From NCBI RefSeq assembly GCF_037023755.1, contig NZ_CP146100.1, positions 3,999,501 to 4,063,500 on the forward strand: a stretch of 64,000 bases of DNA, in the 5' to 3' direction. A model generated the notes under the pieces. That model saw only the letters and a list, made by a program, of their open reading frames with translations. It was not told where the DNA came from and searched no databases. The stretch's first letter is position 1. Each line of letters begins with the position of its first letter. Positions 1 through 64,000 of this stretch are shown here, in pieces. The position numbers and the translations under genes were made by a program. This stretch comes from Saccharopolyspora sp. SCSIO 74807. Lineage in GTDB: Bacteria; Actinomycetota; Actinomycetes; Mycobacteriales; Pseudonocardiaceae.

Positions 1-305
1 GCGTCTCGCTGGGCCGGCACGCCGAGGCGTTGCCGCTGCTGGGCGCGGCGGTCGAGGCGGCCCGCGACGACGGCTACCGGTGGGCGCTGTACATCCACCG
101 GGCCGCGTTGCTGGATGCGGCGTTGGCGGCGGGCGACATCGCCGAGGCCGAGCGGGTCGCCGTCGCGATCGTGCCGATGCTGGAGCGGATGAACTCGGCC
201 CGCACCGAGCATCGGCTGCGGCACGCGCTCGCCCGCGGTGCCGGGCGCAGGTGTCCGTCCACGTTGTCCGATGCGCTGGAGCACATCCGGCGGCGGCTGA
301 GCTGA
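1..305 (+). CDS. 3' end of an unknown gene (helical, TPR-like)
   Basis: The gene begins upstream of the window. The frame is open from base 3 and stops at TGA 303-305, so about 100 C-terminal residues are visible. They are alanine/glutamate-rich and form repeated helix pairs (for example AAVEAARDDGYRWALYIHRA followed by LLDAALAAGDIAEAERVA), as in the tail of tetratricopeptide-type regulators. No catalytic motif is seen. Codon use is typical of the window. The tail of a TPR regulator is the best guess, but the function cannot be assigned from this fragment. Confidence 0.55.
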   Translation, partial: VSLGRHAEALPLLGAAVEAARDDGYRWALYIHRAALLDAALAAGDIAEAERVAVAIVPMLERMNSARTEHRLRHALARGAGRRCPSTLSDALEHIRRRLS

Positions 306-344
306 GCGCCGAGCCGGGGACGCGCGGTGGCAGGATGTGGTGCG

Positions 345-2777
345 ATGACCGACTTCCACACCGCCGCCGCGTCCACCGGGCTGCCGGTGCTGGACGTGCT
401 CGGCGACCTCACCGGTGCGCTGGACGAGCACGGCACGGCCGTGCTGGTGGCTCCGCCCGGCACCGGGAAGACCACGCTGGTCCCGTTGGCGCTGGCCGAG
501 CGCGGGCTGCGCGTGGTGGTGGCCGAGCCGCGGCGGCTGGCGGCCAGGGCCGCGGCCGGGCGGATGGCCGCGCTGCTGGACGAGGAAGTGGGCGGCCGCG
601 TCGGGTATTCGGTGCGCGGGGAGCGCAAAGCGGGTGCGGACACCGTGGTCGAAGTCGTGACCTCCGGACTGCTGGTACGGCGGTTGCAGGCGGACCCGGA
701 ACTGTCCGCAGTGGACGTTGTGGTGCTGGACGAGTGCCACGAGCGGCAGCTGGACGCGGACCTGCTGCTGGCGTTGCTGCTGGACGCGCGGGAGGGGCTG
801 CGGCCGGACCTGCGGGTGCTGGCGACCTCGGCGACCCTCGCGGCGAACCAGGTGGCCGAACTGCTCGGCGGCGCCCCGATGCTGCGTGCGCAGGGGCGGA
901 TCTACCCGGTCGAGCACCGGCACGTTCCGCCGAACCGCGGTGAGCGGATCGAGACGTGCGTTGCGCGCGCGGTGCGCAAGGCGCTGGACGAGCAGGACGG
1001 CGACGTGCTGGCTTTTCTGCCCGGCGCCGGGGAGATCCGCCGGGTGCGCACTGCGTTGGCAAACTTGTCCGATGTGGACGTCATGCCGCTGCACGGGCGG
1101 CTCGCGCGCGATGCGCAGGACGCCGCGTTGCGGGAAGGGCAGCGGCGGCGTGTCGTGCTGGCGACCGCGGTCGCGGAGTCGAGCTTGACCGTGCCGGGTG
1201 TGCGCGCCGTGGTGGATTCCGGGCTGTCCCGGCAATCCCGGGCCGACCCGCGCCGCGGACTGTCCGGATTGGTCACCGTGCGGGTGTCGGCCGCGGGTGC
1301 CGAGCAGCGCGCCGGACGGGCCGGACGGCAAGGGCCCGGCGTCGCTTACCGCTGCTGGCCGGAGCACGAGCACAGCACGCTGCCCGCCTTCGGCGAACCG
1401 GAGATCCGCACCGCGGAGCTGAGCAGGCTCGCGCTGGAACTGGCGTGCTGGGGAACGCCCGACGGTGCCGCGCTGAGCTGGTGGGACGAGCCGCCCGCAG
1501 GAGCGCTCGCGGCCGGGCGCGAAGTGCTGCGCGAACTCGGGGTGCTGGACGAATCCGGCGCGGTGACCGCGCGGGGGAACCGGATGGCCGGCCTCGGGCT
1601 GCACCCGAGGCTTGCGCGCGCCCTGCTCGACGGCAGCGAACGCGTCGGTGCCGTCGCCGCCGGTGAGGTCGTCGCGCTGCTCGATGACGACTCGGTCACC
1701 ACGGAGACCGATGTGGACAGTGCGCTGGCGCGATTGCGGCGCGGTGGTCCGGGGTCCGAGCGGTGGCGGCGGGAAGCCCGCAGGCTCAGCCGGCTGGTGC
1801 ACGGGGAGCCGGGCGGGCAGGACCTCGCCGAGGTGGTCGCGCTCGCGCATCCGGAACGGCTCGCCCGCCGCAGGTCCGCGGACTCGCCGGTGTACCTGAT
1901 GGCCTCCGGAACCGCCGTCGAAGCGCCCGCGGCACTGCGGCACTGCGAATGGCTCGCGGTCGCGGTCGCCGATCGCACGCCCGGCCACGCGCACGGCACG
2001 GTCCGCTTGGCGGCTCCGGCCGATGAAGAACTGGCCCGGCGGGTCGGCGCACCGCTGCTGAAGGATCGGCGGACCGTCGAGTGGGCAGACGGCGATGTTC
2101 GCGCGGTGCAAGAGGAAACGCTCGGTGCGATCACGCTGCAGAGCCGTCCACTGCGCGATCCCGACCCCGCGCAGGTGCGGTCGGCCCTGCTCGACGGGTT
2201 GCGCACGGCCGGTCTCGGACTGCTGCACTGGACCAAGGACGCCGAGCGGTTGCGCGACCGGCTGGCTTTCCTGCACATCGCGATCGGCGACCCTTGGCCC
2301 GCGGTCGACGATGCGGCACTGCTGTCCGAAGTGGACCACTGGCTGGAGCCCGAACTGTCCCGTGCGGGCAAGCGCGCGGACCTCGAACGCATCTCCGCGG
2401 CCGCCGGGCTGCGCAGGCTCGTCCCGTGGTCGCAGGCCGCGCGGTTCGACGAACTGGCTCCGGACACCGTCGAAGTGCCGTCCGGTTCGCAGGTCCGCAT
2501 CGACTACTCCGGCGACGCACCTGCGCTGCCGGTGAAGTTGCAGGAGGTCTTCGGCTGGCGCCGGGTGCCGGAACTCGCCGACGGGCGCGTTGCGCTGGTG
2601 CTGCAGCTGCTTTCCCCGGCCGGGCGGCCCGCCGCGGTCACCTCCGACCTCGAATCGTTCTGGGCCAACGGCTACCCGCAGGTCCGCGCCGAGTTGCGCG
2701 GCCGCTACCCGAAGCACCCGTGGCCGGACGACCCCACGACCGCCGCCCCGACGGGCCGCACCAAGAATCGCCGATGA
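345..2777 (+). CDS. hrpB: ATP-dependent RNA helicase HrpB
   Basis: A DEAH-box superfamily 2 helicase of 810 residues, the usual HrpB length. Motif I (PPGTGKTT) lies near residue 40, motif II is DECHER near 130, motif III is the SAT of ATSATL, and the motif V/VI region contains ATAVAESSLTVPG and EQRAGRAGR. The long C-terminal half carries the HrpB-specific domains. The family is conserved, but its cellular RNA target is not defined. ATG 345 is preferred over GTG 327 because GGCAGGA lies about 9 bases before it. The gene converges on the rubber locus and is separated from it by a short hairpin. Confidence 0.9.
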   Translation: MTDFHTAAASTGLPVLDVLGDLTGALDEHGTAVLVAPPGTGKTTLVPLALAERGLRVVVAEPRRLAARAAAGRMAALLDEEVGGRVGYSVRGERKAGADTVVEVVTSGLLVRRLQADPELSAVDVVVLDECHERQLDADLLLALLLDAREGLRPDLRVLATSATLAANQVAELLGGAPMLRAQGRIYPVEHRHVPPNRGERIETCVARAVRKALDEQDGDVLAFLPGAGEIRRVRTALANLSDVDVMPLHGRLARDAQDAALREGQRRRVVLATAVAESSLTVPGVRAVVDSGLSRQSRADPRRGLSGLVTVRVSAAGAEQRAGRAGRQGPGVAYRCWPEHEHSTLPAFGEPEIRTAELSRLALELACWGTPDGAALSWWDEPPAGALAAGREVLRELGVLDESGAVTARGNRMAGLGLHPRLARALLDGSERVGAVAAGEVVALLDDDSVTTETDVDSALARLRRGGPGSERWRREARRLSRLVHGEPGGQDLAEVVALAHPERLARRRSADSPVYLMASGTAVEAPAALRHCEWLAVAVADRTPGHAHGTVRLAAPADEELARRVGAPLLKDRRTVEWADGDVRAVQEETLGAITLQSRPLRDPDPAQVRSALLDGLRTAGLGLLHWTKDAERLRDRLAFLHIAIGDPWPAVDDAALLSEVDHWLEPELSRAGKRADLERISAAAGLRRLVPWSQAARFDELAPDTVEVPSGSQVRIDYSGDAPALPVKLQEVFGWRRVPELADGRVALVLQLLSPAGRPAAVTSDLESFWANGYPQVRAELRGRYPKHPWPDDPTTAAPTGRTKNRR

Positions 2778-2811
2778 GCACCCGCGGCGGTGCGGGTTGC
2801 GTAGCCGCCGG

Positions 2812-2829
2812 AAGCGGCTTGCGCCGCTT
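2812..2829. terminator. hairpin between hrpB and oxiA
   Basis: AAGCGGC and GCCGCTT form a perfect 7-bp stem with a 4-base loop between two converging genes. A weaker CCCGC/GCGGG pair lies just upstream. There is no U-tract, as is usual for high-GC actinobacteria. Confidence 0.45.
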
Positions 2830-2862
2830 GGAAAACCCCGAGCTCGGTTCCAAGACATGCGT

Positions 2863-3339
2863 TCACATCTCGCTGGCACCCGCTTTGATCGCCTGCCGGA
2901 TCCGGAAGTAGGTGCCGCAGCGGCAGATGTTGCGGATGCCGTCGATGTCCGAGTCGGTGATCTCACGGCCCTCCGCGGCGACCCGGCGCACCAGGGCCAC
3001 GGCGGCCATGATCTGGCCGGGCTGGCAGTAGCCGCACTGCACGACGTCCTGCTCCAGCCAGGCTTCCTGCATCGGGTGCAACTCGGCGTCCACTGTGGCC
3101 GGAAGTCCTTCGATGGTGGTGACCTCGTCGGTGGGCGAGAGCTCGCCGACGGGGATCGCGCAGGGGTTCACGGCCTTGCCGTTGACGTGGCTCGTGCACG
3201 CCTTGCAGACGTTGATGCCGCAGCCGTACTTCGGCCCGTGCACGCCGAGCAGATCGCGCAGCACCCAGAGCAATCGCACGTCATCTGCGGTGGTGACGGT
3301 GACCTGCTCGCCGTTGAGGCGAAAAGTGTGTTCAGGCAA
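2863..3339 (-). CDS. oxiA: OxiA-type (2Fe-2S) subunit of a molybdenum hydroxylase
   Basis: The small subunit (158 residues) of a xanthine-oxidase/isoquinoline 1-oxidoreductase-type enzyme; it passes electrons from the molybdenum site to an acceptor. All eight cluster cysteines are present: C40, C45, C48 and C60 for the plant-type cluster, and C102, C105, C139 and C141 for the helical-domain cluster. It starts with TTG 3339, with GAGGAG five bases ahead, and lies 9 bp after the oxiB stop, so the two are co-transcribed. In Streptomyces sp. K30 the genes directly after lcp are oxiB and oxiA, proposed to oxidise the aldehydes made by rubber cleavage. That role is inferred here from order and family. 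Confidence 0.85.
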   Translation of the reverse strand: MPEHTFRLNGEQVTVTTADDVRLLWVLRDLLGVHGPKYGCGINVCKACTSHVNGKAVNPCAIPVGELSPTDEVTTIEGLPATVDAELHPMQEAWLEQDVVQCGYCQPGQIMAAVALVRRVAAEGREITDSDIDGIRNICRCGTYFRIRQAIKAGASEM

Positions 3340-3348
3340 GGACGCTCC

Positions 3349-5652
3349 TCAGCGTGCGTGCTCCAGCCCGTCCGTCGGCGACTCGGGAACGGGTGGCACC
3401 GCGGGTTTGGGGGTGAACGAAAGCGTGTCGTGGTTGATCGGGAAGCGGGTGGGCTGCGTGCCGGTGGCGCGGCCGTAGGCGCAGGCGACCGCGGACATCG
3501 CCGCTGCCACGCCGAGTTCGCCCGCCCCGCCCGGTTCTCCGGTGGTGTCCGGCATGATCTCGACGTGCAGGTCGAACGGCACGTTCCACTGCCGGGTGTA
3601 GAAGTAGTTGTCCCAGCTGGCTTCGAGGAAGTGGCCATCGCGCAGGTGCAGGCTGGAAGTCAGCGCCAGCGCGATGCCGTCCATGATGCCGCCCATCATC
3701 TGCGCCTCGAGCCCGCGCGGATTGATCACCAGGCCCGCGTCGACGGCGAAGACGACCCGGGTGACGCGCGGTCCGGCCACGCCGTCGCGGATCGGCCGGT
3801 CGACGGTGCCGGGACGGCAATCGATCTCCACCAGCGCCGCGGTGACCCCGCGGTACTCGGCGTGGAAGGCGATCCCCTGCGCGGTGCCCGCGGGCATCGG
3901 CCGACCCCAGTCCCCGAGTTCGGCGGCCTTGGCCAGCACCGCGCGGGAACGGTCGTCCTGGACGAAGTCGTGCCGGAACCGGTAAGGATCTTCGCCCAGT
4001 TTCGCCGCGAGCCGGTCGACGACGAGCTCGCGGGCGCAGGTGACGTCCGGTGAGTAGACGTTGCGCATGCTGCCGGTGTTGAAGCCCTTGTCGGTCTCGC
4101 ACAGCAACTGGCTGCTCGACCCGAACTCGTAGGGCATCGAGACGCTGAGCTGGAACATCGTTTCGGAGAAGCCGATGTCTCCGACCGGGAGCTTGCCCAC
4201 CATCGCGGAGATGATCTCGCCCAACCCGTGACTCCAGTCGGTCGAAACGCTGGTGTGCCGCTGCTCGTACCCGAGCACGCTGCGCCCGGAGTGGGCCAGG
4301 CGCACCCGCGAGATCGCCATCGGGTGGGTGCGGCCCTGCCGGGAGTCGTCGGCGCGGTGCCACATCAGCTTGACCGGTTTGCCCACCGCCCGGGAGATCT
4401 CGGCGGCCTCCCGCGCGGCGTCGAAGAACAGCTTGCGCCCGAAGGAACCGCCGCCCTCGGTGACGTGCACCCGCACCGCGCCGACGGGCATGCCGAGGTC
4501 GGCGGCGATGGTCTGCTGGGCCACGATCGGGGATTTCAGGCAGGACCAGATCTCGGCCCGGTCCCGGCGCACGTCGGCGACCGCGCAGTTCGGTTCCAGC
4601 GCGCTGTTGCTGCGGAACTGGAACGTGAATTCCGCCTCCACTGTGGACGACAGCGGTGGTGGGCCGAGCGGTGCCTCGGCGGCTCGCAGCTCCGCCAGCA
4701 CGCTGTCGTCGGATTTCCCTTCCGCGGTACCGGGTTTCCAGGCCACTTCGAGCGCGCGCACGGCGTCGATGCACTGCCCGAAGGTCTCCGCCCGCACCGC
4801 GACTCCGGTGGAGATGACCGCGACATCGGTCACTCCGGGCATGGTGCGGACTTCGGCCAGGTTGGACGCGGCCGCGACCGACCCGTTGATCGTGGGCGGC
4901 CGGCAGACCATCGCGGGCATGGCCCCCGGGACGTCGAGGTCCATGGCGAACTTCTTGCGCCCGGTCACAGCCGCGAGCCCGTCGACGCGGTTGTGCGGGG
5001 TGCCGATGACGGTGTGCTGCTCGCGCGGGCCGAGTTCCACCGCGACCTGCCGGTCCCGGGTGCTCGCGGCCTTTTCCGCGAAGGCGCCGATGTCCGCGGC
5101 GGCGCCCGAGGCGGCCGTGATCATTCCGTCGCGCAACGTCAGATCTTGCGCTGCGGCACCGAATTCGGCCGCCGCGACCGCCAGCAGCCGCTCGCGGGCC
5201 AGCGCGGCGGCGACCCGGATCGGCCGATAGGTCGCGATTGTCGTGTTGGAACCGCCGGTGAGCTGGTTGAACACCAGCTCAGGGCGCGCATCGGCGAGCG
5301 TGACGCGAACCCGCTCGACCGGCACGCGCAGCTCTTCGGCGATCAGCATGCTCGTCGAAGTGGTGATGCCCTGGCCGACTTCCGCCCGCGGCAGCGCGAA
5401 CGAGACCGTGCCGTCCTCGCCGACCTCGACCGTGATCAGGTGCGAGGTCGGCGCCGCCGCCACGGTCATCAGGTCGTTCGCGTCGAAGATCTCCGCGAGC
5501 GCCGGTGACGGCAGCTGCGCGTCGGCGGTGCCCGCGCCGCCGAGTTCGGCGGCCGCGACCAGCGTCGGCGCCGCCAGCAGGTATCCGAGGAACCGCCGCC
5601 TGCCGACGACGTGCCCGCCGGGCTCCGGCTCGGGCGGAAGATCGTTGCTCAT
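3349..5652 (-). CDS. oxiB: OxiB-type molybdopterin-binding subunit, Tat-exported
   Basis: The large catalytic subunit (767 residues) of a molybdenum hydroxylase of the IorB/aldehyde-oxidase type. Twin arginines in GRRRFLGYLLAAP (about residues 18-30) and a following hydrophobic stretch indicate Tat export of the folded cofactor-bound complex. Molybdopterin-binding motifs such as GGGSFGRKLFFD and the active-site Glu in GGAGELG (about E712) are present. It has no FAD domain, so it works as a two-subunit enzyme with OxiA. It follows two lcp genes and probably converts aldehyde ends of oligo-isoprenoids to acids (inferred from the K30 locus). The RBS is GAAGGGAG. Confidence 0.85.
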   Translation of the reverse strand: MSNDLPPEPEPGGHVVGRRRFLGYLLAAPTLVAAAELGGAGTADAQLPSPALAEIFDANDLMTVAAAPTSHLITVEVGEDGTVSFALPRAEVGQGITTSTSMLIAEELRVPVERVRVTLADARPELVFNQLTGGSNTTIATYRPIRVAAALARERLLAVAAAEFGAAAQDLTLRDGMITAASGAAADIGAFAEKAASTRDRQVAVELGPREQHTVIGTPHNRVDGLAAVTGRKKFAMDLDVPGAMPAMVCRPPTINGSVAAASNLAEVRTMPGVTDVAVISTGVAVRAETFGQCIDAVRALEVAWKPGTAEGKSDDSVLAELRAAEAPLGPPPLSSTVEAEFTFQFRSNSALEPNCAVADVRRDRAEIWSCLKSPIVAQQTIAADLGMPVGAVRVHVTEGGGSFGRKLFFDAAREAAEISRAVGKPVKLMWHRADDSRQGRTHPMAISRVRLAHSGRSVLGYEQRHTSVSTDWSHGLGEIISAMVGKLPVGDIGFSETMFQLSVSMPYEFGSSSQLLCETDKGFNTGSMRNVYSPDVTCARELVVDRLAAKLGEDPYRFRHDFVQDDRSRAVLAKAAELGDWGRPMPAGTAQGIAFHAEYRGVTAALVEIDCRPGTVDRPIRDGVAGPRVTRVVFAVDAGLVINPRGLEAQMMGGIMDGIALALTSSLHLRDGHFLEASWDNYFYTRQWNVPFDLHVEIMPDTTGEPGGAGELGVAAAMSAVACAYGRATGTQPTRFPINHDTLSFTPKPAVPPVPESPTDGLEHAR

Positions 5653-5805
5653 CGGGGACTCCCTTCGCCGGCGAGGCAGCTCGCAGGCGTCGCACCGCGA
5701 CGACGATCGATGCCGGGTTGCGGTCCATCGGCATCGATCTCGCCGCTGTCGGTTCCGCTCTCCTCCCGCTGCGACCTGCGATCGCGCGAGTCGTCCGTTG
5801 TGGAC

Positions 5806-7026
5806 TCAGGAAGGCCGGTTTCCGGTGGGGATCGAGATGCTGATCGGGTAGTCCCCTTTGGACAGGAACAGCAGGACCGCCTGCCGGATGATCTCGTCGA
5901 ACGCCCAGTAGACCTGGTCGGTGCCGGGGAAGACGTCGAGCAGGCCTTCGCGGACGGCGATGAACGGGCCCCAGAACGTTTTCAGCAACGGGTCCCAGAC
6001 CGGCTCCGGCGGGATCATCAGCCACTCGGCGACCTGATCGCCGAGCATGAACCGGGTCAGCGCGCCGATGACCGGCCTGCTCAGGATGGTGCCGTCGATC
6101 TCCTTGCCGAAGTCCATCAGGATGTCGGCCAGGTTGACACCTTCGGCCGTCGGCGCCAGCACCGGCGTGAGCACCTGATCGGCCTGCGAGTTCGCCTCGT
6201 CCCAGGAAGCCGGGATGTACTCGTCGTCGATGCCGAGCATGTGCGCGCACATCTGCCACGAGTGCAGGTACGCTTCGGACTCCTCGACCGGGATCGGCAC
6301 CTGCCACTCGACCATCTTCCGGTTGACCGTCGTGGCCAGGCTGTGCCAGGTGACCATCATGTCCGCTTGGCTGATCGGGATGTCCTCGGGCGCGACCTGG
6401 CTCCAGTGCGGCGACTTCGGCAGCAGGTTGCGCACGCCGGCGTGGGTGAGCCGGGTCTTGACGCAGGTGACGATCATCTCGCCGTCGTCGGCGTAGGCGT
6501 TCGGGGTGCCGATGTCGTATCCGAGCTTGGCGGTCTTGGTGATGCGGTCCTTCATGTTGGCCCCGCCGTAGGAGTGGTAGACCGCCCGCGCCTCCTTCGG
6601 GATGACCGTGCTCATCATGCCGCTGGCCATCCCGTACAGGACGCCGAGGTAGAGCCCGCGCTTCTCGTTGAACTGGTACGCGAGGTCGAGCTTGCGGTCG
6701 TCGACCCACTCCGGGCGCTGCCGGGCGTTCTCGATGAAGTCGCGCAGCTCGGCGGGAAGCCCCTTCGGCAGCTCCTGGCCGTTCTTGGTCCACTGCGCCA
6801 GCAGCTCGTTGACCCGGGGCACTGCACCGCGGTCGAGCAGCGAGCCGACCAGCGGGTCGGCCACCTCGTCCCAGACCCACCTCGGGTCGGCACCGGTGCC
6901 GGTGCCCACGACCGAACCGCTCGGCGACCACGTCCACGCCGCCGCGGGGCTGGCCATGCCCAGTGCGCCGAGCGCGCCCAAGGCACCACCGGAAGCCAAT
7001 AATTTGCGCCTGCTGAGTTCGCTCAT
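5806..7026 (-). CDS. lcp: latex clearing protein (rubber oxygenase), copy 1
   Basis: A DUF2236/MpaB-fold b-type cytochrome that cleaves poly(cis-1,4-isoprene) with O2 into oligo-isoprenoids carrying aldehyde and ketone ends. It has 406 residues with a Tat signal (SRRKLL, hydrophobic run, cut near residue 30), so it acts outside the cell. The residues known to matter in Streptomyces K30 Lcp are all found with a constant offset of three: E145, R161, K164, T165 and H195 here for E148, R164, K167, T168 and H198 (the heme-ligand His). A strong AAGGAGG precedes the ATG. It lies between the second lcp copy and oxiB on one strand. Confidence 0.92.
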   Translation of the reverse strand: MSELSRRKLLASGGALGALGALGMASPAAAWTWSPSGSVVGTGTGADPRWVWDEVADPLVGSLLDRGAVPRVNELLAQWTKNGQELPKGLPAELRDFIENARQRPEWVDDRKLDLAYQFNEKRGLYLGVLYGMASGMMSTVIPKEARAVYHSYGGANMKDRITKTAKLGYDIGTPNAYADDGEMIVTCVKTRLTHAGVRNLLPKSPHWSQVAPEDIPISQADMMVTWHSLATTVNRKMVEWQVPIPVEESEAYLHSWQMCAHMLGIDDEYIPASWDEANSQADQVLTPVLAPTAEGVNLADILMDFGKEIDGTILSRPVIGALTRFMLGDQVAEWLMIPPEPVWDPLLKTFWGPFIAVREGLLDVFPGTDQVYWAFDEIIRQAVLLFLSKGDYPISISIPTGNRPS

Positions 7027-7195
7027 TTCCTGAACTCCTCCTTGAGTTCCACGGATTGCGAAATTTGCGGAAATCGAAGGTCCTCATCGCGCGAGAACCA
7101 GCGGAATGACCAGTGCGCACGGCGTCGTGCGGGCGAAAAGGTCCGGCGAATCGCCGGAAGGGCCCGCTGCGGCGCGCTCGAACGGACCTACGCGC

Positions 7196-8419
7196 TCACC
7201 TGGGACGGTTGATCGTGGGGATATCGATCTTCGTTTCCTTGCCCTTGGTGAGGTAGAAGAGGATGTACTGGCGCGCGGCTTCGTCGATGGTCCAGGCGAC
7301 TTCGGGCACCGCGGGCAGCGGAACGAGGTTCTCCCGGAACTTCACCAGCAGCGGCCACGCCTCGTTGATCAGCGGTTCCCAGACCGGCTCCCGCGGGATC
7401 GCGTCCCAATCGGCGACCTGATCGCCCACCAGGTACCTGGCCAGGGCGTTGCACAGCGGCCGGGTGACCCCGAGCGGCGGGCTGGTCTGCTCGGCGAGCT
7501 GGCCCAGCAGGACGTCGGTCAGCTCGACGCCTTCCGGCGTCGGACCCATGTTCCGGCCGAGGACCTGGTCGGATTGGGCGTAGGCGGCATTCCAGGTGGC
7601 GGGGATGTACTCCTCGCGGATGCCGAGCAGATAGGCGGTCACCTGCCAGACGTGCAGGTACGCGTCGGACTCGGCCCGGGTGATCGGCACGCCCCAGTCG
7701 AGCATCCGGCGCATCGCGAAGGTCGGCAGCGTGTGCCAGGTGACGAGCATGTCCTCCTGGCTGATCGGGATCCGCTGGCCGCCGCTGGTCTGCTTCCAGC
7801 CGGGGGACTGCTGCAGCAGGTGCCGCACGGCCGCGTGCACCAGCCGGGTCTTGACCGCTTCCACCACGACGGACCCGTCGGGCCGGTAGGCGTTCGGGTC
7901 GCCGACGGCGAATCCCAGGATGCTCGTCTTGGCGACGCGGTCCTCCATGTCCGCGCCGCCCTTGGAGTAGTAGACCGCGCGGGCTTCCTTCGGGATGGCG
8001 GTGCTCAACATGCCGCCGCCGACCCCGTTGAGCAGGTTGAGGTAGATCCCCCTGGACTTGTTGAACTCCGCCGCGAGCTCCAGCTTCCGCTGGTCCGCCC
8101 ATGGCGGCAGCTGGCGCGCCCGTTCCATGAACGCCCGCAGGTCCTGCGGGAGCTCGCGCGGCAGCTCCTGGTCGTTGCGCGTCCAGTCCCACAACAGGCG
8201 GTTGACCTCGGGCACGTCGTCCCGATCGAGCAGCGACGCGAGCAGCGGGTCGGCCTCCTGGTCCCAGACCCAGCTCGGGTCGGCGCCCGCCCCGGTGCCC
8301 GCGATCGAACCGCTCGGCGACCACGTCCACGCCATCGCGGGCGATGCCATGCCCAGCGCGCCCAACGCGCCCAGGGCTCCGCCGGAAGCCAACACCTTGC
8401 GTCTGGTGAATTCATTCAT
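7196..8419 (-). CDS. lcp: latex clearing protein (rubber oxygenase), copy 2
   Basis: A tandem paralogue of the downstream copy, 407 residues, with an almost identical Tat signal region and the same key residues (E145, R161, K164, T165, H195). It differs in many other places: the 155-185 region reads KGGADMEDRVAKTSILGFAV where copy 1 has AKLGYDIG, so this is an old duplication and not an assembly repeat. It is the promoter-proximal gene of the lcp-lcp-oxiB-oxiA row. The RBS is AAGGATCAGGAC before the ATG. Two enzymes could differ in product length or substrate chain; nothing in the sequence settles this. Confidence 0.9.
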   Translation of the reverse strand: MNEFTRRKVLASGGALGALGALGMASPAMAWTWSPSGSIAGTGAGADPSWVWDQEADPLLASLLDRDDVPEVNRLLWDWTRNDQELPRELPQDLRAFMERARQLPPWADQRKLELAAEFNKSRGIYLNLLNGVGGGMLSTAIPKEARAVYYSKGGADMEDRVAKTSILGFAVGDPNAYRPDGSVVVEAVKTRLVHAAVRHLLQQSPGWKQTSGGQRIPISQEDMLVTWHTLPTFAMRRMLDWGVPITRAESDAYLHVWQVTAYLLGIREEYIPATWNAAYAQSDQVLGRNMGPTPEGVELTDVLLGQLAEQTSPPLGVTRPLCNALARYLVGDQVADWDAIPREPVWEPLINEAWPLLVKFRENLVPLPAVPEVAWTIDEAARQYILFYLTKGKETKIDIPTINRPR

Positions 8420-8763
8420 GTCCTGATCCTTGAGCCCGGGAACAGCTGATTGATACGGTGATACACGAACCAGATCGGCGTATCATAGGGAAGCACAAGA
8501 CGATCCCGAACACCAGCCCCCGAGACCGATCCCGTTTCGAATTCCGTCCGCACCGGAAATCGACAGATCACCCGTACCTGCGATGCGGCGAACAGCAGCG
8601 GGGCCAGAAAGAGCATTCGCACTGCACCGGCTCCAGGCCACGCGAACCGCGTGCGCCGTGCGGCCAGGGCCGCCGGTAGCGAGAAACCCGACCGGAACGG
8701 CCGCGGGCTTTCCGGCACCAGCCATGGGCACCGGGTCCTTCCCGGGCGCCGAGGAAGGACACC
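8420..8763. promoter_or_regulatory. divergent promoter region lcp / tetR
   Basis: 344 bp without a gene, between the 5' ends of lcp copy 2 (minus) and the TetR gene (plus). It holds the TGATAC repeats described separately close to lcp. The base composition is clearly lower in GC near 8440-8560 than in the flanking genes. This is expected to hold both promoters and the binding site of the divergent regulator. Confidence 0.6.
8451..8485. promoter_or_regulatory. TGATAC repeat cluster, candidate LcpR operator
   Basis: TGATAC occurs at 8451-8456 and 8459-8464 (8-bp period), and its complement GTATCA at 8480-8485. TGATACG (8451-8457) and CGTATCA (8479-8485) form a 7-bp inverted repeat. The cluster begins 32 bases upstream of the lcp start codon, where an operator or the -10 region would lie. 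Confidence 0.4.
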
Positions 8764-9438
8764 GTGGAACCTGTACCGTCCGGCTGCATGACGCCGCAGG
8801 ACTCGGACTCGCTGCTGGAACGCGCGTTCGCCGAGGCCGACGACCCCGTCGAGGACACCGACGAGACCACTGCGCGCCTGCTCGACGCCGCGTACGAGCA
8901 GTTCTGCCGAATGGGCATCCGCCGATCCACGATGGAGGACGTGGCGCGCCGCGCCGGGGTCTCCAGGATCACCGTCTACCGCCGGTTCACCACCAAGGAC
9001 GCGCTGGTCGAGCACGTGGTGCGCCGCGAGTTCCGCTGGTACTTCGACCGGTTCCGCACCGACATCGCGCAGGCCGCGACCGCCGCCGACCGGGTCGAGC
9101 TCGGATTCGCCAGCGCGCTGCGCGCCATCCGCGGCAATCCGCTGATCGGCGGCCTGATGGAGGCCGAGCCGGACCTGCTGGTGCCCTCGATGATCAACGA
9201 CGGCGGCCGGACCTTGGCCACCGTGCGGCGATTCCTGGCAGGCCAGCTCCGGCACGAACAGGCCACCGGCCACGTCGCCGCGGCGGTAGACGTGGACCTC
9301 GTCGCCGAGATGATGGTCCGCGTCTCGGCGTCGTTCCTGGTCATTCCCAGCGAGCTCGTCGACATCGACGACGACGAGCAGATCCGCGCCGTCGCCCGCC
9401 GGTTCCTGGTGCCGATGCTGGAACCGTCCGCGCCCTGA
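8764..9438 (+). CDS. TetR-family regulator, probable LcpR
   Basis: 224 residues. The N-terminal half holds a TetR helix-turn-helix (LLDAAYEQFCRMGIRRSTME..., then VARRAGVSRITVYRRFTTKD, about residues 38-80). The C-terminal half is a ligand-binding helical domain of the usual size. GTG 8764 is chosen because GAGGAAGG ends five bases before it; ATG 8788 is an alternative. It is divergent from the lcp operon. TetR regulators named LcpR control lcp in Gordonia polyisoprenivorans, so a repressor released by rubber breakdown products is the natural reading (inference). Confidence 0.8.
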   Translation: MEPVPSGCMTPQDSDSLLERAFAEADDPVEDTDETTARLLDAAYEQFCRMGIRRSTMEDVARRAGVSRITVYRRFTTKDALVEHVVRREFRWYFDRFRTDIAQAATAADRVELGFASALRAIRGNPLIGGLMEAEPDLLVPSMINDGGRTLATVRRFLAGQLRHEQATGHVAAAVDVDLVAEMMVRVSASFLVIPSELVDIDDDEQIRAVARRFLVPMLEPSAP

Positions 9439-9457
9439 CCCGCGGCGCGCGCACGGC

Positions 9458-10579
9458 TCAGGGCGCGGGAACCCGCGCGTCCTCCGGAACGGCCTGCAGA
9501 TCGCCGCGCCGGTCCGGCAGGCAGGCCGCGCGCCGGGCGTCGTCGTTCAGGAACTGGCTGAGGCAACCGCCCAGCTGGGCGTGTCCGGCGGCGTTGGCGT
9601 GGAACGACTCCTGCATCGCGTGCGGGGCGCGGTCGTCGTACTGCAGGCTCTCCCAATCCACCGTGAGCCGGGTGAACCACTCCTCGCCCTGCCCGGCGGG
9701 CGACGCCTGCCCCGGCGGAACCTGTTGCGGCTGCCCCTGTTGCGGTGACGGACCGGTGCACGCCTCGTGCCCGACACCGGCGCGCGAGAGGTCGAGGAAC
9801 CGCGCGTCGACCGCGCCTGCGGCTTTCCGCAGCCCTTCGGACAGCTGCGGCACACCGGTGTCCCTGATCCACCTCAGATCACCGGTCTGGAACGGGCAGC
9901 CGGACAGGTTCTGCAGCTGCGGGGCGATCTCCGGGCCGACCGGCGAAGCGTAGGACTGCACGACCAGCGAATAGCTCTGCGGCGTGTAGCCCGCCCGCTC
10001 CATCACCGAGCGCACGTCCCGCAGCGCCGAGACGACCTTGGGCCGCATCTGCTCCACCCGCTGCGGCCAGGTCTTGCTCAGCTGTGCCGAGCAGCCGCCC
10101 GGCACCCGCCGCGCCCACGCCTGCACGCACCGGTTGACCGCGTCGGTGAAACCCGGATCGTCGTTCGCGCCGACCTGCACCACGACGTCGGTGATCCGGT
10201 AGCGGGAGGCGAGCTCGGCCAGCCGGGCGGCCTGCGAGCCCTCGGCGTGCTCCGGGCTGGGCTGCAGGCCGACCAGCTTCGCCTGCGCCCCCGAGCAGGC
10301 CAGGTTGAACCGGCTCACCCCCGGCGGCAGCTGCAGCTGGTGCACCGCCGCGGCGGGAGATCGGTGGCACCAGTCGTCGTTGGCGCCGTTGGTGCCCGCC
10401 TCGTAGTTGCCGCCGCCTTCGCCGGACAGCGTGCTGTCGCCGAGCGTGACCACCGCGGCGGGCAACCGCTCCGGCTGCTGCGGCAGGCTCGGCACGTTCT
10501 GATCGCTGACCAGGATCGCGAGCGCCAGGACGCCGCAGACCGCCAGCAGTGCGAGGAATCTCGACTTGTGCGCCCGCAT
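9458..10579 (-). CDS. secreted SGNH/GDSL hydrolase
   Basis: 373 residues from ATG 10579, where a short basic N-terminus is followed by a hydrophobic helix (FLALLAVCGVLALAIL), a signal peptide or membrane anchor. SGNH blocks are visible: VTLGDST with Ser49, a GAND block (VQVGANDDPGF), and the C-terminal HANAAGH with His about 333. A Gln/Pro-rich insertion lies before the last block. Substrate is unknown: lipid, acetylated glycan or peptidoglycan esters are possible. It converges with the TetR gene with only 19 bp between stops. No operon partner. Confidence 0.8.
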   Translation of the reverse strand: MRAHKSRFLALLAVCGVLALAILVSDQNVPSLPQQPERLPAAVVTLGDSTLSGEGGGNYEAGTNGANDDWCHRSPAAAVHQLQLPPGVSRFNLACSGAQAKLVGLQPSPEHAEGSQAARLAELASRYRITDVVVQVGANDDPGFTDAVNRCVQAWARRVPGGCSAQLSKTWPQRVEQMRPKVVSALRDVRSVMERAGYTPQSYSLVVQSYASPVGPEIAPQLQNLSGCPFQTGDLRWIRDTGVPQLSEGLRKAAGAVDARFLDLSRAGVGHEACTGPSPQQGQPQQVPPGQASPAGQGEEWFTRLTVDWESLQYDDRAPHAMQESFHANAAGHAQLGGCLSQFLNDDARRAACLPDRRGDLQAVPEDARVPAP

Positions 10580-10860
10580 CGGCGAGCAGTCTATGCGGTG
10601 TTGATGAAGCCATCGCCCGTGGCGGTGCCGAACTCGCCGAGCCCGGCGCGACCGGCAGGGAGGCCCCGCTGACCTGCGCGTTCGTCCGCATGCGAAAGTT
10701 GCGGTCCCGCTGCGGGCGGGGGAGGCGGGCTCGCCGGGGTGGCGATCGCAACACTCCGGCAAGTTCGCCGCGCGGATCGGGAGAAAAATCGGACACCGGT
10801 GCGTTGAACACAGGGAGAAGTAGCTGTCTGCCGGGGTTTCCCCGCTTGCGGAGGTTTGCA

Positions 10861-11445
10861 GTGCCCATACTCCTGCTGCTGCTGGCCATCGGCCTCGTCG
10901 AGATCAGCGTGCTGGTGCTGGTCGGCAACGCGGTCGGTGTGCTGCCCACGATCGGGCTGCTGCTGGCCGGCGGCGTGCTCGGCAGCTGGCTGATGCGCCG
11001 CGAAGGCGCCCGCACGCTGCGCGCCTTCAACGAGGCCGCGAAGCTGCGCAGGCCGCCGGAGCGGGAACTGTCCGACGGGGTGCTGATCGTCGCCGGCGGC
11101 GCGCTGATCGTGCTGCCCGGTTTCGTCAGCGACGTGCTCGGGCTGCTGTGCCTGCTGCCGCCCACCCGCGCGCTGCTGCGCCGCTGGATGCAGCGCAGCG
11201 CGGAGCGCCGGGCGCAGCGGGTGCGCGAGCAGGTGCGCACGGGCGCGGTTCCGGGGTGGGCCGCACCGGGATGGGGCGCCGGATTCGCGACCGGCTCGCC
11301 CGGCGGTTCGCGGGCGAACAACGACGGTGACGTGATCGACGGCGAGGTCGTCTCGGTCAGTGAGGACGACATTCCGCCGCAAAACAACCCCTCGCTGGGC
11401 ACGTCCGACCAGGCGGAGCGTCCGCGCGGGGACGCAGCGCGCTGA
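10861..11445 (+). CDS. fxsA: FxsA-family membrane protein
   Basis: 194 residues. The N-terminal 110 residues hold four hydrophobic segments in the FxsA pattern (ILLLLLAIGLVEISVLVLVG, then VGVLPTIGLLLAGGVLGSWL, then two near LIVAGGALIVLPGFVSDVLG and LLCLLPPTRALL). A basic RRWMQRSAERRAQRVRE stretch and a disordered Gly/Asp-rich tail follow. FxsA is named for suppression of phage T7 exclusion by F in E. coli; its role in actinobacteria is not known. GTG 10861 is the start, with CGGAGG about 6 bases ahead. Confidence 0.85.
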   Translation: MPILLLLLAIGLVEISVLVLVGNAVGVLPTIGLLLAGGVLGSWLMRREGARTLRAFNEAAKLRRPPERELSDGVLIVAGGALIVLPGFVSDVLGLLCLLPPTRALLRRWMQRSAERRAQRVREQVRTGAVPGWAAPGWGAGFATGSPGGSRANNDGDVIDGEVVSVSEDDIPPQNNPSLGTSDQAERPRGDAAR

Positions 11446-11887
11446 ACCGCCCGCCGCGGCTCTCAGCGGCGCGAGCACTGCGGGTAAGCTTCCCGGAACG
11501 ATCGTGGCCGGAGTCGGCAGCAACCCTCGGCTGGTGCTGCCCGGTTCCGGCCACGGTGGCGCACGGCGCGGCTCGTCGATGCGGTGCACCTGTCCAGGTG
11601 CCGCCGGGTGCGAGCAGGTCGGCCGCTGCTCGGCCGGTCCGGGGTGTGGGAGCTTCGTTCCGGTCAGGCGCGGCGGGGACTTCGCCGTGCGCGGCCGAGC
11701 GCGTCCGGCCCGGTTGCGGGTCCGGTCGCCGGCGAGGACGAGGAGGGGTGCCGCACCCGCTGTTGCGGGACCGGCCGCGAGGGGGCCGGGATCCGGTGGG
11801 GGCCGTTCGGGCCGTAGGCTCGATCAGCTCAGCGCCGCCAGGAAGCGAAGCCGGGGGAGATCCCCAGGACAGGGAACACACAGGGAC
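11446..11887. other. 442-bp intergenic region with a strong hairpin
   Basis: No coding frame here has convincing codon bias plus an RBS. The left part holds the nested hairpin at 11504-11554. The right part is very GC-rich, with TAGGCT near 11815 as a possible -10 box for the amidohydrolase gene. Apart from these I see nothing. Confidence 0.5.
11504..11554. terminator. long nested hairpin after fxsA
   Basis: GTGGCCGGA (11504-11512) pairs perfectly with TCCGGCCAC (11546-11554). Inside it GGCAGCA pairs with TGCTGCC, giving 16 paired positions broken by one asymmetric internal loop. It could be the fxsA terminator or a structured leader; no known riboswitch consensus was recognised. Confidence 0.45.
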
Positions 11888-13513
11888 ATGTCCGAGACCA
11901 CGTTGCTGCTCGGGGGGCGGATCCACTCACCCGCCGACGCCGACGCCACCGCGATGGCCGTCATCGACGGCACCGTCGCCTGGGTCGGGTCCGACCGGGT
12001 CGGCCGTGCGCTGCACCCCGAGGCGGAGGTAGTCGATCTCGGCGGTGCGTTCGTCACGCCCGCGTTCGTCGACGCCCACGTGCACGCCACTTCCTCGGGC
12101 CTGCTGCTCAACGGCCTCGACCTGACCGGGTGCGCTTCGCTGACGGAGTTCCTGCACGCGCTGCGCGATCACGTCGAGGAACACCCCGGCGCGCTGGTGT
12201 GGGGGCACGGCTGGGACGAGACGTGGTGGCCGGAGCGCCGCCCGCCGACCCGCTCCGAGATCGACAGCGCCTGTGGCGGGGCGCCGGTGTACCTCTCGCG
12301 GATCGACGTGCACTCCGCGCTGGTTTCCACCGCCCTGATCGATCGCGCACCGCTGGCCCGCGGCGCCGAGGGCTGGAGCGGCGAAGGTCCGCTGACCCGG
12401 GTGGCCCACCACCACGCGCGCAGCGCGGCCAGGGAATCGCTCGGCGTGGCCCAGCGCCGCGAGGCGCAGCTGGCTTTCCTGCGGCACGCGGCCGCGCACG
12501 GCGTGGCCAGCGTGCACGAGTGCGCCGGACCGGACATCTCCGGTGAGGACGACCTCGCCGACCTGATGGCGCTGTCCGCGCGGGGTGATCTGCCGGAGGT
12601 CGTCGGCTACTGGGGCGAGCTCGGCGCGCTGCACACCGCACGCGAGCTCGGGGTGCGGGGCCTCGGCGGCGATCTGTTCATCGACGGCGCGATGGGCTCG
12701 CGCACGGCTGCGCTCGGGGCGCCCTACAACGACGATCCGACCACGTCCGGCGTGCTCTACCTGGACGCCGAGGCGGTGGCCGAGCACCTCGTCGAGTGCA
12801 CCAGGAACGGGTTGCAGGCCGGTTTCCACGTCATCGGTGACGCCGGGGTGGCCGAGGCTTGCGAGGGCTTCCGCCGCGCGGCGAAAGTGCTGGGAGTGCC
12901 CGCGCTGGCGAGCATGCGCCACCGCCTGGAGCACCTGGAGATGGTCGGCCCGGAGCAGGCCGCGCAGCTCGGGTCGTTCGGGGTGGCCGCATCGGTGCAG
13001 CCCGCGTTCGACGCGGCTTGGGGCGGTCCGTCGGACATGTACGCGCAGCGGCTCGGGGTGCAGCGCGGCACGCGGTTGAACCCGTTCTCGGCGTTGGCGT
13101 CGAACGGGATCCTGCTGGCGCTCGGCTCGGACGCGCCGGTGACCCCGGTCGACCCGTGGGCTTCGGTGCGTGCCGCGGTGCACCACCGCACGGAAGGTTT
13201 CGGCATCTCACCGCGCGCCGCGTTCACCGCGCACACCCGTGGCGGCTGGCGTGCCGCCGGTCTCGACGACGGGGTGACGGGGGCGCTGATGCCGGGCGCA
13301 CCGGCGACTTACGCGGTGTGGGAGACCGGCGATCTGGTCGTGACGGCACCGGATTCGCGGGTGCAGCGCTGGTCGACCGACCCGCGGGCGGGTGTTCCCG
13401 CGCTGCCGGACCTGAGCCCCGGCGCGCCGCTGCCGCGCTGCCAGCGCACCGTCCTGCGCGGCCGGACCATCTACGTGCGCGAGCCCGACGAAGTGGACGC
13501 TCTCTGTCCATAG
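11888..13513 (+). CDS. amidohydrolase (Amidohydrolase_3 / YtcJ-like)
   Basis: 541 residues, the normal length for YtcJ-like metal-dependent hydrolases. The HxH metal motif is in FVDAHVHATSSG (H64, H66), a further metal His is in FHVIGDAGV, and the C-terminal LGSDAPVTP supplies the conserved Asp. The N-terminus has the composite beta-sandwich start (GGRIHSPADADATAMAVIDG). Family members hydrolyse N-acyl or cyclic amide bonds, but the substrate is unknown. ATG 11888 has only a weak AGGGAC ahead. It converges with rpmJ through the palindromic elements. Confidence 0.8.
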   Translation: MSETTLLLGGRIHSPADADATAMAVIDGTVAWVGSDRVGRALHPEAEVVDLGGAFVTPAFVDAHVHATSSGLLLNGLDLTGCASLTEFLHALRDHVEEHPGALVWGHGWDETWWPERRPPTRSEIDSACGGAPVYLSRIDVHSALVSTALIDRAPLARGAEGWSGEGPLTRVAHHHARSAARESLGVAQRREAQLAFLRHAAAHGVASVHECAGPDISGEDDLADLMALSARGDLPEVVGYWGELGALHTARELGVRGLGGDLFIDGAMGSRTAALGAPYNDDPTTSGVLYLDAEAVAEHLVECTRNGLQAGFHVIGDAGVAEACEGFRRAAKVLGVPALASMRHRLEHLEMVGPEQAAQLGSFGVAASVQPAFDAAWGGPSDMYAQRLGVQRGTRLNPFSALASNGILLALGSDAPVTPVDPWASVRAAVHHRTEGFGISPRAAFTAHTRGGWRAAGLDDGVTGALMPGAPATYAVWETGDLVVTAPDSRVQRWSTDPRAGVPALPDLSPGAPLPRCQRTVLRGRTIYVREPDEVDALCP

Positions 13514-13553
13514 TGGCCGGTGGCCCGCTTTCCGCCCCGCTTAGCCGCAAGTG

Positions 13554-13594
13554 AGCGGACCGTTCGCCCGTTCCAGCCGGTCGAACGGTCCGCT
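13554..13594. repeat. short relative of the 51-bp palindrome family
   Basis: AGCGGACCGTTCG (13554-13566) and CGAACGGTCCGCT (13582-13594) form a perfect 13-bp inverted repeat with a 15-base loop. The arms share the (A)CGGACCGTTCG core with the 51-bp elements, but the loop lacks the ATCTATT core. It lies just after the amidohydrolase gene and probably also ends its transcript. Confidence 0.6.
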
Positions 13595-13654
13595 AACTCA
13601 ACCGGCTCCCACTGCTTCGGGCCCCGCCCGTGTCGGCGAGCGCCCGGGTGTTCG

Positions 13655-13705
13655 GAGCGAACGGACCGTTGGCCCGATCTATTGGGACGAACGGTCCGTT
13701 CGCTC
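13655..13705. repeat. 51-bp hyphenated palindrome, copy A
   Basis: GAGCGAACGGACCGTT at the left edge is the exact complement of the right arm AACGGTCCGTTCGCTC. The 19-base centre contains ATCTATTGG. It lies between two converging genes, 8 bp from the rpmJ stop, so it can act as a terminator; the same 51-bp layout recurs at 33225 and 55877. Confidence 0.75.
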
Positions 13706-13712
13706 AGCTCGC

Positions 13713-13835
13713 TCAGCCCTGGCGGCCCTTCCAGCGCGGGTTGCGCTTGTTGATCACGAGGAGCTTGCCGTGGCGGCGCACCACCTGCGAGCCCTCCTTG
13801 TTCTTCAGCGACTTGATCGATGAGCGGACCTTCAT
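13713..13835 (-). CDS. rpmJ: ribosomal protein bL36, zinc-free (C-minus) form
   Basis: A 40-residue protein beginning [15 protein letters not shown] and ending NPRWKGRQG. It matches the alternative L36 of actinobacteria and gamma-proteobacteria (YkgO type), which lacks the four zinc-binding Cys/His positions; no cysteine is present. It replaces the zinc-containing L36 when zinc is short, freeing metal. A good GAGGAGG lies before the ATG. A probable Zur operator lies 43 bases upstream of the start, which agrees with zinc-dependent repression. Too short for default ORF cut-offs. Confidence 0.92.
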
Positions 13836-13877
13836 CCGTCCTCCTCGGCTCGTGCGGTCATCGCCGCCCAAGCCTAA

Positions 13878-13892
13878 CGAAAACGGTTTTCA
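13878..13892. promoter_or_regulatory. Zur box upstream of rpmJ
   Basis: On the minus strand it reads TGAAAACCGTTTTCG, a near-perfect palindrome (AAAAC/GTTTT arms) close to the actinobacterial Zur consensus TGAAAATNATTTTCA. It lies 43-57 bases before the rpmJ ATG and overlaps the TGA stop (13890-13892) of the upstream lipoprotein gene. The low-GC sequence stands out strongly in this context. Confidence 0.75.
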
Positions 13893-14747
13893 ATTGGCGC
13901 TGGTGCCCGCCCCGAGCAGCTCCGGTGCGTACGCGAGCAGCAGCTGCGCCGCGCTGAACGGCGCCGAGACCGGGTCGGGCAGCGCGATGTCGCGGGCCAC
14001 GTGCGCGCCCCGGTAGGTCGGCTCCGAGATCGTCACGTCGGTGAACCAGCGCAGGAAATCCGCGGGCGGAACCGGTAGCCCGGTGGTATCCAGCGACGCC
14101 TGGTTCAGCGCGAGCAACGCCTGCTGCGGATTGCGCAGCATCCACCGGTACAGCTCGGAGAACTCGTAGATGTCGCGGTCCACCCGGCTCGGCCGGGCGC
14201 CGTGCGCTTCGGCGATCCGGACGCCGTGCTCGGTCGATGCCTGCTCCGCGTTTCCCCAGGCCGGATCGTGCACCCACCGGTCGGTGAGCTCGCCGTCGTG
14301 CAACCGGCGCAGGTACTCGGCCCACAACGGCGAGCCCGGATTGCCGAAGCCGTCAGCCGAGACGCCGAGCGCGATCGCGGTGCCGCGCTCGATCCCCTCC
14401 AGAATCCCCGCATCGACGTGCGAGACCCAGCTGCCGGGCGCGCCGAAGGAGTTCTCGGCGAAGAACCGGACGATGCCTTCGATGTTGCGCCAGTGCCGGA
14501 AACCGGGGATGTACTCGGCCGCGACGCGATCCTGCACCGCGCGCACGAACACCAGTCGCTCGGCCATCGGCAGCGCGTCCAGCTCGGCTGCCGAACAGTC
14601 CAGAGTGGATGCGCATGCCCGCGCATCGCGCGCGGTGGCCGCCCCCGCCGGGCAACCGAGCAGCAACAGCAGTGGCACCAGCAGCGCCAGCGCGGCCCTG
14701 CGCAACGCGTTCGGCCGATCGAGCGCGGTGGAAGCGGAATGCGGCAC
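13890..14747 (-). CDS. putative lipoprotein of unknown function
   Basis: 285 residues from GTG 14747, with GGAAGGA about 6 bases ahead. The N-terminus has RR at 16-17, a long hydrophobic run and LLGC with Cys32, so it is probably a lipoprotein or secreted protein. The mature part is helical and rich in Trp/Phe/Tyr (ERLVFVRAVQDRVAAEYIPG; GFRHWRNIEGIVRFFAENSF) without a motif I recognise. It resembles the conserved actinobacterial secreted proteins of unknown function that contain Trp/Tyr-rich helices. It is followed after 54 bp by rpmJ, whose Zur box overlaps its stop codon. Confidence 0.65.
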   Translation of the reverse strand: MPHSASTALDRPNALRRAALALLVPLLLLLGCPAGAATARDARACASTLDCSAAELDALPMAERLVFVRAVQDRVAAEYIPGFRHWRNIEGIVRFFAENSFGAPGSWVSHVDAGILEGIERGTAIALGVSADGFGNPGSPLWAEYLRRLHDGELTDRWVHDPAWGNAEQASTEHGVRIAEAHGARPSRVDRDIYEFSELYRWMLRNPQQALLALNQASLDTTGLPVPPADFLRWFTDVTISEPTYRGAHVARDIALPDPVSAPFSAAQLLLAYAPELLGAGTSAN

Positions 14748-14853
14748 CGGAGATCCTTCCCGAGGTCGGATTCGATCACCGGGAGTGCAGCAGTCCGGCA
14801 CCTCCGCTCATGCACGCACGAGCTCGCGTCGCCCGAATGTCACCGGAACGTGA

Positions 14854-16038
14854 TCAACGCACCGCCTGCCGATGAGCGCGCGCGAGGTTCACCGCCAGCG
14901 AAGCCGCCGTCACCACTCCCATCGCCAGCACGGTTCCGCCCAGGCCGAGCGGACCGGCCGCCGCGGCCAGCAGCAGCACGACGACGATGTTGCCCCCGAC
15001 GATCCACGCCGTGGCGGTCCCGGCGCGGGTGAGCCCGTGCAGCAGCCCGATCACCAGCAGGTACCCGGCCACCGGAACCGCGACGGCCAGTGCCGCGGTC
15101 TGCTCGGACATGTGCGCGTGGTGCTGCGTGGCGTCCACCGCGACCTCCAGCCCGGCGCCCAGCGCGGCCACCGCCGCGTACAGCAGGTAGTGCCCGTAAC
15201 CCCAGGTCAACGCGGTTTTGAGGTTCGGCAGCCGGGTGTTCTGGCCGACGAAGTAGATCCACCACAGCGCGAACACGAGCACCAGCCCGCCCGCGGTGGT
15301 CAGCATCAGATCGGTCGAGAGTCCCTGCGCGGTCAGCGCCGAGCTCACCGCGTTGAGGACACCGAGGATGGCCTCGCCGAGCACGATGATGGTGAACAGC
15401 CCGTACCGCTCCGCGATGTGCTCCGGGTGCCAGCTGGTCTGGCGGTTGCCGGACTCGGCCCACGCGGGCACCGCGACCTCGGCGATCGCCAGCACGGCGA
15501 ACCCGGCGTAGTCCCACGGGTGCGGCAGCAGCAGCCGCAGCAGCCACGCGATCTGCACCGCGGTCACCCCGGCCGCGTACCGCAGCGCCGCCGGGCGGCC
15601 TTCGGGATGTTCCCGCGCCGCCCGCAGCCATTGCGCCACCATCGCGACGCGCATCAGCACGTACCCGAAGGTGATCACGGTGAAGTCGTACTCGTCCAAC
15701 GCCGCCGGAATCCCGGCCGCCAGCACCAGCACACCGGCCATCTGCACCAGCGTCAGCACCCGGTACGGGCCGTCGTCGGTGTCGTAGGCGGAGGCGAACC
15801 AGGTGAAGTTCACCCACGCCCACCAGATCGCGAAGAACACCATGAAGTAGCCGAGCACGCCGGTGCCGATGTGCCCTTCGGTGAGCGCGTGGTGCAGCAT
15901 CGTGGCGGCCTGCGAGACCGCGGCCACGAAGCAGAGGTCGAACAGCAGCTCCAGCGGAGTCGCCGCCCGGTGCTCCTGCCACGGGTCGCGGGCGGTCATG
16001 GTGCGCCACCAGGGGCGACTTTGCCGGCCGTCGGTCAT
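14854..16038 (-). CDS. ltrA: low temperature requirement protein A (LtrA) family
   Basis: 394 residues from ATG 16038 (GAGGAG about 11 bases before). The opening [21 protein letters not shown] is the LtrA signature, followed by about ten to eleven membrane helices; the conserved [17 protein letters not shown] is in the middle. LtrA was named from cold growth of Listeria; the molecular function is still unknown. It is divergent from smpB with 169 bp between. The downstream lipoprotein gene starts 106 bp after its stop, so co-transcription is possible. Confidence 0.88.
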
Positions 16039-16207
16039 CGCTGCGCGACTCCTCACCTGTTGCTCGCGTCCGGCGGGATCTTCGGTGCGCCGCGGGCGGA
16101 TGTCCAGTCCGTGGCGACGCGCGTCACCGGGAATTCCGCCTCGGAGTCCACTTTGTCCGGTGTCGCGGCGCCGGAAGGCGGCCCGCGCGGCGGAGTACGC
16201 TCGCGGC

Positions 16208-16720
16208 ATGGTCCAGCACGGCAACGGATCCGTGATCACGACGAACCGCAGGGCGCGGCACGACTACACGATCCTGGACACCTACGAGGCCGGGCTCGTG
16301 CTGGCCGGAACCGAGGTGAAGAGCCTGCGCTCGGGACGCGCCTCGCTGGCCGAGGCGTTCGGCACCGTGGACTACGGCGAAGTGTGGCTGCGCAACCTGC
16401 ACATCGCCGAGTACGGGCGCGGCAGCTGGACCAACCACGCACCGCGCCGCACGCGGAAGATGCTGTTGCACGCCAGGGAGATCCGCGGCCTGACCGGCCG
16501 GGTCCGGGAGAGCGGGATCTCGCTGGTCCCGCTGTCGATGTACTTCCGGGACGGCTGGGTGAAGGTGGAGCTGGCACTCGCCCGCGGCAAGAAGCGCTGG
16601 GACAAGCGGCGCGCACTGGCCGAGCGCGACGCCGCGCGGGAGATGGCCCGCGGCATCGGCTGGCAGCTCAAGGGCCATCCCGGCCGGGGGCCTGCGGACC
16701 CGCTGCGCTACACCACCTGA
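16208..16720 (+). CDS. smpB: SsrA-binding protein SmpB
   Basis: 170 residues. SmpB binds tmRNA and guides it to stalled ribosomes for trans-translation. The family landmarks are clear: N-terminal [12 protein letters not shown], the [16 protein letters not shown] segment, the basic [13 protein letters not shown] part, and the C-terminal [21 protein letters not shown] tail that enters the decoding site. ATG 16208 gives a slightly long N-terminus, but homologues vary there. No ssrA (tmRNA) gene was recognised next to it. Confidence 0.95.
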
Positions 16721-16794
16721 AGCGTCCGGCGGCGGATGGCGCCGTGGCCGGCATCCGCCGCGAACGATCTCCGCGCGGCCGGTCGCCGGATCGG

Positions 16795-16956
16795 TCAGTC
16801 CTCGTCCGGCTTGGCGTGGTCGGGCACGCCCGGGTTGGGGTCGCGGGACAGGTCGATCAACGGGTCGACCTCGGCGCCTTCGGCCTTGGCGTGGTCCGGC
16901 ACGCCGGGGTTCGGGTCGTAGGACGGGTCGGTCAGCGGGTCGTGCTGAGAAGTCAC
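16795..16956 (-). CDS. small acidic protein with an internal duplication
   Basis: 53 residues from GTG 16956, with AGAGGAG about 7 bases ahead. The peptide contains two copies of DPNPGVPDHAK (about residues 14-24 and 39-49), each preceded by an aspartate-rich lead-in (DPLTDPSYD and DPLIDLSRD). It is highly acidic and Pro-rich, probably disordered, with no signal peptide or membrane segment. The strong RBS and the in-frame repeat support a real gene. No function is known to me. It lies divergently from the MarR gene. Confidence 0.65.
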   Translation of the reverse strand: MTSQHDPLTDPSYDPNPGVPDHAKAEGAEVDPLIDLSRDPNPGVPDHAKPDED

Positions 16957-17113
16957 GGACGTTCTCCTCTGGTCGGCGTTGCTCCTTGTGGAGTACCAGG
17001 ATGCATGGCCGAGCGCGGCCGGCGAGCACGGGGATCCGCCCGGCGCGCGCCCGGCCCCGACGGGGTGCGATTACGATCGTACGGCCGGTTTCTTGCACGG
17101 AAGAGGTGTCAGG

Positions 17114-17551
17114 GTGTCGTCGGAGGAACTGCTTCCAGCGCTGGAAGACGAGATGCGCGCGCTGATCCGCCGTGCGCGGCACACCACGCGGGAACTGGCC
17201 AGGCAGGTGCACCCGAAGCTGGATCCGACCTCGTACCCGCTGCTGATGCTGCTCAGCAAGGAAGGCGCGCTGCGGATGTCGTCGCTGGCCGCGGCGCTGC
17301 AACTGGACAAGTCGACGGTGAGCAGGCAGGTCGACGCGGTGGTGCGGCTCGGGCTCGCCGAGCGGGTGCCGGACCCGAGCGACGCGCGGGCGCGGCTGGT
17401 CGTGCTCACCGGCGAAGGGCACCGGAAGGTCGACGCGCAGGTGGCCGACCAGCGGGACCGCTGGCGCTCGGCGCTCGGCGGCTGGGACCCGGACGATGTC
17501 GCGGAGCTGACCCGCCTGCTGCGCCGCCTCGGCGACAGCGGAGTTGTCTGA
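17114..17551 (+). CDS. MarR-family transcriptional regulator
   Basis: 145 residues from GTG 17114, with GGAAGAGG 7 bases ahead. A winged helix-turn-helix is clear: LRMSSLAAALQLDKSTVSRQ followed by VDAVVRLGLAERVPDPSDAR and the wing ARLVVLTGEG. MarR proteins bind DNA as dimers and often sense phenolic compounds or oxidants. No obvious target gene lies on the same strand, and the small repeat protein is divergent. Ligand unknown. Confidence 0.85.
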   Translation: MSSEELLPALEDEMRALIRRARHTTRELARQVHPKLDPTSYPLLMLLSKEGALRMSSLAAALQLDKSTVSRQVDAVVRLGLAERVPDPSDARARLVVLTGEGHRKVDAQVADQRDRWRSALGGWDPDDVAELTRLLRRLGDSGVV

Positions 17552-17721
17552 GTTCGGCCCGGTTGCGCAGGTGCCCGGGTAGCGCAACCTCACGCCGTCT
17601 CACCGCGGGATCGCGCCTGACGCAGCGTCCTGCGCGGCCCGCCCGGTTTCTCGCCCGAGGTGTGGGCCGATCGATGCGCCGCGTTCTTGTCGCCGCGGGC
17701 GAAGATCATTACTTTGGGTGA

Positions 17722-18558
17722 ATGGTCGATGATCAGGACAGCTGGCGCGCAATAGGCGTCGACGTGCAGACGCCGAGCGCGGCCCGCGTCTACGACGCGT
17801 ACCTCGGCGGTGCGCACAACTTCGCCGCGGACCGCGAGTTCGTGGCCAGGGCCAAGGAGATACTGCCGCACATCGCCGACGTGGCCCGCTGGAACCGCAC
17901 CTTCCTGCGCCGCGCCGTGCACACGATGCTTGACGCGGGGATCGACCAGTTCCTCGACCTCGGTGCGGGATTGCCGACGGCCGGCGCCACCCACGAGCTG
18001 GCGCAACACCGCGATCCGCACGCCCGGGTCGTCTACGTGGACAACGAGCCGGTCGCCGTGGCGCAGACCGAGCAGCTGCTGCGGGACGTACCCGGCACCA
18101 CGGTCGTGCGCGGTGACTTCCTGGAGCCCGAAGAGGTGCTCGCCGCCGCGGGCACCCGCGAACAGCTCGACTTCACCCGGCCCATCGGGGTGCTTGCGGT
18201 GGCGCTGCTGCACTTCATGCCGGGCAGCCGGCATCCGGAAGCGGCCTTGGAGCGGTACAAGGCCGCGTTGCCCTCCGGCAGCAGGCTCGCCATCAGCCAC
18301 GCCACTGTGGACGGTGTGCCGGAGCCGGTCCGCACCCAGACGCTCGAGTTCATCAAGTCCTACGAGAACACCCAGAATCCCGGTTTCGTGGCCCGCGAAG
18401 AGCTGGAGTTCCGCCGCTTCTTCACCGGCTGGGAGCTGCTGGACCCCGGTGTCACCTACACCTCGGAATGGCGATCGGACCTCGTCGGGGTCGACCCGTC
18501 GGACGAGAGCGCCCCGGAGAACGCGGTGTGCTTCGCCGCAGTGGCGCAGAAACCCTAG
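17722..18558 (+). CDS. SAM-dependent methyltransferase, DUF574 / Methyltransf_19 family
   Basis: 278 residues. The N-terminal PSAARVYDAYLGGAHNFAAD is the signature of the large DUF574 family of actinobacterial methyltransferases. FLDLGAGLPT is SAM motif I, VVYVDNEPVAVAQTE is motif II, and IGVLAVALLHFMP is motif IV. Substrates are unknown, and members are many per genome in streptomycetes and relatives. It stands alone and converges with the beta-helix gene through a perfect hairpin. Confidence 0.85.
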   Translation: MVDDQDSWRAIGVDVQTPSAARVYDAYLGGAHNFAADREFVARAKEILPHIADVARWNRTFLRRAVHTMLDAGIDQFLDLGAGLPTAGATHELAQHRDPHARVVYVDNEPVAVAQTEQLLRDVPGTTVVRGDFLEPEEVLAAAGTREQLDFTRPIGVLAVALLHFMPGSRHPEAALERYKAALPSGSRLAISHATVDGVPEPVRTQTLEFIKSYENTQNPGFVAREELEFRRFFTGWELLDPGVTYTSEWRSDLVGVDPSDESAPENAVCFAAVAQKP

Positions 18559-18571
18559 CGGTACGCGAAGA

Positions 18572-18602
18572 TGCGGGTGGCGGATCGTCTCCGCCACCCG
18601 CA
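18572..18602. terminator. bidirectional hairpin terminator
   Basis: TGCGGGTGGCGGA and TCCGCCACCCGCA form a perfect 13-bp stem with a 5-base loop, between the converging methyltransferase and beta-helix genes. Confidence 0.75.
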
Positions 18603-18618
18603 CTCGGTTCTCCGGCTA

Positions 18619-20439
18619 TCAGCCCGGGAATTCGGTCTGGTAGCTGATCTGGTGATCGGCGTTGGCCGGTTCACCGATGTCGTTGATGATGCGGTTGATC
18701 GTTCCCACCCCGCCCAGCGAGACGGTCACCATGTCGTGGAACTTCACGCCGGGGTTGTCGGGCACTTCGAACGAGCGGGCCGCGGTGATCGACGGGTTCA
18801 CGTTGAAGTAGCAGTAGCTGCCGAGCCCCCAGCCTTCGTGGTCGGTGACCTGATCACCGACCTTGTAGGCCGCCCAGCCGCCGTTCTCGCCCCATGCCGC
18901 CTGATCCGGCGGGTCGTAGGGCATCTCGTTCTGGAAGAAGTAGGTGCGGCCGCCGTTTCCGTTCCACACCACGTTGTTCTTCTGGTAGTGCTCCACGAAC
19001 AGCCCGTGCGCGGTGACGTTGTCGCCGTTGACGATCACACCGGTGTCGGCGGTGTTGACGTCCCAGCCGACCCCGTCGCCGTGGTCGGCGCGCCAGACCC
19101 AGCTGTGGTCCAGCAGGACGTCGTTGCTGTTGATCTGCAGCGAAGTGCTCGCCTTGCCCGCCCGCGGGCCGCCGACGCGGAAGAACACGTCCGACAGCGA
19201 GGTCGGGTTCTGCGCGTGGCTCGCGTTCGCCCCTTCCTGGCCGACGTCCATCAGCGAAGGCGAGTTCTGCTCACCGGCGTCGATGAGCAGCCCGGCGAGC
19301 TTCACACCGTCCACATCGGCCACCGACACCGCGGTCTTGCCGGTGTCCGGGACGAGCGTGGTCATGCCGATGCCGAGCACCACCGTGTTCGGGTTCGTCA
19401 CGTTGATCGTGTCGTCCAGGTGGTAGACGCCCGGGGTGAACAGCAGGTGCTTGCCCTCGGCCAGCGCGGCGTTGATGGTGGCCGCGTTGTCCGTCGGCTT
19501 GGCCACGAAGAAGTCCGCCAGCGAGAGGTTCTCACCCTCCGGCGCGCCGTTCGCCCAGCTCGGTCCCGACGAGTTCTCCCGGATGCCGGGGACGAACACG
19601 TTGTAGTTGCCCGTGTCGTCGATGTTCAGGAACGGCTTTTCCCGCATCTTCGGGGTTTCCGGGATGTTCGTGTTCGACGGGTCGGGGAAGTGCTGCGCCG
19701 GGGCGCCCGCCGTGCCGGTGAACATCATGTTCCACACCGACCCGGTCCAGCCACCGGCCAGCTCGCTGTTGCGGGTGAGGAACTGCTGCTGCGAGCCGGA
19801 TTCGACGAGTCCGTCGATTTTGGAGTCGGCGATGAATCCGCCGCTGGCCCAGCCGTCGCCGCCGTCCCACAGCTGCATCTGGCCCTTCTGGTGCATCCGG
19901 CGGTAGGGCGCGGCCTGCGAAACGGCCCACCGCTCGATCTCACCGGACGGCGGCGTCACCGCGAGGTTCTCCGCCGAGCGCCAGAAGTTCTGCGTCGCGT
20001 TGCCCTTGTAGTTCGGGTCGTCGCCCTGCTGCAACCAGTCGGCCTCGACCCGCACGTGCCCGTTGAGCTGCACGTCGTCCGGGGACATGCCGAGCCCGGC
20101 GACCTGGGTGTTGAAGCCGAGGTTCACGTCGGCGTCGTACTCGCCGGGCTGGAACAGGATCGCGTCGCGCTCGTCGCCGAACTGGTTGGTGTGCTGCCGC
20201 TTGGCGATTTCGTCCAATTTGGACTGCATCTCGCCCTGCGGGGTGTCCGGCTTGACGACGTAGGTGTTCGGTCCGAGGTCCGGATTCTGCGGGTCGGTGT
20301 CGCGCACCGCCTGAGCCGGTGCCGGGGGAGCGGGTGCCGGCTCGGCACCCGCCGTGGTGGTGCTGACGAGCCCGGCGACGAGGGCGGAGCCGGCTACCAG
20401 CGCCAGCGCGGCCCGTCCCGGGCGTGATGATGTCTTCAT
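18619..20439 (-). CDS. secreted parallel beta-helix protein, GH55-like
   Basis: 606 residues with a Sec signal peptide (RAALALVAGSALVAGLVSTTTAGA). The body shows the rows of a double pectate-lyase-like beta-helix: DAILFQPGEYDADVNLGFN, HLLFTPGVYHLDDTINV, VLLDHSWVWRADHG and VTAHGLFVEHYQKNNV. This layout resembles glycoside hydrolase family 55 exo-beta-1,3-glucanases of streptomycetes, such as SacteLam55A. Homologues are sometimes mis-named adenylyl cyclase or coagulation-factor proteins. A role in fungal or algal beta-glucan breakdown is an inference. A possible LacI-family operator lies about 90 bases upstream. Confidence 0.6.
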   Translation of the reverse strand: MKTSSRPGRAALALVAGSALVAGLVSTTTAGAEPAPAPPAPAQAVRDTDPQNPDLGPNTYVVKPDTPQGEMQSKLDEIAKRQHTNQFGDERDAILFQPGEYDADVNLGFNTQVAGLGMSPDDVQLNGHVRVEADWLQQGDDPNYKGNATQNFWRSAENLAVTPPSGEIERWAVSQAAPYRRMHQKGQMQLWDGGDGWASGGFIADSKIDGLVESGSQQQFLTRNSELAGGWTGSVWNMMFTGTAGAPAQHFPDPSNTNIPETPKMREKPFLNIDDTGNYNVFVPGIRENSSGPSWANGAPEGENLSLADFFVAKPTDNAATINAALAEGKHLLFTPGVYHLDDTINVTNPNTVVLGIGMTTLVPDTGKTAVSVADVDGVKLAGLLIDAGEQNSPSLMDVGQEGANASHAQNPTSLSDVFFRVGGPRAGKASTSLQINSNDVLLDHSWVWRADHGDGVGWDVNTADTGVIVNGDNVTAHGLFVEHYQKNNVVWNGNGGRTYFFQNEMPYDPPDQAAWGENGGWAAYKVGDQVTDHEGWGLGSYCYFNVNPSITAARSFEVPDNPGVKFHDMVTVSLGGVGTINRIINDIGEPANADHQISYQTEFPG

Positions 20440-20750
20440 GCGTTTCGCCTGTCCGCTGCTGCGGCGCGTCGAGCGCCGGTGATCGGTGTCCTTGCGGTGC
20501 GAGGCCTCCGGAAAGGATTAAGGAGAGCGCTCCGAAGGAATTTAAGAGATCATTTCGGGGTGTCAAGGCCGCGGACGCGCATCTGGGAATGTGAACGCAG
20601 GATGTGCGCGCGTCACCGGATTCCCGGCGATTTTTTCCCACTCATCCCAGAATCGGCGGCGCGGATCTCCTTGCCTGTGCAATCGGTTGTTAAGCTGGAC
20701 CGGAACCAGGTGCGCACCCGCAGGCGCGCCCGTCCCACGACACAGGTGCG
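20440..20750. promoter_or_regulatory. divergent promoter region, beta-helix gene / iclR
   Basis: 311 bp without a gene. The stretch 20510-20570 is relatively AT-rich (AAAGGATTAAGG, AATTTAAGAGATCATTTC) and flanks the palindrome at 20522-20535; it probably contains the promoter of the secreted protein. TAAGCT near 20692 may be a -10 box for the IclR gene. Confidence 0.45.
20522..20535. promoter_or_regulatory. LacI/CebR-like operator candidate
   Basis: GGAGAGCGCTCCGA carries the palindromic core GAGCGCTC of the Streptomyces CebR-type operator TGGGAGCGCTCCCA. It lies 83-96 bases before the start of the secreted beta-helix gene, in keeping with sugar control of a glycan hydrolase. The outer positions match only in part. 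Confidence 0.35.
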
Positions 20751-21563
20751 ATGAGCGAAGAACCCGGCTCCCACGAAAATCCCGGCCGGCACGACGAACC
20801 CGGCCCGCACTTCGTGCGCTCGGTCGAGCGCGCGTTCCGCGTGCTGCGGACCTTCACCGAGCGGCAGCCGGAGTTGACGCTGACCGAGGTGGCGCAGGCC
20901 AGCGGACTCGACCGCGCCGGCGCGCGGCGGCTGCTGCTCACGCTGATCGACCTGGGATACGTGCAGCACGACGGCAGGCACTACGCGCTGGCGCCGCGGA
21001 TCCTGGAGTTCGGCCACGCCTACCTGTCGACGCGTTCGCTGCCGCAGATCGCCGAGCCGCACCTGCGGCGGCTGACCGCGGAGCTCAAGGCGATGACCGC
21101 GGTCGGCGTGCTCGACGGCGACGACGTCCGCTACGTGGCGCAGGTGCCGAGCCCCAAGCTGCTGTCGGTGGCGATTCCGGTCGGCAGCCGGTTCCCGGTG
21201 CACGCGACCTCGATGGGCAAGGTGCTGCTGGCGGACCTGGCGCCGGAGCGGCTGGAGGCGCGGCTCAGCGCGATGTCGCTGCGCCCGGTCACGCCGCGCA
21301 CGGTCACCTCCCGGCACGGGATGCACGCCGACCTGGCCAAGGTGCGCAAGGAAGGTTTCGTGATCTCGGACGGCGAGCTGGAGGAAGGGCTGCGCGGCGT
21401 GGCGGTGCCGCTGCGCGATCCGGCGGGCCGGGCGATCGCGGCGGTGAACGTCTCGCTCGACGAGCACGGCGCGTCCGCGGACGTGGTGCGTCGCGAGGTC
21501 GTGCCCCCGTTGCTGACCACCGCCGCCCGCATCGAGGCGGATCTGCGAGTGAAGAGTCCTTGA
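20751..21563 (+). CDS. IclR-family regulator (PcaR/PobR type)
   Basis: 270 residues. The N-terminal winged HTH (LTLTEVAQASGLDRAGARRL, about residues 42-65) is followed by an IclR effector domain with SVAIPVGSRFPVHATSMGKVLLA and the C-terminal GVAVPLRDPAGRAIAAVNVS. DRAGARRLLLTLIDLGYV resembles PcaR/PobR-like activators of beta-ketoadipate genes, and the CoA-transferase 1.5 kb further could fit such a regulon, but they are not adjacent (a convergent gene lies between). Ligand unknown. Confidence 0.85.
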   Translation: MSEEPGSHENPGRHDEPGPHFVRSVERAFRVLRTFTERQPELTLTEVAQASGLDRAGARRLLLTLIDLGYVQHDGRHYALAPRILEFGHAYLSTRSLPQIAEPHLRRLTAELKAMTAVGVLDGDDVRYVAQVPSPKLLSVAIPVGSRFPVHATSMGKVLLADLAPERLEARLSAMSLRPVTPRTVTSRHGMHADLAKVRKEGFVISDGELEEGLRGVAVPLRDPAGRAIAAVNVSLDEHGASADVVRREVVPPLLTTAARIEADLRVKSP

Positions 21564-21666
21564 GAATGATTTGCGCGGCGGTGCCGGTTGCTTGCACGGC
21601 CACTGCTCAGCGGCTCCGCCGCTGACGAGCAAAAGATCAAAAAGTTGTACTTGAACGACCGCGAGT

Positions 21667-21699
21667 CCGCCGGCCGGTCCGCGCGGGACCGGCCGGCGG
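21667..21699. terminator. bidirectional hairpin terminator
   Basis: CCGCCGGCCGGTCC and GGACCGGCCGGCGG form a perfect 14-bp stem with a 5-base loop, between the converging IclR and methyltransferase genes. Confidence 0.75.
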
Positions 21700-21716
21700 T
21701 GGCGGGGTGTGCCGGT

Positions 21717-22619
21717 TCAGCTCGTGGAGCGCGGCGCGTCCGCGTCCAGTTCGGCCAGTTCCTCAGCGGTGCGGTAGGTCTTCTCCGCGACGTGGATGTA
21801 GTAGTCCGGCGTCTCGTCCGCGGCGGTCTGCTGGAAATCGCCGTAGGTGTCGATGCGCTGGAAACCGACGTCGCGCAGCAGCCCGCGCACGTAGTTCTTC
21901 CGCAGCGGGTACATGTTCAGGAAGTACTCGGTGTCGTCCGGGAACGTGTACTTGTAGCGGGCCAGCCCCTCGTCGACGTGGTCCGGTTTCGCCGAGACCT
22001 GATCGCCGCAGTAGTAGTAGGTCTGGTTGGCCCCGGACGTGCCGTCCAGCACCGCGTCGTAGTTGCGCTGGTCGATGATCAGCACGCCGTCGTGGGAGAG
22101 CATCGCGTAGAACTCCGCCAGCGCCTTGCGCCGGTCGTGCTCGGAGAACAGGTGCGTGAACGAGTTGCCCAGGCAGATGATCGCGTCGTACTCGCCGTGC
22201 ACGTCCCGGTTGAGCCACCGCCAGTCGGCATTGACCACGCGCAGCACGTGCCCGCCGTGCCTGCGGCCGTTGCGGAACGCCTGGGCCAGCATCTGCGGGC
22301 TGCCGTCCGCGCTGACCGTCTCGAAGCCCGCTTCCAGCAGCCGCACCGAGTGGAACCCGGTGCCGGTCGCCACGTCGAGCACGGATTCCACGCCGCGCGC
22401 CTTGAGCTGGTCGACGAAGAAGCGGCCTTCGCTCTCGGCGCGCTTGTCCCAGTCGATCAGCTCGTCCCACTTGTCCACGATGCCGCCGACGTATTCCTGC
22501 GCGTAGTGGTCGGATTCGCGGACTTGCAGCGGGTTGTCGCCGAATACCTGCTCGTCCAGCGAAATGGAATCGACCTGCTCGTCGGGCCGGTGCGCCGCGG
22601 CGCTCGCGTTTGCCGTCAT
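21717..22619 (-). CDS. glycine/sarcosine N-methyltransferase (betaine synthesis)
   Basis: 300 residues from ATG 22619 (GAGGAA about 9 bases ahead). It transfers methyl groups from SAM to glycine and sarcosine, toward the osmoprotectant betaine. The protein follows the halophile enzyme (Ectothiorhodospira, Actinopolyspora) closely: GDNPLQVRESDHYAQEYV, then VLDVATGTGFHSVRLLEAGF (SAM motif I), DWRWLNRDVHGEYDAIICLG (motif post-I/II) and the C-terminal YGDFQQTAADETPDYYIHVA. Known halophile enzymes are paired or fused with a sarcosine/dimethylglycine methyltransferase; no partner is in this window. The name GSMT is from family resemblance. Confidence 0.85.
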   Translation of the reverse strand: MTANASAAAHRPDEQVDSISLDEQVFGDNPLQVRESDHYAQEYVGGIVDKWDELIDWDKRAESEGRFFVDQLKARGVESVLDVATGTGFHSVRLLEAGFETVSADGSPQMLAQAFRNGRRHGGHVLRVVNADWRWLNRDVHGEYDAIICLGNSFTHLFSEHDRRKALAEFYAMLSHDGVLIIDQRNYDAVLDGTSGANQTYYYCGDQVSAKPDHVDEGLARYKYTFPDDTEYFLNMYPLRKNYVRGLLRDVGFQRIDTYGDFQQTAADETPDYYIHVAEKTYRTAEELAELDADAPRSTS

Positions 22620-23145
22620 GCTCCTTTTCCTCACCTTGTCGCCGATCGCGATCGCGGTGGATTCGTGGCTCCGTCGTGCCCGATCGCGGAATCCGGCGGT
22701 TCTCGTTCTCGGAGCCGTTTTCGACACTAGGTGATCCGTTTCCCGGGGCAAGGGCGTCGTGGGCGGCCCGCGCCGTCGGCGCGCCAGGGGCCGGCGCAGC
22801 CGCGGTCGTCTGACCAGTGTTTTCGCCAGCTCCGGACGGCTCGGACTGCGGTCGTCCGGCGGATCGGGGAGCCGTTCGCGCTCCGATCGCAGGTGTCGGA
22901 GGGCGAATGCGCCGCGCGGTCACCGGCGCGTCGCGCCGATCCGGGAGCAGGTTTTCCGGAGCGTTCCCCGACGAGTTCTCCGCGCAGCTCAGCGGGCTGC
23001 GATCGCCGTTTTCCGAAAACTGCGCGGGCCCCGCGTTCGACCGCGTTGTGCCCCGCGTCACTGTTTACGGGATCACAGCCGCTCCTACTCTTCCGTTCGC
23101 GCACCGGAGGGTGCCGACGGCAATGCTGCTGAACGGAGAGAATTC
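22620..23145. other. 526-bp divergent intergenic region
   Basis: This lies between the starts of the N-methyltransferase (minus) and the CoA-transferase (plus). Short open frames exist, but none has a plausible RBS and codon bias. TACTCT near 23088 may be a -10 box for the CoA-transferase. A low-GC patch near 22700-22740 may hold the methyltransferase promoter. No structure beyond this was seen. Confidence 0.4.
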
Positions 23146-24666
23146 ATGACCGGACGCATCCGCAACCCGAGGATCGCGCGCAAGCTCACCAGTGCCGTCG
23201 AGGCGGCGAACCTGGTCAAACCCGGCGCGAACGTCGGCATGAGCGGTTTCACCGGATCCGGCCACCCGAAGCGGGTCCCGGCCGCGCTGGCGCAGCGCAT
23301 CGCCGAGGCCAATCGGACGGGCGAGCCGATGCGCATCGGGCTGTGGACCGGCGCCTCCACCGCGCCCGAAGTGGACGGCGTGCTCGCCGAAGCCGACGGG
23401 ATCGACCTGCGGCTGCCGTACCAATCCGACCCGGTCACCCGGGACCGGATCAACTCGGCCGCGCTGCGCTACACCGACATGCACCTCTCGCACGTGGCGC
23501 CGCGGGTGTGGCAGGGCTTCTTCGGGCGGCTCGACGTGGCGATCGTCGAAGCCACCGCGATCACCGAGGACGGGCACCTGGTCCCGTCGTCCTCGGTGGG
23601 CAACAACAAGACCTGGATCGAGCAGGCCGACCAGGTCATCGTCGAACTCAACGAGCGGCACGGCGATGGCATGGAAGGGATGCACGACATCTACTACGGC
23701 ACCGCCCTGCCGCCGCAGCGCAAGCCGATTCCGCTGACCCGGCCGTCGGACCGGATCGGTGCGGCGCACCTGGAATGCCCCGAGGACAAGATCGTCGCGG
23801 TGGTGCGCACCGAGGAACCGGACCGCGGCACCGCGTTCCGCCCGCCGGACGCGACCTCCCGCGGCATCGCCGGGCACGTGCTGGACTTCCTGGGCGAGGA
23901 GGTCCGCTCCGGTCGGCTGCCGCGCGAACTGCTGCCGCTGCAGTCCGGCGTCGGCAACGTCGCCAACGCCGTGCTGGACGGGTTGCGCACCGGCCCGTTC
24001 CGCGACCTGACCGCCTACACCGAGGTCATCCAGGACGGGATGCTGGACCTGCTGGACGCGGGCGTGCTGCGCGCCGCATCGGCGACCGCGCTGTCGCTGA
24101 GCCCCGCTGCCGACGACCGGTTCCACGACGGCATCGCCGACTACCGGGACAAGATCGTGCTGCGGCCGCAGGAGATCAGCAACCATCCGGAGGTGGTGCG
24201 GCGGCTGGGCTGCCTGGCGATGAACGGGATCGTGGAGGCCGACATCTACGGCAACGTCAATTCCACGCACCTGATGGGCAGCTCGGTGCAGAACGGCATC
24301 GGCGGGTCCGGCGACTTCGCCCGCAACGCCTACCTGTCGATCTTCGTGACGCCGTCCAGCGCGAAGGGCGGGGCGATCTCGACGATCGTGCCGATGGTCT
24401 CGCACGTCGACCACACCGAGCACGACGTGGACGTGATCGCGACCGAGCAGGGGATCGCGGACTTGCGCGGGCTCGCGCCCGCCGAGCGGGCGCGGCTGGT
24501 CATCGACAACTGCGCGCACCCGGACTTCCGCCCGGCGCTGCACGACTACTTCGCACGGGCACAGCGCGACTCGTTCGGCCTGCACACGCCGCACCTGCTC
24601 GACGAATCCCTGTCCTGGCACCACCGCTTCGTCCGAACCGGAACGATGCACAGCACCCCGGAGTGA
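23146..24666 (+). CDS. acetyl-CoA hydrolase / succinate:acetate CoA-transferase family
   Basis: 506 residues, the usual length of class I succinyl-CoA:acetate CoA-transferases (AarC, Cat1, Ach1). Markers are FTGSGHPKRVPAALAQ in the N-domain, the QSGVGNVANAVLDGL glycine loop, the catalytic-Glu segment YTEVIQDGMLDLLDAG, and NGIGGSGDFARNAYLS in the C-domain. It exchanges CoA between succinate and acetate and serves acetate use or overflow. ATG 23146 is preceded by GGAGAG. Monocistronic as seen. Confidence 0.88.
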   Translation: MTGRIRNPRIARKLTSAVEAANLVKPGANVGMSGFTGSGHPKRVPAALAQRIAEANRTGEPMRIGLWTGASTAPEVDGVLAEADGIDLRLPYQSDPVTRDRINSAALRYTDMHLSHVAPRVWQGFFGRLDVAIVEATAITEDGHLVPSSSVGNNKTWIEQADQVIVELNERHGDGMEGMHDIYYGTALPPQRKPIPLTRPSDRIGAAHLECPEDKIVAVVRTEEPDRGTAFRPPDATSRGIAGHVLDFLGEEVRSGRLPRELLPLQSGVGNVANAVLDGLRTGPFRDLTAYTEVIQDGMLDLLDAGVLRAASATALSLSPAADDRFHDGIADYRDKIVLRPQEISNHPEVVRRLGCLAMNGIVEADIYGNVNSTHLMGSSVQNGIGGSGDFARNAYLSIFVTPSSAKGGAISTIVPMVSHVDHTEHDVDVIATEQGIADLRGLAPAERARLVIDNCAHPDFRPALHDYFARAQRDSFGLHTPHLLDESLSWHHRFVRTGTMHSTPE

Positions 24667-24740
24667 TGGGGACCTGGAGCAAAGGAGTCGTTCATCCTGC
24701 AAGATCGGTCGGAGGGGCTGCCTTCCGGAGCTCAATCGTG

Positions 24741-24783
24741 AACACGCAGGGTGTTCAGCCTGCTACACAAAGTGTTGTATGAT
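24741..24783 (+). promoter_or_regulatory. promoter with two ACAC/GTGT palindromes
   Basis: AACAC-N5-GTGTT (24741-24755) and ACAC-N3-GTGT (24765-24775) lie immediately before TATGAT (24778-24783), a good -10 box; TTCAGC (24754-24759) is a possible -35. The repeats overlap the promoter elements, as expected for an operator of the two-gene islet that follows. Confidence 0.45.
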
Positions 24784-24824
24784 CAGCTGAGCACTGCACA
24801 ACGAGCGCCGGACCTGGGGGACAA

Positions 24825-25406
24825 ATGCCGGACGGCAGCACGTCTGACGCCGACGACGCGTTGGCCGTGGAAGTGCTCTCGCACGTTGTGGAGCCGGACG
24901 GCCTTCCGATGAGCGCGGCCAAAGAGGGGTTCAGCCTCGGCTTCGTACGTATGGTGGCCGCAGCCTCCCGTTGTTCAGTGAAGAGTCACGACGCTGATTA
25001 CGATGGCGTGGATATCACCATCGTCTCGTCGGCTGAGTACCAGATTCACTACGGGCCGCAGTTCGAGTTGCAGGTCAAGTGCACCTCGCAGATCCACCGG
25101 CTCAACGACGAGTACATGTCGTGGCGGCTGGACGACCGAGCATTCACCAAGCTGACCCACCCGAAGCGGTACCTGGACGCATACCTGGGCGTGCTCGTCG
25201 TCCCGCCGTCGCCGGACGGATGGCTTGATCAGAACGAGTCGAGACTGCTCACCCAGAGCAGAATGTACTGGCAGCGGGCGGACAAGCTTGGCACGATCGA
25301 CAGCGATGCGACGGGCAAAACCGTGCGGTTGCCTAGGAGCAACCTTTTCAGCGTGCGCCAGTTGCTGGACATCATGCGGGACATCGGCGGTAGGGGTGAC
25401 TGGTGA
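24825..25406 (+). CDS. DUF4365-type PD-(D/E)XK nuclease-like protein
   Basis: 193 residues. The N-terminal half has the DUF4365 pattern: an early acidic helix (AAKEGFSLGFVRM, E34), then DYDGVDITI with D63, then FELQVKCTS with Q83-x-K85, the D...(E/Q)xK arrangement of restriction-like nucleases. The rest (WRLDDRAFTKLTHPKRYLDA, YLGVLVVPP) matches the domain's end. DUF4365 proteins occur in accessory islands, some of them anti-phage. GGGGGA precedes ATG 24825. Its stop overlaps the next start (GTGA), so the two are coupled. Codon third positions are less GC-rich than in the neighbours, suggesting transfer. DNA or RNA cleavage is inferred, not shown. Confidence 0.75.
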   Translation: MPDGSTSDADDALAVEVLSHVVEPDGLPMSAAKEGFSLGFVRMVAAASRCSVKSHDADYDGVDITIVSSAEYQIHYGPQFELQVKCTSQIHRLNDEYMSWRLDDRAFTKLTHPKRYLDAYLGVLVVPPSPDGWLDQNESRLLTQSRMYWQRADKLGTIDSDATGKTVRLPRSNLFSVRQLLDIMRDIGGRGDW

Positions 25407-26572
25407 GCGCGTCGGCGATCGATAGCTACGGAGACGTTGCTGAGGTGCTGTCCCCCTCCGTCGTCGCCCAGTACTTGGCAGCGCATGATTGGCGGCTGGA
25501 ACTTCGCGATCCGGTGAAGGAGATTTGGCGGCTGCCCAGCGAAGGCGATCTTGCACCGCAACGGGAACCACGAATCATGCTGCCGTTGGCGACCGACTTC
25601 GTTGATTTTCAACGGCGCTTCAAGGAAGTGTTGTACTCCCTCGGGCAGGTTTATGACTGGGGCCCCAGCGAACTTTGCGAGCGCATCAGCGGCGCCCGGG
25701 CCGATATGTTCTACGTCCGGCTCGATCAGGACGTGCTGGATGGGACCATCTCGTTCCGGCAGGCCGAGAAGTCGGTGGAGTCCCTCTACAAGCTTCTCAA
25801 GGCTGCCGCAACGACTGCTTATGATCCTTACCATTCTCATCGGGGCGGCAAGCGCTCGGCGCCCGTTTCCAACTTTCTCGAGGACGATGTTCGTCTGGGG
25901 CACACCAAGCGCGGCAGCTTCGTTTTCACGGTCGCAGCACGTCTGGGCGACTTGCCTGATCGGGATAAGGGTGCCGCCGGGAAGAGTTTCGCCAGGAAGG
26001 CGATGGAAACGCTCGCTCGCGGGTTGGAGACCACACGCGACGTCAGTCGAGCATGGGACCCCTCAGTCCTTCGAGCTCCTGGAGAACGGGGTGTGAGCGC
26101 GAGTCTCGTCGAGTCTCTCGAGGAGTTGACGCAGTCGGAGTCGTTGCGCTCGCTCGATCTTTCCTTCTGCTGGTCACCGTTTGAACCAAAGCCCGCTGTA
26201 GGCCTCGAGGCCATCGTCCTCGACCGCCAACTGATCGGCAGGTTGCCCGGAATTCGAGAAAGGCTGATTCGTCAGGAGCAGCCGCCTCATCGCGAAACCC
26301 TCGTCGGCTACGTTCGGTCCTTGAGCCGCGATGAGTTTGGTTATCCCGAGAGCAACACGGCGACCATCCAGCTTTCCGTCGAACTGAACGGTAGAGTCCG
26401 GACGGTCCACGTCACCCTCGATCCCGACGGGCATCGATGGGCGATCATGGCGTATCAGGAAAAGCTGCCATTCACCGTTACCGGCGATCTGGTGTTCGAA
26501 CGCAGGGCCTGGCGGCTCGTCGGCGACGTAGAAGTCGATGCGGAGTACCTGGAATTTAGGCGTGAGCATTAG
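25403..26572 (+). CDS. unknown protein coupled to the DUF4365 nuclease
   Basis: 389 residues from GTG 25403, overlapping the nuclease stop by 4 bp. I do not recognise a catalytic motif. Visible features are a soluble, charged protein with no signal or membrane segment, a conserved-looking block RGGKRSAPVSNFLEDDVRLG followed by HTKRGSFVFTVAARLGDLPD, and a C-terminal beta-rich part (TIQLSVELNGRVRTVHVTLD; VTGDLVFERRAWRLVGDVEV). The long FVDFQRRFKEVLYSLGQVYD segment is helical. Base use is less GC-rich than the flanks. It could be a regulator, sensor or immunity partner of the nuclease; this is conjecture. Confidence 0.7.
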   Translation: MSASAIDSYGDVAEVLSPSVVAQYLAAHDWRLELRDPVKEIWRLPSEGDLAPQREPRIMLPLATDFVDFQRRFKEVLYSLGQVYDWGPSELCERISGARADMFYVRLDQDVLDGTISFRQAEKSVESLYKLLKAAATTAYDPYHSHRGGKRSAPVSNFLEDDVRLGHTKRGSFVFTVAARLGDLPDRDKGAAGKSFARKAMETLARGLETTRDVSRAWDPSVLRAPGERGVSASLVESLEELTQSESLRSLDLSFCWSPFEPKPAVGLEAIVLDRQLIGRLPGIRERLIRQEQPPHRETLVGYVRSLSRDEFGYPESNTATIQLSVELNGRVRTVHVTLDPDGHRWAIMAYQEKLPFTVTGDLVFERRAWRLVGDVEVDAEYLEFRREH

Positions 26573-26597
26573 GGGCCGGCGCTGCTGGGAACGCTGG

Positions 26598-26633
26598 AGC
26601 GGCCCGCCGGATCGGGGAACCCGGCGGGCCGCT
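26598..26633. terminator. bidirectional hairpin terminator
   Basis: AGCGGCCCGCCGG and CCGGCGGGCCGCT form a perfect 13-bp stem with a 10-base loop, between the islet and the converging fbiC. Confidence 0.75.
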
Positions 26634-26648
26634 GGTCTTGCGTGCGGC

Positions 26649-29240
26649 TCAGCCGACCACCGGCAGTGAGCGGCGTACGGCCGGGGTGACGCCGTCGCTG
26701 GCGCGGGCCGCTTCGACGCGGTCGGCGTCCGGGGTGCCGTAGAGGCTGGTGCGCTGCCGCAGCGGCCTGCCGGTCGGGGCGACCATGGTCTCCAGGTCGC
26801 TGATGGTCTTGTAGGAGCCGTTGTCGGCCCCGGCCATCCGGCTGATCGTCTCCTCCATCAGCGTGCCGCCGAGGTCGTTCACACCGCCTGCGAGCACGTC
26901 CCGGCAGCCGTCGACGCCGAGCTTCACCCACGAGCACTGGATGTTGTCGATCAGGCCGTGCAGCAGGATCCGCGCCATCGCGTGCACCGCCCGGTTCTCC
27001 CGCGGCGTGGTGCCCGCGCGCGCCAGCCCGGCCAGGTAGATCGGCGAGTTCTGGTGGATGAACGGCAGCAGCACGAACTCGGTGAAGCCGGGTTTCCCGT
27101 TGTTCTCCAGGGATTTCCGCTGCAGGTCGGCGATCAGCTTGATGTGCCCCACCCAGTGCTCGGGGGTGTCCACGTGCCCGTACATCATCGTCGACGTGGT
27201 CGGGATGCCGAGCTCGTGCGCGGTGCTGATCACCTCGATCCAGCTCGACGCGGGCAGTTTGCCCTTGGTCAGCACCCACCGGACGTCGTCGTCCAGGATC
27301 TCCGCCGCGGTTCCGGGGATCGAGTCCACACCGGACTCCCGGGCGCGATCGAGCCAGTCCCGGATGGACAGATCGGTGCGGGAGGCGCCGTTGACGACCT
27401 CCATCGGGCTGTAGGAGTGCAGGTGCATGCCCGGCTGCCTGCGCTTGACCTCGCCTGCGATGTCGAAGTACGCGGTACCGGGCATGTCCGGGTGGATGCC
27501 GCCCTGCATGCACACCTCGGTCGCGCCCGCTTCCCACGCCTGGTCGACGCGCTCGCCGACCTGCGACAGCGACAGCGTGTAGGCGTCGGCGTCGGTGCGC
27601 CGCTGCGCGAAAGCGCAGAACCGGCAGCCGGTGTAGCAGACGTTGGTGAAGTTGATGTTGCGGGTGACCACGAAGGTCACGTCGTCCCCGACGGTGTCCC
27701 TGCGCAGCCCGTCGGCCAGCGAGGTCAGCGCGTCCAGCTCCGCGCCGTCCGCGTGCAGCAGCGCGAGAGCGTCCTCATCGGACAGTCCGGCCGGGTCCTT
27801 TTCCGCGCGCTGCAACGCTTCCCGCAGGTCGGAGTCGATCCGCGACGGTGTCGTCGGCACCCGCTCGGCCAGTTCGGACCAGTCGCCGTAGACCGAGTCG
27901 AAGTCGCTGCGCCGATCCCCGGTGCGCCCGACGGTGTCCACTTCGACGTGCAGGTCGGTGCGGCCGGTGCCCGCCAGCTGCTCCCAGCCGCCGTCCGGTT
28001 CCTGCCACGGAATCCCTTCCGGCATGGCGCCTTCGCGCGCCAGCCCGGTCTCCGGTTCGGCGAGCGCGTCGACGTGCGAGCGCACTCGCGGGTCCAGCCA
28101 TGGTTCGCCCGCGCGCACGTACTCCGGGTAGATCGCGAGCCGTTCGCGCAGCCGGAAACCGGAATCCGCGGTCAGCCGGTCCAGCTCGTCGATCTGCGGC
28201 CAGTCGCGTTCCGGGTTGACGTGGTCCGGGGTCAGCGGCGAAACCCCGCCCCAGTCGTCGATGCCCGCGCGGATCATCCGCGCGTACTCGTCGCCGATCA
28301 GGTTCGGCGGGGCCTGGATGCGCATCTTCGGGCCGAGCACCAGCCGGGTCGCGGCGATCGTCGCGGCGAGTTCCTGCAGGTCCGCGTCCGGCGTCGCCTG
28401 CATCTTGGTGTTCGGCTTGGCGCGGAAGTTCTGCACGATGACTTCCTGGATGCCGCCGTAGGCGCGGGCGGCCTTGCGGATCGCGAAGATCGCGTCGGCG
28501 CGTTCGCCGTGGTCCTCGCCGATGCCGATCAGGATGCCGGTGGTGAACGGCACCGCGCTGCGCCCGGCGTCGTCGAGCACCCGCAGCCGCACCTCCGGGT
28601 CCTTGTCCGGGGAGCCGTAGTGCGGCCCGCCCTTCTCGGTGTACAACCGGCTGGCGGTGGTCTCCAGCATCATGCCCATCGACGGCGAGACCGGCTTGAG
28701 CCGCTGCAGGTCCTGCCAGCCCATCACCCCGGGGTTGAGGTGCGGCAGCAGCCCGGTCTCCTCCAGCACCCGGATCGACATGGCCCGCACGTAGGAGAGC
28801 GTGTCGTCGTAGCCGTGCGCGTCGAGCCAGTCGCGCGCCGCGCTCCAGCGGTCCTCCGGCCGGTCGCCGAGGGTGAACAGGGCTTCCTTGCAGCCCATCG
28901 CCGCGCCTTCGCGGGCGATCTCGAGGACTTCGTCCGGCGACAGGTACGGCGATTCGACCTTGCCGGGCACGGTCACGAACGTGCAGTAGCCGCAGCGGTC
29001 CCGGCACAGCCTGGTCAGCGGGATGAACACCTTGCGGCTGTAGGTGATCACGCCTTCCCGGCCTACCGCGCGCAACCCGGCGTCGCGGGTCCTGGCGGCG
29101 TGTTCGGTGAGCTTGTCCAGATCGGCGTCGCGGGCTTGCAGCAGCACGGCCACTTCGTCCCGGTCCAGCGTCTTGCCGTCGCGGGCGCGGGCCAGCGCGC
29201 GGCGCATCGCCGAGGAGGTGGGGGCGTCATCGGAAGACAT
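26649..29240 (-). CDS. fbiC: FO synthase FbiC (fused CofG-CofH)
   Basis: 863 residues; it makes the deazaflavin FO, the chromophore of coenzyme F420, from tyrosine and a ribityl-uracil. It has two radical-SAM halves: C79-x3-C83-x2-C86 (CRDRCGYC) in the CofG part and C535-x3-C539-x2-C542 (CYTGCRFC) in the CofH part. The fused form is typical of actinobacteria. No Shine-Dalgarno is seen. TAGCGT lies exactly 6 bases before the ATG, the spacing of a leaderless actinobacterial transcript. An F420-using enzyme (Fgd) is encoded at 58.8 kb. Confidence 0.95.
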
Positions 29241-29384
29241 ACCGGCACGCTAGGCCGACTCGCTCGCAGGCCGCCAGCGCGTGCGCGGCGAGTCCGGTGA
29301 CCATCCGGTCATGCAGCGTGTTGATCCTGGTCAGGAAGCTGCGAGTGGTTGCGGGAAGCACTGCGCGGGTGTATTACCCAAAGC

Positions 29385-30899
29385 GTGGGGTCGATCATCG
29401 GCAAGCGGCGCGGCGGGCGGACTTACTACTACTACGCGGAGTCCGGGCGGGTGAACGGCCGCCCGCGCATCGTCGGGCAGCGCTACCTCGGTACCGCCGA
29501 GGACGTCGCGGGGTCGCTCGGCGGTTCGGCGGCGGAACCGGAGCGCACCCGGCAGTTGCCGTTCGGTGATGTGGCGGCGGTGTGGCGCACGATCCGGTCC
29601 CTGGACCTCGCCGGGATCGTCGACGGAGTGATCGGCAGGCAGCGTTCAGCGGTCTCGGTGGGAACGCACCTGGCGCTGGCCGTGCTGGAGCGCGTGGTGG
29701 GGACGGACTCGGGCGAGCTCACCCACCTGATCCGCGCGCCCGAGCAGGCTTGGGAGCAGGGGCGTTCGCGGCGGGCGCTGCGGCGGCTCGACCCGGAACG
29801 CAGGCAGCGGATCGAGCAGGCGGTCTCGGCCGCGGTGCGCGAGCGGATCGGCGGCGGATCGGCACTGGTCGTGGACGTGCCGCAGGCGACGATCGATGCT
29901 TCGGCGGACGGGCTGTCCGGTTCGGCGCTGCTGGTCAGCCGGGACGGCGCGATCCCGCTGAGCAGCCAGGACCACCGGCGCGGCGGGGACGAGCGCTACG
30001 CCGCGGTCGCCGGGCGGCTCGCCGAACGCCACCGCGCCGGCGGCAGCGCCGAGGTGACCGCCGTGTTCGACGCGGGCGCGCACGCGGGGCCGAGCCCGGA
30101 CGTGGGTTTCGTCGGGGGCCTGCTGCTGACCGACCACCCCGAGCTGCTGGCCTACACCGCGGGCGCGCGCACCGCCGTGGACGAGCGGCGGCTGCCGGGC
30201 TTGACGGCGCTGGACACCCGCGCGGTGGTGGACGGGGTGAGCAGGCGGGTGGTGCTCACCCACTCCGAAACCCTGCACGCCGCGCAGGCGCGCGGTTTCG
30301 CGCAGGCGTTGAACCAGGCGGCGCGGCGCCTCGACGGCCTGGCCGAGGCGCTGGCCGCGGGAACCTACCGGCACTCGCGCGACCAGGCGCTGGCCGAGGT
30401 CGCCCGGATCACCCGCGTGCGCTGGGTGGAACGGGTGCTGGTCACCTCGCTGGAGGCGAATCCGATGCGGCTGCGCTGGCACGTCGACGAAGCCGCCCGC
30501 GCGCGGGTCGCCGAGGAGTTCTTCGGCAAGCAGCTGCTGGTCACCGACCGGGACGGCTGGCCGGTTGCCGAGCTGGTCACCGCCTACCGCGCCCGCTACC
30601 ACCTGGAATCCACCTTCGCCCGGCTCGCCGAAGGACCCGCCGAACCCGCCGAGGTGCAGCGGATGATCTCGGTGCTGGCCGTGACGGTGCTGCACGTGAT
30701 GCGCCACGAGGCCGAGCGGGCCGGTCTCGACCTGTCCGTGCGGGAGCTGTTCGAGCAGCTCGGCGGCATCCGCGAGGTGGTGCTGCGCTACCCGTCCACC
30801 GGCGGGCGCCCGCGCACCAGGCGGTTGCTGACCGAGCTGACCGAGCCGCAGCGGCGGCTGTTCGAGGTGTTCGGGCTGGCCGGGTTCGCGCCGCGGTGA
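29385..30899 (+). CDS. IS1634-family transposase-like protein, possibly domesticated
   Basis: 504 residues from GTG 29385 (TTG 29349 is an alternative; neither has a good RBS). The N-terminus GKRRGGRTYYYYAESGRVNG, the middle RRLPGLTALDTRAVVDGVSR and HSETLHAAQARGFAQALNQA, and the tail VVLRYPSTGGRPRTRRLLTE are typical of IS1634 transposases. Compared with the family as I know it, about 20 residues are missing after the first Asp (VVDVPQATIDASADG), and the block around the catalytic Glu is shortened (YHLESTFARLAEG, with no FRxLK). No terminal inverted repeats or target duplication were found, and the next gene stops 6 bp away. The frame is intact with normal GC3. It is either a relic or a host-adopted DNA-binding protein. 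Confidence 0.75.
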   Translation: MGSIIGKRRGGRTYYYYAESGRVNGRPRIVGQRYLGTAEDVAGSLGGSAAEPERTRQLPFGDVAAVWRTIRSLDLAGIVDGVIGRQRSAVSVGTHLALAVLERVVGTDSGELTHLIRAPEQAWEQGRSRRALRRLDPERRQRIEQAVSAAVRERIGGGSALVVDVPQATIDASADGLSGSALLVSRDGAIPLSSQDHRRGGDERYAAVAGRLAERHRAGGSAEVTAVFDAGAHAGPSPDVGFVGGLLLTDHPELLAYTAGARTAVDERRLPGLTALDTRAVVDGVSRRVVLTHSETLHAAQARGFAQALNQAARRLDGLAEALAAGTYRHSRDQALAEVARITRVRWVERVLVTSLEANPMRLRWHVDEAARARVAEEFFGKQLLVTDRDGWPVAELVTAYRARYHLESTFARLAEGPAEPAEVQRMISVLAVTVLHVMRHEAERAGLDLSVRELFEQLGGIREVVLRYPSTGGRPRTRRLLTELTEPQRRLFEVFGLAGFAPR

Positions 30900-30904
30900 G
30901 CCCG

Positions 30905-31798
30905 TCACACCACGGATTGCCGTGCGTGCGGTGTGTCGAGCGTGCCCGCGAGCCAGTCCAGTTCGGTCCGCACGTCGGTGACCTGGTTGGTGAGGCTGCC
31001 GACCTCGCTGATGCCGATCCGCACGACGTCTCCGCGGCGCAGGTTGAAGTCCATCTCGGGCACGATGCCGGTTCCGGTGGCCAGCACCGCGCCGTGCGGG
31101 AACGGCTGCCCGCGGAACAGGTGCTCGACCAGCACTTCGCAGCCGCGGTGCAGCGCGGAGGTGTGCACCTTTCCTTCGAAGCAGGATTCGTCGGCGCGGA
31201 ACACCTCCAGGCTGATCTCCAGGCCGGCCGGGTCGACCTCCCACGCGGGCCGGATGCCGGGTGCCAGCGCGCAGCTGCCCGCGTAAACCTTGGCCTGCGG
31301 CAGGTAAAGCGGGTTCTCGCCCTCGATGGAGCGCGAGCTGACGTCGTTGCACACGCCGTAGCCGACGATCTCCCCTGCGGAGTTGGCGAACACCGCCAGC
31401 TCCGGTTCGGGCACGTTCAGCGGTGAGTCGGCGCGCACTCCGATCGCCTCGCCGTCGGTGACCACTCGCCAGGGCTGCGCCTTGAAGAACAGTTCCGGTC
31501 GTTCGGCGAGGTAGACCCGGTCGTAGACGGACTGCTCGCTGCTCTCCTCCATCCGCGCCTGCTTGGAGCGCTCGTAGGTGACTCCGGCGGCCCAGATCTC
31601 GGTGTGCCCGTCGACCGGCGGCAGCAGCCGCACCGCACCCGCCGGTTCGGCCGCCGGCTCCATTGCGCGGAGTTCGGCGGTGGACAGCCGCAGCAGGTCG
31701 GCGATTCGCCGCACGCCGGGGAACCGGCGCACCGAGCCGCCTTCCATCAGTCCGATGTGGAGTTCGTTGTGGCGGTCGGCGTAGCGCACGATGTGCAT
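30905..31798 (-). CDS. 2-keto-3-deoxy-aldonate dehydratase, FAH fold (KdaD-like)
   Basis: 297 residues from ATG 31798 with GGAGGA ahead. The protein follows 2-keto-3-deoxy-D-arabinonate dehydratase of Sulfolobus: WAAGVTYERSKQ, RPELFFKAQPWRVVTDGEAI, VPEPELAVFANSAGEIVGYG, VSSRSIEGENPLYLPQAKVY. The metal-binding Glu of the EPELA segment and the following SIEGENPLYLPQ loop are kept. The reaction would give 2-oxoglutarate semialdehyde in a Weimberg-type route. It lies 11 bp after the MFS gene and so forms an operon with it, next to the sugar-acid dehydratase gene. A general FAH-family acylpyruvase is the alternative. Confidence 0.78.
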   Translation of the reverse strand: MHIVRYADRHNELHIGLMEGGSVRRFPGVRRIADLLRLSTAELRAMEPAAEPAGAVRLLPPVDGHTEIWAAGVTYERSKQARMEESSEQSVYDRVYLAERPELFFKAQPWRVVTDGEAIGVRADSPLNVPEPELAVFANSAGEIVGYGVCNDVSSRSIEGENPLYLPQAKVYAGSCALAPGIRPAWEVDPAGLEISLEVFRADESCFEGKVHTSALHRGCEVLVEHLFRGQPFPHGAVLATGTGIVPEMDFNLRRGDVVRIGISEVGSLTNQVTDVRTELDWLAGTLDTPHARQSVV

Positions 31799-31809
31799 CG
31801 GTCCTCCTG

Positions 31810-33117
31810 TCAGGCGACTTCGAGGTCTGATGTGGACGGTTCGGTGGTGCGTTCGGTCAGCCACCGCAACGAGAACGTGGTGACGATCCCGGCCGCGACG
31901 ACGGCTGCGATCACGTACAACCCGGCCGTTCCGGAACCGGTGGTGCTCTCGGTGACCCCCATGACGTACGGCCCGACGAATCCGCCCACGTTGCCCAGCC
32001 CGGAGATCAACGCGATCGTGCCCGCGCCCTGAGCTCCGGTGAGGATCGTCGGCGGAACTGTCCAGAACACCGGCTGCGAACCCAGAAAACCGAAAGCGGC
32101 CACGCACAGCGCGCCCACCGCGGCCACCGGCGGCAACAGCACCGCGCCGACCAGCCCGACCACGGTCATCGCCAACGCGAGTCCCAGCGGCCCGCGCCGA
32201 TTCCCGGTCCGGTCCGACCACCACGGCAGGACCAGCACACCCGCCAGCGCGAACAGCCACGGCAGCGCGGAGACGAACCCGGTGCCCAGATCGCCGAGCC
32301 CGCCGATGCGGCGCACCAGCGCGGGCAGCCAGAACGTCACGCCGTAGAGCCCGATCTGGATCGCGAAGTAGATGAACATCAGCCGCAGCACGCGCGTATC
32401 CCGCACGACCTCACCGGCCCGCTTCGGCGGCGCGGCCGATTCCGGTGGTTCGTCGGCCGCGATGCGTGCGGTGAGCTGCTCGCGTTCGGCTTCGCTGAGC
32501 CATTTCGCGTCGGCGGGCCGGTCGGTCAGCAGCCACGGCACCGCCAGCGCCAGCAACGCGGTCGGCACGCCCTCCAGCAGGAACATCCACTGCCACCCGG
32601 CGATCCCGCCCGCGCCGTGCAGGCCCAGCAGGTAACCACCGAGCGGATTGCCGATGATGCTGGCGATCGCGACCGCCGACTGGAAAAGTCCCGTCGCCCG
32701 GCCGCGTTCCCGCGCCGGGAACCAGTAGGTGATGTAGAGGATCACGCCGGGGAAGAACCCGGCCTCGGCCGCGCCGAGCAGCAGCCGCAGCACGTAGAAG
32801 CTCACCGGCCCGGTCACCAGCGCCATCGCGCACGACAGCACACCCCACACCAGCATGATCAGCGCCAGCCAGCGGCGCGCGCCGAAGCGGTGCAGCACCA
32901 GGTTCGACGGCACGCCGAGCACCGCGTAGCCGATGAAGAACACCCCGGCGCCGAACCCGTAGGCGGCGGCGCCGATGCCCAGATCGACCTCCAGGTGCTC
33001 CTTGACCAGCGAAACGTTCGCGCGGTCCAAAAAGGACAGTACGAACATCACGAACAGCGTGGGCAGCAGGCGCCGGGAGACCTTGCGGCGAACGGCCTCG
33101 GCGGACGACGTGCGCAC
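31810..33117 (-). CDS. MFS transporter, anion:cation symporter (sugar-acid) type
   Basis: 435 residues from GTG 33117, with GGAGG five bases ahead. About twelve membrane helices are seen, in two halves. LSFLDRANVSL in helix 1, the loop RFGARRWLALIMLVWGVLSC between helices 2 and 3, and the central LTDRPADAKWLSEAEREQL loop are typical of the ACS family that imports hexuronates, galactarate, phthalate and similar acids. With the dehydratases beside it, import of an aldonate such as L-fuconate or D-arabinonate is likely (inference). Confidence 0.85.
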   Translation of the reverse strand: MRTSSAEAVRRKVSRRLLPTLFVMFVLSFLDRANVSLVKEHLEVDLGIGAAAYGFGAGVFFIGYAVLGVPSNLVLHRFGARRWLALIMLVWGVLSCAMALVTGPVSFYVLRLLLGAAEAGFFPGVILYITYWFPARERGRATGLFQSAVAIASIIGNPLGGYLLGLHGAGGIAGWQWMFLLEGVPTALLALAVPWLLTDRPADAKWLSEAEREQLTARIAADEPPESAAPPKRAGEVVRDTRVLRLMFIYFAIQIGLYGVTFWLPALVRRIGGLGDLGTGFVSALPWLFALAGVLVLPWWSDRTGNRRGPLGLALAMTVVGLVGAVLLPPVAAVGALCVAAFGFLGSQPVFWTVPPTILTGAQGAGTIALISGLGNVGGFVGPYVMGVTESTTGSGTAGLYVIAAVVAAGIVTTFSLRWLTERTTEPSTSDLEVA

Positions 33118-33224
33118 TACGACCTCCTGCGTCGTTGCAGACGAGTGCGAATGCTCAGATGACTTCGGTCCGGGTGAGTGGCTGGGCAGTGGCACCTCGC
33201 GCGCCGCCGCTCCCGGGCTCCTGC

Positions 33225-33275
33225 GAGCGAACGGACCGTTCGTCCAATCTATTGGGGCGAACAAGCCGTTCACTC
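33225..33275. repeat. 51-bp hyphenated palindrome, copy C
   Basis: The left arm GAGCGAACGGACCGTT is identical to that of the copy at 13655; the right arm GAACAAGCCGTTCACTC has a few changes. The centre reads GTCCAATCTATTGGGGC. The total length is again exactly 51 bp. Here it lies in a divergent promoter region, so it cannot be only a terminator. Confidence 0.75.
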
Positions 33276-33361
33276 CGGTTCCACGGCTAGTGCTGCGCTG
33301 GGCGTGAAGGGTTCAAGCGTTGATGGAGCGCGCAGACAGTATGGTGATCCGGATCGCGTTT

Positions 33362-33392
33362 TCAAGGGTTCGCGGTCTTGATTCCAGTCAAG
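33362..33392. promoter_or_regulatory. TCAAG half-sites, candidate GntR operator
   Basis: TCAAG at 33362-33366, CTTGA at 33377-33381 and TCAAG at 33388-33392 form two overlapping inverted repeats (spacers 10 and 6). They end 52 bases before the fucD start. The GntR gene directly after fucD is the likely binder. Confidence 0.35.
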
Positions 33393-33444
33393 AGATCTGA
33401 TGAGTTGGCTCGCGTACCGGCAATCGGATGCAGGGAGCGAGCCG

Positions 33445-34743
33445 ATGACCGCGCGCATCGTCGATGTCGAGACCGTCGATCTGCGGTTCCCCACCTCGCG
33501 GGAGCTCGACGGGTCCGACGCGATGAACCCGGCGCCGGACTACTCGGCCGCCTACGTCGTGCTGCACACCGACGACCCGGACGTGCCGGAGGCGCACGGG
33601 TTCACCTTCACCATCGGCCGCGGCACCGACCTGGTCGTCACCGCCGCGCGGCAGGTGGCCGAGCGCGTCCGCGGCATGGCGCTGTCCGACATCGCCGACG
33701 ACCTGGGCGGATTCGCCAGGCACCTGGCCGCGGACAGCCAGCTGCGCTGGCTCGGCCCGGACAAGGGCGTGCTGCACCTGGCCACCGCGGCGGTCGTCAA
33801 CGCCGGGTGGGACCTGGCCGCGAAGCTGGCGGGCAAACCGGTGTGGAAGCTGCTGGCCGACATGTCGCCGCAGCAGATCGTGGACCTGGTGGACTGGCGC
33901 TACCTGCGCGACGAACTCAGCCCGCAGGCCGCGCTGGAGATGCTGCAGCGCGCCGAATCCGGCCGCGCCGCAAGGGAATCCGAGATCCGCCGCGACGGCT
34001 ACCCGGCTTACACCACCAGCGCGGGCTGGCTCGGCTACGACGACGAGAAGCTGCGCAGGCTGTGCCAACAGGCCGTCGCCGCCGGGTGGGAGTCGGTGAA
34101 GCTCAAGGTCGGCGCGAACCTGGCCGACGACCAGCGGCGCTGCCGCATCGCGCGGGAAGTGCTCGGCCCGGACCGGCGGTTGATGATCGACGCGAACCAG
34201 ACCCTCGGGGTGCAGGAGGCGATCGACTGGCACCGCGGGCTCGCCGAGTTCGACATCCACTGGTTCGAGGAACCGACCAGCCCGGACGACGTGCTCGGGC
34301 ACGCCGCGATCCAGCGCGCCATCGCCCCCACGCACGTCGCCACCGGCGAGCACGGGCACAACGCGGTGATGTTCAAGCAGTTCCTGCAGGCCGAAGCGCT
34401 CGGCATCTGCCAGATCGACGCCTGCCGCCTGGCTGGGGTGAACGAGGCCGTCGCGGTCATCCTGCTCGCGGCCGCCCGCGGCGTGCCGATCTGCCCGCAC
34501 GCCGGGGGAGTTGGTTTGTGCGAGCTGGTGCAGCACCTGTCGATCTTCGATTACGTTGCGGTGAGCGGGAATCTGGAAGACCGGGTGGTGGAGTACGTCG
34601 ACCACCTGCACGAGCACTTCGTGGATCCGGTGCGGCTGCGCGACGGCCACTACCTGCCGCCGGAACGTCCCGGGTACAGCTCGCAGATCCACCGGGACTC
34701 GCTGCGGCGGTTCAGCTATCCCGACGGCCCCGAGTGGGCCTGA
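33445..34743 (+). CDS. L-fuconate / D-arabinonate dehydratase (enolase superfamily)
   Basis: 432 residues from ATG 33445. It dehydrates L-fuconate-like sugar acids to 2-keto-3-deoxy acids. The N-terminus (VDLRFPTSRELDGSDAMNP, then PDYSAAYVVL) is diagnostic of the fuconate dehydratase group. The catalytic and metal residues of Xanthomonas FucD are present with an offset of one: K221, D249, E275, E302 and H352 (PHAGGVGL). Xanthomonas FucD also accepts D-arabinonate, which fits the neighbouring KdaD-like dehydratase better than L-fuconate does. A GntR gene follows after 20 bp. Confidence 0.88.
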   Translation: MTARIVDVETVDLRFPTSRELDGSDAMNPAPDYSAAYVVLHTDDPDVPEAHGFTFTIGRGTDLVVTAARQVAERVRGMALSDIADDLGGFARHLAADSQLRWLGPDKGVLHLATAAVVNAGWDLAAKLAGKPVWKLLADMSPQQIVDLVDWRYLRDELSPQAALEMLQRAESGRAARESEIRRDGYPAYTTSAGWLGYDDEKLRRLCQQAVAAGWESVKLKVGANLADDQRRCRIAREVLGPDRRLMIDANQTLGVQEAIDWHRGLAEFDIHWFEEPTSPDDVLGHAAIQRAIAPTHVATGEHGHNAVMFKQFLQAEALGICQIDACRLAGVNEAVAVILLAAARGVPICPHAGGVGLCELVQHLSIFDYVAVSGNLEDRVVEYVDHLHEHFVDPVRLRDGHYLPPERPGYSSQIHRDSLRRFSYPDGPEWA

Positions 34744-34763
34744 CTCCCGGGCGGGGCGCGAAG

Positions 34764-35498
34764 ATGGCCGGCATGTCCAGCCCGGAAACCGTCGGCAGCA
34801 GCGTCGTCGACGAGGCGATCGACCGGATCAAGCGCCGCATCGAGTCCGGCGAGTTCGCACCCGGCCAGAAGCTCCCGCCGGAGGCCGCGCTGGCGAGCGA
34901 CCTGGAGCTTTCCCGGCTGTCGCTGCGCGAGGCGGTGCGCGCGCTGACGATGGCAGGCGTGCTGGAGGTCCGGCACGGCGCGGGCACCTTCGTCACCGAT
35001 CTGCGCCCGGACCGGGTGGTCGACGCGATCGGCCGGTTTCTGCAGCTTTCGCACGACACCGGCTTGCGGGAGCTGTTCGAGTGCCGCCGGGTGGTGGAGC
35101 CGGGCGCCACCTCGCTGGCCGCCACCCGCATCGACGAGGCGCAGCTGGCGGAACTGGGTGACCGGATCGAACGGATGCGCACGCTGCGCGACCCGCAGGA
35201 GTTGGTCGCCGAGGACTTGGCGTTCCACTCGGACATCGTCGCCGCCGCGGGCAACCGGACCCTGCAATCGCTGGCCGGAACCGTCGCGCAGCGCACCGCC
35301 CGCGCGCGGATCTGGCGAGCGCTGGTCAAAGACGACGTGCTCACCCGGACTCACCAGCAGCACAACGACATCTACCGCGCGTTGCAGGACCGGGACAGCA
35401 TGGCGGCGTTCGTCGCCGCGACCCGCCACGTCGCCGATGTCGAAAGCTGGGTCCTGGGCCGGTTGCACGGAGTGGCGGACGACGAGGATGTGCGTTGA
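34764..35498 (+). CDS. GntR/FadR-family regulator of the sugar-acid cluster
   Basis: 244 residues from ATG 34764 (ATG 34773 is also possible). N-terminal winged HTH: KLPPEAALASDLELSRLSLR, then EAVRALTMAGVLEVRHGAGT. The C-terminal FCD domain has the metal/ligand residues of the FadR group (FHSDIVAAAGNRTL, HQQHNDIYRALQDRD). Position 20 bp after the dehydratase gene suggests that it is co-transcribed and controls the cluster, with a sugar acid as effector (inference). Confidence 0.85.
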   Translation: MAGMSSPETVGSSVVDEAIDRIKRRIESGEFAPGQKLPPEAALASDLELSRLSLREAVRALTMAGVLEVRHGAGTFVTDLRPDRVVDAIGRFLQLSHDTGLRELFECRRVVEPGATSLAATRIDEAQLAELGDRIERMRTLRDPQELVAEDLAFHSDIVAAAGNRTLQSLAGTVAQRTARARIWRALVKDDVLTRTHQQHNDIYRALQDRDSMAAFVAATRHVADVESWVLGRLHGVADDEDVR

Positions 35499-35539
35499 GG
35501 TCTGCTGTGCCCCGGCAACGAACGAGAAGAGGGATCGAC

Positions 35540-35932
35540 ATGCGAATCAACCTCGCGAGCGTGCTCGTCGACGACCAGGAGAAGGCGCGGCGGTTCTACA
35601 CCGAGGTGCTGGGTTTCCAGCAGAAGCACGACATCCCGATGGGCGGGCCGCGGTGGCTGACCGTGGTGTCCCCGCAGGACCCGGACGGCACCGAGCTGGT
35701 GCTCGAACCCAGCGGCCACCCCGCGGCCGGGCCGTTCAAGGAGGCGCTCGTCGCCGACGGCATCCCGTGGACCTCGTTCGCCGTCGACGACGTCGACGCC
35801 GAGTACGAGCGGCTGCGCGACCTCGGCGTGCGCTTCACCCAAGAACCCACCGACATGGGCCCGGTGACCACCGCCGTGCTCGACGACACCTGCGGCAACC
35901 TGATCCAGATCGCGCAGCAAACCGGTGAGTGA
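35540..35932 (+). CDS. VOC-superfamily (glyoxalase-like) protein
   Basis: 130 residues from ATG 35540. It has two beta-alpha-beta-beta-beta modules: NLASVLVDDQEKARRFYTEV, then GTELVLEP in the first, and WTSFAVDDVDAEYERLRDLG, then TTAVLDDTCGNLIQIAQ in the second. Metal-ligand positions are only partly kept (E at ELVLEP). Family members act as lyases, dioxygenases or bleomycin-type binding proteins; the function here is unknown. It starts 41 bp after the GntR gene and may be read with it. Confidence 0.8.
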   Translation: MRINLASVLVDDQEKARRFYTEVLGFQQKHDIPMGGPRWLTVVSPQDPDGTELVLEPSGHPAAGPFKEALVADGIPWTSFAVDDVDAEYERLRDLGVRFTQEPTDMGPVTTAVLDDTCGNLIQIAQQTGE

Positions 35933-36007
35933 ACCGTCCACGGCGAGCAGCCGTGCACGCGACCACCTACATCGAACCGTGCAACGAAGCAATCGTGCGC
36001 TTCGAGG

Positions 36008-36859
36008 TCACGTTTCGTTCATGACGGCGGTGATGTGGGCGTGGACGCGGGTGCGGAGATCGAGCAGTTCGGCGGACACGAGCCTGCTGGTCTCCGCGGC
36101 AACGTCGGCGTAGAGGTCGACCAGCGATCGCAGGCCGCCCAGCATGTCCGTCGCGTCGTAACGGGTGTGGGTGGTGGCGATTCGCTCTCGGTAGCGTTCA
36201 GGAAGCCATTCGTCGAGGTGGTGGCCGTCGTGCCAGACGTCGACAGCGTGGTGCGAGCGGGCGAGGACGTTCCACTCCAGCATCGTGAGCAGAAGTGAGC
36301 GCATCTCCGCCTCGCGGAGACCGGCCGGCCACAGGTCTCCGCGCGCGAGGTAGATCGGTACCTGAGTGGCCTCGAACCAGAATTCCCGTTGGTTCATCGC
36401 GAACTTCTCGGAGTCCGGAAGCGACCGCTCCGGCGGAGTCATGGAGGAAGCGGGAAGTCCCCGTGTGACGCCGGTCTTGTCAAGGCGCACGAGATAGCCG
36501 CGTTGGTAGAGGCCGTCCAAGCCGTACCTAGTCATGCGCTCGATGCGTTCGGTTCCCGCGAGCGTGAAATCAATCTTGCGCCCGTAGGTGAAGACGACCA
36601 GGTAGGTCGGCCAGTCGGGGGCGTCCGGGCCTTCGTTGGCAAGGTGGACGCTGATCAGCACGTCTGCGATGGTTCCGGGCCATTCGTCATCGCCCACGAG
36701 TTCCACTGCAGCTGGGCCGATGAGTTCGATGTCGAGATCCGAGAGCGCGTCCACACGATCGCCGCGGGCCCGCGAACCGGTCTGTACAACGGCTTCGATC
36801 CCGGAATGGGCCTGCGCGAAGTCAAGTACGCGGCTGAGGAGTTCATCCGGATCTTCCAT
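36008..36859 (-). CDS. ANT(6)-like aminoglycoside nucleotidyltransferase family protein
   Basis: 283 residues. The nucleotidyltransferase motif GSRARGDRVDALSDLDIEL (about residues 28-46) is intact with both acidic residues of the DxD, followed by KIDFTLAGTERIERM and the helical AadK/ANT(6)-type C-terminal domain. Such enzymes adenylylate streptomycin at position 6, but chromosomal relatives often have other or unknown substrates, so resistance should not be assumed. Base composition is a little lower in GC than the neighbours, hinting at transfer. Monocistronic. Confidence 0.8.
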   Translation of the reverse strand: MEDPDELLSRVLDFAQAHSGIEAVVQTGSRARGDRVDALSDLDIELIGPAAVELVGDDEWPGTIADVLISVHLANEGPDAPDWPTYLVVFTYGRKIDFTLAGTERIERMTRYGLDGLYQRGYLVRLDKTGVTRGLPASSMTPPERSLPDSEKFAMNQREFWFEATQVPIYLARGDLWPAGLREAEMRSLLLTMLEWNVLARSHHAVDVWHDGHHLDEWLPERYRERIATTHTRYDATDMLGGLRSLVDLYADVAAETSRLVSAELLDLRTRVHAHITAVMNET

Positions 36860-37020
36860 GATGCGAGCTTAACCGGGCTTTCCGCTGCGCTGCGGACATG
36901 ACCGTGCCTGCCGATGTTCCTCGCCGAACGCCGTTTGTGGAACGAACTTCGCTCGGCGGGTCGGTCGGCGGAGCCTCGGACAGTTGGCCCCGTGAAGTAG
37001 GCGCGGACGGGCCATCCCGC

Positions 37021-38232
37021 TTAGCCGGTCAGGTCTCCGGTGGCGTAGTAGGCGCGGCAAGTTCCGTTCTCGTCGTAGTCGGTGGCGACTTCGAGGATCC
37101 GGCCGGAATCGGCCAGTGGAGCCAGCGACGAGCTGTAGTTCGGGCAGGGTTCGTCGCGCGCGCCCGGTACTTCGACCGGAGCGGGCAGTGCCACGTTGTC
37201 GTTGGCGCCGGGCTCGTCGCTGGCGAACAGCGTTGCGCCGTTGCCTTCGGCGACCGTTCCGTCGGCGTTGCGCAACTCCTGGCCGACCGTGATCAGCCGC
37301 CCGTCGGATGTGCCGTCGTCGATGACGGTGATCTTCGGCGCGTGTGCGAAATACCGGCCGTCGCCCAAGGTGAGCAGCGGGTCCTGCGCGGCGGGATCGC
37401 CCCAGTCCGCCCCGTCGTCGGAGAGCCGGAAGTGCGCGGCGCAGATGTGCGGGCCCTCGGCGCCGCAGATCTCGTAGGACAGGTAGGCGCGACCGTCCGG
37501 CAGCCGTCGGACCACCGGCATCCCGGGACGCAGCGCCGGATCCGCCAGTTCCACGACGGGTTCCGGGGCCGCCCAGTTCACACCGTCGGTCGAGACCGCG
37601 CGCTGCAACTTCTGGCTGTGCTCCGGGTCGTTCTCGTCGGCGAAGTAGCAGCCCAGCGCGCCCGCGTCGTCGACGAACAGCTCCGGTTCCCAATGGCCTC
37701 CGGTGCCCGGCGCGGTCGCGCAGGTCGACAAGTACGACCAGGTCCGCCCCCGGTCCTGGCTCTGCCACACCGGCAGCGACATCCGCCGGTCTTCGGGGTT
37801 GGCGCCGACGCTCGCGGTCCACAGCAGCGTGCCTTCCGGCAGATCGCCGACCTGGCGGGGGAGTTCGAGCATGCTGCCGCAGCACAAGCCGTCCGCGAAG
37901 GCCGGGTCGGTGATCCGGCCGACCTCGTTGAACGTCGCGCCTTCGTCCTTGCTCTCGTAGAAGCGGGCGGAGCCGCCGTCCGCGCCGAAGCTGACGGTTC
38001 CGGTCAGCACCGCGCCGTTGTCCTCGCCCGCGTGCGCCAACCGGACCGACGTGGGGTAGAGGCCGCTGTCCGGTGACAGCGGCGTTCCGGTCGCCTCGGG
38101 CGTCGGTCGGGCGGTTTCGGGCGTGGGCTCCGCAGCGCCGGGCGCGGGTTGCGCGGCATCGGCGGGCGTCGCGGTGGGCAGCATCGCGGCGGCCAGCAGT
38201 CCGCCGAGCAGCAGCGCAGGTGTCCTGATCAC
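37021..38232 (-). CDS. secreted sialidase-fold (BNR/Asp-box) glycosidase-like protein
   Basis: 403 residues from GTG 38232 with GGAGGA ahead. A signal peptide (TPALLLGGLLAAAMLPTATPADA) is followed by a Pro/Thr/Glu-rich linker and a six-bladed propeller. Asp-box motifs are visible: SKDEGATF, SQDRGRTW, STDGVNW, SDDGADW. This fold includes sialidases and GH93 exo-arabinanases. I do not see a clear arginine triad, so GH93 or a related glycan hydrolase is more likely. The activity is uncertain. It follows the LAL regulator gene on the same strand after 256 bp. Confidence 0.72.
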   Translation of the reverse strand: MIRTPALLLGGLLAAAMLPTATPADAAQPAPGAAEPTPETARPTPEATGTPLSPDSGLYPTSVRLAHAGEDNGAVLTGTVSFGADGGSARFYESKDEGATFNEVGRITDPAFADGLCCGSMLELPRQVGDLPEGTLLWTASVGANPEDRRMSLPVWQSQDRGRTWSYLSTCATAPGTGGHWEPELFVDDAGALGCYFADENDPEHSQKLQRAVSTDGVNWAAPEPVVELADPALRPGMPVVRRLPDGRAYLSYEICGAEGPHICAAHFRLSDDGADWGDPAAQDPLLTLGDGRYFAHAPKITVIDDGTSDGRLITVGQELRNADGTVAEGNGATLFASDEPGANDNVALPAPVEVPGARDEPCPNYSSSLAPLADSGRILEVATDYDENGTCRAYYATGDLTG

Positions 38233-38488
38233 GCTCGTCCTCCCCGTCGCGGACAAGATCGCCCGTCGTGATCGGAGTCTGCCCGGTTCGCCCGGCGCCG
38301 GGTACCGCGATTCGGAGGTGACCGTGTCGTCCGGGGAGACCCCGCACCGGGACGATCGCGGGTGCGGCGCGTCTACCGGAACTGCCGGGCTGCGCTTCGG
38401 GGCTCGGCGAGCAGGTGACCACGTCGGCGATCGCAGCCGCACCGGGCCGCGAGCAAGCCGACCTGCTGAGCAACGAGTGCCGAGCCGG

Positions 38489-41110
38489 TCACCGAGCGCT
38501 CTGCAACAGTTCGCGCAGCTGGTTGCGGGTGCTGACGCCGAGCTTCGGGAACGAGCGGTACAGGTGCGATCCCACCGTGCGCGGTGACAGGAACATCCGG
38601 TCGCCGATCTGGCGGTTGGTGAAGCCCCTGGCGGCGAGCCGGATGATCTCCTGCTGTTGTGGGCTCAGCTCGGCCAGCGCGTCGGGTGCGGCGTGCTCCT
38701 CGCGGGGCTCGGCCGCTCCGGCCGCCCGCAGCTCCGCTTCGGCCCTGGCCACCCACGGGTGGGCGCCGAGCCTGCGGAACGTCTCCAGCGCCGCCGAGAG
38801 CGGTGCGCGCGCTTCGGCGATGCGTCGGGCTCGGCGCAGCCATTCGGCCTGGTGCAACAAGGTTCGTGCCCGTTCGAACGGCCACTGCTCGGTGCGCGGA
38901 TCGGCGAGGGCGGCGGTGAAGTGCTGTTCCGGTTCCGCGGCCAGCAAGGCGCGAGCATGCTCGACCAGCGCGCGCAGCCTCGGTGATGCGTCGTCGCCCA
39001 GCCGCCGAGCCGCGCGCAGCACGATGCGCTCCGCGTCGTGCGGTTCCCCGAGCCGGGCCGCGGCCGCCGCCAGCTCCGGCAGCGCCACGGCCGACTGGTG
39101 GTGGTGCAGGAAATCGCCATCGGGAGTGAACGCCCGGCGCAGCTGCGCGTAGGCCGTCGCGTGGTCGCCTTCGGAGGCGGCGGCGATGCCCAGCACGTAC
39201 CTGGCGCGAACGGCCACCATCCGGCTACTAGCCGGGTCCACCATGGACAGTGCTGCGGTGCCGAGTTCCCGGGCCGGGCCCGCTTGGCCCTGCAACGCGA
39301 GCACGGCCCCGTCCATCGTCTTGGCCCCGGCGACGACGTGCGGCAGTTCCGCGCGGGCTCCGCTGCTGACCGACTCGGCGGCGACCACCCTGGTCCGCGC
39401 CCAGGCGCCGGACTCGAACAGCGCCCATCCCTGGGCGCAGCCGAGCCCTTCCGGTAGTGGCCCGCGCACCCGCCACCGGTCGAAAGCCTGCTCGAACAGC
39501 CGCACCGCGAATGACGTCTCGTCGAGCAGCCAGGCGATCGTCGCCACCGCGATCGCCCGGCCCGGGCCGGACTCGGCGGCGGCCAGGTCGGGCAGCTGCG
39601 GGAGCACTTCGTCCCTGCTGCCCGCGGGGTCCGCCACCGCGAGCACCCACGCCCTGGTCACCGGATCATGCGGACCGGGGATCTCCGGGAGCGCGGCCAG
39701 CACTCGATCGTTGCGGCCGGGTTCCGCCGAGTAGTACCCGACCACGGCGGCGGTGGCCAGCACGCTCAGCGCGGTGTCCGGATCTCGCTGCGCCAACGCG
39801 CTCGCGGTGCGCGACAGCTGTGCGAACGCGGCATCGTGACGAGTGGTGACGGTCAGCGCCTGCCCGGCGCGGAGTTCGGCCGACGCCAGCAGTTCCGGGT
39901 CGTCGGTCAGTTCCACGACCCGCGCCGCCAGGTCTTCGACCCAACCGGCTTGGGCGGTCAACAGCGCGGAGTTCGCCGCCAGCACCAGTCGGCGGGCGCG
40001 CTCGCCGCGGTCCGGGCTGAGGTCGGCGGCGCGTTCCAGCGCGGTCGCGGCGGCCACGTAACCGCCGCGGCGGCGGGCCCGCTCGGCGGTGCTCTCCATC
40101 AGGGCGGCGACGTCCTCGTCCGGTTCACCGGCGGCCGCCGCGAGGTGCCAAGCGCGCCGGTCCGGTTCGTCCCTGGTCGCTTCGCCCAGTGCGAGGTGCG
40201 CCCGGCGGCGGTGTTCGAAAGGCGCCGAGTGGTACAGCGCGGACCGCACCAGCGGATGCCGGAAGCGGAACCGGGATCCCGTCCAGCGCACCAGCCCGGC
40301 CCGTTCGGCGGGTTCCCAGCCCGCGCCTGGCGCGTGCACCGCGTCCGGGGCGTCGGCGGCGGCCAGTTCCAGCAGCAGTTCGCGGGTTCGTTCGGGCAGT
40401 TCCTGCGCCCGGGCCGCGAAGATCTTCTCCAGCCGTTCGGTGGTGGCAAGCGGCCCCGGCCCGGTTTCCTGCGGCACCGCGGCGAGTTCGGCCAGTGCGA
40501 GCGGATTGCCGCCTGCCTCGGCGAGCACGCGCAGTCGCCGCGCCCCGGCCGGTGCCTGCGGCAGCGCGTCGAGGACCTGGTTCGCGGAGAGGTCGTCGAG
40601 AGGTTCCAGCCGCAAGGTGGGCAGCCGGTCCAGTCCGGGCAGCGGCCGATCATCGCGGGCACCGATGAGCAGGTTCAGCGGCTCCGATTCGATCCGGCGC
40701 GCGAGGAACGCGAGCACGTCCAGGGTGCCCCGGTCCAGCCAGTGCGCGTCGTCGATCACGAGCAGCCCACCGGTATCGGACAGCAGGCGCAGCGCCGCGA
40801 GCCCCAGGCCCATGACATCCGGGTCGGGTTCCCCGTCGCCGATCCCGAACGCGCACTGCAGCCGCGACGCCTCAGCCGTGCCCGCGGCCCGCCGCAGCAC
40901 CGGCGCGAGCAGCTGGTGCAGCCCCGCGAACGCCAGGTTCGCCTCGCTCTCGCTGCCGGAGGCCCGCAGCGCGCCCTGCGCTGCCGCCGCGTCCAGCAAC
41001 GTCGTCTTGCCCATTCCGGCATCGCCGGTGATGACCAGAACCCGCCCGGTGCCGCTCGCCGCTCGCCGCACCTGAGCCAGCTCGGCCTGCCGTCCGATGA
41101 TCTCCCGCAC
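38489..41110 (-). CDS. LuxR-family ATP-binding regulator (LAL type)
   Basis: 873 residues from GTG 41110 (GGGAGG ahead). It has an N-terminal AAA/STAND ATPase with Walker A GDAGMGKTT (about 29-37) and Walker B LLVIDDAHWLD, a long helical TPR-like middle, and a C-terminal LuxR HTH (LSPQQQEIIRLAARGFTNRQ, then IGDRMFLSPRTVGSHLYRSF). LAL proteins are large activators that sense sugars or other signals (MalT is the model). It is divergent from the MBL/esterase pair with a GTCACGTGAC palindrome between, and upstream of the sialidase-fold gene. Confidence 0.9.
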   Translation of the reverse strand: MREIIGRQAELAQVRRAASGTGRVLVITGDAGMGKTTLLDAAAAQGALRASGSESEANLAFAGLHQLLAPVLRRAAGTAEASRLQCAFGIGDGEPDPDVMGLGLAALRLLSDTGGLLVIDDAHWLDRGTLDVLAFLARRIESEPLNLLIGARDDRPLPGLDRLPTLRLEPLDDLSANQVLDALPQAPAGARRLRVLAEAGGNPLALAELAAVPQETGPGPLATTERLEKIFAARAQELPERTRELLLELAAADAPDAVHAPGAGWEPAERAGLVRWTGSRFRFRHPLVRSALYHSAPFEHRRRAHLALGEATRDEPDRRAWHLAAAAGEPDEDVAALMESTAERARRRGGYVAAATALERAADLSPDRGERARRLVLAANSALLTAQAGWVEDLAARVVELTDDPELLASAELRAGQALTVTTRHDAAFAQLSRTASALAQRDPDTALSVLATAAVVGYYSAEPGRNDRVLAALPEIPGPHDPVTRAWVLAVADPAGSRDEVLPQLPDLAAAESGPGRAIAVATIAWLLDETSFAVRLFEQAFDRWRVRGPLPEGLGCAQGWALFESGAWARTRVVAAESVSSGARAELPHVVAGAKTMDGAVLALQGQAGPARELGTAALSMVDPASSRMVAVRARYVLGIAAASEGDHATAYAQLRRAFTPDGDFLHHHQSAVALPELAAAAARLGEPHDAERIVLRAARRLGDDASPRLRALVEHARALLAAEPEQHFTAALADPRTEQWPFERARTLLHQAEWLRRARRIAEARAPLSAALETFRRLGAHPWVARAEAELRAAGAAEPREEHAAPDALAELSPQQQEIIRLAARGFTNRQIGDRMFLSPRTVGSHLYRSFPKLGVSTRNQLRELLQSAR

Positions 41111-41155
41111 TGCCGCCTCCCGGCCATCGACTGTAGCCGCGCGGGGACAGGTGCA

Positions 41156-41165
41156 GTCACGTGAC
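41156..41165. promoter_or_regulatory. GTCACGTGAC palindrome, LAL / MBL promoter
   Basis: A perfect 10-bp palindrome in the 94-bp region between the divergent LAL and metallo-beta-lactamase genes, 40-49 bases before the latter's ATG. Nearly the same sequence is found at 44909-44918. Confidence 0.4.
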
Positions 41166-41204
41166 GGATACCGCGCGATCGGCGGTGCCGCGCATATTCG
41201 ACCC

Positions 41205-42119
41205 ATGCAGAGCATCACGCTGGGAGACGTCGAAGTCACGCGAGTGCTGGAGTTCCACGGGCGTGCGATGGCCGTGGACGAGTTCTTCCCGGAAATCCCC
41301 GCCGAGGAGTTCGAGGCCGAGCGGTCCTGGCTGGATCCGGACTTCTGGTCGCCGGCCGACAACGGGTTCGTCTCCGCTGTGCAGACCTGGGTGCTGCGCA
41401 GCGCTGGCCGCACGATCCTGGTGGACACCGGAGTCGGCAACCACAAGGAACGGCCGTACTCGCCGCACTGGCGGCACTTGAACACCGACTACCTCGGCAA
41501 CCTGGCCCGCGCGGGGGTGCGCCCGGAAGACGTCGACATCGTGGTCAACACGCATTTGCACGTCGATCACGTCGGCTGGAACACCCGGCTCGTCGGCCGG
41601 GACTGGGTGCCGACGTTCCCGAACGCCACCTACCTGCTGCCGCGCGCCGACTTCGAGTACTGGAATCCGATGGGCGAGCACCGGCCGAAGCGGGCGCTGA
41701 GCCACCAGAACGTGTTCGAGGACAGCGTCGCTCCGGTGCACCAGGCGGGCCTGACCGAGCTGTGGGATGGCGAACGGGTCATCGACGAGAACCTGCGATT
41801 GCAACCCGCTCCCGGGCACACGCCCGGATCGTCGGTGCTGCAGCTGCGCTCCGGGCCGGATCGCGCGGTGTTCATCGGCGACCTGCTGCACACCCCGCTG
41901 CAACTGCAAGATCCGGTGCACAACTGCGACTTCGAGGAGGACCCGGCGGCCGCCCGCGCGTCCCGCAGGCGGCTGCTGGAATTCGCCGCCGACAACACCG
42001 CGTTGGTGGTGCCCGCGCACTTCGGCGGTCACGGCGCCGCCGAGGTCCGCCGGGCCGGGGACCGCTTCGAGATCAAGAACTGGGCCGCGTTCGACCGTCC
42101 GCAGCGGATCAACCGATGA
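41205..42119 (+). CDS. metallo-beta-lactamase-fold hydrolase
   Basis: 304 residues from ATG 41205. The zinc motif HLHVDH (residues 117-122) is complete, with further metal residues in APGHTPGSSV, FIGDLLHTPLQ and VPAHFGG. The type resembles lactonase or oxidoreductase-like MBL proteins (AttM/AhlD group), which open lactones or hydrolyse esters. No Shine-Dalgarno is visible. Its stop overlaps the start of the esterase gene (ATGA), so the two proteins are made together and may act in sequence on an ester or lactone. Substrate unknown. Confidence 0.82.
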   Translation: MQSITLGDVEVTRVLEFHGRAMAVDEFFPEIPAEEFEAERSWLDPDFWSPADNGFVSAVQTWVLRSAGRTILVDTGVGNHKERPYSPHWRHLNTDYLGNLARAGVRPEDVDIVVNTHLHVDHVGWNTRLVGRDWVPTFPNATYLLPRADFEYWNPMGEHRPKRALSHQNVFEDSVAPVHQAGLTELWDGERVIDENLRLQPAPGHTPGSSVLQLRSGPDRAVFIGDLLHTPLQLQDPVHNCDFEEDPAAARASRRRLLEFAADNTALVVPAHFGGHGAAEVRRAGDRFEIKNWAAFDRPQRINR

Positions 42120-43594
42120 GCCCGGCGGAGCAGAACCCGGTGGTGCGCACGAACGCGGGCCGGGTCCGGGGCAGGCGCAGCCACGCCGGCCTGGTCTTCT
42201 CCGGCATCCCCTACGCAGCGGCCCCGACGGGGCCCGCGCGGTTCTCCGCTCCCCGGCCGGCTCCGAGATGGGCAGGGGAGCGGGATGCCGCGATGCCCGG
42301 TCCCACCGCTCCGGCACCGCGGCGAGAATTCGGTGCCCTGGACATGGGCCCGTTCTTCGGCCCCGGCTGGGTTCGCGGCGCGGATTACCTGACGGTGAAC
42401 GTGTGGACCCCGGACACCGCGACGCGCGGCCTGCCGGTCATGGTGTTCGTGCACGGCGGCGCCTTCGTGTCCGGCTCCGGCCAGGCGGCGCTCTACGACG
42501 GCACCGGGTTCGCCCGGGACGGCGTGGTGCTGGTGACGCTGAACTACCGGATCGGGGCGCCGGGCTGGCTGTCGCTGCCGGGAGCACCGGACAACCGGGG
42601 ACTGCTGGACGTGCTCGCCGCGCTGCGCTGGGTGCAGGAGGAGATCGCCCGGTTCGGCGGAGACCCGGCCAACGTCACCCTGTTCGGCCAGTCCGCGGGG
42701 GCGACCATCGTCGCGGCCGCGTTGGCCGATCCGGCGGCGCGCGGGCTGTTCCGCAGGGTGATCTCGCAGAGCGGAAACGGACTCGGCGCGTTCGTACCCG
42801 CGCAAGCCGAGCTCGTCATGAAGCGGCTGGGTCAGCTGCTGGGTGTGCCGGTCGGGTCGTTGCCGGAGGTGCCGGACGAGCGGCTGGTCGACGCGGTGGA
42901 GCAGCTCGGCCCGATGGATCTCGGGCTGGACGGGCACCGCGATCCGTTGCTGCGGCTGGCACGGTTCAGTCCGGTGCTGGAGAGGCAGCCGGCAGTGGCG
43001 GTCGCGGCCGGCGCCGGTGCCGACGCCGATCTGCTCATCGGGAACAACGCTGCGGAGGGCAACCTGTACTTGGCCCCCGGTGGCGCACTGGATTCGTCCA
43101 CAATGGACGACGTGGGGGACGTTGCGGTGCAAGCACATCCGGAGCCGGACCGGCTGGTGGCCGCCTACCGGCAGCAGCGCCCGTCGGCTACCGCCGGTGA
43201 GCTGCGCGCGGCAGTGCTCGGCGACGGCCTGTTCGGTGCCGGAACCCGGGCGCTCGCCGACGCGCACGCCGGACGCGGGCAGCCGACCTACCGCTACGAG
43301 TTCGCCTGGCGGTCATCGGCGCTGGGCGGGGCGCTCGGTGCGGCGCACGGGGTGGAGCTGCCGTTCGTGTTCGACTCGGCGGGCGAACCGCGGCTGCACG
43401 GCCCGAACTCGTTGCTGGGCGACGATTTCTCGCCGGAGCTGGCTCGGGAGGTGCACTCGGCATGGGTTCGCTTCGCGGCCACCGGCGACCCCGGCTGGGA
43501 CCGCTACACCCTGCCGCAGCGCCGGGTCCGGAACCTCGCGCGCCCCTCGGCCACGATCGACGACCCTCGTCCGCTGGAACGGGCTGCTTGGTGA
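42116..43594 (+). CDS. carboxylesterase, type B family
   Basis: 492 residues starting in the ATGA overlap with the MBL gene. The N-terminal RTNAGRVRGR and FSGIPYAAAPTGPARF, the oxyanion hole VHGGAF (about 113-118), and the nucleophile elbow FGQSAGAT with Ser193 are all present. The C-terminal HGVELPFVFD provides the His. No signal peptide, so it acts inside the cell. Type B esterases take a wide range of carboxylic esters. Co-translation with a lactonase-like MBL enzyme suggests a short hydrolytic pathway. Confidence 0.88.
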   Translation: MSPAEQNPVVRTNAGRVRGRRSHAGLVFSGIPYAAAPTGPARFSAPRPAPRWAGERDAAMPGPTAPAPRREFGALDMGPFFGPGWVRGADYLTVNVWTPDTATRGLPVMVFVHGGAFVSGSGQAALYDGTGFARDGVVLVTLNYRIGAPGWLSLPGAPDNRGLLDVLAALRWVQEEIARFGGDPANVTLFGQSAGATIVAAALADPAARGLFRRVISQSGNGLGAFVPAQAELVMKRLGQLLGVPVGSLPEVPDERLVDAVEQLGPMDLGLDGHRDPLLRLARFSPVLERQPAVAVAAGAGADADLLIGNNAAEGNLYLAPGGALDSSTMDDVGDVAVQAHPEPDRLVAAYRQQRPSATAGELRAAVLGDGLFGAGTRALADAHAGRGQPTYRYEFAWRSSALGGALGAAHGVELPFVFDSAGEPRLHGPNSLLGDDFSPELAREVHSAWVRFAATGDPGWDRYTLPQRRVRNLARPSATIDDPRPLERAAW

Positions 43595-43660
43595 GTGGGC
43601 CCGCGGCACTGGCATCGACCCGCTCCCGAAGGCGGCACCGGCGTGCGCCGAGCGGCCTGC

Positions 43661-44860
43661 TCAGCGCGCGTCGAGCTGCTCCGGCACCCGGCCTTCCCGG
43701 CGCAGGATCGACAGCGCCAGCAGCACCTGCGGCCACACCGTCACGTCGCTGAGGTCCAGGTGCGTCAGCGACTCCATCCGGCGCAGCCGGTTGAGCACCG
43801 TGTTCCGGTGGCAGAACAGGGACTTCGCGGCGCGCAGCGTGGAACCGGCCGAGCGGATCCACACCGACACGGCCGTGAGCAGCTCGTCCCGCTCGGCCGC
43901 GGGCAGCGCCAGCACCGGCCCGAAGGTCACGTCCACCATCCGGTCGGCCAGCTCCGGCGAACTCAGCGCCAGCGCGTCCGGCAGGCACTCGTCCAGCGCC
44001 ACCGTGCCCGGCCGGTCCGCGGGCAGCGTGCTCAGCGCCAGCATCGCCATCCGGTAACCGGCGCCGACCTCCAGCAGCGCGGTCAGCGCGGACGAGATGC
44101 CGACGCGTGCGACCGCGAACTCCCGCAGCATCGTGGCGATCTCGCCGGGCTCGGTGTCGTGCAACGCCACGATGCCGACCTGGCAGCCGGTGCGCAGTCG
44201 CCAGGCCGAGGTGATGCCGCGCCGCCGCAACGCGTTGGTGATCCGCTGCGGCGAGACCGGGCGCTCACCGGAGGTTTCGGCGACCGCCACCGCGAACCGC
44301 CGCCCGCGCCCCAGGCCCAGCAGGTGTTCGGCCTCGGTGCGCACCTCGGAGGCCCGGCCGTCCAGCAGCGCGTCCATGATGGTCGCCATCCGCAGGTCCG
44401 TGCCGCCGTGCGCTTCCTGCGCGTGGTAGCTCACGGCCATCTCGGTGCAGAAGCGCTCGGTCACGCTCCACAGCCGCCCTGCCGAGTCCAGCAGTCCGCG
44501 CAGCTGCTCCGGGCCTTCCGCGCCGGTGCGTTCGGCCAGGTCGGACCACATCACCTGCCCGCCGAGCCGCCAGGCGTGCAGCACCCACTCCAGCGGGCAG
44601 TGCTGGTGGGCGCGGCGACTCCCGGTGGCGCGCGCGGCGCGCATCAGCTGCTCCGGGGTGGGGCCGGTGCCGGCCAGCGTCGTCAGGATGCCCTCGATGT
44701 TGTCCTGGCAGGAACGCCGCAGGTCGTCCTTGGGGACCGGGCCGTCCAGGGTGTAGACATCGCCCCACACCTGTTCCACCAGGTCGTCGGCCAGGTGCGG
44801 CGCACGCGGCAGCGAAGTGCTCGCCAAGGCGGCGAGCGTGCGATCGGCTGTGTCGACCAT
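43661..44860 (-). CDS. PucR/CdaR-type transcriptional regulator
   Basis: 399 residues. The N-terminal half is a helical sensory region (RsbT co-antagonist-like), the middle a GGDEF-like degenerate domain (RFAVAVAETSGERPVSPQRI), and the C-terminus the PucR HTH (SLFCHRNTVLNRLRRMESLT). These regulators typically activate a neighbouring catabolic operon. It is divergent from oxiB2-oxiA2, with 265 bp between, and is the obvious candidate to control that pair. Confidence 0.85.
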   Translation of the reverse strand: MVDTADRTLAALASTSLPRAPHLADDLVEQVWGDVYTLDGPVPKDDLRRSCQDNIEGILTTLAGTGPTPEQLMRAARATGSRRAHQHCPLEWVLHAWRLGGQVMWSDLAERTGAEGPEQLRGLLDSAGRLWSVTERFCTEMAVSYHAQEAHGGTDLRMATIMDALLDGRASEVRTEAEHLLGLGRGRRFAVAVAETSGERPVSPQRITNALRRRGITSAWRLRTGCQVGIVALHDTEPGEIATMLREFAVARVGISSALTALLEVGAGYRMAMLALSTLPADRPGTVALDECLPDALALSSPELADRMVDVTFGPVLALPAAERDELLTAVSVWIRSAGSTLRAAKSLFCHRNTVLNRLRRMESLTHLDLSDVTVWPQVLLALSILRREGRVPEQLDAR

Positions 44861-44908
44861 GAGCGCGCTCCTTTGCGACCCTCGGCGGCACTTGTCCAGG
44901 AGAGGCTA

Positions 44909-44918
44909 GTCACGTGAT
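44909..44918. promoter_or_regulatory. GTCACGTGAT near-palindrome, pucR / oxiB2
   Basis: Nine of ten bases match the palindrome at 41156-41165. It lies 49-58 bases upstream of the pucR start and about 210 bases before oxiB2. Confidence 0.35.
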
Positions 44919-45125
44919 CAGCGTCGAGTCCACCACTCGCGCCAACGCCGGCTGAGCCGTCCGGGCGCCGGTCTGGAGCAATCCGCACAAGATCCGCGCC
45001 GGATCGGTGGGCGATCTGTCCTCGATCGGCACCGGTGTCGTGCTCAAGATGAGGCACTGACCCAGCCGCCGATCAACGCCGATCGGCCCGGCCAGCGGCC
45101 GGGGCTGTCGGCGCGGGGAAAACCG

Positions 45126-47432
45126 ATGGAACAACGAAGTTCGCAACAATCCGCCGGCCAGGTGGACCGCCGCCGCTTCCTCGGGCTGCTGCTGGCGGCG
45201 CCGACCGTGGCGGCCGCCGCGCAGCTGGGCTCGCCGGCCGAGGCGGCCGCGGCGCTGCCCGAACCCTCCGACGCCTACGACCTCAACGACCTGCTCACCG
45301 AGGCGGCGATGCCGACCTCGAACCTCATCTCGGTGCAGGTGCACCAGGACGGCACCGCATCGTTCGAGATGCCGCGGGTGGAAAGCGGCCAGGGCGTCAC
45401 CACCACGGCCGCGATGCTCATCGCCGAGGAGCTGGACCTGCCGGTGGAGAAGGTGCGGGTCACGCTGGCCGACGCCCGTCCGGAGCTGCTGTTCAACCAG
45501 TTCACCGCCGGTTCCAACACGGTGATCTCGATGTACACGCCGATCCGGGTGGCCGCGGCCATCGCCCGCGGCCGGTTGTTGCAGGCGGCTTCGGCGGAGC
45601 TGGGCGAACCGGTGGGGCTGCTCGGCAGCAAGGCCGGGTTGATCACCTCGGTGGCCGGTACCCAGCTGCCCTACGGCGAGCTGGCGGAGAAGGCGGCCAG
45701 CGACGTCACCAAGCAGGTCGAGGCGGTGCTCAAGCCCGAGTCCGAGTTCCGCGTCGTCGGCAAGCCGCACGACCGCATCGACGCCAGGGACGCGGTGACC
45801 GGGCGCAAGCGCTTCAGCATGGACCTGGACGTGCCCGACGCGCTGCCCACGATGGTCTGCCGCCCGCCGACCATCAAGGGAACCGTCGACTCGGTGTCCA
45901 ATTTGGACGAGGTGCGGCGGATGCCGGGCATCACCGACGTCGCGCAGATCTCCACCGGCGTGGCGGTGCGCGGTGCGACCTTCGGCCAGTGCATCGACGC
46001 GGTGAACGCGCTGTCGGTGCGCTGGGGACCGGGCACTGTGGACGGCGAGTCCGACGAGACGGTGCTGGAGAAGATCAAGGCGGCGGAGATCCCGCTGGTG
46101 GTGCCGGACGTCGGCGAGACCGTGGAGGGCGAGTTCACCTTCCACTTCCGCAACAACGCGGCGCTGGAGCCGAACACCGCGGTCGCCGACGTGCGCGCGG
46201 ACGGCGCCGAGATCTGGTCCTGCCTGCAGTCGCCGATCCTGTGCCAGCAGGAGGTGGCGAAGAAGCTGGGGCTGCCGCAGGAAAAGGTCACCGTGCACGT
46301 CCAGCAGGGCGGCGGTGCGTTCGGGCGCCGGATGTTCAACGACGTCGTGCTGGAAGCGGTCGAGATCTCCCGCGAGATCGGCAAGCCGGTGAAGCTGATG
46401 TGGCACCGCACCGACGAATGCAGGCAGGGCCGCACGCACCCGATGTGCACCTCGCGCATCCGCGCCAGCTACTCCGGCGACAAGGTGCTCACCTTCGAGC
46501 AGCGGCACACCAGCGTGGCCACCGACTACACGATGGGCTTCGCCGAGGCGATCACTTCGATGGCAGCCCGGCTGCCCCCGCTGGGGCTGGGCAACTTCGC
46601 CGGGTTCTCGGTGCCGGTGTTCGAGCTGACCGTCGGCGTGCCCTACAAGTTCGGCGCGACAACGCAGCTGCTCAACGAGATCATGCAGTACGACACGTTC
46701 CCGACCGGCAGCAACCGCAACCTGTTCAACCCGGACGTGCGCACCGCGCAGGAGCTCATCGTCGACCAGCTCGGGGCGAAGATGGGCAAGGATCCCTACC
46801 AGTTCCGGCGCGAGTTCATCGACGACGAGCGGCTGCTGGCCGTGCTGGACAAGGTCGCCGAAGCCGGTCAGTGGGGCCGGGAAATGGCGCCGAACACCGC
46901 GCAGGGCATCTCGGTGCACAAGGAGTACAAGGGCGCCACGGCCACTCTGGTAGAGATCGACTGCCGCCCGGAGACGGTCGACCGCAAGATCCGCAACGCC
47001 GTCACCGGGCCCCGCGTGACCAAGGTCGTGCTGGCCGTCGACGCCGGGCTCGCGCTCAACCCGCGCGGTCTGGAAGCGCAGATGCAGGGCGGCATCAGCG
47101 ACGGAATCGCGCAGGCGCTGACCTCCAGCCTGCACCTCAAGGACGGCACCTTCCTGGAAGGCAGCTGGGACGACTACTTCTACACCCGGCAGTGGAACGC
47201 ACCACCCGAGGTGGAGATCATCGTCATGCCGCCGACCACCGGAAAACCGGGCGGTGCGGGCGAATTCGGCGTTCCCTCCTCGATGGCCGCGACCGCCTGC
47301 GCGTACGCGCGAGCCACCGGCACGATGCCGACGAGCTTCCCGATCAACCACGACAAGCTGAGCTTCGAGCCGAAGCCCACGGTCCCGCCGCTGCCGCAAT
47401 CACCCACGAACGGCCTCGATTTCGCCTACTGA
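45126..47432 (+). CDS. oxiB: OxiB-type molybdopterin-binding subunit, second copy, Tat-exported
   Basis: 768 residues, almost the length of the copy in the lcp locus (767). The Tat motif is QVDRRRFLGLLLAAP (about 14-28). The N-domain shares long blocks with copy 1 (MLIAEEL, VRVTLADARPEL, PIRVAAA), and the catalytic region has GGGAFGRRMFND and the Glu in GGAGEFG (about E713). It is a paralogue at moderate distance, so an older duplication. Not adjacent to lcp but to a PucR regulator, which suggests separate control, perhaps by acids or aldehydes from rubber or other terpenoids (inference). Confidence 0.85.
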   Translation: MEQRSSQQSAGQVDRRRFLGLLLAAPTVAAAAQLGSPAEAAAALPEPSDAYDLNDLLTEAAMPTSNLISVQVHQDGTASFEMPRVESGQGVTTTAAMLIAEELDLPVEKVRVTLADARPELLFNQFTAGSNTVISMYTPIRVAAAIARGRLLQAASAELGEPVGLLGSKAGLITSVAGTQLPYGELAEKAASDVTKQVEAVLKPESEFRVVGKPHDRIDARDAVTGRKRFSMDLDVPDALPTMVCRPPTIKGTVDSVSNLDEVRRMPGITDVAQISTGVAVRGATFGQCIDAVNALSVRWGPGTVDGESDETVLEKIKAAEIPLVVPDVGETVEGEFTFHFRNNAALEPNTAVADVRADGAEIWSCLQSPILCQQEVAKKLGLPQEKVTVHVQQGGGAFGRRMFNDVVLEAVEISREIGKPVKLMWHRTDECRQGRTHPMCTSRIRASYSGDKVLTFEQRHTSVATDYTMGFAEAITSMAARLPPLGLGNFAGFSVPVFELTVGVPYKFGATTQLLNEIMQYDTFPTGSNRNLFNPDVRTAQELIVDQLGAKMGKDPYQFRREFIDDERLLAVLDKVAEAGQWGREMAPNTAQGISVHKEYKGATATLVEIDCRPETVDRKIRNAVTGPRVTKVVLAVDAGLALNPRGLEAQMQGGISDGIAQALTSSLHLKDGTFLEGSWDDYFYTRQWNAPPEVEIIVMPPTTGKPGGAGEFGVPSSMAATACAYARATGTMPTSFPINHDKLSFEPKPTVPPLPQSPTNGLDFAY

Positions 47433-47488
47433 GTGCCCGGTTTCTCAGCACACGAACCGACGCCCCCACCACGTTTGAGGAGAATCCC

Positions 47489-47965
47489 TTGGCACAGCAG
47501 ACTTTCCGGCTGAACGGCGAACAGGTCACAGTGGACATCGAGGACGACGTGCGGCTGCTGTGGGTGCTGCGCGAGGTGCTCGGCTTCTACGGGCCGAAGT
47601 ACGGCTGCGGCATCAACGTCTGCAAGGCGTGCACCTCGCACATCAACGGCAAGGCGTTCAACCCGTGCTCGGTGCCGGTCGGCGAGATCGGCCCGGACGA
47701 CGAGGTGACCACCATCGAAGGATTACCCGAGACCGCGGGCGCCGACCTGCACCCGATGCAGGAGGCGTGGCTGGAGCAGGACGTGGCGCAGTGCGGCTAC
47801 TGCCAGCCGGGCCAGATCATGGCGGCGGTGGCGAAGGTCCGCCAGGTCCGCGCCGCGGGCCGCGAGATCACCGACTCCGACTTGGACGAGATCCGCAACA
47901 TCTGCCGCTGCGGCACCTACACCCGCATCCGGGAAGCGATCAAGTCCGGGGCGCAGAACATGTGA
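47489..47965 (+). CDS. oxiA: OxiA-type (2Fe-2S) subunit, second copy
   Basis: 158 residues, the same length as copy 1 and very similar throughout; all eight cluster cysteines are at the same positions (40, 45, 48, 60, 102, 105, 139, 141). It again starts with TTG, with GAGGAG 7 bases ahead, which keeps the rare start in both paralogues. It follows oxiB2 after 56 bp and ends at a strong hairpin, so oxiB2-oxiA2 is a two-gene operon making a periplasmic/extracytoplasmic molybdenum hydroxylase. Confidence 0.85.
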   Translation: MAQQTFRLNGEQVTVDIEDDVRLLWVLREVLGFYGPKYGCGINVCKACTSHINGKAFNPCSVPVGEIGPDDEVTTIEGLPETAGADLHPMQEAWLEQDVAQCGYCQPGQIMAAVAKVRQVRAAGREITDSDLDEIRNICRCGTYTRIREAIKSGAQNM

Positions 47966-48018
47966 TCGCGGCATCGGCTGCGAACGACGGGCGTGCAGTC
48001 GACCCCCGGGTGCTGCTG

Positions 48019-48050
48019 CGCTCCCGCCTGCGGTTGTGCGGGCGGGAGCG
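48019..48050. terminator. bidirectional hairpin terminator
   Basis: CGCTCCCGCC and GGCGGGAGCG form a perfect 10-bp stem with a 12-base loop, between oxiA2 and the converging effector-like gene. Confidence 0.7.
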
Positions 48051-48106
48051 GCTCCCCGTCAGGAGGGATCAACGGCCGCGAGCACCGCCGGACCGACCGG
48101 AACCTG

Positions 48107-49645
48107 TCAGGAGCCCGCGCCCGCCGCATGCGGGAACCGGCCTTCGCCGCGCGGTCCGACAAGGCGTTCGACCAGTTCCCGCTCCTGCTGCGGGTGCGGA
48201 GCAACGTTCATCAGCGCGTTCCAATCCTCTTCCACCTTGCGCAGGAACTCCGCCCAGGGGTGGGGGAACGCACCGAGGTCCACGTAGCGCTGGTTGTCCC
48301 GCAACTTGCCCGAACCGATCTTGTCCTGCTTGTGGCCGTGGACGCTGGACTCCGGGTTGCTCGTCTTCTCCGTGGAACGCCAGTTGTGCACGTATCCGAC
48401 CGGGCTGTCCTCGTTGTGCGGCGCGAGCGTTTCCAGCCCGACTTCGAGGGATCCCGCCCGCTTTTCCCGCGGCGGGGTGTAGATCAGCAGCAGGTGCCCG
48501 TGCGCGCCGTTGGGCAAGATCACGTCACCGTTGCAGTCGGAGCGCCGCAAGCCGCCCATACCCCCGTTCACGCCCATCAGCCTGACCTGCTCGTCGGGGT
48601 CTCTGGGCACCTTGTTGCGCAGCGAGGCGATCGGCCCGCCGCGTTCTTTGAACGCGCCCTGGCCCTTGTCCGTGTCGTTGCTGATCGACATGTAGTGGGT
48701 GGCGAAATCGCGTTCCGTGACCGAGTTGGTGAGTTCACCCTGTTCGTCGGTCAACTCCAGCCACTGCGTCAACTCGAAGCGCCCGGCCCCGCGGGTCGAC
48801 AGCGACGGAATGCGGATGTTCACCCGTCCCCCGTGCGCCAGCGCCCGCGCTACGTCGCCGTCGCGGAAGTCGATGTGCCCCTGCTCGGTGTTGATCTGCA
48901 GACCGTTCTGCAAGATCAAGAAGATCCGGGTGAGCAGCTGTTGCGCGCGGGCCTGGTTCTTCTCCTCGTCGCTGGCGGTGGCGCCCGACGGTTCCCGCGG
49001 GTTCAGCGTGTTCACGAAGGATTCGCGGATCTGCTGGTCCCGTTCGGCGTGCAGCGGCGCCCGTTCCTCCGCGGGCAGCTTGTTCGCGTGCAACGTGCGG
49101 CCGAGGGTGTAGGCGGGGCTGTCCTGCTCGCCGTCGCGGACACGGCCGCGGAACTCCAGCGTGGCGATGAGCAGTCGCTGCCCGGGTTCGAGCTGGAGCC
49201 AGTCGTGGTAGTCGGCCTTGGACGTGTACTCCAGGGCCGCCTGGTAAGTCCCGATCCCCGCGGCATCCAGCCAGTTCGCTTCCTGCTGCTCGATGTCCCG
49301 GAGCTCCTGCTCGTCGAACAGCGGTCCCTTCTTCAGCCGTTTCAGCAGATCGGACTTCAGCTGCTGCGCGTTCAGCCGGTCTCCCAAAAGCCGCCGCGCA
49401 CCTGTCGGTGCCGCCACGCCCTTCCGCTTTTCTCCGGCGGTTTGCACCGGTATCGCGCTCGCTCGTTGCACGGCCGCCGTCGCGGTGCGATTGCCCAGCC
49501 GCTGTTGCAGCGCGAGGACGTCAGGCCGGGAGAGCTCCGCAGCCGGCCGCGGGGGCCCGATCGCCCGCGGCTGGGCCGTGCGGGCGGATCCGGGCCGTTC
49601 GTGCTGCCGTTCGCGCTCCGGTTCGTTGCTCCGCGCATTGCCCAT
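48107..49645 (-). CDS. effector-like protein with LGN...VQR leader (eCIS/polymorphic-toxin type)
   Basis: 512 residues from ATG 49645. The disordered, charged N-terminus ends in VLALQQRLGNRTATAAVQRA (about residues 43-62). This LQ..LGN..VQR leader is common in actinobacterial proteins with DUF4157-like or toxin domains linked to extracellular contractile injection systems. The remaining 440 residues are soluble; the C-terminal 150 are rich in His, Trp and Asp (GAHGHLLLIYTPP, YVHNWRSTEK, SSVHGHKQDKIG) and may be an enzymatic domain I do not recognise. No signal peptide. No eCIS structural gene is nearby. Confidence 0.65.
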   Translation of the reverse strand: MGNARSNEPERERQHERPGSARTAQPRAIGPPRPAAELSRPDVLALQQRLGNRTATAAVQRASAIPVQTAGEKRKGVAAPTGARRLLGDRLNAQQLKSDLLKRLKKGPLFDEQELRDIEQQEANWLDAAGIGTYQAALEYTSKADYHDWLQLEPGQRLLIATLEFRGRVRDGEQDSPAYTLGRTLHANKLPAEERAPLHAERDQQIRESFVNTLNPREPSGATASDEEKNQARAQQLLTRIFLILQNGLQINTEQGHIDFRDGDVARALAHGGRVNIRIPSLSTRGAGRFELTQWLELTDEQGELTNSVTERDFATHYMSISNDTDKGQGAFKERGGPIASLRNKVPRDPDEQVRLMGVNGGMGGLRRSDCNGDVILPNGAHGHLLLIYTPPREKRAGSLEVGLETLAPHNEDSPVGYVHNWRSTEKTSNPESSVHGHKQDKIGSGKLRDNQRYVDLGAFPHPWAEFLRKVEEDWNALMNVAPHPQQERELVERLVGPRGEGRFPHAAGAGS

Positions 49646-49961
49646 CGGACCGAGCCTCACACCAACGGACCTGCCGGGGCATGTCCTAAAGGGCAACCGT
49701 CGGGGCAGAACCCGCGTGCGAGGCAGTTGCGAATACTGGGCGTCAGCGGTCCGGCTGTGCCGGTTGCTACGAAAGCGGTGCCGGCGTCACCGATCTGGCG
49801 GTCGAAGTCATGCGTGCGAACCGACCGCGGCGGGCCGCCGCACACAGATCACCGCGTGCGCAAGTTGCGATGTCGCGGCGGAGAACATGTGACATCCGCG
49901 CAGTTGCACATCACTGGCGAGAACGCTCAGGCTGGTCACCGCCACGACGAGGGAGGTACCG
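49646..49961. other. 316-bp divergent intergenic region
   Basis: Between the effector-like gene (minus) and a methyltransferase gene (plus). No frame has both an RBS and a good codon pattern. The region is lower in GC than its surroundings, as expected for two divergent promoters. No clear repeat was seen. Confidence 0.4.
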
Positions 49962-50696
49962 GTGACCGGTGAACGGGCGATCGAAGCGGTGCGCGGCAAC
50001 TGGACGCGGCGGGCCGCCGCCTACGACGACTTCTACCGGCATTACCCCGAGGACAAGCGCGCGGCGTGGAAGTCGGTGTGCGACAAGGCGTTGCGCGCGG
50101 CGTTCCCGCACCGGCAGGAACCGTTGCGGGTGCTGGACGTGGGCACCGGAACCGGTTTCCTGTCCACATTGGTCGCCGAGCTGGGCCACGAGGTCACCGC
50201 GGTCGATCCGACCGCGGCGATGCTCGGGCACGCCCGCGAAGCCGCCGATCGGCGCGGAGTCGACATCCGGTTCGAGGAGTGCGGCGGGCACGACGTCACC
50301 CGGCTCGGCACCGAGTTCGACCTCGTGACCTCCCGATACGTGCTATGGACGCTGCCGGAGCCGGTGCGCGCGCTGCTCGCTTGGCGGCAGGTGTTGCGCC
50401 CGGACGGTGCCGTGCTGTTGGCGGACGGCGTATGGCACACGTGGGGGATGGACGCGCGGCGCGCGCTCAACTCGCTGAAACCGGGCGCGGACCACGGTTT
50501 TCTCCGGCGGCTCGCACGGGACTACGCCCAAATCGGGCGCGCCACGCCGAACTGGCAGGGGCTCACCGCCGAGAAGGCCGAGAAGTTGTTGCGCGCAGGC
50601 GGTTTCGAGGTCGGGGAGTGGTTCGACCCGCTGCTGCCGGACTACGCGCGTCCGGTGAGCGCTTCGTTCTTCCTCTGCACCGCGCGGATCAGCTAG
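49962..50696 (+). CDS. class I SAM-dependent methyltransferase
   Basis: 244 residues from GTG 49962 (GGGAGG five bases ahead). The short N-terminal region (GNWTRRAAAYDDFYRHYPED) precedes SAM motif I VLDVGTGTGFLSTLVAELGH, VTAVDPTAAML (motif II) and LRPDGAVLLADGVWHTW. It is like the UbiE/Methyltransf_11 group, which methylates small molecules. Neighbours give no substrate. It converges with the copper-type gene through a perfect hairpin. Confidence 0.85.
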   Translation: MTGERAIEAVRGNWTRRAAAYDDFYRHYPEDKRAAWKSVCDKALRAAFPHRQEPLRVLDVGTGTGFLSTLVAELGHEVTAVDPTAAMLGHAREAADRRGVDIRFEECGGHDVTRLGTEFDLVTSRYVLWTLPEPVRALLAWRQVLRPDGAVLLADGVWHTWGMDARRALNSLKPGADHGFLRRLARDYAQIGRATPNWQGLTAEKAEKLLRAGGFEVGEWFDPLLPDYARPVSASFFLCTARIS

Positions 50697-50706
50697 TCCA
50701 CCGATC

Positions 50707-50735
50707 GGCCGGTGCGGGCAGGACCCGCACCGGCC
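50707..50735. terminator. bidirectional hairpin terminator
   Basis: GGCCGGTGCGGG and CCCGCACCGGCC form a perfect 12-bp stem with a 5-base loop, in the 47-bp gap between converging genes. Confidence 0.75.
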
Positions 50736-50743
50736 TCGGGTGA

Positions 50744-51376
50744 TCAGCGGCCCATCAAGGCGCGCATCGTGTCGATTTCCTCGCGCTGGGTGCGCACGAT
50801 GTTCTCGGCCATCTTCTTCGCCTCCGGCGCGCTGCCTCGGGCGAGTTCGGTTTCGGCCATCCGCACCGCGCCCTCGTGGTGGGCGATCATCAGCTCCAGG
50901 AACCGGTGGTCGAACTCGGCGCCGTTGGTCGCCGCCAACTCGTCCAGCTGCTGCGGCGACATCATGCCGCCCATCCCGGCGTGCCCGGAAGCGCCCATGT
51001 GCTGGGAATGCCCGCCTTCCGGAGCGCCCCACTGGCGCAGCCATCCGGTGAGCGTGTCGATCTCCGGGCCCTGCGCGGCCTCGATCTTGCCTGCCAGCTC
51101 CCGCACCTCGGGTGCGCCTGCGCGTTGCTCGGCCAGCCGGGACATCTCCACCGCCTGCTGGTGATGCGGAATCATGCCCTGCGCGAACGTGATGTCCGCG
51201 GGCGCGGCGGCCGCCTGGTGCGCGGAGTGGTCCTGCTGCCCGGAATGCTCCTGCTGCGCAGAAGGGCCCTGGGGAGCGGGACCGTGGCCCGCGTGCTCAG
51301 CGCCTCCGCCGCAGCCGGTCAGCGCGGCGGCAGCGGCCAGGCCGCCGAGTGCGGCGGCGATTTTTCGCTTGTTCAT
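50744..51376 (-). CDS. DUF305 lipoprotein (copper-linked)
   Basis: 210 residues from ATG 51376. Lipoprotein signal ALGGLAAAAALTGCGGG with the lipobox Cys near residue 22. Two DUF305 repeats with MIPHHQQAVEMS and MIAHHEGAVRMA, each a helical pair with HH that can bind metal, separated by a His/Met/Gly-rich linker. DUF305 proteins are common in copper-resistance loci of actinobacteria, located outside the membrane. The DUF6153 gene lies just upstream on the same strand, 61 bp away. Confidence 0.85.
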   Translation of the reverse strand: MNKRKIAAALGGLAAAAALTGCGGGAEHAGHGPAPQGPSAQQEHSGQQDHSAHQAAAAPADITFAQGMIPHHQQAVEMSRLAEQRAGAPEVRELAGKIEAAQGPEIDTLTGWLRQWGAPEGGHSQHMGASGHAGMGGMMSPQQLDELAATNGAEFDHRFLELMIAHHEGAVRMAETELARGSAPEAKKMAENIVRTQREEIDTMRALMGR

Positions 51377-51437
51377 GGTGTTCCTCGTTCGTCGATCTGC
51401 TGCGGCTCTCGGAACCTCTCCAAGGAGGCGGCGCTGA

Positions 51438-51956
51438 TCAGCGCTGGAGCACGCACAGAACGGCGAGGCGCCGCGGAACCGGACTCGGCGGCGCCCGCGG
51501 CCGCGCCCGCACGATTCCCCGCCGCGGCGCGGGAACGGGCACGACCGGACGGGAGACCTTGCCCAGCAGCGGCAGCAACACCGAGGCGATCCCCGCGAGG
51601 ATCGCCAGGCACAGGTGCAGCGGATCGTGCTGCGGCGCCGGGATCGCATCGATCGATCCGGCGCGAGCCGCGGGATCGTGCAGGCCGTGCTGATCGGTCG
51701 CGGCGTTGACCGTGGTTCGGTGCTCAGCGGCTGTGCGAGCGTGCGCACCGGCCACGGCGTGCTGTTGCGAAGTCACGGTGTGCTGCTGGGAAGCCGACGG
51801 TTGCTGCGGAGCCGAGGGTTGCTGCGAAGCCGTGGCGGCATGCCCGTCGACCTGGCCGTGCCCACCGTGCCCCGCCGGAACGTGATGCATCAGCAACACT
51901 CCGAGCACGAGCCCGACCAGCAGCACCCACCGGCCGGGGCTTGACCGACCACGCAC
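51438..51956 (-). CDS. DUF6153-family membrane protein
   Basis: 172 residues if GTG 51956 is the start; a TTG at 51986 would add ten residues. It has an N-terminal membrane helix VLLVGLVLGVLLMHH, a long Gln/Ser/His-rich disordered part with repeated QQPSA-like units, and a second helix HLCLAILAGIASVLLPLLG followed by a basic tail. This two-helix layout with the HLC motif is that of DUF6153, usually next to DUF305 genes. The His content suggests copper binding (inference). The start is uncertain. Confidence 0.7.
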   Translation of the reverse strand: MRGRSSPGRWVLLVGLVLGVLLMHHVPAGHGGHGQVDGHAATASQQPSAPQQPSASQQHTVTSQQHAVAGAHARTAAEHRTTVNAATDQHGLHDPAARAGSIDAIPAPQHDPLHLCLAILAGIASVLLPLLGKVSRPVVPVPAPRRGIVRARPRAPPSPVPRRLAVLCVLQR

Positions 51957-52013
51957 GCCTTCCAGCCTAACGACCGCCTGGCGCAACCCGTCGGACCGGA
52001 CGGCGCCCGACCG

Positions 52014-53180
52014 TCACCAGCCCACCTTCCCCTTGCCCGCGAGCAGCGACTTCGCGATCACCGTGCGCATGATGTCGCTGGTGCCTTCGCCGATGGTCAT
52101 CAGGATCGAGTCGCGGTAGAGCCGCTCGATCTCGAACTCCTTCGAGTAGCCGTACCCGCCGTGCACCCGCATCGATTCCTGCGCGGCCTGCAACGCGACC
52201 TCGGAGGCGTGCAGCTTGGCCATGCCGGTCTCCAGGTCGGCCCGCTCACCGCGGTCCAGCTTGCTCGCCGACCAGTAGGACAGCAGACGCGCGGCCTGCA
52301 ATCGGGTGGCCATCTCCGCGATCCGCAGCTGGATCGCCTGGAACTGCCCGATGGCCTGGCCGAACGCTTCGCGCTCGCCCGCGTAGGCCACCGCCTCGTC
52401 GTAGGAGCGCTGCGCGATGCCGAGACTGCGCCCTGCGATGTTCAACCGGCCGGTCTCCAGCGCGGAAAGGGCCTGCTGCATACCGCGCCCCTCCACCCCG
52501 CCGAGCAGGTTCTCCGCGGGCACCCGCACGTCCTCGAACACCACCTCGCAGGACTCGGTGCCCTTGTAGCCGAGCTTCGGGATGTCCTTGGTGACGGTGA
52601 AACCGGGCGCATCGGCGTCCACCAGCAGCACGCTCATGCCGCGGTGCGCGGGCTCGGCGCTGCGGTCGGTCTTGACCAGCACCGGCAGCGGGTCGGCGTG
52701 CCGCGCGTTGGTGATCCACATCTTGCTGCCGTTGAGCACGTAGTGCTCGCCGTCGCGCTCGGCGGTGCTGCGGATGCCCTGCAGGTCGGTGCCCGCGTCG
52801 GGTTCGGTCAGCGCGATGCCGGTGCGCCGCGCGCCGGTCGCCAGCTCCGGCAGGTATTTCCGCTTCTGCTGCTCGGTGCCGTGCCTGGCGAGCATCCAGG
52901 TGGACACCGAATGGCTGCCGAGGATGCCGCCGATGCCCATCCAGCCGCGCGCGATCTCCTCGAAGACCAGGGTGAACGTCACGAAGTCCGCGTCGACCCC
53001 GCCGTACTCCTCGGGCACCAGCAGTCCGAACAGCCCGAGTTCGGCCATCTTGTCGATGATCTCGGCGGGGTAGCGGTCGGCTTGCTCCCACTCCTTGGCG
53101 ACCGGCACGATCTCGGCGTCCACGAAGTCCCGCAGGACCCGTTGGAACTGGGCTTGTTCCTCGTTCAGCTCGAAGTCCAC
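52014..53180 (-). CDS. acyl-CoA dehydrogenase
   Basis: 388 residues from GTG 53180 (AAGGAG 7 bases ahead). N-terminal helical part (DFELNEEQAQFQRVLRDFV), FAD-binding IALTEPDAGTDLQGI and WITNARHADPLPVLVKTD, and the C-terminal helix bundle with the catalytic-base region RVHGGYGYSKEFEIERLYRD and LMTIGEGTSDIMRTVIAKSL. It belongs to the short-/branched-chain group. It overlaps the CoA-transferase gene by 16 bp and is the last gene of the MaoC-CoA-transferase-dehydrogenase operon. Confidence 0.9.
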   Translation of the reverse strand: MDFELNEEQAQFQRVLRDFVDAEIVPVAKEWEQADRYPAEIIDKMAELGLFGLLVPEEYGGVDADFVTFTLVFEEIARGWMGIGGILGSHSVSTWMLARHGTEQQKRKYLPELATGARRTGIALTEPDAGTDLQGIRSTAERDGEHYVLNGSKMWITNARHADPLPVLVKTDRSAEPAHRGMSVLLVDADAPGFTVTKDIPKLGYKGTESCEVVFEDVRVPAENLLGGVEGRGMQQALSALETGRLNIAGRSLGIAQRSYDEAVAYAGEREAFGQAIGQFQAIQLRIAEMATRLQAARLLSYWSASKLDRGERADLETGMAKLHASEVALQAAQESMRVHGGYGYSKEFEIERLYRDSILMTIGEGTSDIMRTVIAKSLLAGKGKVGW

Positions 53181-54394
53181 GGCGCGTCTCCTTCCGCTCC
53201 GAAAGCGCCTCCGGCGGCGAGCCTGCGGAATTCCGCCGCGTCCACGCCGATCAGATCGTCCAAAGTGGATGATGTGTGCTCGCCCAGCCGCGGCGCGCGG
53301 TCGTGCTCGGCGCGCGGTTCGCCCGCGCGCACCGGAGATGCGACCTGCTCGACCTGCCCGAACCTCGGATGCTCGGTCCGCACCACCATGCCGCGCGCAG
53401 CGGTGTGCTCTTCGCGCAGCGCCTCCGGAACGGTGTTGATCGGCGCGCACGGCACACCGGCCGCTTCCAGGGCCGTGAGCCAGTCCGCGGTGCTTCGCCC
53501 GGCCAGTTCCCGCTCGATCAGCCGGACGCACTCGGCGGAGTTCTCGTAGCGCTCGGCCGGGGTGGCGAAGCGGGATTCGGCCGCCCACGCCGGAGAACCG
53601 ATGGCTTCGACGAACTTCTCCCAGAACTTCTGCTTCGCGCAGCCGATCACGATCCACGAGTCCGCGGTCGGGAAGTTCTGGAACGGCACCAGGCTCGGAT
53701 GCGCCGAGTGGTGCGTGCGCTTCGGCTCGAAATCGCGGTTGAGGTGCCAGGTCGCCAAGTACGTCAGCATCCCGATCGCGGTGTCGTACAGGCTCACGTC
53801 GCAGTCGCAGCCCACACCATCGCGCCGCGCGCCGTGGATCGCCGAGAGCATCGACAGCGCAGCCACGAGTCCGCCCGAGTAGTCCACCATGGACAGTCCG
53901 GATTTGGTGGGCGGCCCGTCCGGCTCACCGGTCACCGACATCCAGCCCGCCAGGCCCTGCAACATGTAGTCGTAGCCGGGCTGCTCGCTGCGCGGCCCGG
54001 TCATCCCGTACCCGGACAGCGAACAGCACACGATCCGCGGGTTGAGGTGCTTGAGGTCGTCGTAGCGGATGCGCATCTTCTCCGGCACGTCGCCGCGCAG
54101 GTTCGAGTAGACCGCGTCGCTGACCGCGACCAGCCGCTCGAAGACCTCCCGGCCCTGCGGATTGGTCAGGTCCAGCAGCACGGAGCGCTTGTTGCGGTTG
54201 AACGCCTCGAAGAACAGCGAGTCGCCGCCTTCGGCGTACGGCGGGGTCTGCCTGCCGACGTCGCCGTCGAAGCGCGGGTCCTCGACCTTGATGACCTCCG
54301 CGCCGAGGTCGGCGAGGTGCACCGACCCGAACGGTCCCGCTCCGTACTGCTCGACGGCCAGTATCCGCACGTCCTGCAACGGAAGACCGCTCAT
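53165..54394 (-). CDS. class III (CaiB/BaiF) CoA-transferase
   Basis: 409 residues. N-terminal VRILAVEQYGAGPFGSVHLADLGAEVIKVE and NRNKRSVLLDL, then the catalytic Asp in GLSMVDYSGGLVAALSML, are typical of the family. It moves CoA from a donor such as succinyl-CoA to a carboxylic acid. Its ATG overlaps the MaoC stop by 4 bp, and its end overlaps the dehydrogenase start, so the three are co-translated. A succinyl-CoA:itaconate or mesaconate transfer is one plausible role given the partners (inference). Confidence 0.88.
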   Translation of the reverse strand: MSGLPLQDVRILAVEQYGAGPFGSVHLADLGAEVIKVEDPRFDGDVGRQTPPYAEGGDSLFFEAFNRNKRSVLLDLTNPQGREVFERLVAVSDAVYSNLRGDVPEKMRIRYDDLKHLNPRIVCCSLSGYGMTGPRSEQPGYDYMLQGLAGWMSVTGEPDGPPTKSGLSMVDYSGGLVAALSMLSAIHGARRDGVGCDCDVSLYDTAIGMLTYLATWHLNRDFEPKRTHHSAHPSLVPFQNFPTADSWIVIGCAKQKFWEKFVEAIGSPAWAAESRFATPAERYENSAECVRLIERELAGRSTADWLTALEAAGVPCAPINTVPEALREEHTAARGMVVRTEHPRFGQVEQVASPVRAGEPRAEHDRAPRLGEHTSSTLDDLIGVDAAEFRRLAAGGAFGAEGDAPWTSS

Positions 54395-54927
54395 TCGGCA
54401 CCTCCGGCTTCCAGCGACAGCGGGCCGTTCTTGGCCGCGGGAAAGGAGTCGATCTCCGCGGCGTGCGCCTGCTTGTAGATCAACACCGTGCGGTCGAACG
54501 ACAGGCACTCGTCGCCTTCGGCGTTGAGCCCGCGGGTGTGCACGTTGACCAGGCCCGCGTACGGCTTGGACTTGGATTCCCGCTTGCCGGTGCAGATCGA
54601 TTCGCCGTAGAGCGTGTCGCCCACGTACACGGGGTGGGTGAGCGCAACGTTGGTCATCGCCAGGTTGGCCACCGCGCGCTGGCTGATGTCGCGCACGCTC
54701 TGCCCGAGCAGCATCGCGATGGTCAGCCCGGAGTTGACCAGCACCTTGCCGAACGGGGTGTGCGCGGCGTAGTTCGCGTCGAAGTGCGCGGGGTGGGTGT
54801 TCATCGTCAGCAGCGTGAACCAGGTGTTGTCCGCTTCGCTGATGGTGCGCCCCAGCGGATGCCGGTAGACGTCGCCGACGGCGAAGTCCTCGAAGAAGCG
54901 CCCTTGCTGAGCTTCGTGCACGGTCAC
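54391..54927 (-). CDS. MaoC-family (R)-specific enoyl-CoA hydratase
   Basis: 178 residues from GTG 54927, with AGGAGG 7 bases ahead. The hot-dog fold is seen in GRFFEDFAVGDVYRHPLGRT, and the catalytic Asp/His pair lies in THPAHFDANYAAHTPFGKVL (D-x4-H). It is similar in type to itaconyl-CoA or mesaconyl-CoA hydratases such as mycobacterial Rv2499c. It is the first gene of a tightly overlapping three-gene operon, divergent from a GntR gene. Confidence 0.82.
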   Translation of the reverse strand: MTVHEAQQGRFFEDFAVGDVYRHPLGRTISEADNTWFTLLTMNTHPAHFDANYAAHTPFGKVLVNSGLTIAMLLGQSVRDISQRAVANLAMTNVALTHPVYVGDTLYGESICTGKRESKSKPYAGLVNVHTRGLNAEGDECLSFDRTVLIYKQAHAAEIDSFPAAKNGPLSLEAGGAE

Positions 54928-55040
54928 CGCCGCACCTCCTGTTCGCCCTTCGCCCGCCCGGCGGTGCCGATGCGCCGGGCCTACCCCCGATTCGCCGGAG
55001 TTCCCGGAGTATGCGTCCGGGCGAACTCGCCACGCAATAC

Positions 55041-55051
55041 GTCTGACATTT
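55041..55051. promoter_or_regulatory. GTCTGACATTT motif, divergent maoC / gntR promoter
   Basis: A near-identical GTCTGACGTTT is found at 55947-55957, upstream of the MmgE/PrpD gene. Its place between the MaoC operon and the GntR gene suggests a shared regulator site, possibly GntR. Confidence 0.35.
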
Positions 55052-55124
55052 TGCTGCCGTGGTCTGCTCCGAGCGGTCCGGTTTGTCGTACGCTGGGTCG
55101 ACACCGACCGACCGGGGGGCGGAG

Positions 55125-55850
55125 ATGACGGCGGACGACGGCGCGAAGCTGCGGGTGCGCCCGGTGCAGGCCGCCTACCGGCAGGTGGCCGAGCAGCTGC
55201 GGGACCAGATCGTCAGCGGCGCGCTGCCCTCCGGGGCGAAGCTGCCGAGCGAATCCGAGCTGGGCGGCATGTTCGGGGTCAGCCGCTCCACCGTGCGCGA
55301 GGCGCTGCGGCTGCTGGCCAGCCAGCACCTGATCGACACCGCCCGCGGCGTGACCGGTGGCAGCTTCGTCGCCGCCCCGGACGCCGGAGCGGTCGCCGAG
55401 CACCTCGGCGGCACGCTCGGGCTGCTGGTCAACGCGCGGAACATGAGCGTGGACAACCTGCTGGAAGCCCGCTTGCTGCTGGAACCGCCCGCGGCCCGGC
55501 TCGCCGCCGAGCGCGCCGACGTCGCGGATCTCGCCGAACTCCGCGAAACGACGGAGAAGACCGGGCACCTGCATCCGGACGAGGGCTTCGCGGTGCACTG
55601 GGACTTCCACACCACGCTGGTGGCGGCCAGCGGCAACCCGCTGCTTCGGATGATGTGCCAGCCGGTGAACGCGGTGCTGCGCACGCGGCTGCACCGGGAT
55701 CGGGTGGCGCGGGAGGTGTGGGAGGACATCGACGCCGAGCACGCTCGCGTGCACGAGGCGGTCGCCGCGGGCGACGCCGACGCGGCCGAGGAGCTGGTGC
55801 GCGAACACCTCCTCGCGCTGCGCCCGCTCTACGAGCGCATGGAGGACTGA
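55125..55850 (+). CDS. GntR/FadR-family regulator
   Basis: 241 residues from ATG 55125 with GGGGGCGGAG ahead. Winged HTH KLPSESELGGMFGVSRSTVR, EALRLLASQHLIDTARGVTG; C-terminal FCD domain with FHTTLVAASGNPLL and the conserved Asp/His residues. It is divergent from the MaoC/CoA-transferase/dehydrogenase operon and followed, after a 51-bp palindrome, by the MmgE/PrpD gene. It probably controls both (inference from the shared motif). Confidence 0.85.
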   Translation: MTADDGAKLRVRPVQAAYRQVAEQLRDQIVSGALPSGAKLPSESELGGMFGVSRSTVREALRLLASQHLIDTARGVTGGSFVAAPDAGAVAEHLGGTLGLLVNARNMSVDNLLEARLLLEPPAARLAAERADVADLAELRETTEKTGHLHPDEGFAVHWDFHTTLVAASGNPLLRMMCQPVNAVLRTRLHRDRVAREVWEDIDAEHARVHEAVAAGDADAAEELVREHLLALRPLYERMED

Positions 55851-55876
55851 CCTCCCCCGTCTCCCGGTTCCTTCCC

Positions 55877-55927
55877 GAGTGAACGGACTGTTCGACTGAA
55901 TAGATTGGACGAGCGGGCCGTTCACTC
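55877..55927. repeat. 51-bp hyphenated palindrome, copy D
   Basis: GAGTGAACGGACTGTT and the right arm GGGCCGTTCACTC pair with few mismatches. Read on the minus strand the centre is GTCCAATCTATT, identical to copy C, so this copy is inverted relative to it. The length is again exactly 51 bp. Confidence 0.72.
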
Positions 55928-55946
55928 GGAAAGCTCGCTCGGAAAA

Positions 55947-55957
55947 GTCTGACGTTT
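55947..55957. promoter_or_regulatory. GTCTGACGTTT motif before MmgE/PrpD gene
   Basis: Ten of eleven bases match 55041-55051. It lies about 106-116 bases before the MmgE/PrpD start codon. Confidence 0.35.
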
Positions 55958-56062
55958 GTCTTGTGGGTGTCGTGGCGAGGCTTGCAGACTGATGGTGTCC
56001 GGCGGTCGTCAACGGCGAGACCACCCGGTCCGGCCCGCCGGTCCGACAGCCATGGAGGCGCC

Positions 56063-57421
56063 ATGCCCGCCATCGCGGACGTGCTCGGCGATTTCGCCGC
56101 CCGCACCACTGCCCAGCACATCCCGGACGAGGTGCTGGAGCGGGCGCGGCACCTCGCGCTGGACTCGGTCGGCGTCGCATTCGCCGCCACCGAGCACGAT
56201 TTCGCCCGCAACGCCCGGCGCGCGGTCGCCGAACTCGGCCCCGGCGAGCAGCCGGTGCTGGGCCTGCCGGACCGGCTCGCCCCGCGAGAAGCCGCCATGC
56301 TGGGCGCGATCCTGGTGCACGGCTTGGACTTCGACGACACGCACATGCCCGCGGTGACCCACGTGTCGGCTTCCGCGCTGCCGGTGAGCATCGCCGCCGC
56401 GATCAAGCACGGCCGCAGCGCCGAGGAGCTGCTCGCGGCCTACGTGCTCGGCGTCGAGATCAGCGCCCGCGTCGGCAAGGTCGCCCGCGGCGGCTTCCAC
56501 GCCGCCGGGTTCCACCCGACGGGTGTGGCCGGGGCGTTCGGTTCCGCGGTGAGCGCGGCGAAACTGGCCGGAGCGGGCGCGGACGGAATCGCCGAGTCGC
56601 AGCGCATCGTCGGCTCGATGGCTTCGGGCCTGCTGGAGTTCCTGGCCGACGGCGCGTGGACCAAGCGGCTGCACCCGGGCTGGGCGGCCAACAGCGCGAT
56701 CACCGCGGCGACCTTCGCCGCGACCGGCTGGCCCGGCCCGCCCGAGGTCTACGAAGGCCGCTACGGCCTGTACGCGACGCACCTGCAGACTTCCGAGTGG
56801 GACGCGCAAGACGCACTCGACGGGCTGGGCGAGCGCTGGGAACTGCTGGACACCGCGGTCAAGCCGTACCCGAGCTGCCACTTCACGCACGCCTTCGCCG
56901 ACGCGATCCTGGCGCTGCGCGAGTCCGCAGGCATCGAAGCGTCCGAAGTGGACTCGGTGCGCTGCCGCATCCACGAAACGCCCGCCGCCGCGGTCTGCGA
57001 TCCGATCGAACGCAAGCGCCGCCCGCAGGACGACTACGACGCGAAGTTCAGCCTCCCGTTCATCGCCGGGGCCTGCCTGGCGCGCGGACGGCTCACGCTC
57101 GCCGAGTTCGCCGCGGATTCCTTGGCGGACCCGGAGATCCTGCGGCTCGCGCAGCTGGTCGAGATCGCCGACGACCCGGAAAGCCGTTTCCCGCAGGCAT
57201 ATTCGGGCGAAGTGGAGATCCTGCTGCGGGACGGCCGCAAGCTCACCCGGCGCGAGGACGTCAACCGCGGGCACGCCGAACGCCCGCTGACCCACGAGGA
57301 CATCCGCGCCAAGTTCACCGACAACTTCGGCGCGGACGCGAAGGACACAATGCGGCACGTGCTCGCACTCGGGAACGGTGGCAGCGCGAGCGAATTCGCC
57401 GAAGCGTTGCGCGCCGGGTGA
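56063..57421 (+). CDS. MmgE/PrpD-family protein
   Basis: 452 residues from ATG 56063 (GGAGG five bases ahead). The family includes 2-methylcitrate dehydratase and cis-aconitate decarboxylase (IRG1/CadA). Visible landmarks are the N-terminal helical start, LVHGLDFDDTH (the conserved D-D-H), GGFHAAGFHPTGVAGAFG, DGAWTKRLHPGWAANSA and KPYPSCHFTHAF. Length and motifs are normal. With the MaoC and CoA-transferase operon beside it, a role in a branched dicarboxylate pathway (methylcitrate- or itaconate-like) is possible. Confidence 0.85.
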   Translation: MPAIADVLGDFAARTTAQHIPDEVLERARHLALDSVGVAFAATEHDFARNARRAVAELGPGEQPVLGLPDRLAPREAAMLGAILVHGLDFDDTHMPAVTHVSASALPVSIAAAIKHGRSAEELLAAYVLGVEISARVGKVARGGFHAAGFHPTGVAGAFGSAVSAAKLAGAGADGIAESQRIVGSMASGLLEFLADGAWTKRLHPGWAANSAITAATFAATGWPGPPEVYEGRYGLYATHLQTSEWDAQDALDGLGERWELLDTAVKPYPSCHFTHAFADAILALRESAGIEASEVDSVRCRIHETPAAAVCDPIERKRRPQDDYDAKFSLPFIAGACLARGRLTLAEFAADSLADPEILRLAQLVEIADDPESRFPQAYSGEVEILLRDGRKLTRREDVNRGHAERPLTHEDIRAKFTDNFGADAKDTMRHVLALGNGGSASEFAEALRAG

Positions 57422-57542
57422 GCAGCCCGGCGCTCGCAGAGCCGCAACGAGCAGCGGCGGCTGCACGGTTCAGCATCAGGCCCGAACCCGCTGGGTCCTG
57501 AACCCGCGGCACCTCAGCTGAAGACGCGGCGCTCCGGCTCTC

Positions 57543-58469
57543 TCACCCGGAAGTCCGCGGCCGCGCACCGACCGTCGCCACCGACCGGGAAGCCGCCGCA
57601 GTCGCGAGCTCGACCGCGGCCGCGACCTCCCATCCCGCCGCGAGGTGCGCGGCGAGCGCGCCGTTGAACGCATCGCCCGCGCCGGTCGTGTCCCGAACCG
57701 TCGTCTCCGGCGCGGGAAGACGCCGGACCCGTTCGTCGGGGTGCACCAGCAACGAACCCTCGCCGCCGAGGGTGACCACGACTTCGCGTCCGGTGAGCCG
57801 CGCCAGCGCCCTGGCGTGATCCTTGGTGTCGTCGCCCTCCGGGGAGGTCGAGCACAGCTCGGTGAGCTCGCCCAGCTCGCTCGCGTTCGGCGTCAGCAGC
57901 GGCGCGGCGTCGAGCAGCTCGGCCAGTTCCGGCACGACCGGTGCCGGGTTGAGCACGCACGGCACACCCGCGCTCGCCGCGCGCCGCACCGCAGTGCGGA
58001 TCGCCTCCGCCGGGATCTCCGTGCTCACCAGCAGGCATCCGGTTCCGGGCAGGGCCGAGTCCAGTACGTTGCCGACGTGCTCGGCGGTGATGCCGTAGTT
58101 CGCCCCGGCGCCCACCGCGATCTGGTTCTCCCCGGCGTGGTCCACCACGATCAGCGCCGAACCGGTGGTGCGGTCGTCGAGCACCGCGACGTCGTCCACG
58201 GACACGCCGTGCTCGCGCAGATCGCGCAGCGTTCCGCTGCCCGCGTCGTCGGCCCCGACCGCGCCCGCCAGCCGCACCCGCGCGCCCGCTGCGGCCGCGG
58301 CCACCGCCGCGTTCGCGCCTTTGCCGCCGCCGTAGTGCTCGACCTGATCGCCGACCACGGTCTCGCCGGGGCGCGGCAGCCGCGGCGCGGTCACGACGTA
58401 GTCCACATTGATCGCGCCGACCACCAGTACCCTGCCGATGGGCTGTTCGGTGCTGTCGCTGGCCGCCAT
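57543..58469 (-). CDS. ribokinase-like PfkB-family sugar kinase
   Basis: 308 residues from ATG 58469 (GTG 58484 is an alternative start). The PfkB motifs are present: N-terminal VVGAINVDYVV, GGGKGANAAVAAA near residue 47 and the C-terminal DTTGAGDAFNGALAAHLAAG with the catalytic Asp. The glycine-rich start fits ribokinase, but the substrate could be another sugar or nucleoside. It converges with the MmgE/PrpD gene. No transporter is nearby. Confidence 0.85.
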   Translation of the reverse strand: MAASDSTEQPIGRVLVVGAINVDYVVTAPRLPRPGETVVGDQVEHYGGGKGANAAVAAAAAGARVRLAGAVGADDAGSGTLRDLREHGVSVDDVAVLDDRTTGSALIVVDHAGENQIAVGAGANYGITAEHVGNVLDSALPGTGCLLVSTEIPAEAIRTAVRRAASAGVPCVLNPAPVVPELAELLDAAPLLTPNASELGELTELCSTSPEGDDTKDHARALARLTGREVVVTLGGEGSLLVHPDERVRRLPAPETTVRDTTGAGDAFNGALAAHLAAGWEVAAAVELATAAASRSVATVGARPRTSG

Positions 58470-58836
58470 GTAGCCGTACCTCACGTCGTCGAGAGCCGGT
58501 ATTGCCGAAACCGTCCGGAATTCCGTCGAATAATCCGAAATGGACGGTCGAATGTCCCCGGCCGGAGTTTAGCCGAACGCCCGCGCAGCACGGTGCGTGC
58601 TCGCTCGATTACGGCCGCCGCCGCGCAAGCCCACCCGCGCGGCCGGCATCTAGACCGATCCGGTACGACTGTGCGGGGACGACTGGCGCGCACCGGCACG
58701 GTGCGACGAGCCGCGGTGCGCACGATCGCGGCGCCGCCGGTGGGTCGCCTCCGCCCGGGTGCGCCGACGCGCCCTGCGACGACGAGCGCCACGACGTCCC
58801 AGCGACCGTTTGATGGGTGAGGTAAGCGAACCAGAC
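58470..58836. promoter_or_regulatory. 367-bp divergent region, ribokinase / fgd
   Basis: No gene seen. A direct repeat GTCGAAT lies at 58525-58531 and 58547-58553, exactly 22 bp (two helical turns) apart, upstream of the kinase gene, in a lower-GC patch that may be its promoter. The right 200 bp are very GC-rich without recognised structure. Confidence 0.4.
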
Positions 58837-59844
58837 ATGAGCATCAAGATCGGGTACAAGGCGTCCGCCGAGCAGTTCGGGCCGCGCGACCTCGTCGAGT
58901 TCGCCGTCGAGGCCGAGCAGCGCGGCCTGGACAGCGTCATGGTCAGCGACCACTTCCAGCCGTGGCGGCACAACCAGGGTCACGCGCCGTTCGCGATGTC
59001 CTGGATGAGCGCGGTCGGCGAGCGCACTTCCCGCATCCAAATGGGCACCAGCGTGCTCACCCCGACGTTCCGCTACGAGCCCGCGGTGGTGGCGCAGGCG
59101 TTCGGCACGCTCGGCAGCCTCTACCCGGGCCGGGTGATGCTCGGCATCGGCACCGGCGAGGCGCTCAACGAGACCGCCGTCACCGCCCGCGAATGGCCGG
59201 AGTTCAGGGAACGCTTCCGCAGGCTCAAGGAATCGGTCGAGCTGATCCGGACGCTGTGGAACTCGGAGCGGGTCAGCTACGAAGGCGAGTACTACCGCAC
59301 CGCGAACGCCACCATCTACGACGCGCCGGACGGCGGAGTGCCGATCTACGTGGCCGCGGGCGGGCCGATGGTGGCGAAGTACGCCGGCCGCGTCGGCGAC
59401 GGGTTCATCTGCACCAGCGGCAAGGGCATGGACCTCTACACCGACAAGCTGCTGCCCGCGGTCTCCGAGGGGGCGGCCAAGAGCGGCCGCGACTCCGCGG
59501 CGCTGGACAAGATGATCGAGATCAAGCTCTCGTTCGACCCGGACCCGGAGACCGCGCTGCACAACACCCGGTTCTGGGCGCCGCTGGCGCTGCCCGCCGA
59601 GGTCAAGCACAGCCTGGACGATCCGGCGGAGATGGAGCGCGCGGGCAACGAGCTGCCGATCGAGCAGGTGGCGAGCCGGTGGATCGTGGCCTCCGACCCG
59701 GAGGACGCGCTGACCCAGATCAAGGCGTACCTGGATGCCGGTTTCGACCACCTGGTGTTCCACGCGCCGGGCTCGGACCAGTCGCGGTTCCTGCGGACCT
59801 TCACCGAGCAGGTCGTGCCCCGCATCCGCGACCTGACGTCCTGA
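58837..59844 (+). CDS. fgd: F420-dependent glucose-6-phosphate dehydrogenase
   Basis: 335 residues from ATG 58837. It oxidises glucose-6-phosphate while reducing coenzyme F420. The protein follows mycobacterial FGD1 along its whole length ([52 protein letters not shown]). The active-site residues H39, W43 and E108 match H40, W44 and E109 of FGD1. It stands alone, but shares the window with fbiC, showing a working F420 system. A start eight codons upstream (ATG 58813) is possible. Confidence 0.93.
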
Positions 59845-60069
59845 GCAACCGATAGCGCAGCGTGCTCGCTGCGTCGCCCGGAGTCGCGATCAGTGGTCGA
59901 CTTCGACTACGCGGAGTCCTGCACTGTTGCGGTCGCAGGTGTTGACCGAGAGTGTTGTGGCGAACCGACGGTTGGCTTGAGTCGCGCATCCGGACGCCGG
60001 CTCGGCCAAGGTCGTGCGGGTTCGGCACCACGTGCTCGCTCGGCCGTTTGCACGCGAAGGAACCGGGTC

Positions 60070-60789
60070 ATGAACTACGGGGATGGTCAGCGCCACGAAC
60101 TCGCGAGCGTGATGAGCACGCTGGCCAGGAATCTGGAAGCGGAGAGGAACGAGACGGACACGCTGGGCGCGATCGTGCAGACCGCGGTCAACACCGTGCC
60201 GGGCGTCTGGGCCGGAGGCATCACGCAAGTCCACCGCAGGCAGGTGAGCGCGCGAGTGCCGACGGACGAAATGGTGCGCCAGTGCGACGAGGCGCAGCAG
60301 GAGCTGGGCGAGGGGCCGTGCGTGGACGCCATCTGGCAGCGCGAAACCGTCGTCGTCGATGACATGAACGCCGAAACGCGCTGGCCTCGGTTCGCGGCTC
60401 GCGCCGCTGAGCTGAGGATCGGCAGCATGATCTCGTTCCGGCTGTTCGTCCAGGAGGACACGCTCGGCGCGTTGAACCTCTACGGCGACCACGAAGTGCG
60501 GTTCGGCGACGAGGCCCAGATCATCGGCGAAGTCTTCGCCGCCCACGCGGCCTTGGCCCTGTCCGGGGCGCGGCACCATCGGCAGCTCAGCGAGTCGGTG
60601 GCGTCCAGGGACGCCATCGGACAGGCCAAGGGGCTGCTGATGTGCCAGCACCGCCTCGGTGCGCAGCAGGCGTTCGACCTGCTAGTGCGGGCTTCGCAGC
60701 AGTCCAACATCAAGCTGACCGAGGTCGCCGCCTGGGTCGTGGCCGAGCACGAGAACCCGGGCGGCGCCTCCCGGCCGCAGAGCAATTGA
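60070..60789 (+). CDS. GAF-ANTAR RNA-binding regulator
   Basis: 239 residues from ATG 60070 (GAAGGA 7 bases ahead). A GAF sensor domain covers about residues 25-165 (EGPCVDAIWQRETVVVDDMN is the typical segment). An ANTAR domain follows (RDAIGQAKGLLMCQHRLGAQ, then QAFDLLVRASQQSNIKLTEV), which binds paired RNA hairpins to block transcription termination. Such proteins are common in actinobacteria. No target hairpin pair was identified here. Confidence 0.88.
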   Translation: MNYGDGQRHELASVMSTLARNLEAERNETDTLGAIVQTAVNTVPGVWAGGITQVHRRQVSARVPTDEMVRQCDEAQQELGEGPCVDAIWQRETVVVDDMNAETRWPRFAARAAELRIGSMISFRLFVQEDTLGALNLYGDHEVRFGDEAQIIGEVFAAHAALALSGARHHRQLSESVASRDAIGQAKGLLMCQHRLGAQQAFDLLVRASQQSNIKLTEVAAWVVAEHENPGGASRPQSN

Positions 60790-60817
60790 ACTCATCCCAG
60801 CACGTCACGCCCGCGCG

Positions 60818-60997
60818 TCACACCAGCCGATGCGCGCCGCAGATCTGGCAGATCAAGCGGTCGCGGGGATCGTCGGCGCGGTCGTGGTCGGCGGACTCGG
60901 TCAGCGCGTGGTGACCGCAGACGCCGCAGGCCAGCTGCGATTCCAAGCTCAGCGTCGGGGCCAGCTGCGGGTCGGCGGGATGGGTTCGCGAGGCCAT
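60818..60997 (-). CDS. small zinc-ribbon protein (two CxxC)
   Basis: 59 residues from ATG 60997, with GGAGG about 5 bases ahead. Two knuckles are seen: CGVC at residues 24-27 and CQIC at 50-53, both flanked by G-H/A-H (CGVCGHH, CQICGAH), separated by an acidic DHDRADDPRD linker. It looks like a mini zinc ribbon, perhaps an adaptor or nucleic-acid binder. It is shorter than common cut-offs and converges with the ANTAR gene. Function unknown. Confidence 0.7.
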   Translation of the reverse strand: MASRTHPADPQLAPTLSLESQLACGVCGHHALTESADHDRADDPRDRLICQICGAHRLV

Positions 60998-61213
60998 TGC
61001 GACCTCCTAACGTGCTTTCCGGCGACGGCGAACGCCGCCAAAATCTGACGTCAGGCCGCTGTGCACTCAACCGCCTGTCCCGGTCAACGTCATCGGCGGG
61101 CCGGGGAATTCCCGGCGCCGAAAGATGTGTTCCCCGGGGCGCACCGATGTGCATGTGGCGGTTGAGCCGAGCGGGATGTCGACGAAGCTCTTCGCCCGCC
61201 ACCGGCGCGACGC

Positions 61214-61246
61214 GCGGTGGCGGAGCCGCTGCGGTTCCGCCACCGC
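61214..61246. terminator. hairpin after the aldehyde dehydrogenase gene
   Basis: GCGGTGGCGGA and TCCGCCACCGC form a perfect 11-bp stem with an 11-base loop, 20 bases after the stop codon of the aldehyde dehydrogenase gene on the minus strand. Confidence 0.65.
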
Positions 61247-61266
61247 GGGTCTTGCCGGAGCACTCC

Positions 61267-62862
61267 TCAGTGCTTGCCGAGCTCGCCGTCGACCCGGCGC
61301 CAGACGCCCTGCGGGTTGCCGTCGGCGAGCACGCCGGGCAGCAGCTCCGGCGGAACGTCCTGATAGGACACCGGGCGCAGGAAGCGATCGATGGCCAGCG
61401 TGCCGACCGAGGTCGTCCGTGAGTCCGAAGTGGACGGATACGGTCCGCCGTGCACCATGGCGTGCCCGACCTCGACGCCGGTCGGCCAGCCGTTGAACAG
61501 GATCCGGCCCGCCTTGCGCTCCAAAGTGGACAGCAAGGTGCCCGCCTGCGCGGAGTCCGCGGCGCTCGCGTGCACCGTCGCGGTCAGCTGCCCCTCGACC
61601 GCGGCGGCCACCGCGCGGACCTGCTCGGCATCGCGGCAGCGCACCACCAGCGACGACGAGCCGAACACCTCGTCGCCCAGCCCGTCCGCGCCGAGGAAGT
61701 CGTCGGCGTCGGTGACCAGCAGCGCCGCCCGGCAGGACTGCGGCGCGTCGGACTCCTGCCCGCGCGCGAGCACCTGGATCTCGGGCCGGTCGGCGAGCGC
61801 GGAGACGCCTTCGGCGTAGGAGCGGGCGATGCCGGGAGTCAGCATCGGGGTCGGCGCCGAAGCCGCGACCGCTTCGGCCGCCGCTTCCAGGAAGTTCTGC
61901 AGTTCCGGGCCGTCGGCCGCGATGACCAGGCCGGGGTTGGTGCAGAACTGGCCGGAGCCCAGCGTCAGCGACCCGACGAACTCCTTGCCCAGTTCGGCGG
62001 CACGCTCGGACAGCGCGCCGGGCAGCAGGAACACCGGGTTGATGCTGCTCATCTCCGCGTAGACCGGGATCGGCTGCGGCCGCCGCTGCGCAGCGGCGAG
62101 CAGCGCCAAACCCGCGGTGCGCGAGCCGGTGAACCCGACCGCCTGGATCCGCGGATCGCTCACCAGCGCCGTGCCCAGCTCCGGCCCGGAGCCGTAGAGC
62201 AGCGAGAACGTTCCGGCGGGCAGCCCGCACGCGGACACGGCCTCGGTGATCGCCCGCCCGACGAGCTCGCAGGTGCCGGGGTGCGCGTCGTGCGCCTTCA
62301 CGACCACGGGGCAGCCCGCGGCCAGCGCGGAAGCGGTGTCGCCGCCCGCGACGGAGAACGCCATCGGGAAGTTGCTCGCGCCGAACACCGCGACCGGGCC
62401 GAGCGCGATCTTGCGCTGCCGGATGTCCGGGCGCGGCGCGGGGGAGCGGTCCGGCAGTCCAGGGTCCACCCGCGCGCCCTGGAAACCGCCTTCCCGCACG
62501 ACCTGCGCGAACAGCCGCAGCTGCCCGGTGGTGCGGCCGCGTTCGCCGGTCACCCGGCCCATCGGCAGGCCGCTTTCGGCGTGCGCGCGCTCGGGCAGCG
62601 CGTCGCCGATCGCCTCGATCTTCTCGGCGATGGTCTCCAGGAACACCGCGCGCTGCTCGAGGGTGGTGGCGCGGTAGGTGTCGAAGGCGGCTTCCGCCGC
62701 GGCGCACGCGCGCTGCACCTCGGCAGGCCCGCCCCAGCCGTAGGCGGGGTCCAGCTGAGCACCCGTGCCTGGATCGACGGCGCGGATCTGCTCGCCGCCG
62801 CCGGGCACCGGGTCGCCCGCGATGAGCATCCGCCCGGTGAGTTCGGTGCCGACCGTGGTCAT
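61267..62862 (-). CDS. 2-oxoglutarate semialdehyde dehydrogenase (type III KGSADH-like)
   Basis: 531 residues from ATG 62862 (GGGAGGA ahead). An aldehyde dehydrogenase of the group that oxidises 2,5-dioxopentanoate to 2-oxoglutarate. The catalytic Cys307 is in GSGQFCTNPG and Glu270 in VYAEMSSINPVFLLPG, the pattern typical of type III KGSADH; GPVAVFGASNFPMAFSVAGG is the cofactor region. This is the last step of the Weimberg-type route whose dehydratases lie at 31-35 kb. It is divergent from a LysR gene, its likely regulator. Confidence 0.85.
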   Translation of the reverse strand: MTTVGTELTGRMLIAGDPVPGGGEQIRAVDPGTGAQLDPAYGWGGPAEVQRACAAAEAAFDTYRATTLEQRAVFLETIAEKIEAIGDALPERAHAESGLPMGRVTGERGRTTGQLRLFAQVVREGGFQGARVDPGLPDRSPAPRPDIRQRKIALGPVAVFGASNFPMAFSVAGGDTASALAAGCPVVVKAHDAHPGTCELVGRAITEAVSACGLPAGTFSLLYGSGPELGTALVSDPRIQAVGFTGSRTAGLALLAAAQRRPQPIPVYAEMSSINPVFLLPGALSERAAELGKEFVGSLTLGSGQFCTNPGLVIAADGPELQNFLEAAAEAVAASAPTPMLTPGIARSYAEGVSALADRPEIQVLARGQESDAPQSCRAALLVTDADDFLGADGLGDEVFGSSSLVVRCRDAEQVRAVAAAVEGQLTATVHASAADSAQAGTLLSTLERKAGRILFNGWPTGVEVGHAMVHGGPYPSTSDSRTTSVGTLAIDRFLRPVSYQDVPPELLPGVLADGNPQGVWRRVDGELGKH

Positions 62863-63113
62863 GCGGTGAGTCCTCCCAAGAAGTGTTCGAACATGGTCTG
62901 CGTAGCGGGTCACCTGGCGGAACCCGCCGGTGGTCCGGTCGAGTCCCGAACCGCAAGCGGCTGACGCCGCTGGTGAAACAGCTCTTGATCCGTCACGAGC
63001 GCCGACCGCGCGCAGTCGATGTCGACCCGAACACTAGATTCGGGTATTGATGCGTGTCCAACTCCCACCGCGCATCGACTCTTGCGGAATGCGCATCAGT
63101 GAGGCGGCAAGGC

Positions 63114-63989
63114 ATGTTCACGCTCAACCAGCTCGCCGGCTTCGTGGCGGTCGCCGAGGAACTGCACTACGGCCGTGCAGCGGAGCGGCTGCGGATGACC
63201 CAACCACCGCTGAGCCGCCAGATCCAGCTGCTGGAACGCGAGATCGGGGTGCGGTTGTTCGACCGCGGCGGCCGCGCGGTGCGGCTGACCCCGGCGGGCA
63301 AGGCTTTCCTGCGGGACGCGCGGCGGCTGCTGCACGAGGCGGAGAACGCGACGCTGGCGGTGCGGCGGGTTCCTGCTGGCGAGGCCGGTTCGCTGCGCAT
63401 CGGGTTCACCGCGACGTCCGCGTACGGCCTGCTCGGCGGCGTGCTGGAGACGGCCCGGGACCGGTTGCCGCACGTGGACGTGGCGTTGCGGGAGCTGGTC
63501 ACGCGCGATCAGCTCGACATGCTGTCCTCCGCAGCGCTGGACCTCGGCCTGATGCGACCGCCGATCACGCGGCCGGAACTCGACTCGCGCCGGGTGGTGA
63601 CCGAGCCGCTGCTGGCCGCGCTGCCCGCCGGTCACCCGCTGGCGAACGGTTCGGAACCGCTGAGCCCCGCTGATTTCGACGGCGCGGACGTGGTGATGTA
63701 TTCGCCGACCGAAGCGCGCTACTTCCACGAGCTGCTGGTCAGCATCTTCCGCGAGGCGCACGTGACGCCGCACTACACCCAGCACGTCAGCCAGGTGCAC
63801 ACGGTGCTGGCGCTGGTGCGCGCGGGGCTGGGGCTGGCGCTGGTGCCATCGACGGCGACGTTGCTGCGGTTCGAGGGGGTGGTGCTGCGGCCGGTGCGGC
63901 TGCCCGAGCCGGAGCCGGTGGAGCTGCACCTCGGGTGGCGGCGGGCCAACGACAACCCGGCGTTGTGGGCGTTGCTCGGGCTGCTGTGA
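63114..63989 (+). CDS. LysR-family transcriptional regulator
   Basis: 291 residues from ATG 63114. The N-terminal HTH is LNQLAGFVAVAEELHYGRAA, ERLRMTQPPLSRQIQLLERE, then the LysR substrate-binding domain (LRIGFTATSAYGLLGGVLET; VLALVRAGLGLALVPSTATL). It is divergent from the semialdehyde dehydrogenase gene, with 251 bp between, and so very likely controls it. The ligand could be a keto acid or sugar acid (inference). It ends 11 bases before the window edge. Confidence 0.88.
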   Translation: MFTLNQLAGFVAVAEELHYGRAAERLRMTQPPLSRQIQLLEREIGVRLFDRGGRAVRLTPAGKAFLRDARRLLHEAENATLAVRRVPAGEAGSLRIGFTATSAYGLLGGVLETARDRLPHVDVALRELVTRDQLDMLSSAALDLGLMRPPITRPELDSRRVVTEPLLAALPAGHPLANGSEPLSPADFDGADVVMYSPTEARYFHELLVSIFREAHVTPHYTQHVSQVHTVLALVRAGLGLALVPSTATLLRFEGVVLRPVRLPEPEPVELHLGWRRANDNPALWALLGLL

Positions 63990-64000
63990 CCCGGGCGTTC

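Follow-up and report, generated by a model that had tools for sequence, protein, structure and literature searches.

A predicted LcpR-controlled rubber-degradation locus with two old lcp paralogues in reversed order in Saccharopolyspora sp. SCSIO 74807

Gene content and predicted control of the locus

Saccharopolyspora sp. SCSIO 74807 very probably carries an LcpR-controlled lcpA-lcpB-oxiB-oxiA operon for rubber degradation, in which two old lcp paralogues stand in a lineage-specific, reversed order. The window (the whole 64,000-nucleotide stretch of DNA that was analysed) comes from a genome of one contig, 6.69 Mb in size. Its open reading frames at 2863–9438 comprise four minus-strand genes and one plus-strand TetR gene (Table 1). 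The locus is genuine and seems to be a complete example of a known operon type, in which the order of the paralogues is reversed. An earlier note on this DNA had called it a rubber-degradation locus, which homology supports, and had given the order as lcp, lcp, oxiB (large subunit), and oxiA (small subunit) with a divergent TetR gene, with which coordinates and domains agree. The Pfam domains are MPAB_Lcp_cat in both Lcps, MoCoBD_1/2 in OxiB, Fer2/Fer2_2 in OxiA, and TetR_N in the regulator. Our naming of oxiB and oxiA agrees with the available text of PMC8235351 and PMC9108482.

Table 1. Features of the lcp-oxi locus, in window coordinates
Feature	Position	Strand	Description
lcpA	8419-7196	-	First gene of the set, 407 aa; predicted Tat-secreted b-haem rubber oxygenase, class A
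lcpB	7026-5806	-	Second predicted rubber oxygenase, class B, 406 aa; 57% identical to lcpA
oxiB	5652-3349	-	767 aa; large molybdopterin-binding subunit, predicted oligo-isoprenoid aldehyde oxidoreductase
oxiA	3339-2863	-	158 aa, [2Fe-2S] small subunit; TTG start, 9 nt after oxiB
TetR-family regulator, LcpR kind	8764-9438	+	224 aa, divergent to lcpA
Predicted LcpR operator TGATAC-N15-GTATCA-N2-GTATCA	8451-8485	-	31 nt before lcpA start codon
lcpA-lcpB gap	7027-7195	-	169 nt (172 by alignment ends); no operator copy
lcpB-oxiB gap	5653-5805	-	153 nt (156 by alignment ends); no detectable Lcp remnant

A phmmer search against the PDB matched both lcpA (E 1.4e-165) and lcpB (E 9.6e-146) to LcpK30 (5o1l) over essentially the full length, and lcpA is 60.6% identical to LcpK30. 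Alignment confirmed the earlier statement that both paralogues hold five residues of K30 at a constant offset of three: E148, R164, K167, T168, and H198, including the haem ligands K167 and H198, correspond to E145, R161, K164, T165, and H195 in both window Lcps. A phylogeny of both copies against characterised enzymes, the check suggested with that statement, placed both inside the Lcp clade. By full-length homology and clade position, lcpA and lcpB are thus predicted to encode Lcp-type rubber oxygenases. By eye, RRKVLA and RRKLLA near the Lcp N-termini match the Tat motif RRxxL, a predicted export signal, and OxiB has RRRFL near its N-terminus. Searching the host genome with lcpA at E 0.001 returned both Lcps and one match of 27% identity, all three of which belong to the six members of the Lcp Pfam family in this genome. 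No third Lcp comparable to lcp3 of Actinoplanes sp. OR16 was found in the 6.69-Mb genome by that lcpA search.

Judged by its subunits, one binding molybdopterin and the other [2Fe-2S], and by its place downstream of lcp, OxiAB is a predicted molybdenum hydroxylase pair. Both proteins fall below the cut-offs of every NCBIfam equivalog matched; the substrate assignment therefore follows from gene context.

The plus-strand gene encodes a putative TetR regulator of the LcpR kind, with a predicted operator in the divergent gap. For comparison, 154 loci with an Lcp match were merged by shared Lcp sequences to 133 distinct loci, some of them short stretches, and 105 of these have a TetR relative with the lcp genes. 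Counting each distinct Lcp sequence once, divergent TetR-lcp pairs separated by 40–700 nt gave 101 gaps, including the window and Saccharopolyspora sp. HNM0986 (L010). GTATCA occurs on either strand in 97 of these gaps, where base shuffles predict 4.6. The fuller pattern TGATAC-N3-G-N11-GTWTCA-N2-GTATCA fits 99/101 gaps at ≤3 mismatches and 0 of 1010 shuffles at ≤5; the shuffles preserve base composition only, and 99/101 is a measure of conservation, not an independent test, since these gaps also supplied the pattern. The two misfitting gaps have 5 and 6 mismatches. The window site is a perfect copy. Apart from the same site on the other strand, no second operator was found in the 6.69-Mb genome at ≤3 mismatches, so we reject a wider regulon; a reversed control pattern also had no match there at that threshold. 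The operator precedes class A genes (30 gaps), class B genes (68), and other genes (3) alike. Its three-half-site architecture seems new relative to the open-access literature searched.

A promoter scan gave a single sigma-70-like site, against 0.2 in shuffles; it spans the operator at 8458–8486 on the strand of the TetR gene. The lcpA-lcpB gap contains a terminator-like stem (7099–7079), though the region has two terminator-like sites against 2.5 in shuffles. Co-transcription is predicted, with the caveat that the gaps of 169 and 153 nt leave room for internal promoters.

Proposed function of the two oxygenases

The chemistry and structure of Lcp enzymes are established for K30 (PMC5522427; review PMC6311187, as available), and we infer each step in the window organism from orthologues. 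LcpR bound at the operator, as its orthologues bind, would hold back lcpA-lcpB-oxiB-oxiA until a rubber-derived signal appears. LcpA and LcpB would be exported by the Tat route, each binding b-haem by Lys164 and His195 in window numbering. Like characterised Lcps, they would make endo cuts in the polymer and release oligo-isoprenoids that carry aldehyde and ketone groups at their ends. The aldehyde groups may then be oxidised by OxiAB to acids that enter beta-oxidation, as proposed in the literature.

It is unlikely that only one Lcp is a working rubber oxygenase and the other a kept copy of low activity. Such an outcome would be in keeping with the unequal O2 uptake on latex reported for the purified OR16 enzymes (4.02 U/mg for Lcp1, 1.17 U/mg for Lcp2; PMC7413915, as available), with loci that have a single or interrupted lcp (L079, L089), and with the replacement of Lys at position 167 in 2/94 class B rows. 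However, both OR16 enzymes are active, and both window Lcps hold all five key residues, as do 79/79 class A rows. Two working rubber oxygenases are the preferred reading.

Less likely still, these Lcp-clade haem oxygenases might have another polyprenoid or terpenoid as natural substrate, with rubber cleavage incidental. The gene is common: lcpA has matches at E 1e-60 in 123 of 390 genomes of the family, a frequency that, to our knowledge, exceeds what known rubber degraders would suggest. Against this, the key residues, the oxiAB context, and the regulator all match the OR16 operon, which is described as latex-induced with latex-active enzymes in the available text of PMC7413915. Rubber therefore stays the predicted substrate of the operon.

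The paralogues had also been thought to differ specially in a loop at 155–185 (K30 numbering), with a possible effect on chain-length preference. They do not differ specially there: 13 of 31 positions (42%) differ between the window copies, compared with 45% over the mature protein, and 73% of all stretches of 31 residues show at least as many differences. With no excess in the window-copy comparison, we discarded the stretch as a divergence hot spot; three of 23 class-specific positions lie in it. The stretch matters because the haem ligand Lys167 lies within it, and the helix E of this residue rearranges in K30 (PMC5522427, as available). A few residues past this distal haem ligand, at position 174 (residue 171 in window lcpA), class B conserves Asp (94 rows; fraction 1.0 after rounding), and 87% of class A has Ala there.

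Age and order of the paralogues

Class labels A, B, and K were taken from FastTree, and a careful tree was built from 43 of 194 distinct Lcp rows, with those of L156, L159, and L033 excluded as long or doubtful; both trees omit Lcp matches spanning less than about 330 query residues. In the careful tree, window lcpA lies inside class A (support 98/92), and K30 falls in class K (100/98), the sister of class A (A and K together 99/97). The lcpB gene is on the opposite side of the tree (100/100) with Gordonia Lcp2VH2. Class B does not form a clean single clade there, as O-labelled rows lie beside or within it. Window lcpA is 82.4% identical to the class A enzyme of Dactylosporangium AC04546 and 57.5% identical to its class B enzyme; lcpB is 72.6% identical to the latter. 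Forcing window lcpA and lcpB to be sisters costs 435 log-likelihood units (p-AU 3e-14). With the sister pairing rejected by the tree and the AU test, lcpA and lcpB are old, separately conserved paralogues rather than the result of a local duplication. The earlier view of the tandem duplication as an addition must be dropped on this ground, and also because the arrangement is already known: the same operon is published for OR16, and an adjacent lcp pair before oxiB-oxiA for Dactylosporangium AC04546 and Streptomyces CFMR7 (PMC11169899, PMC9108482, as available).

A recent local duplication in the host, heading to sub-functionalisation, is extremely improbable: the copies are adjacent on the same strand and their signal-peptide stretch (K30 3–33) is 86% identical, against 70% to other genomes' paralogues, but each copy is nearer its orthologue in Dactylosporangium, which belongs to another family, than its partner, and tree and AU test reject it, which leaves room only for conversion of the 5' end. 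The signal-peptide likeness of the window copies, third of 51 pairs and second of 49 once duplicates are removed, reflects at most a short conversion tract. The pair of Saccharopolyspora sp. NFXS83 (L011) ranks eighth of 49, and L081, with the same A-B order, shows no such likeness, so it is no clear mark of the order swap. Whole-gene conversion was also rejected, as A-B identity within genomes is only 0.004–0.017 above that between genomes (six segments, 51 pairs).

We return to the old paralogues and their order. Adjacent A and B genes on the same strand occur in 43 of the 133 distinct loci, 39 as B-A and four as A-B; these proportions are no census, since some loci were selected because they showed paired genes, an unusual order, or an outgroup, and one search used peptide patterns from the window's own proteins. 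The four A-B loci are the window, NFXS83, and L081 and L082, both from the same family. L081 and L082 have no oxi genes in the stretch examined, and in L082 the TetR gene stands on the opposite flank. Where oxiB-oxiA follows the pair, 32 loci run B-A and two A-B; among the loci examined, A-B followed by oxiB-oxiA is found elsewhere only in the window's own species and NFXS83. Immediately before oxiB, 49 loci have an lcp gene, of class A in 41, K in four, B in three (the window, L011, and L136 with its single lcp), and without clear class in one. Six further loci are arranged as A-oxiB-oxiA, TetR, B. The A-B order, a reversal that the earlier note does not mention, seems to be among the few new points when set against the open-access literature searched.

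Other arrangements were also seen. In L085, L086, L087, and L088 the order is TetR / A-K-oxiB-oxiA, with a K30-type Lcp by oxiB behind the class A gene. In eighteen loci a lone class A lcp is accompanied by a TetR gene in divergent orientation, and the stretch examined shows no oxiAB; they are the Nonomuraea set L040–L047, L049, L050, L052, L057, L078, and L080, plus four others.

In 32 usual-order loci the lcpB-lcpA gap has a median of 49.5 nt (range 10–215), compared with 172 nt by alignment ends for lcpA-lcpB in the window, and the lcpA-oxiB gap has a median of 18.5 nt (range −31 to 49). The lcpB-oxiB gap is 156 nt in the window and 225 nt in L011 by alignment ends, and such length is as expected of a rearranged junction. 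No remnant of an older lcpA copy, such as a route by duplication and deletion could leave behind, was found in either window gap, only 10-nt chance matches to the window lcp genes. In the lcpA-lcpB gap, 29 nt beside the lcpB start are common to the window, L011, and L081. The lcpA genes of these three loci form one clade in the careful tree (97/93), which makes one swap the simplest reading. However, the single-copy rows L118 and L090 are intermixed among their lcpB genes, as is the usual-order lcpB of S. hirsuta (97/85, careful tree), which suggests a less simple history. A rearrangement in the window lineage would have reversed the usual lcp order.

The tandem pair occurs in three of six genomes of the genus, two of them from one species: the lcpA of Saccharopolyspora sp. 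HNM0986, which belongs to the window's own species, is 100% identical after rounding. Elsewhere in the genus there is a lone lcpB-like gene in G004, a decayed remnant in G002, and no lcp match at E 1e-40 in G003. The G002 remnant (L089, 4960–6697) has TetR matches from residue 90 only, directly followed by a piece of lcpA (residues 93–406), then a piece of oxiA; no lcpB or oxiB match was found in L089. The flanking genes, on the hrpB side (window 327–2777) and at 9458–10762 (without Pfam or NCBIfam match), are both present in 6/6 genus genomes. In none of the four other species are they neighbours: 45 kb to 1.7 Mb separate them in three, and in the fourth, a draft genome, they are on different contigs. 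The operon may therefore occupy a rearrangement junction specific to the window's species. Any lcp genes in these species sit elsewhere, apart from the flanking-gene site. With lcp genes elsewhere, decayed, or missing in sister species, the gene set may be dispensable.

Tentatively, and with somewhat less than even confidence, we propose that A and B, separate since ancient times, are kept for a division of labour under one three-half-site LcpR operator (TGATAC-N15-GTWTCA-N2-GTATCA), which would hold its place when the lcp genes behind it are swapped, so that in this Saccharopolyspora lineage A would lie at the promoter and B by oxiB. The known picture of rubber degradation is left unchanged. 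Rubber waste gives multi-lcp operons a practical interest, and the comparison offers a testable regulator site. The natural order swap gives a handle on whether operon position sets the dose of each enzyme, and the A/B/K grouping could steady the strain-dependent lcp1/lcp2/lcp3 numbering.

Comparison with known systems

Published systems are described here as in the available portions of the cited papers. In the rubber and Lcp literature so covered, Saccharopolyspora appears in general remarks and as S. erythraea, a clear-zone-negative host used to express the K30 gene.

Like the window, Streptomyces sp. K30 has lcp followed by oxiB and oxiA, the key residues, and Tat export (PMC8235351, PMC9108482, PMC5522427). 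The earlier note had matched the window's gene order to that of K30; this holds for lcp-oxiB-oxiA, but a TetR gene beside the K30 lcp appears nowhere in the text available. K30 has one lcp, of class K, whereas the window has A and B.

Lcp2 of Gordonia polyisoprenivorans VH2 (plasmid p174, L121) lies on the class B side and is 57% identical to lcpB. It is encoded by a single plasmid gene, and the five features within 3 kb of it include no oxiAB. Its published LcpR site, GATAC-N15-GTAACT-CG-GTTTC (L121 2791, before lcp2), fits all three half-sites of the window operator and their spacing, with changed letters. By eye, the VH2 lcp1 site TGTTAC-N15-GTTACA fits half-sites 1 and 2 in our reading; the authors describe the VH2 and OR16 regulator sites as palindromes.

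In Dactylosporangium AC04546 (L026), as in the window, an lcp pair stands before oxiB-oxiA with TetR genes upstream. Unlike the window, its order read from L026 is B-A, and a third lcp lies elsewhere (PMC11169899). By printed gene length, its lcp2 is the first gene, of class B, and lcp3 is the class A gene adjoining oxiB. The same paper states orthology between the OR16 and AC04546 Lcps. It puts the adjacent Lcp2-Lcp3 pair at 45.9% identity and Lcp1-Lcp3 at 60.8%; the adjacent L026 pair is 61.5% identical here, so these labels may be interchanged.

The closest parallel is Actinoplanes sp. OR16, in which ACTI_59620 (TetR) is divergent to lcp1-lcp2-oxiB-oxiA. The genes are co-transcribed, latex induces their expression, and the region upstream of lcp1 is bound by the TetR protein (PMC7413915). 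The OR16 operon shares with the window the same five genes, the divergent TetR, and the adjacent lcp pair ahead of oxiB-oxiA, and in our reading its printed palindrome, GTAACA-GC-GTATCA, is half-sites 2 and 3 of the window operator. OR16 also has a distant lcp3, whereas the window genome has no such third Lcp at E 0.001. The published OR16 primers translate to LYLGVL and DIMVTWH for lcp1 and DILVTW for lcp2. YLGVLY occurs in 72/94 class B rows and 0/79 class A rows, DILVTW in 8/79 and 0/94 rows of A and B, respectively, and position 228 is Leu in 79/79 A rows and 6/94 B rows. From these primer-encoded residues, OR16 lcp1 is class B and lcp2 class A, an order also seen in four Actinoplanes/Paractinoplanes loci (L030, L036, L038, L039). 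OR16 thus runs B-A and the window A-B: the gene set is equal, the order differs, and the window holds a rearranged relative.
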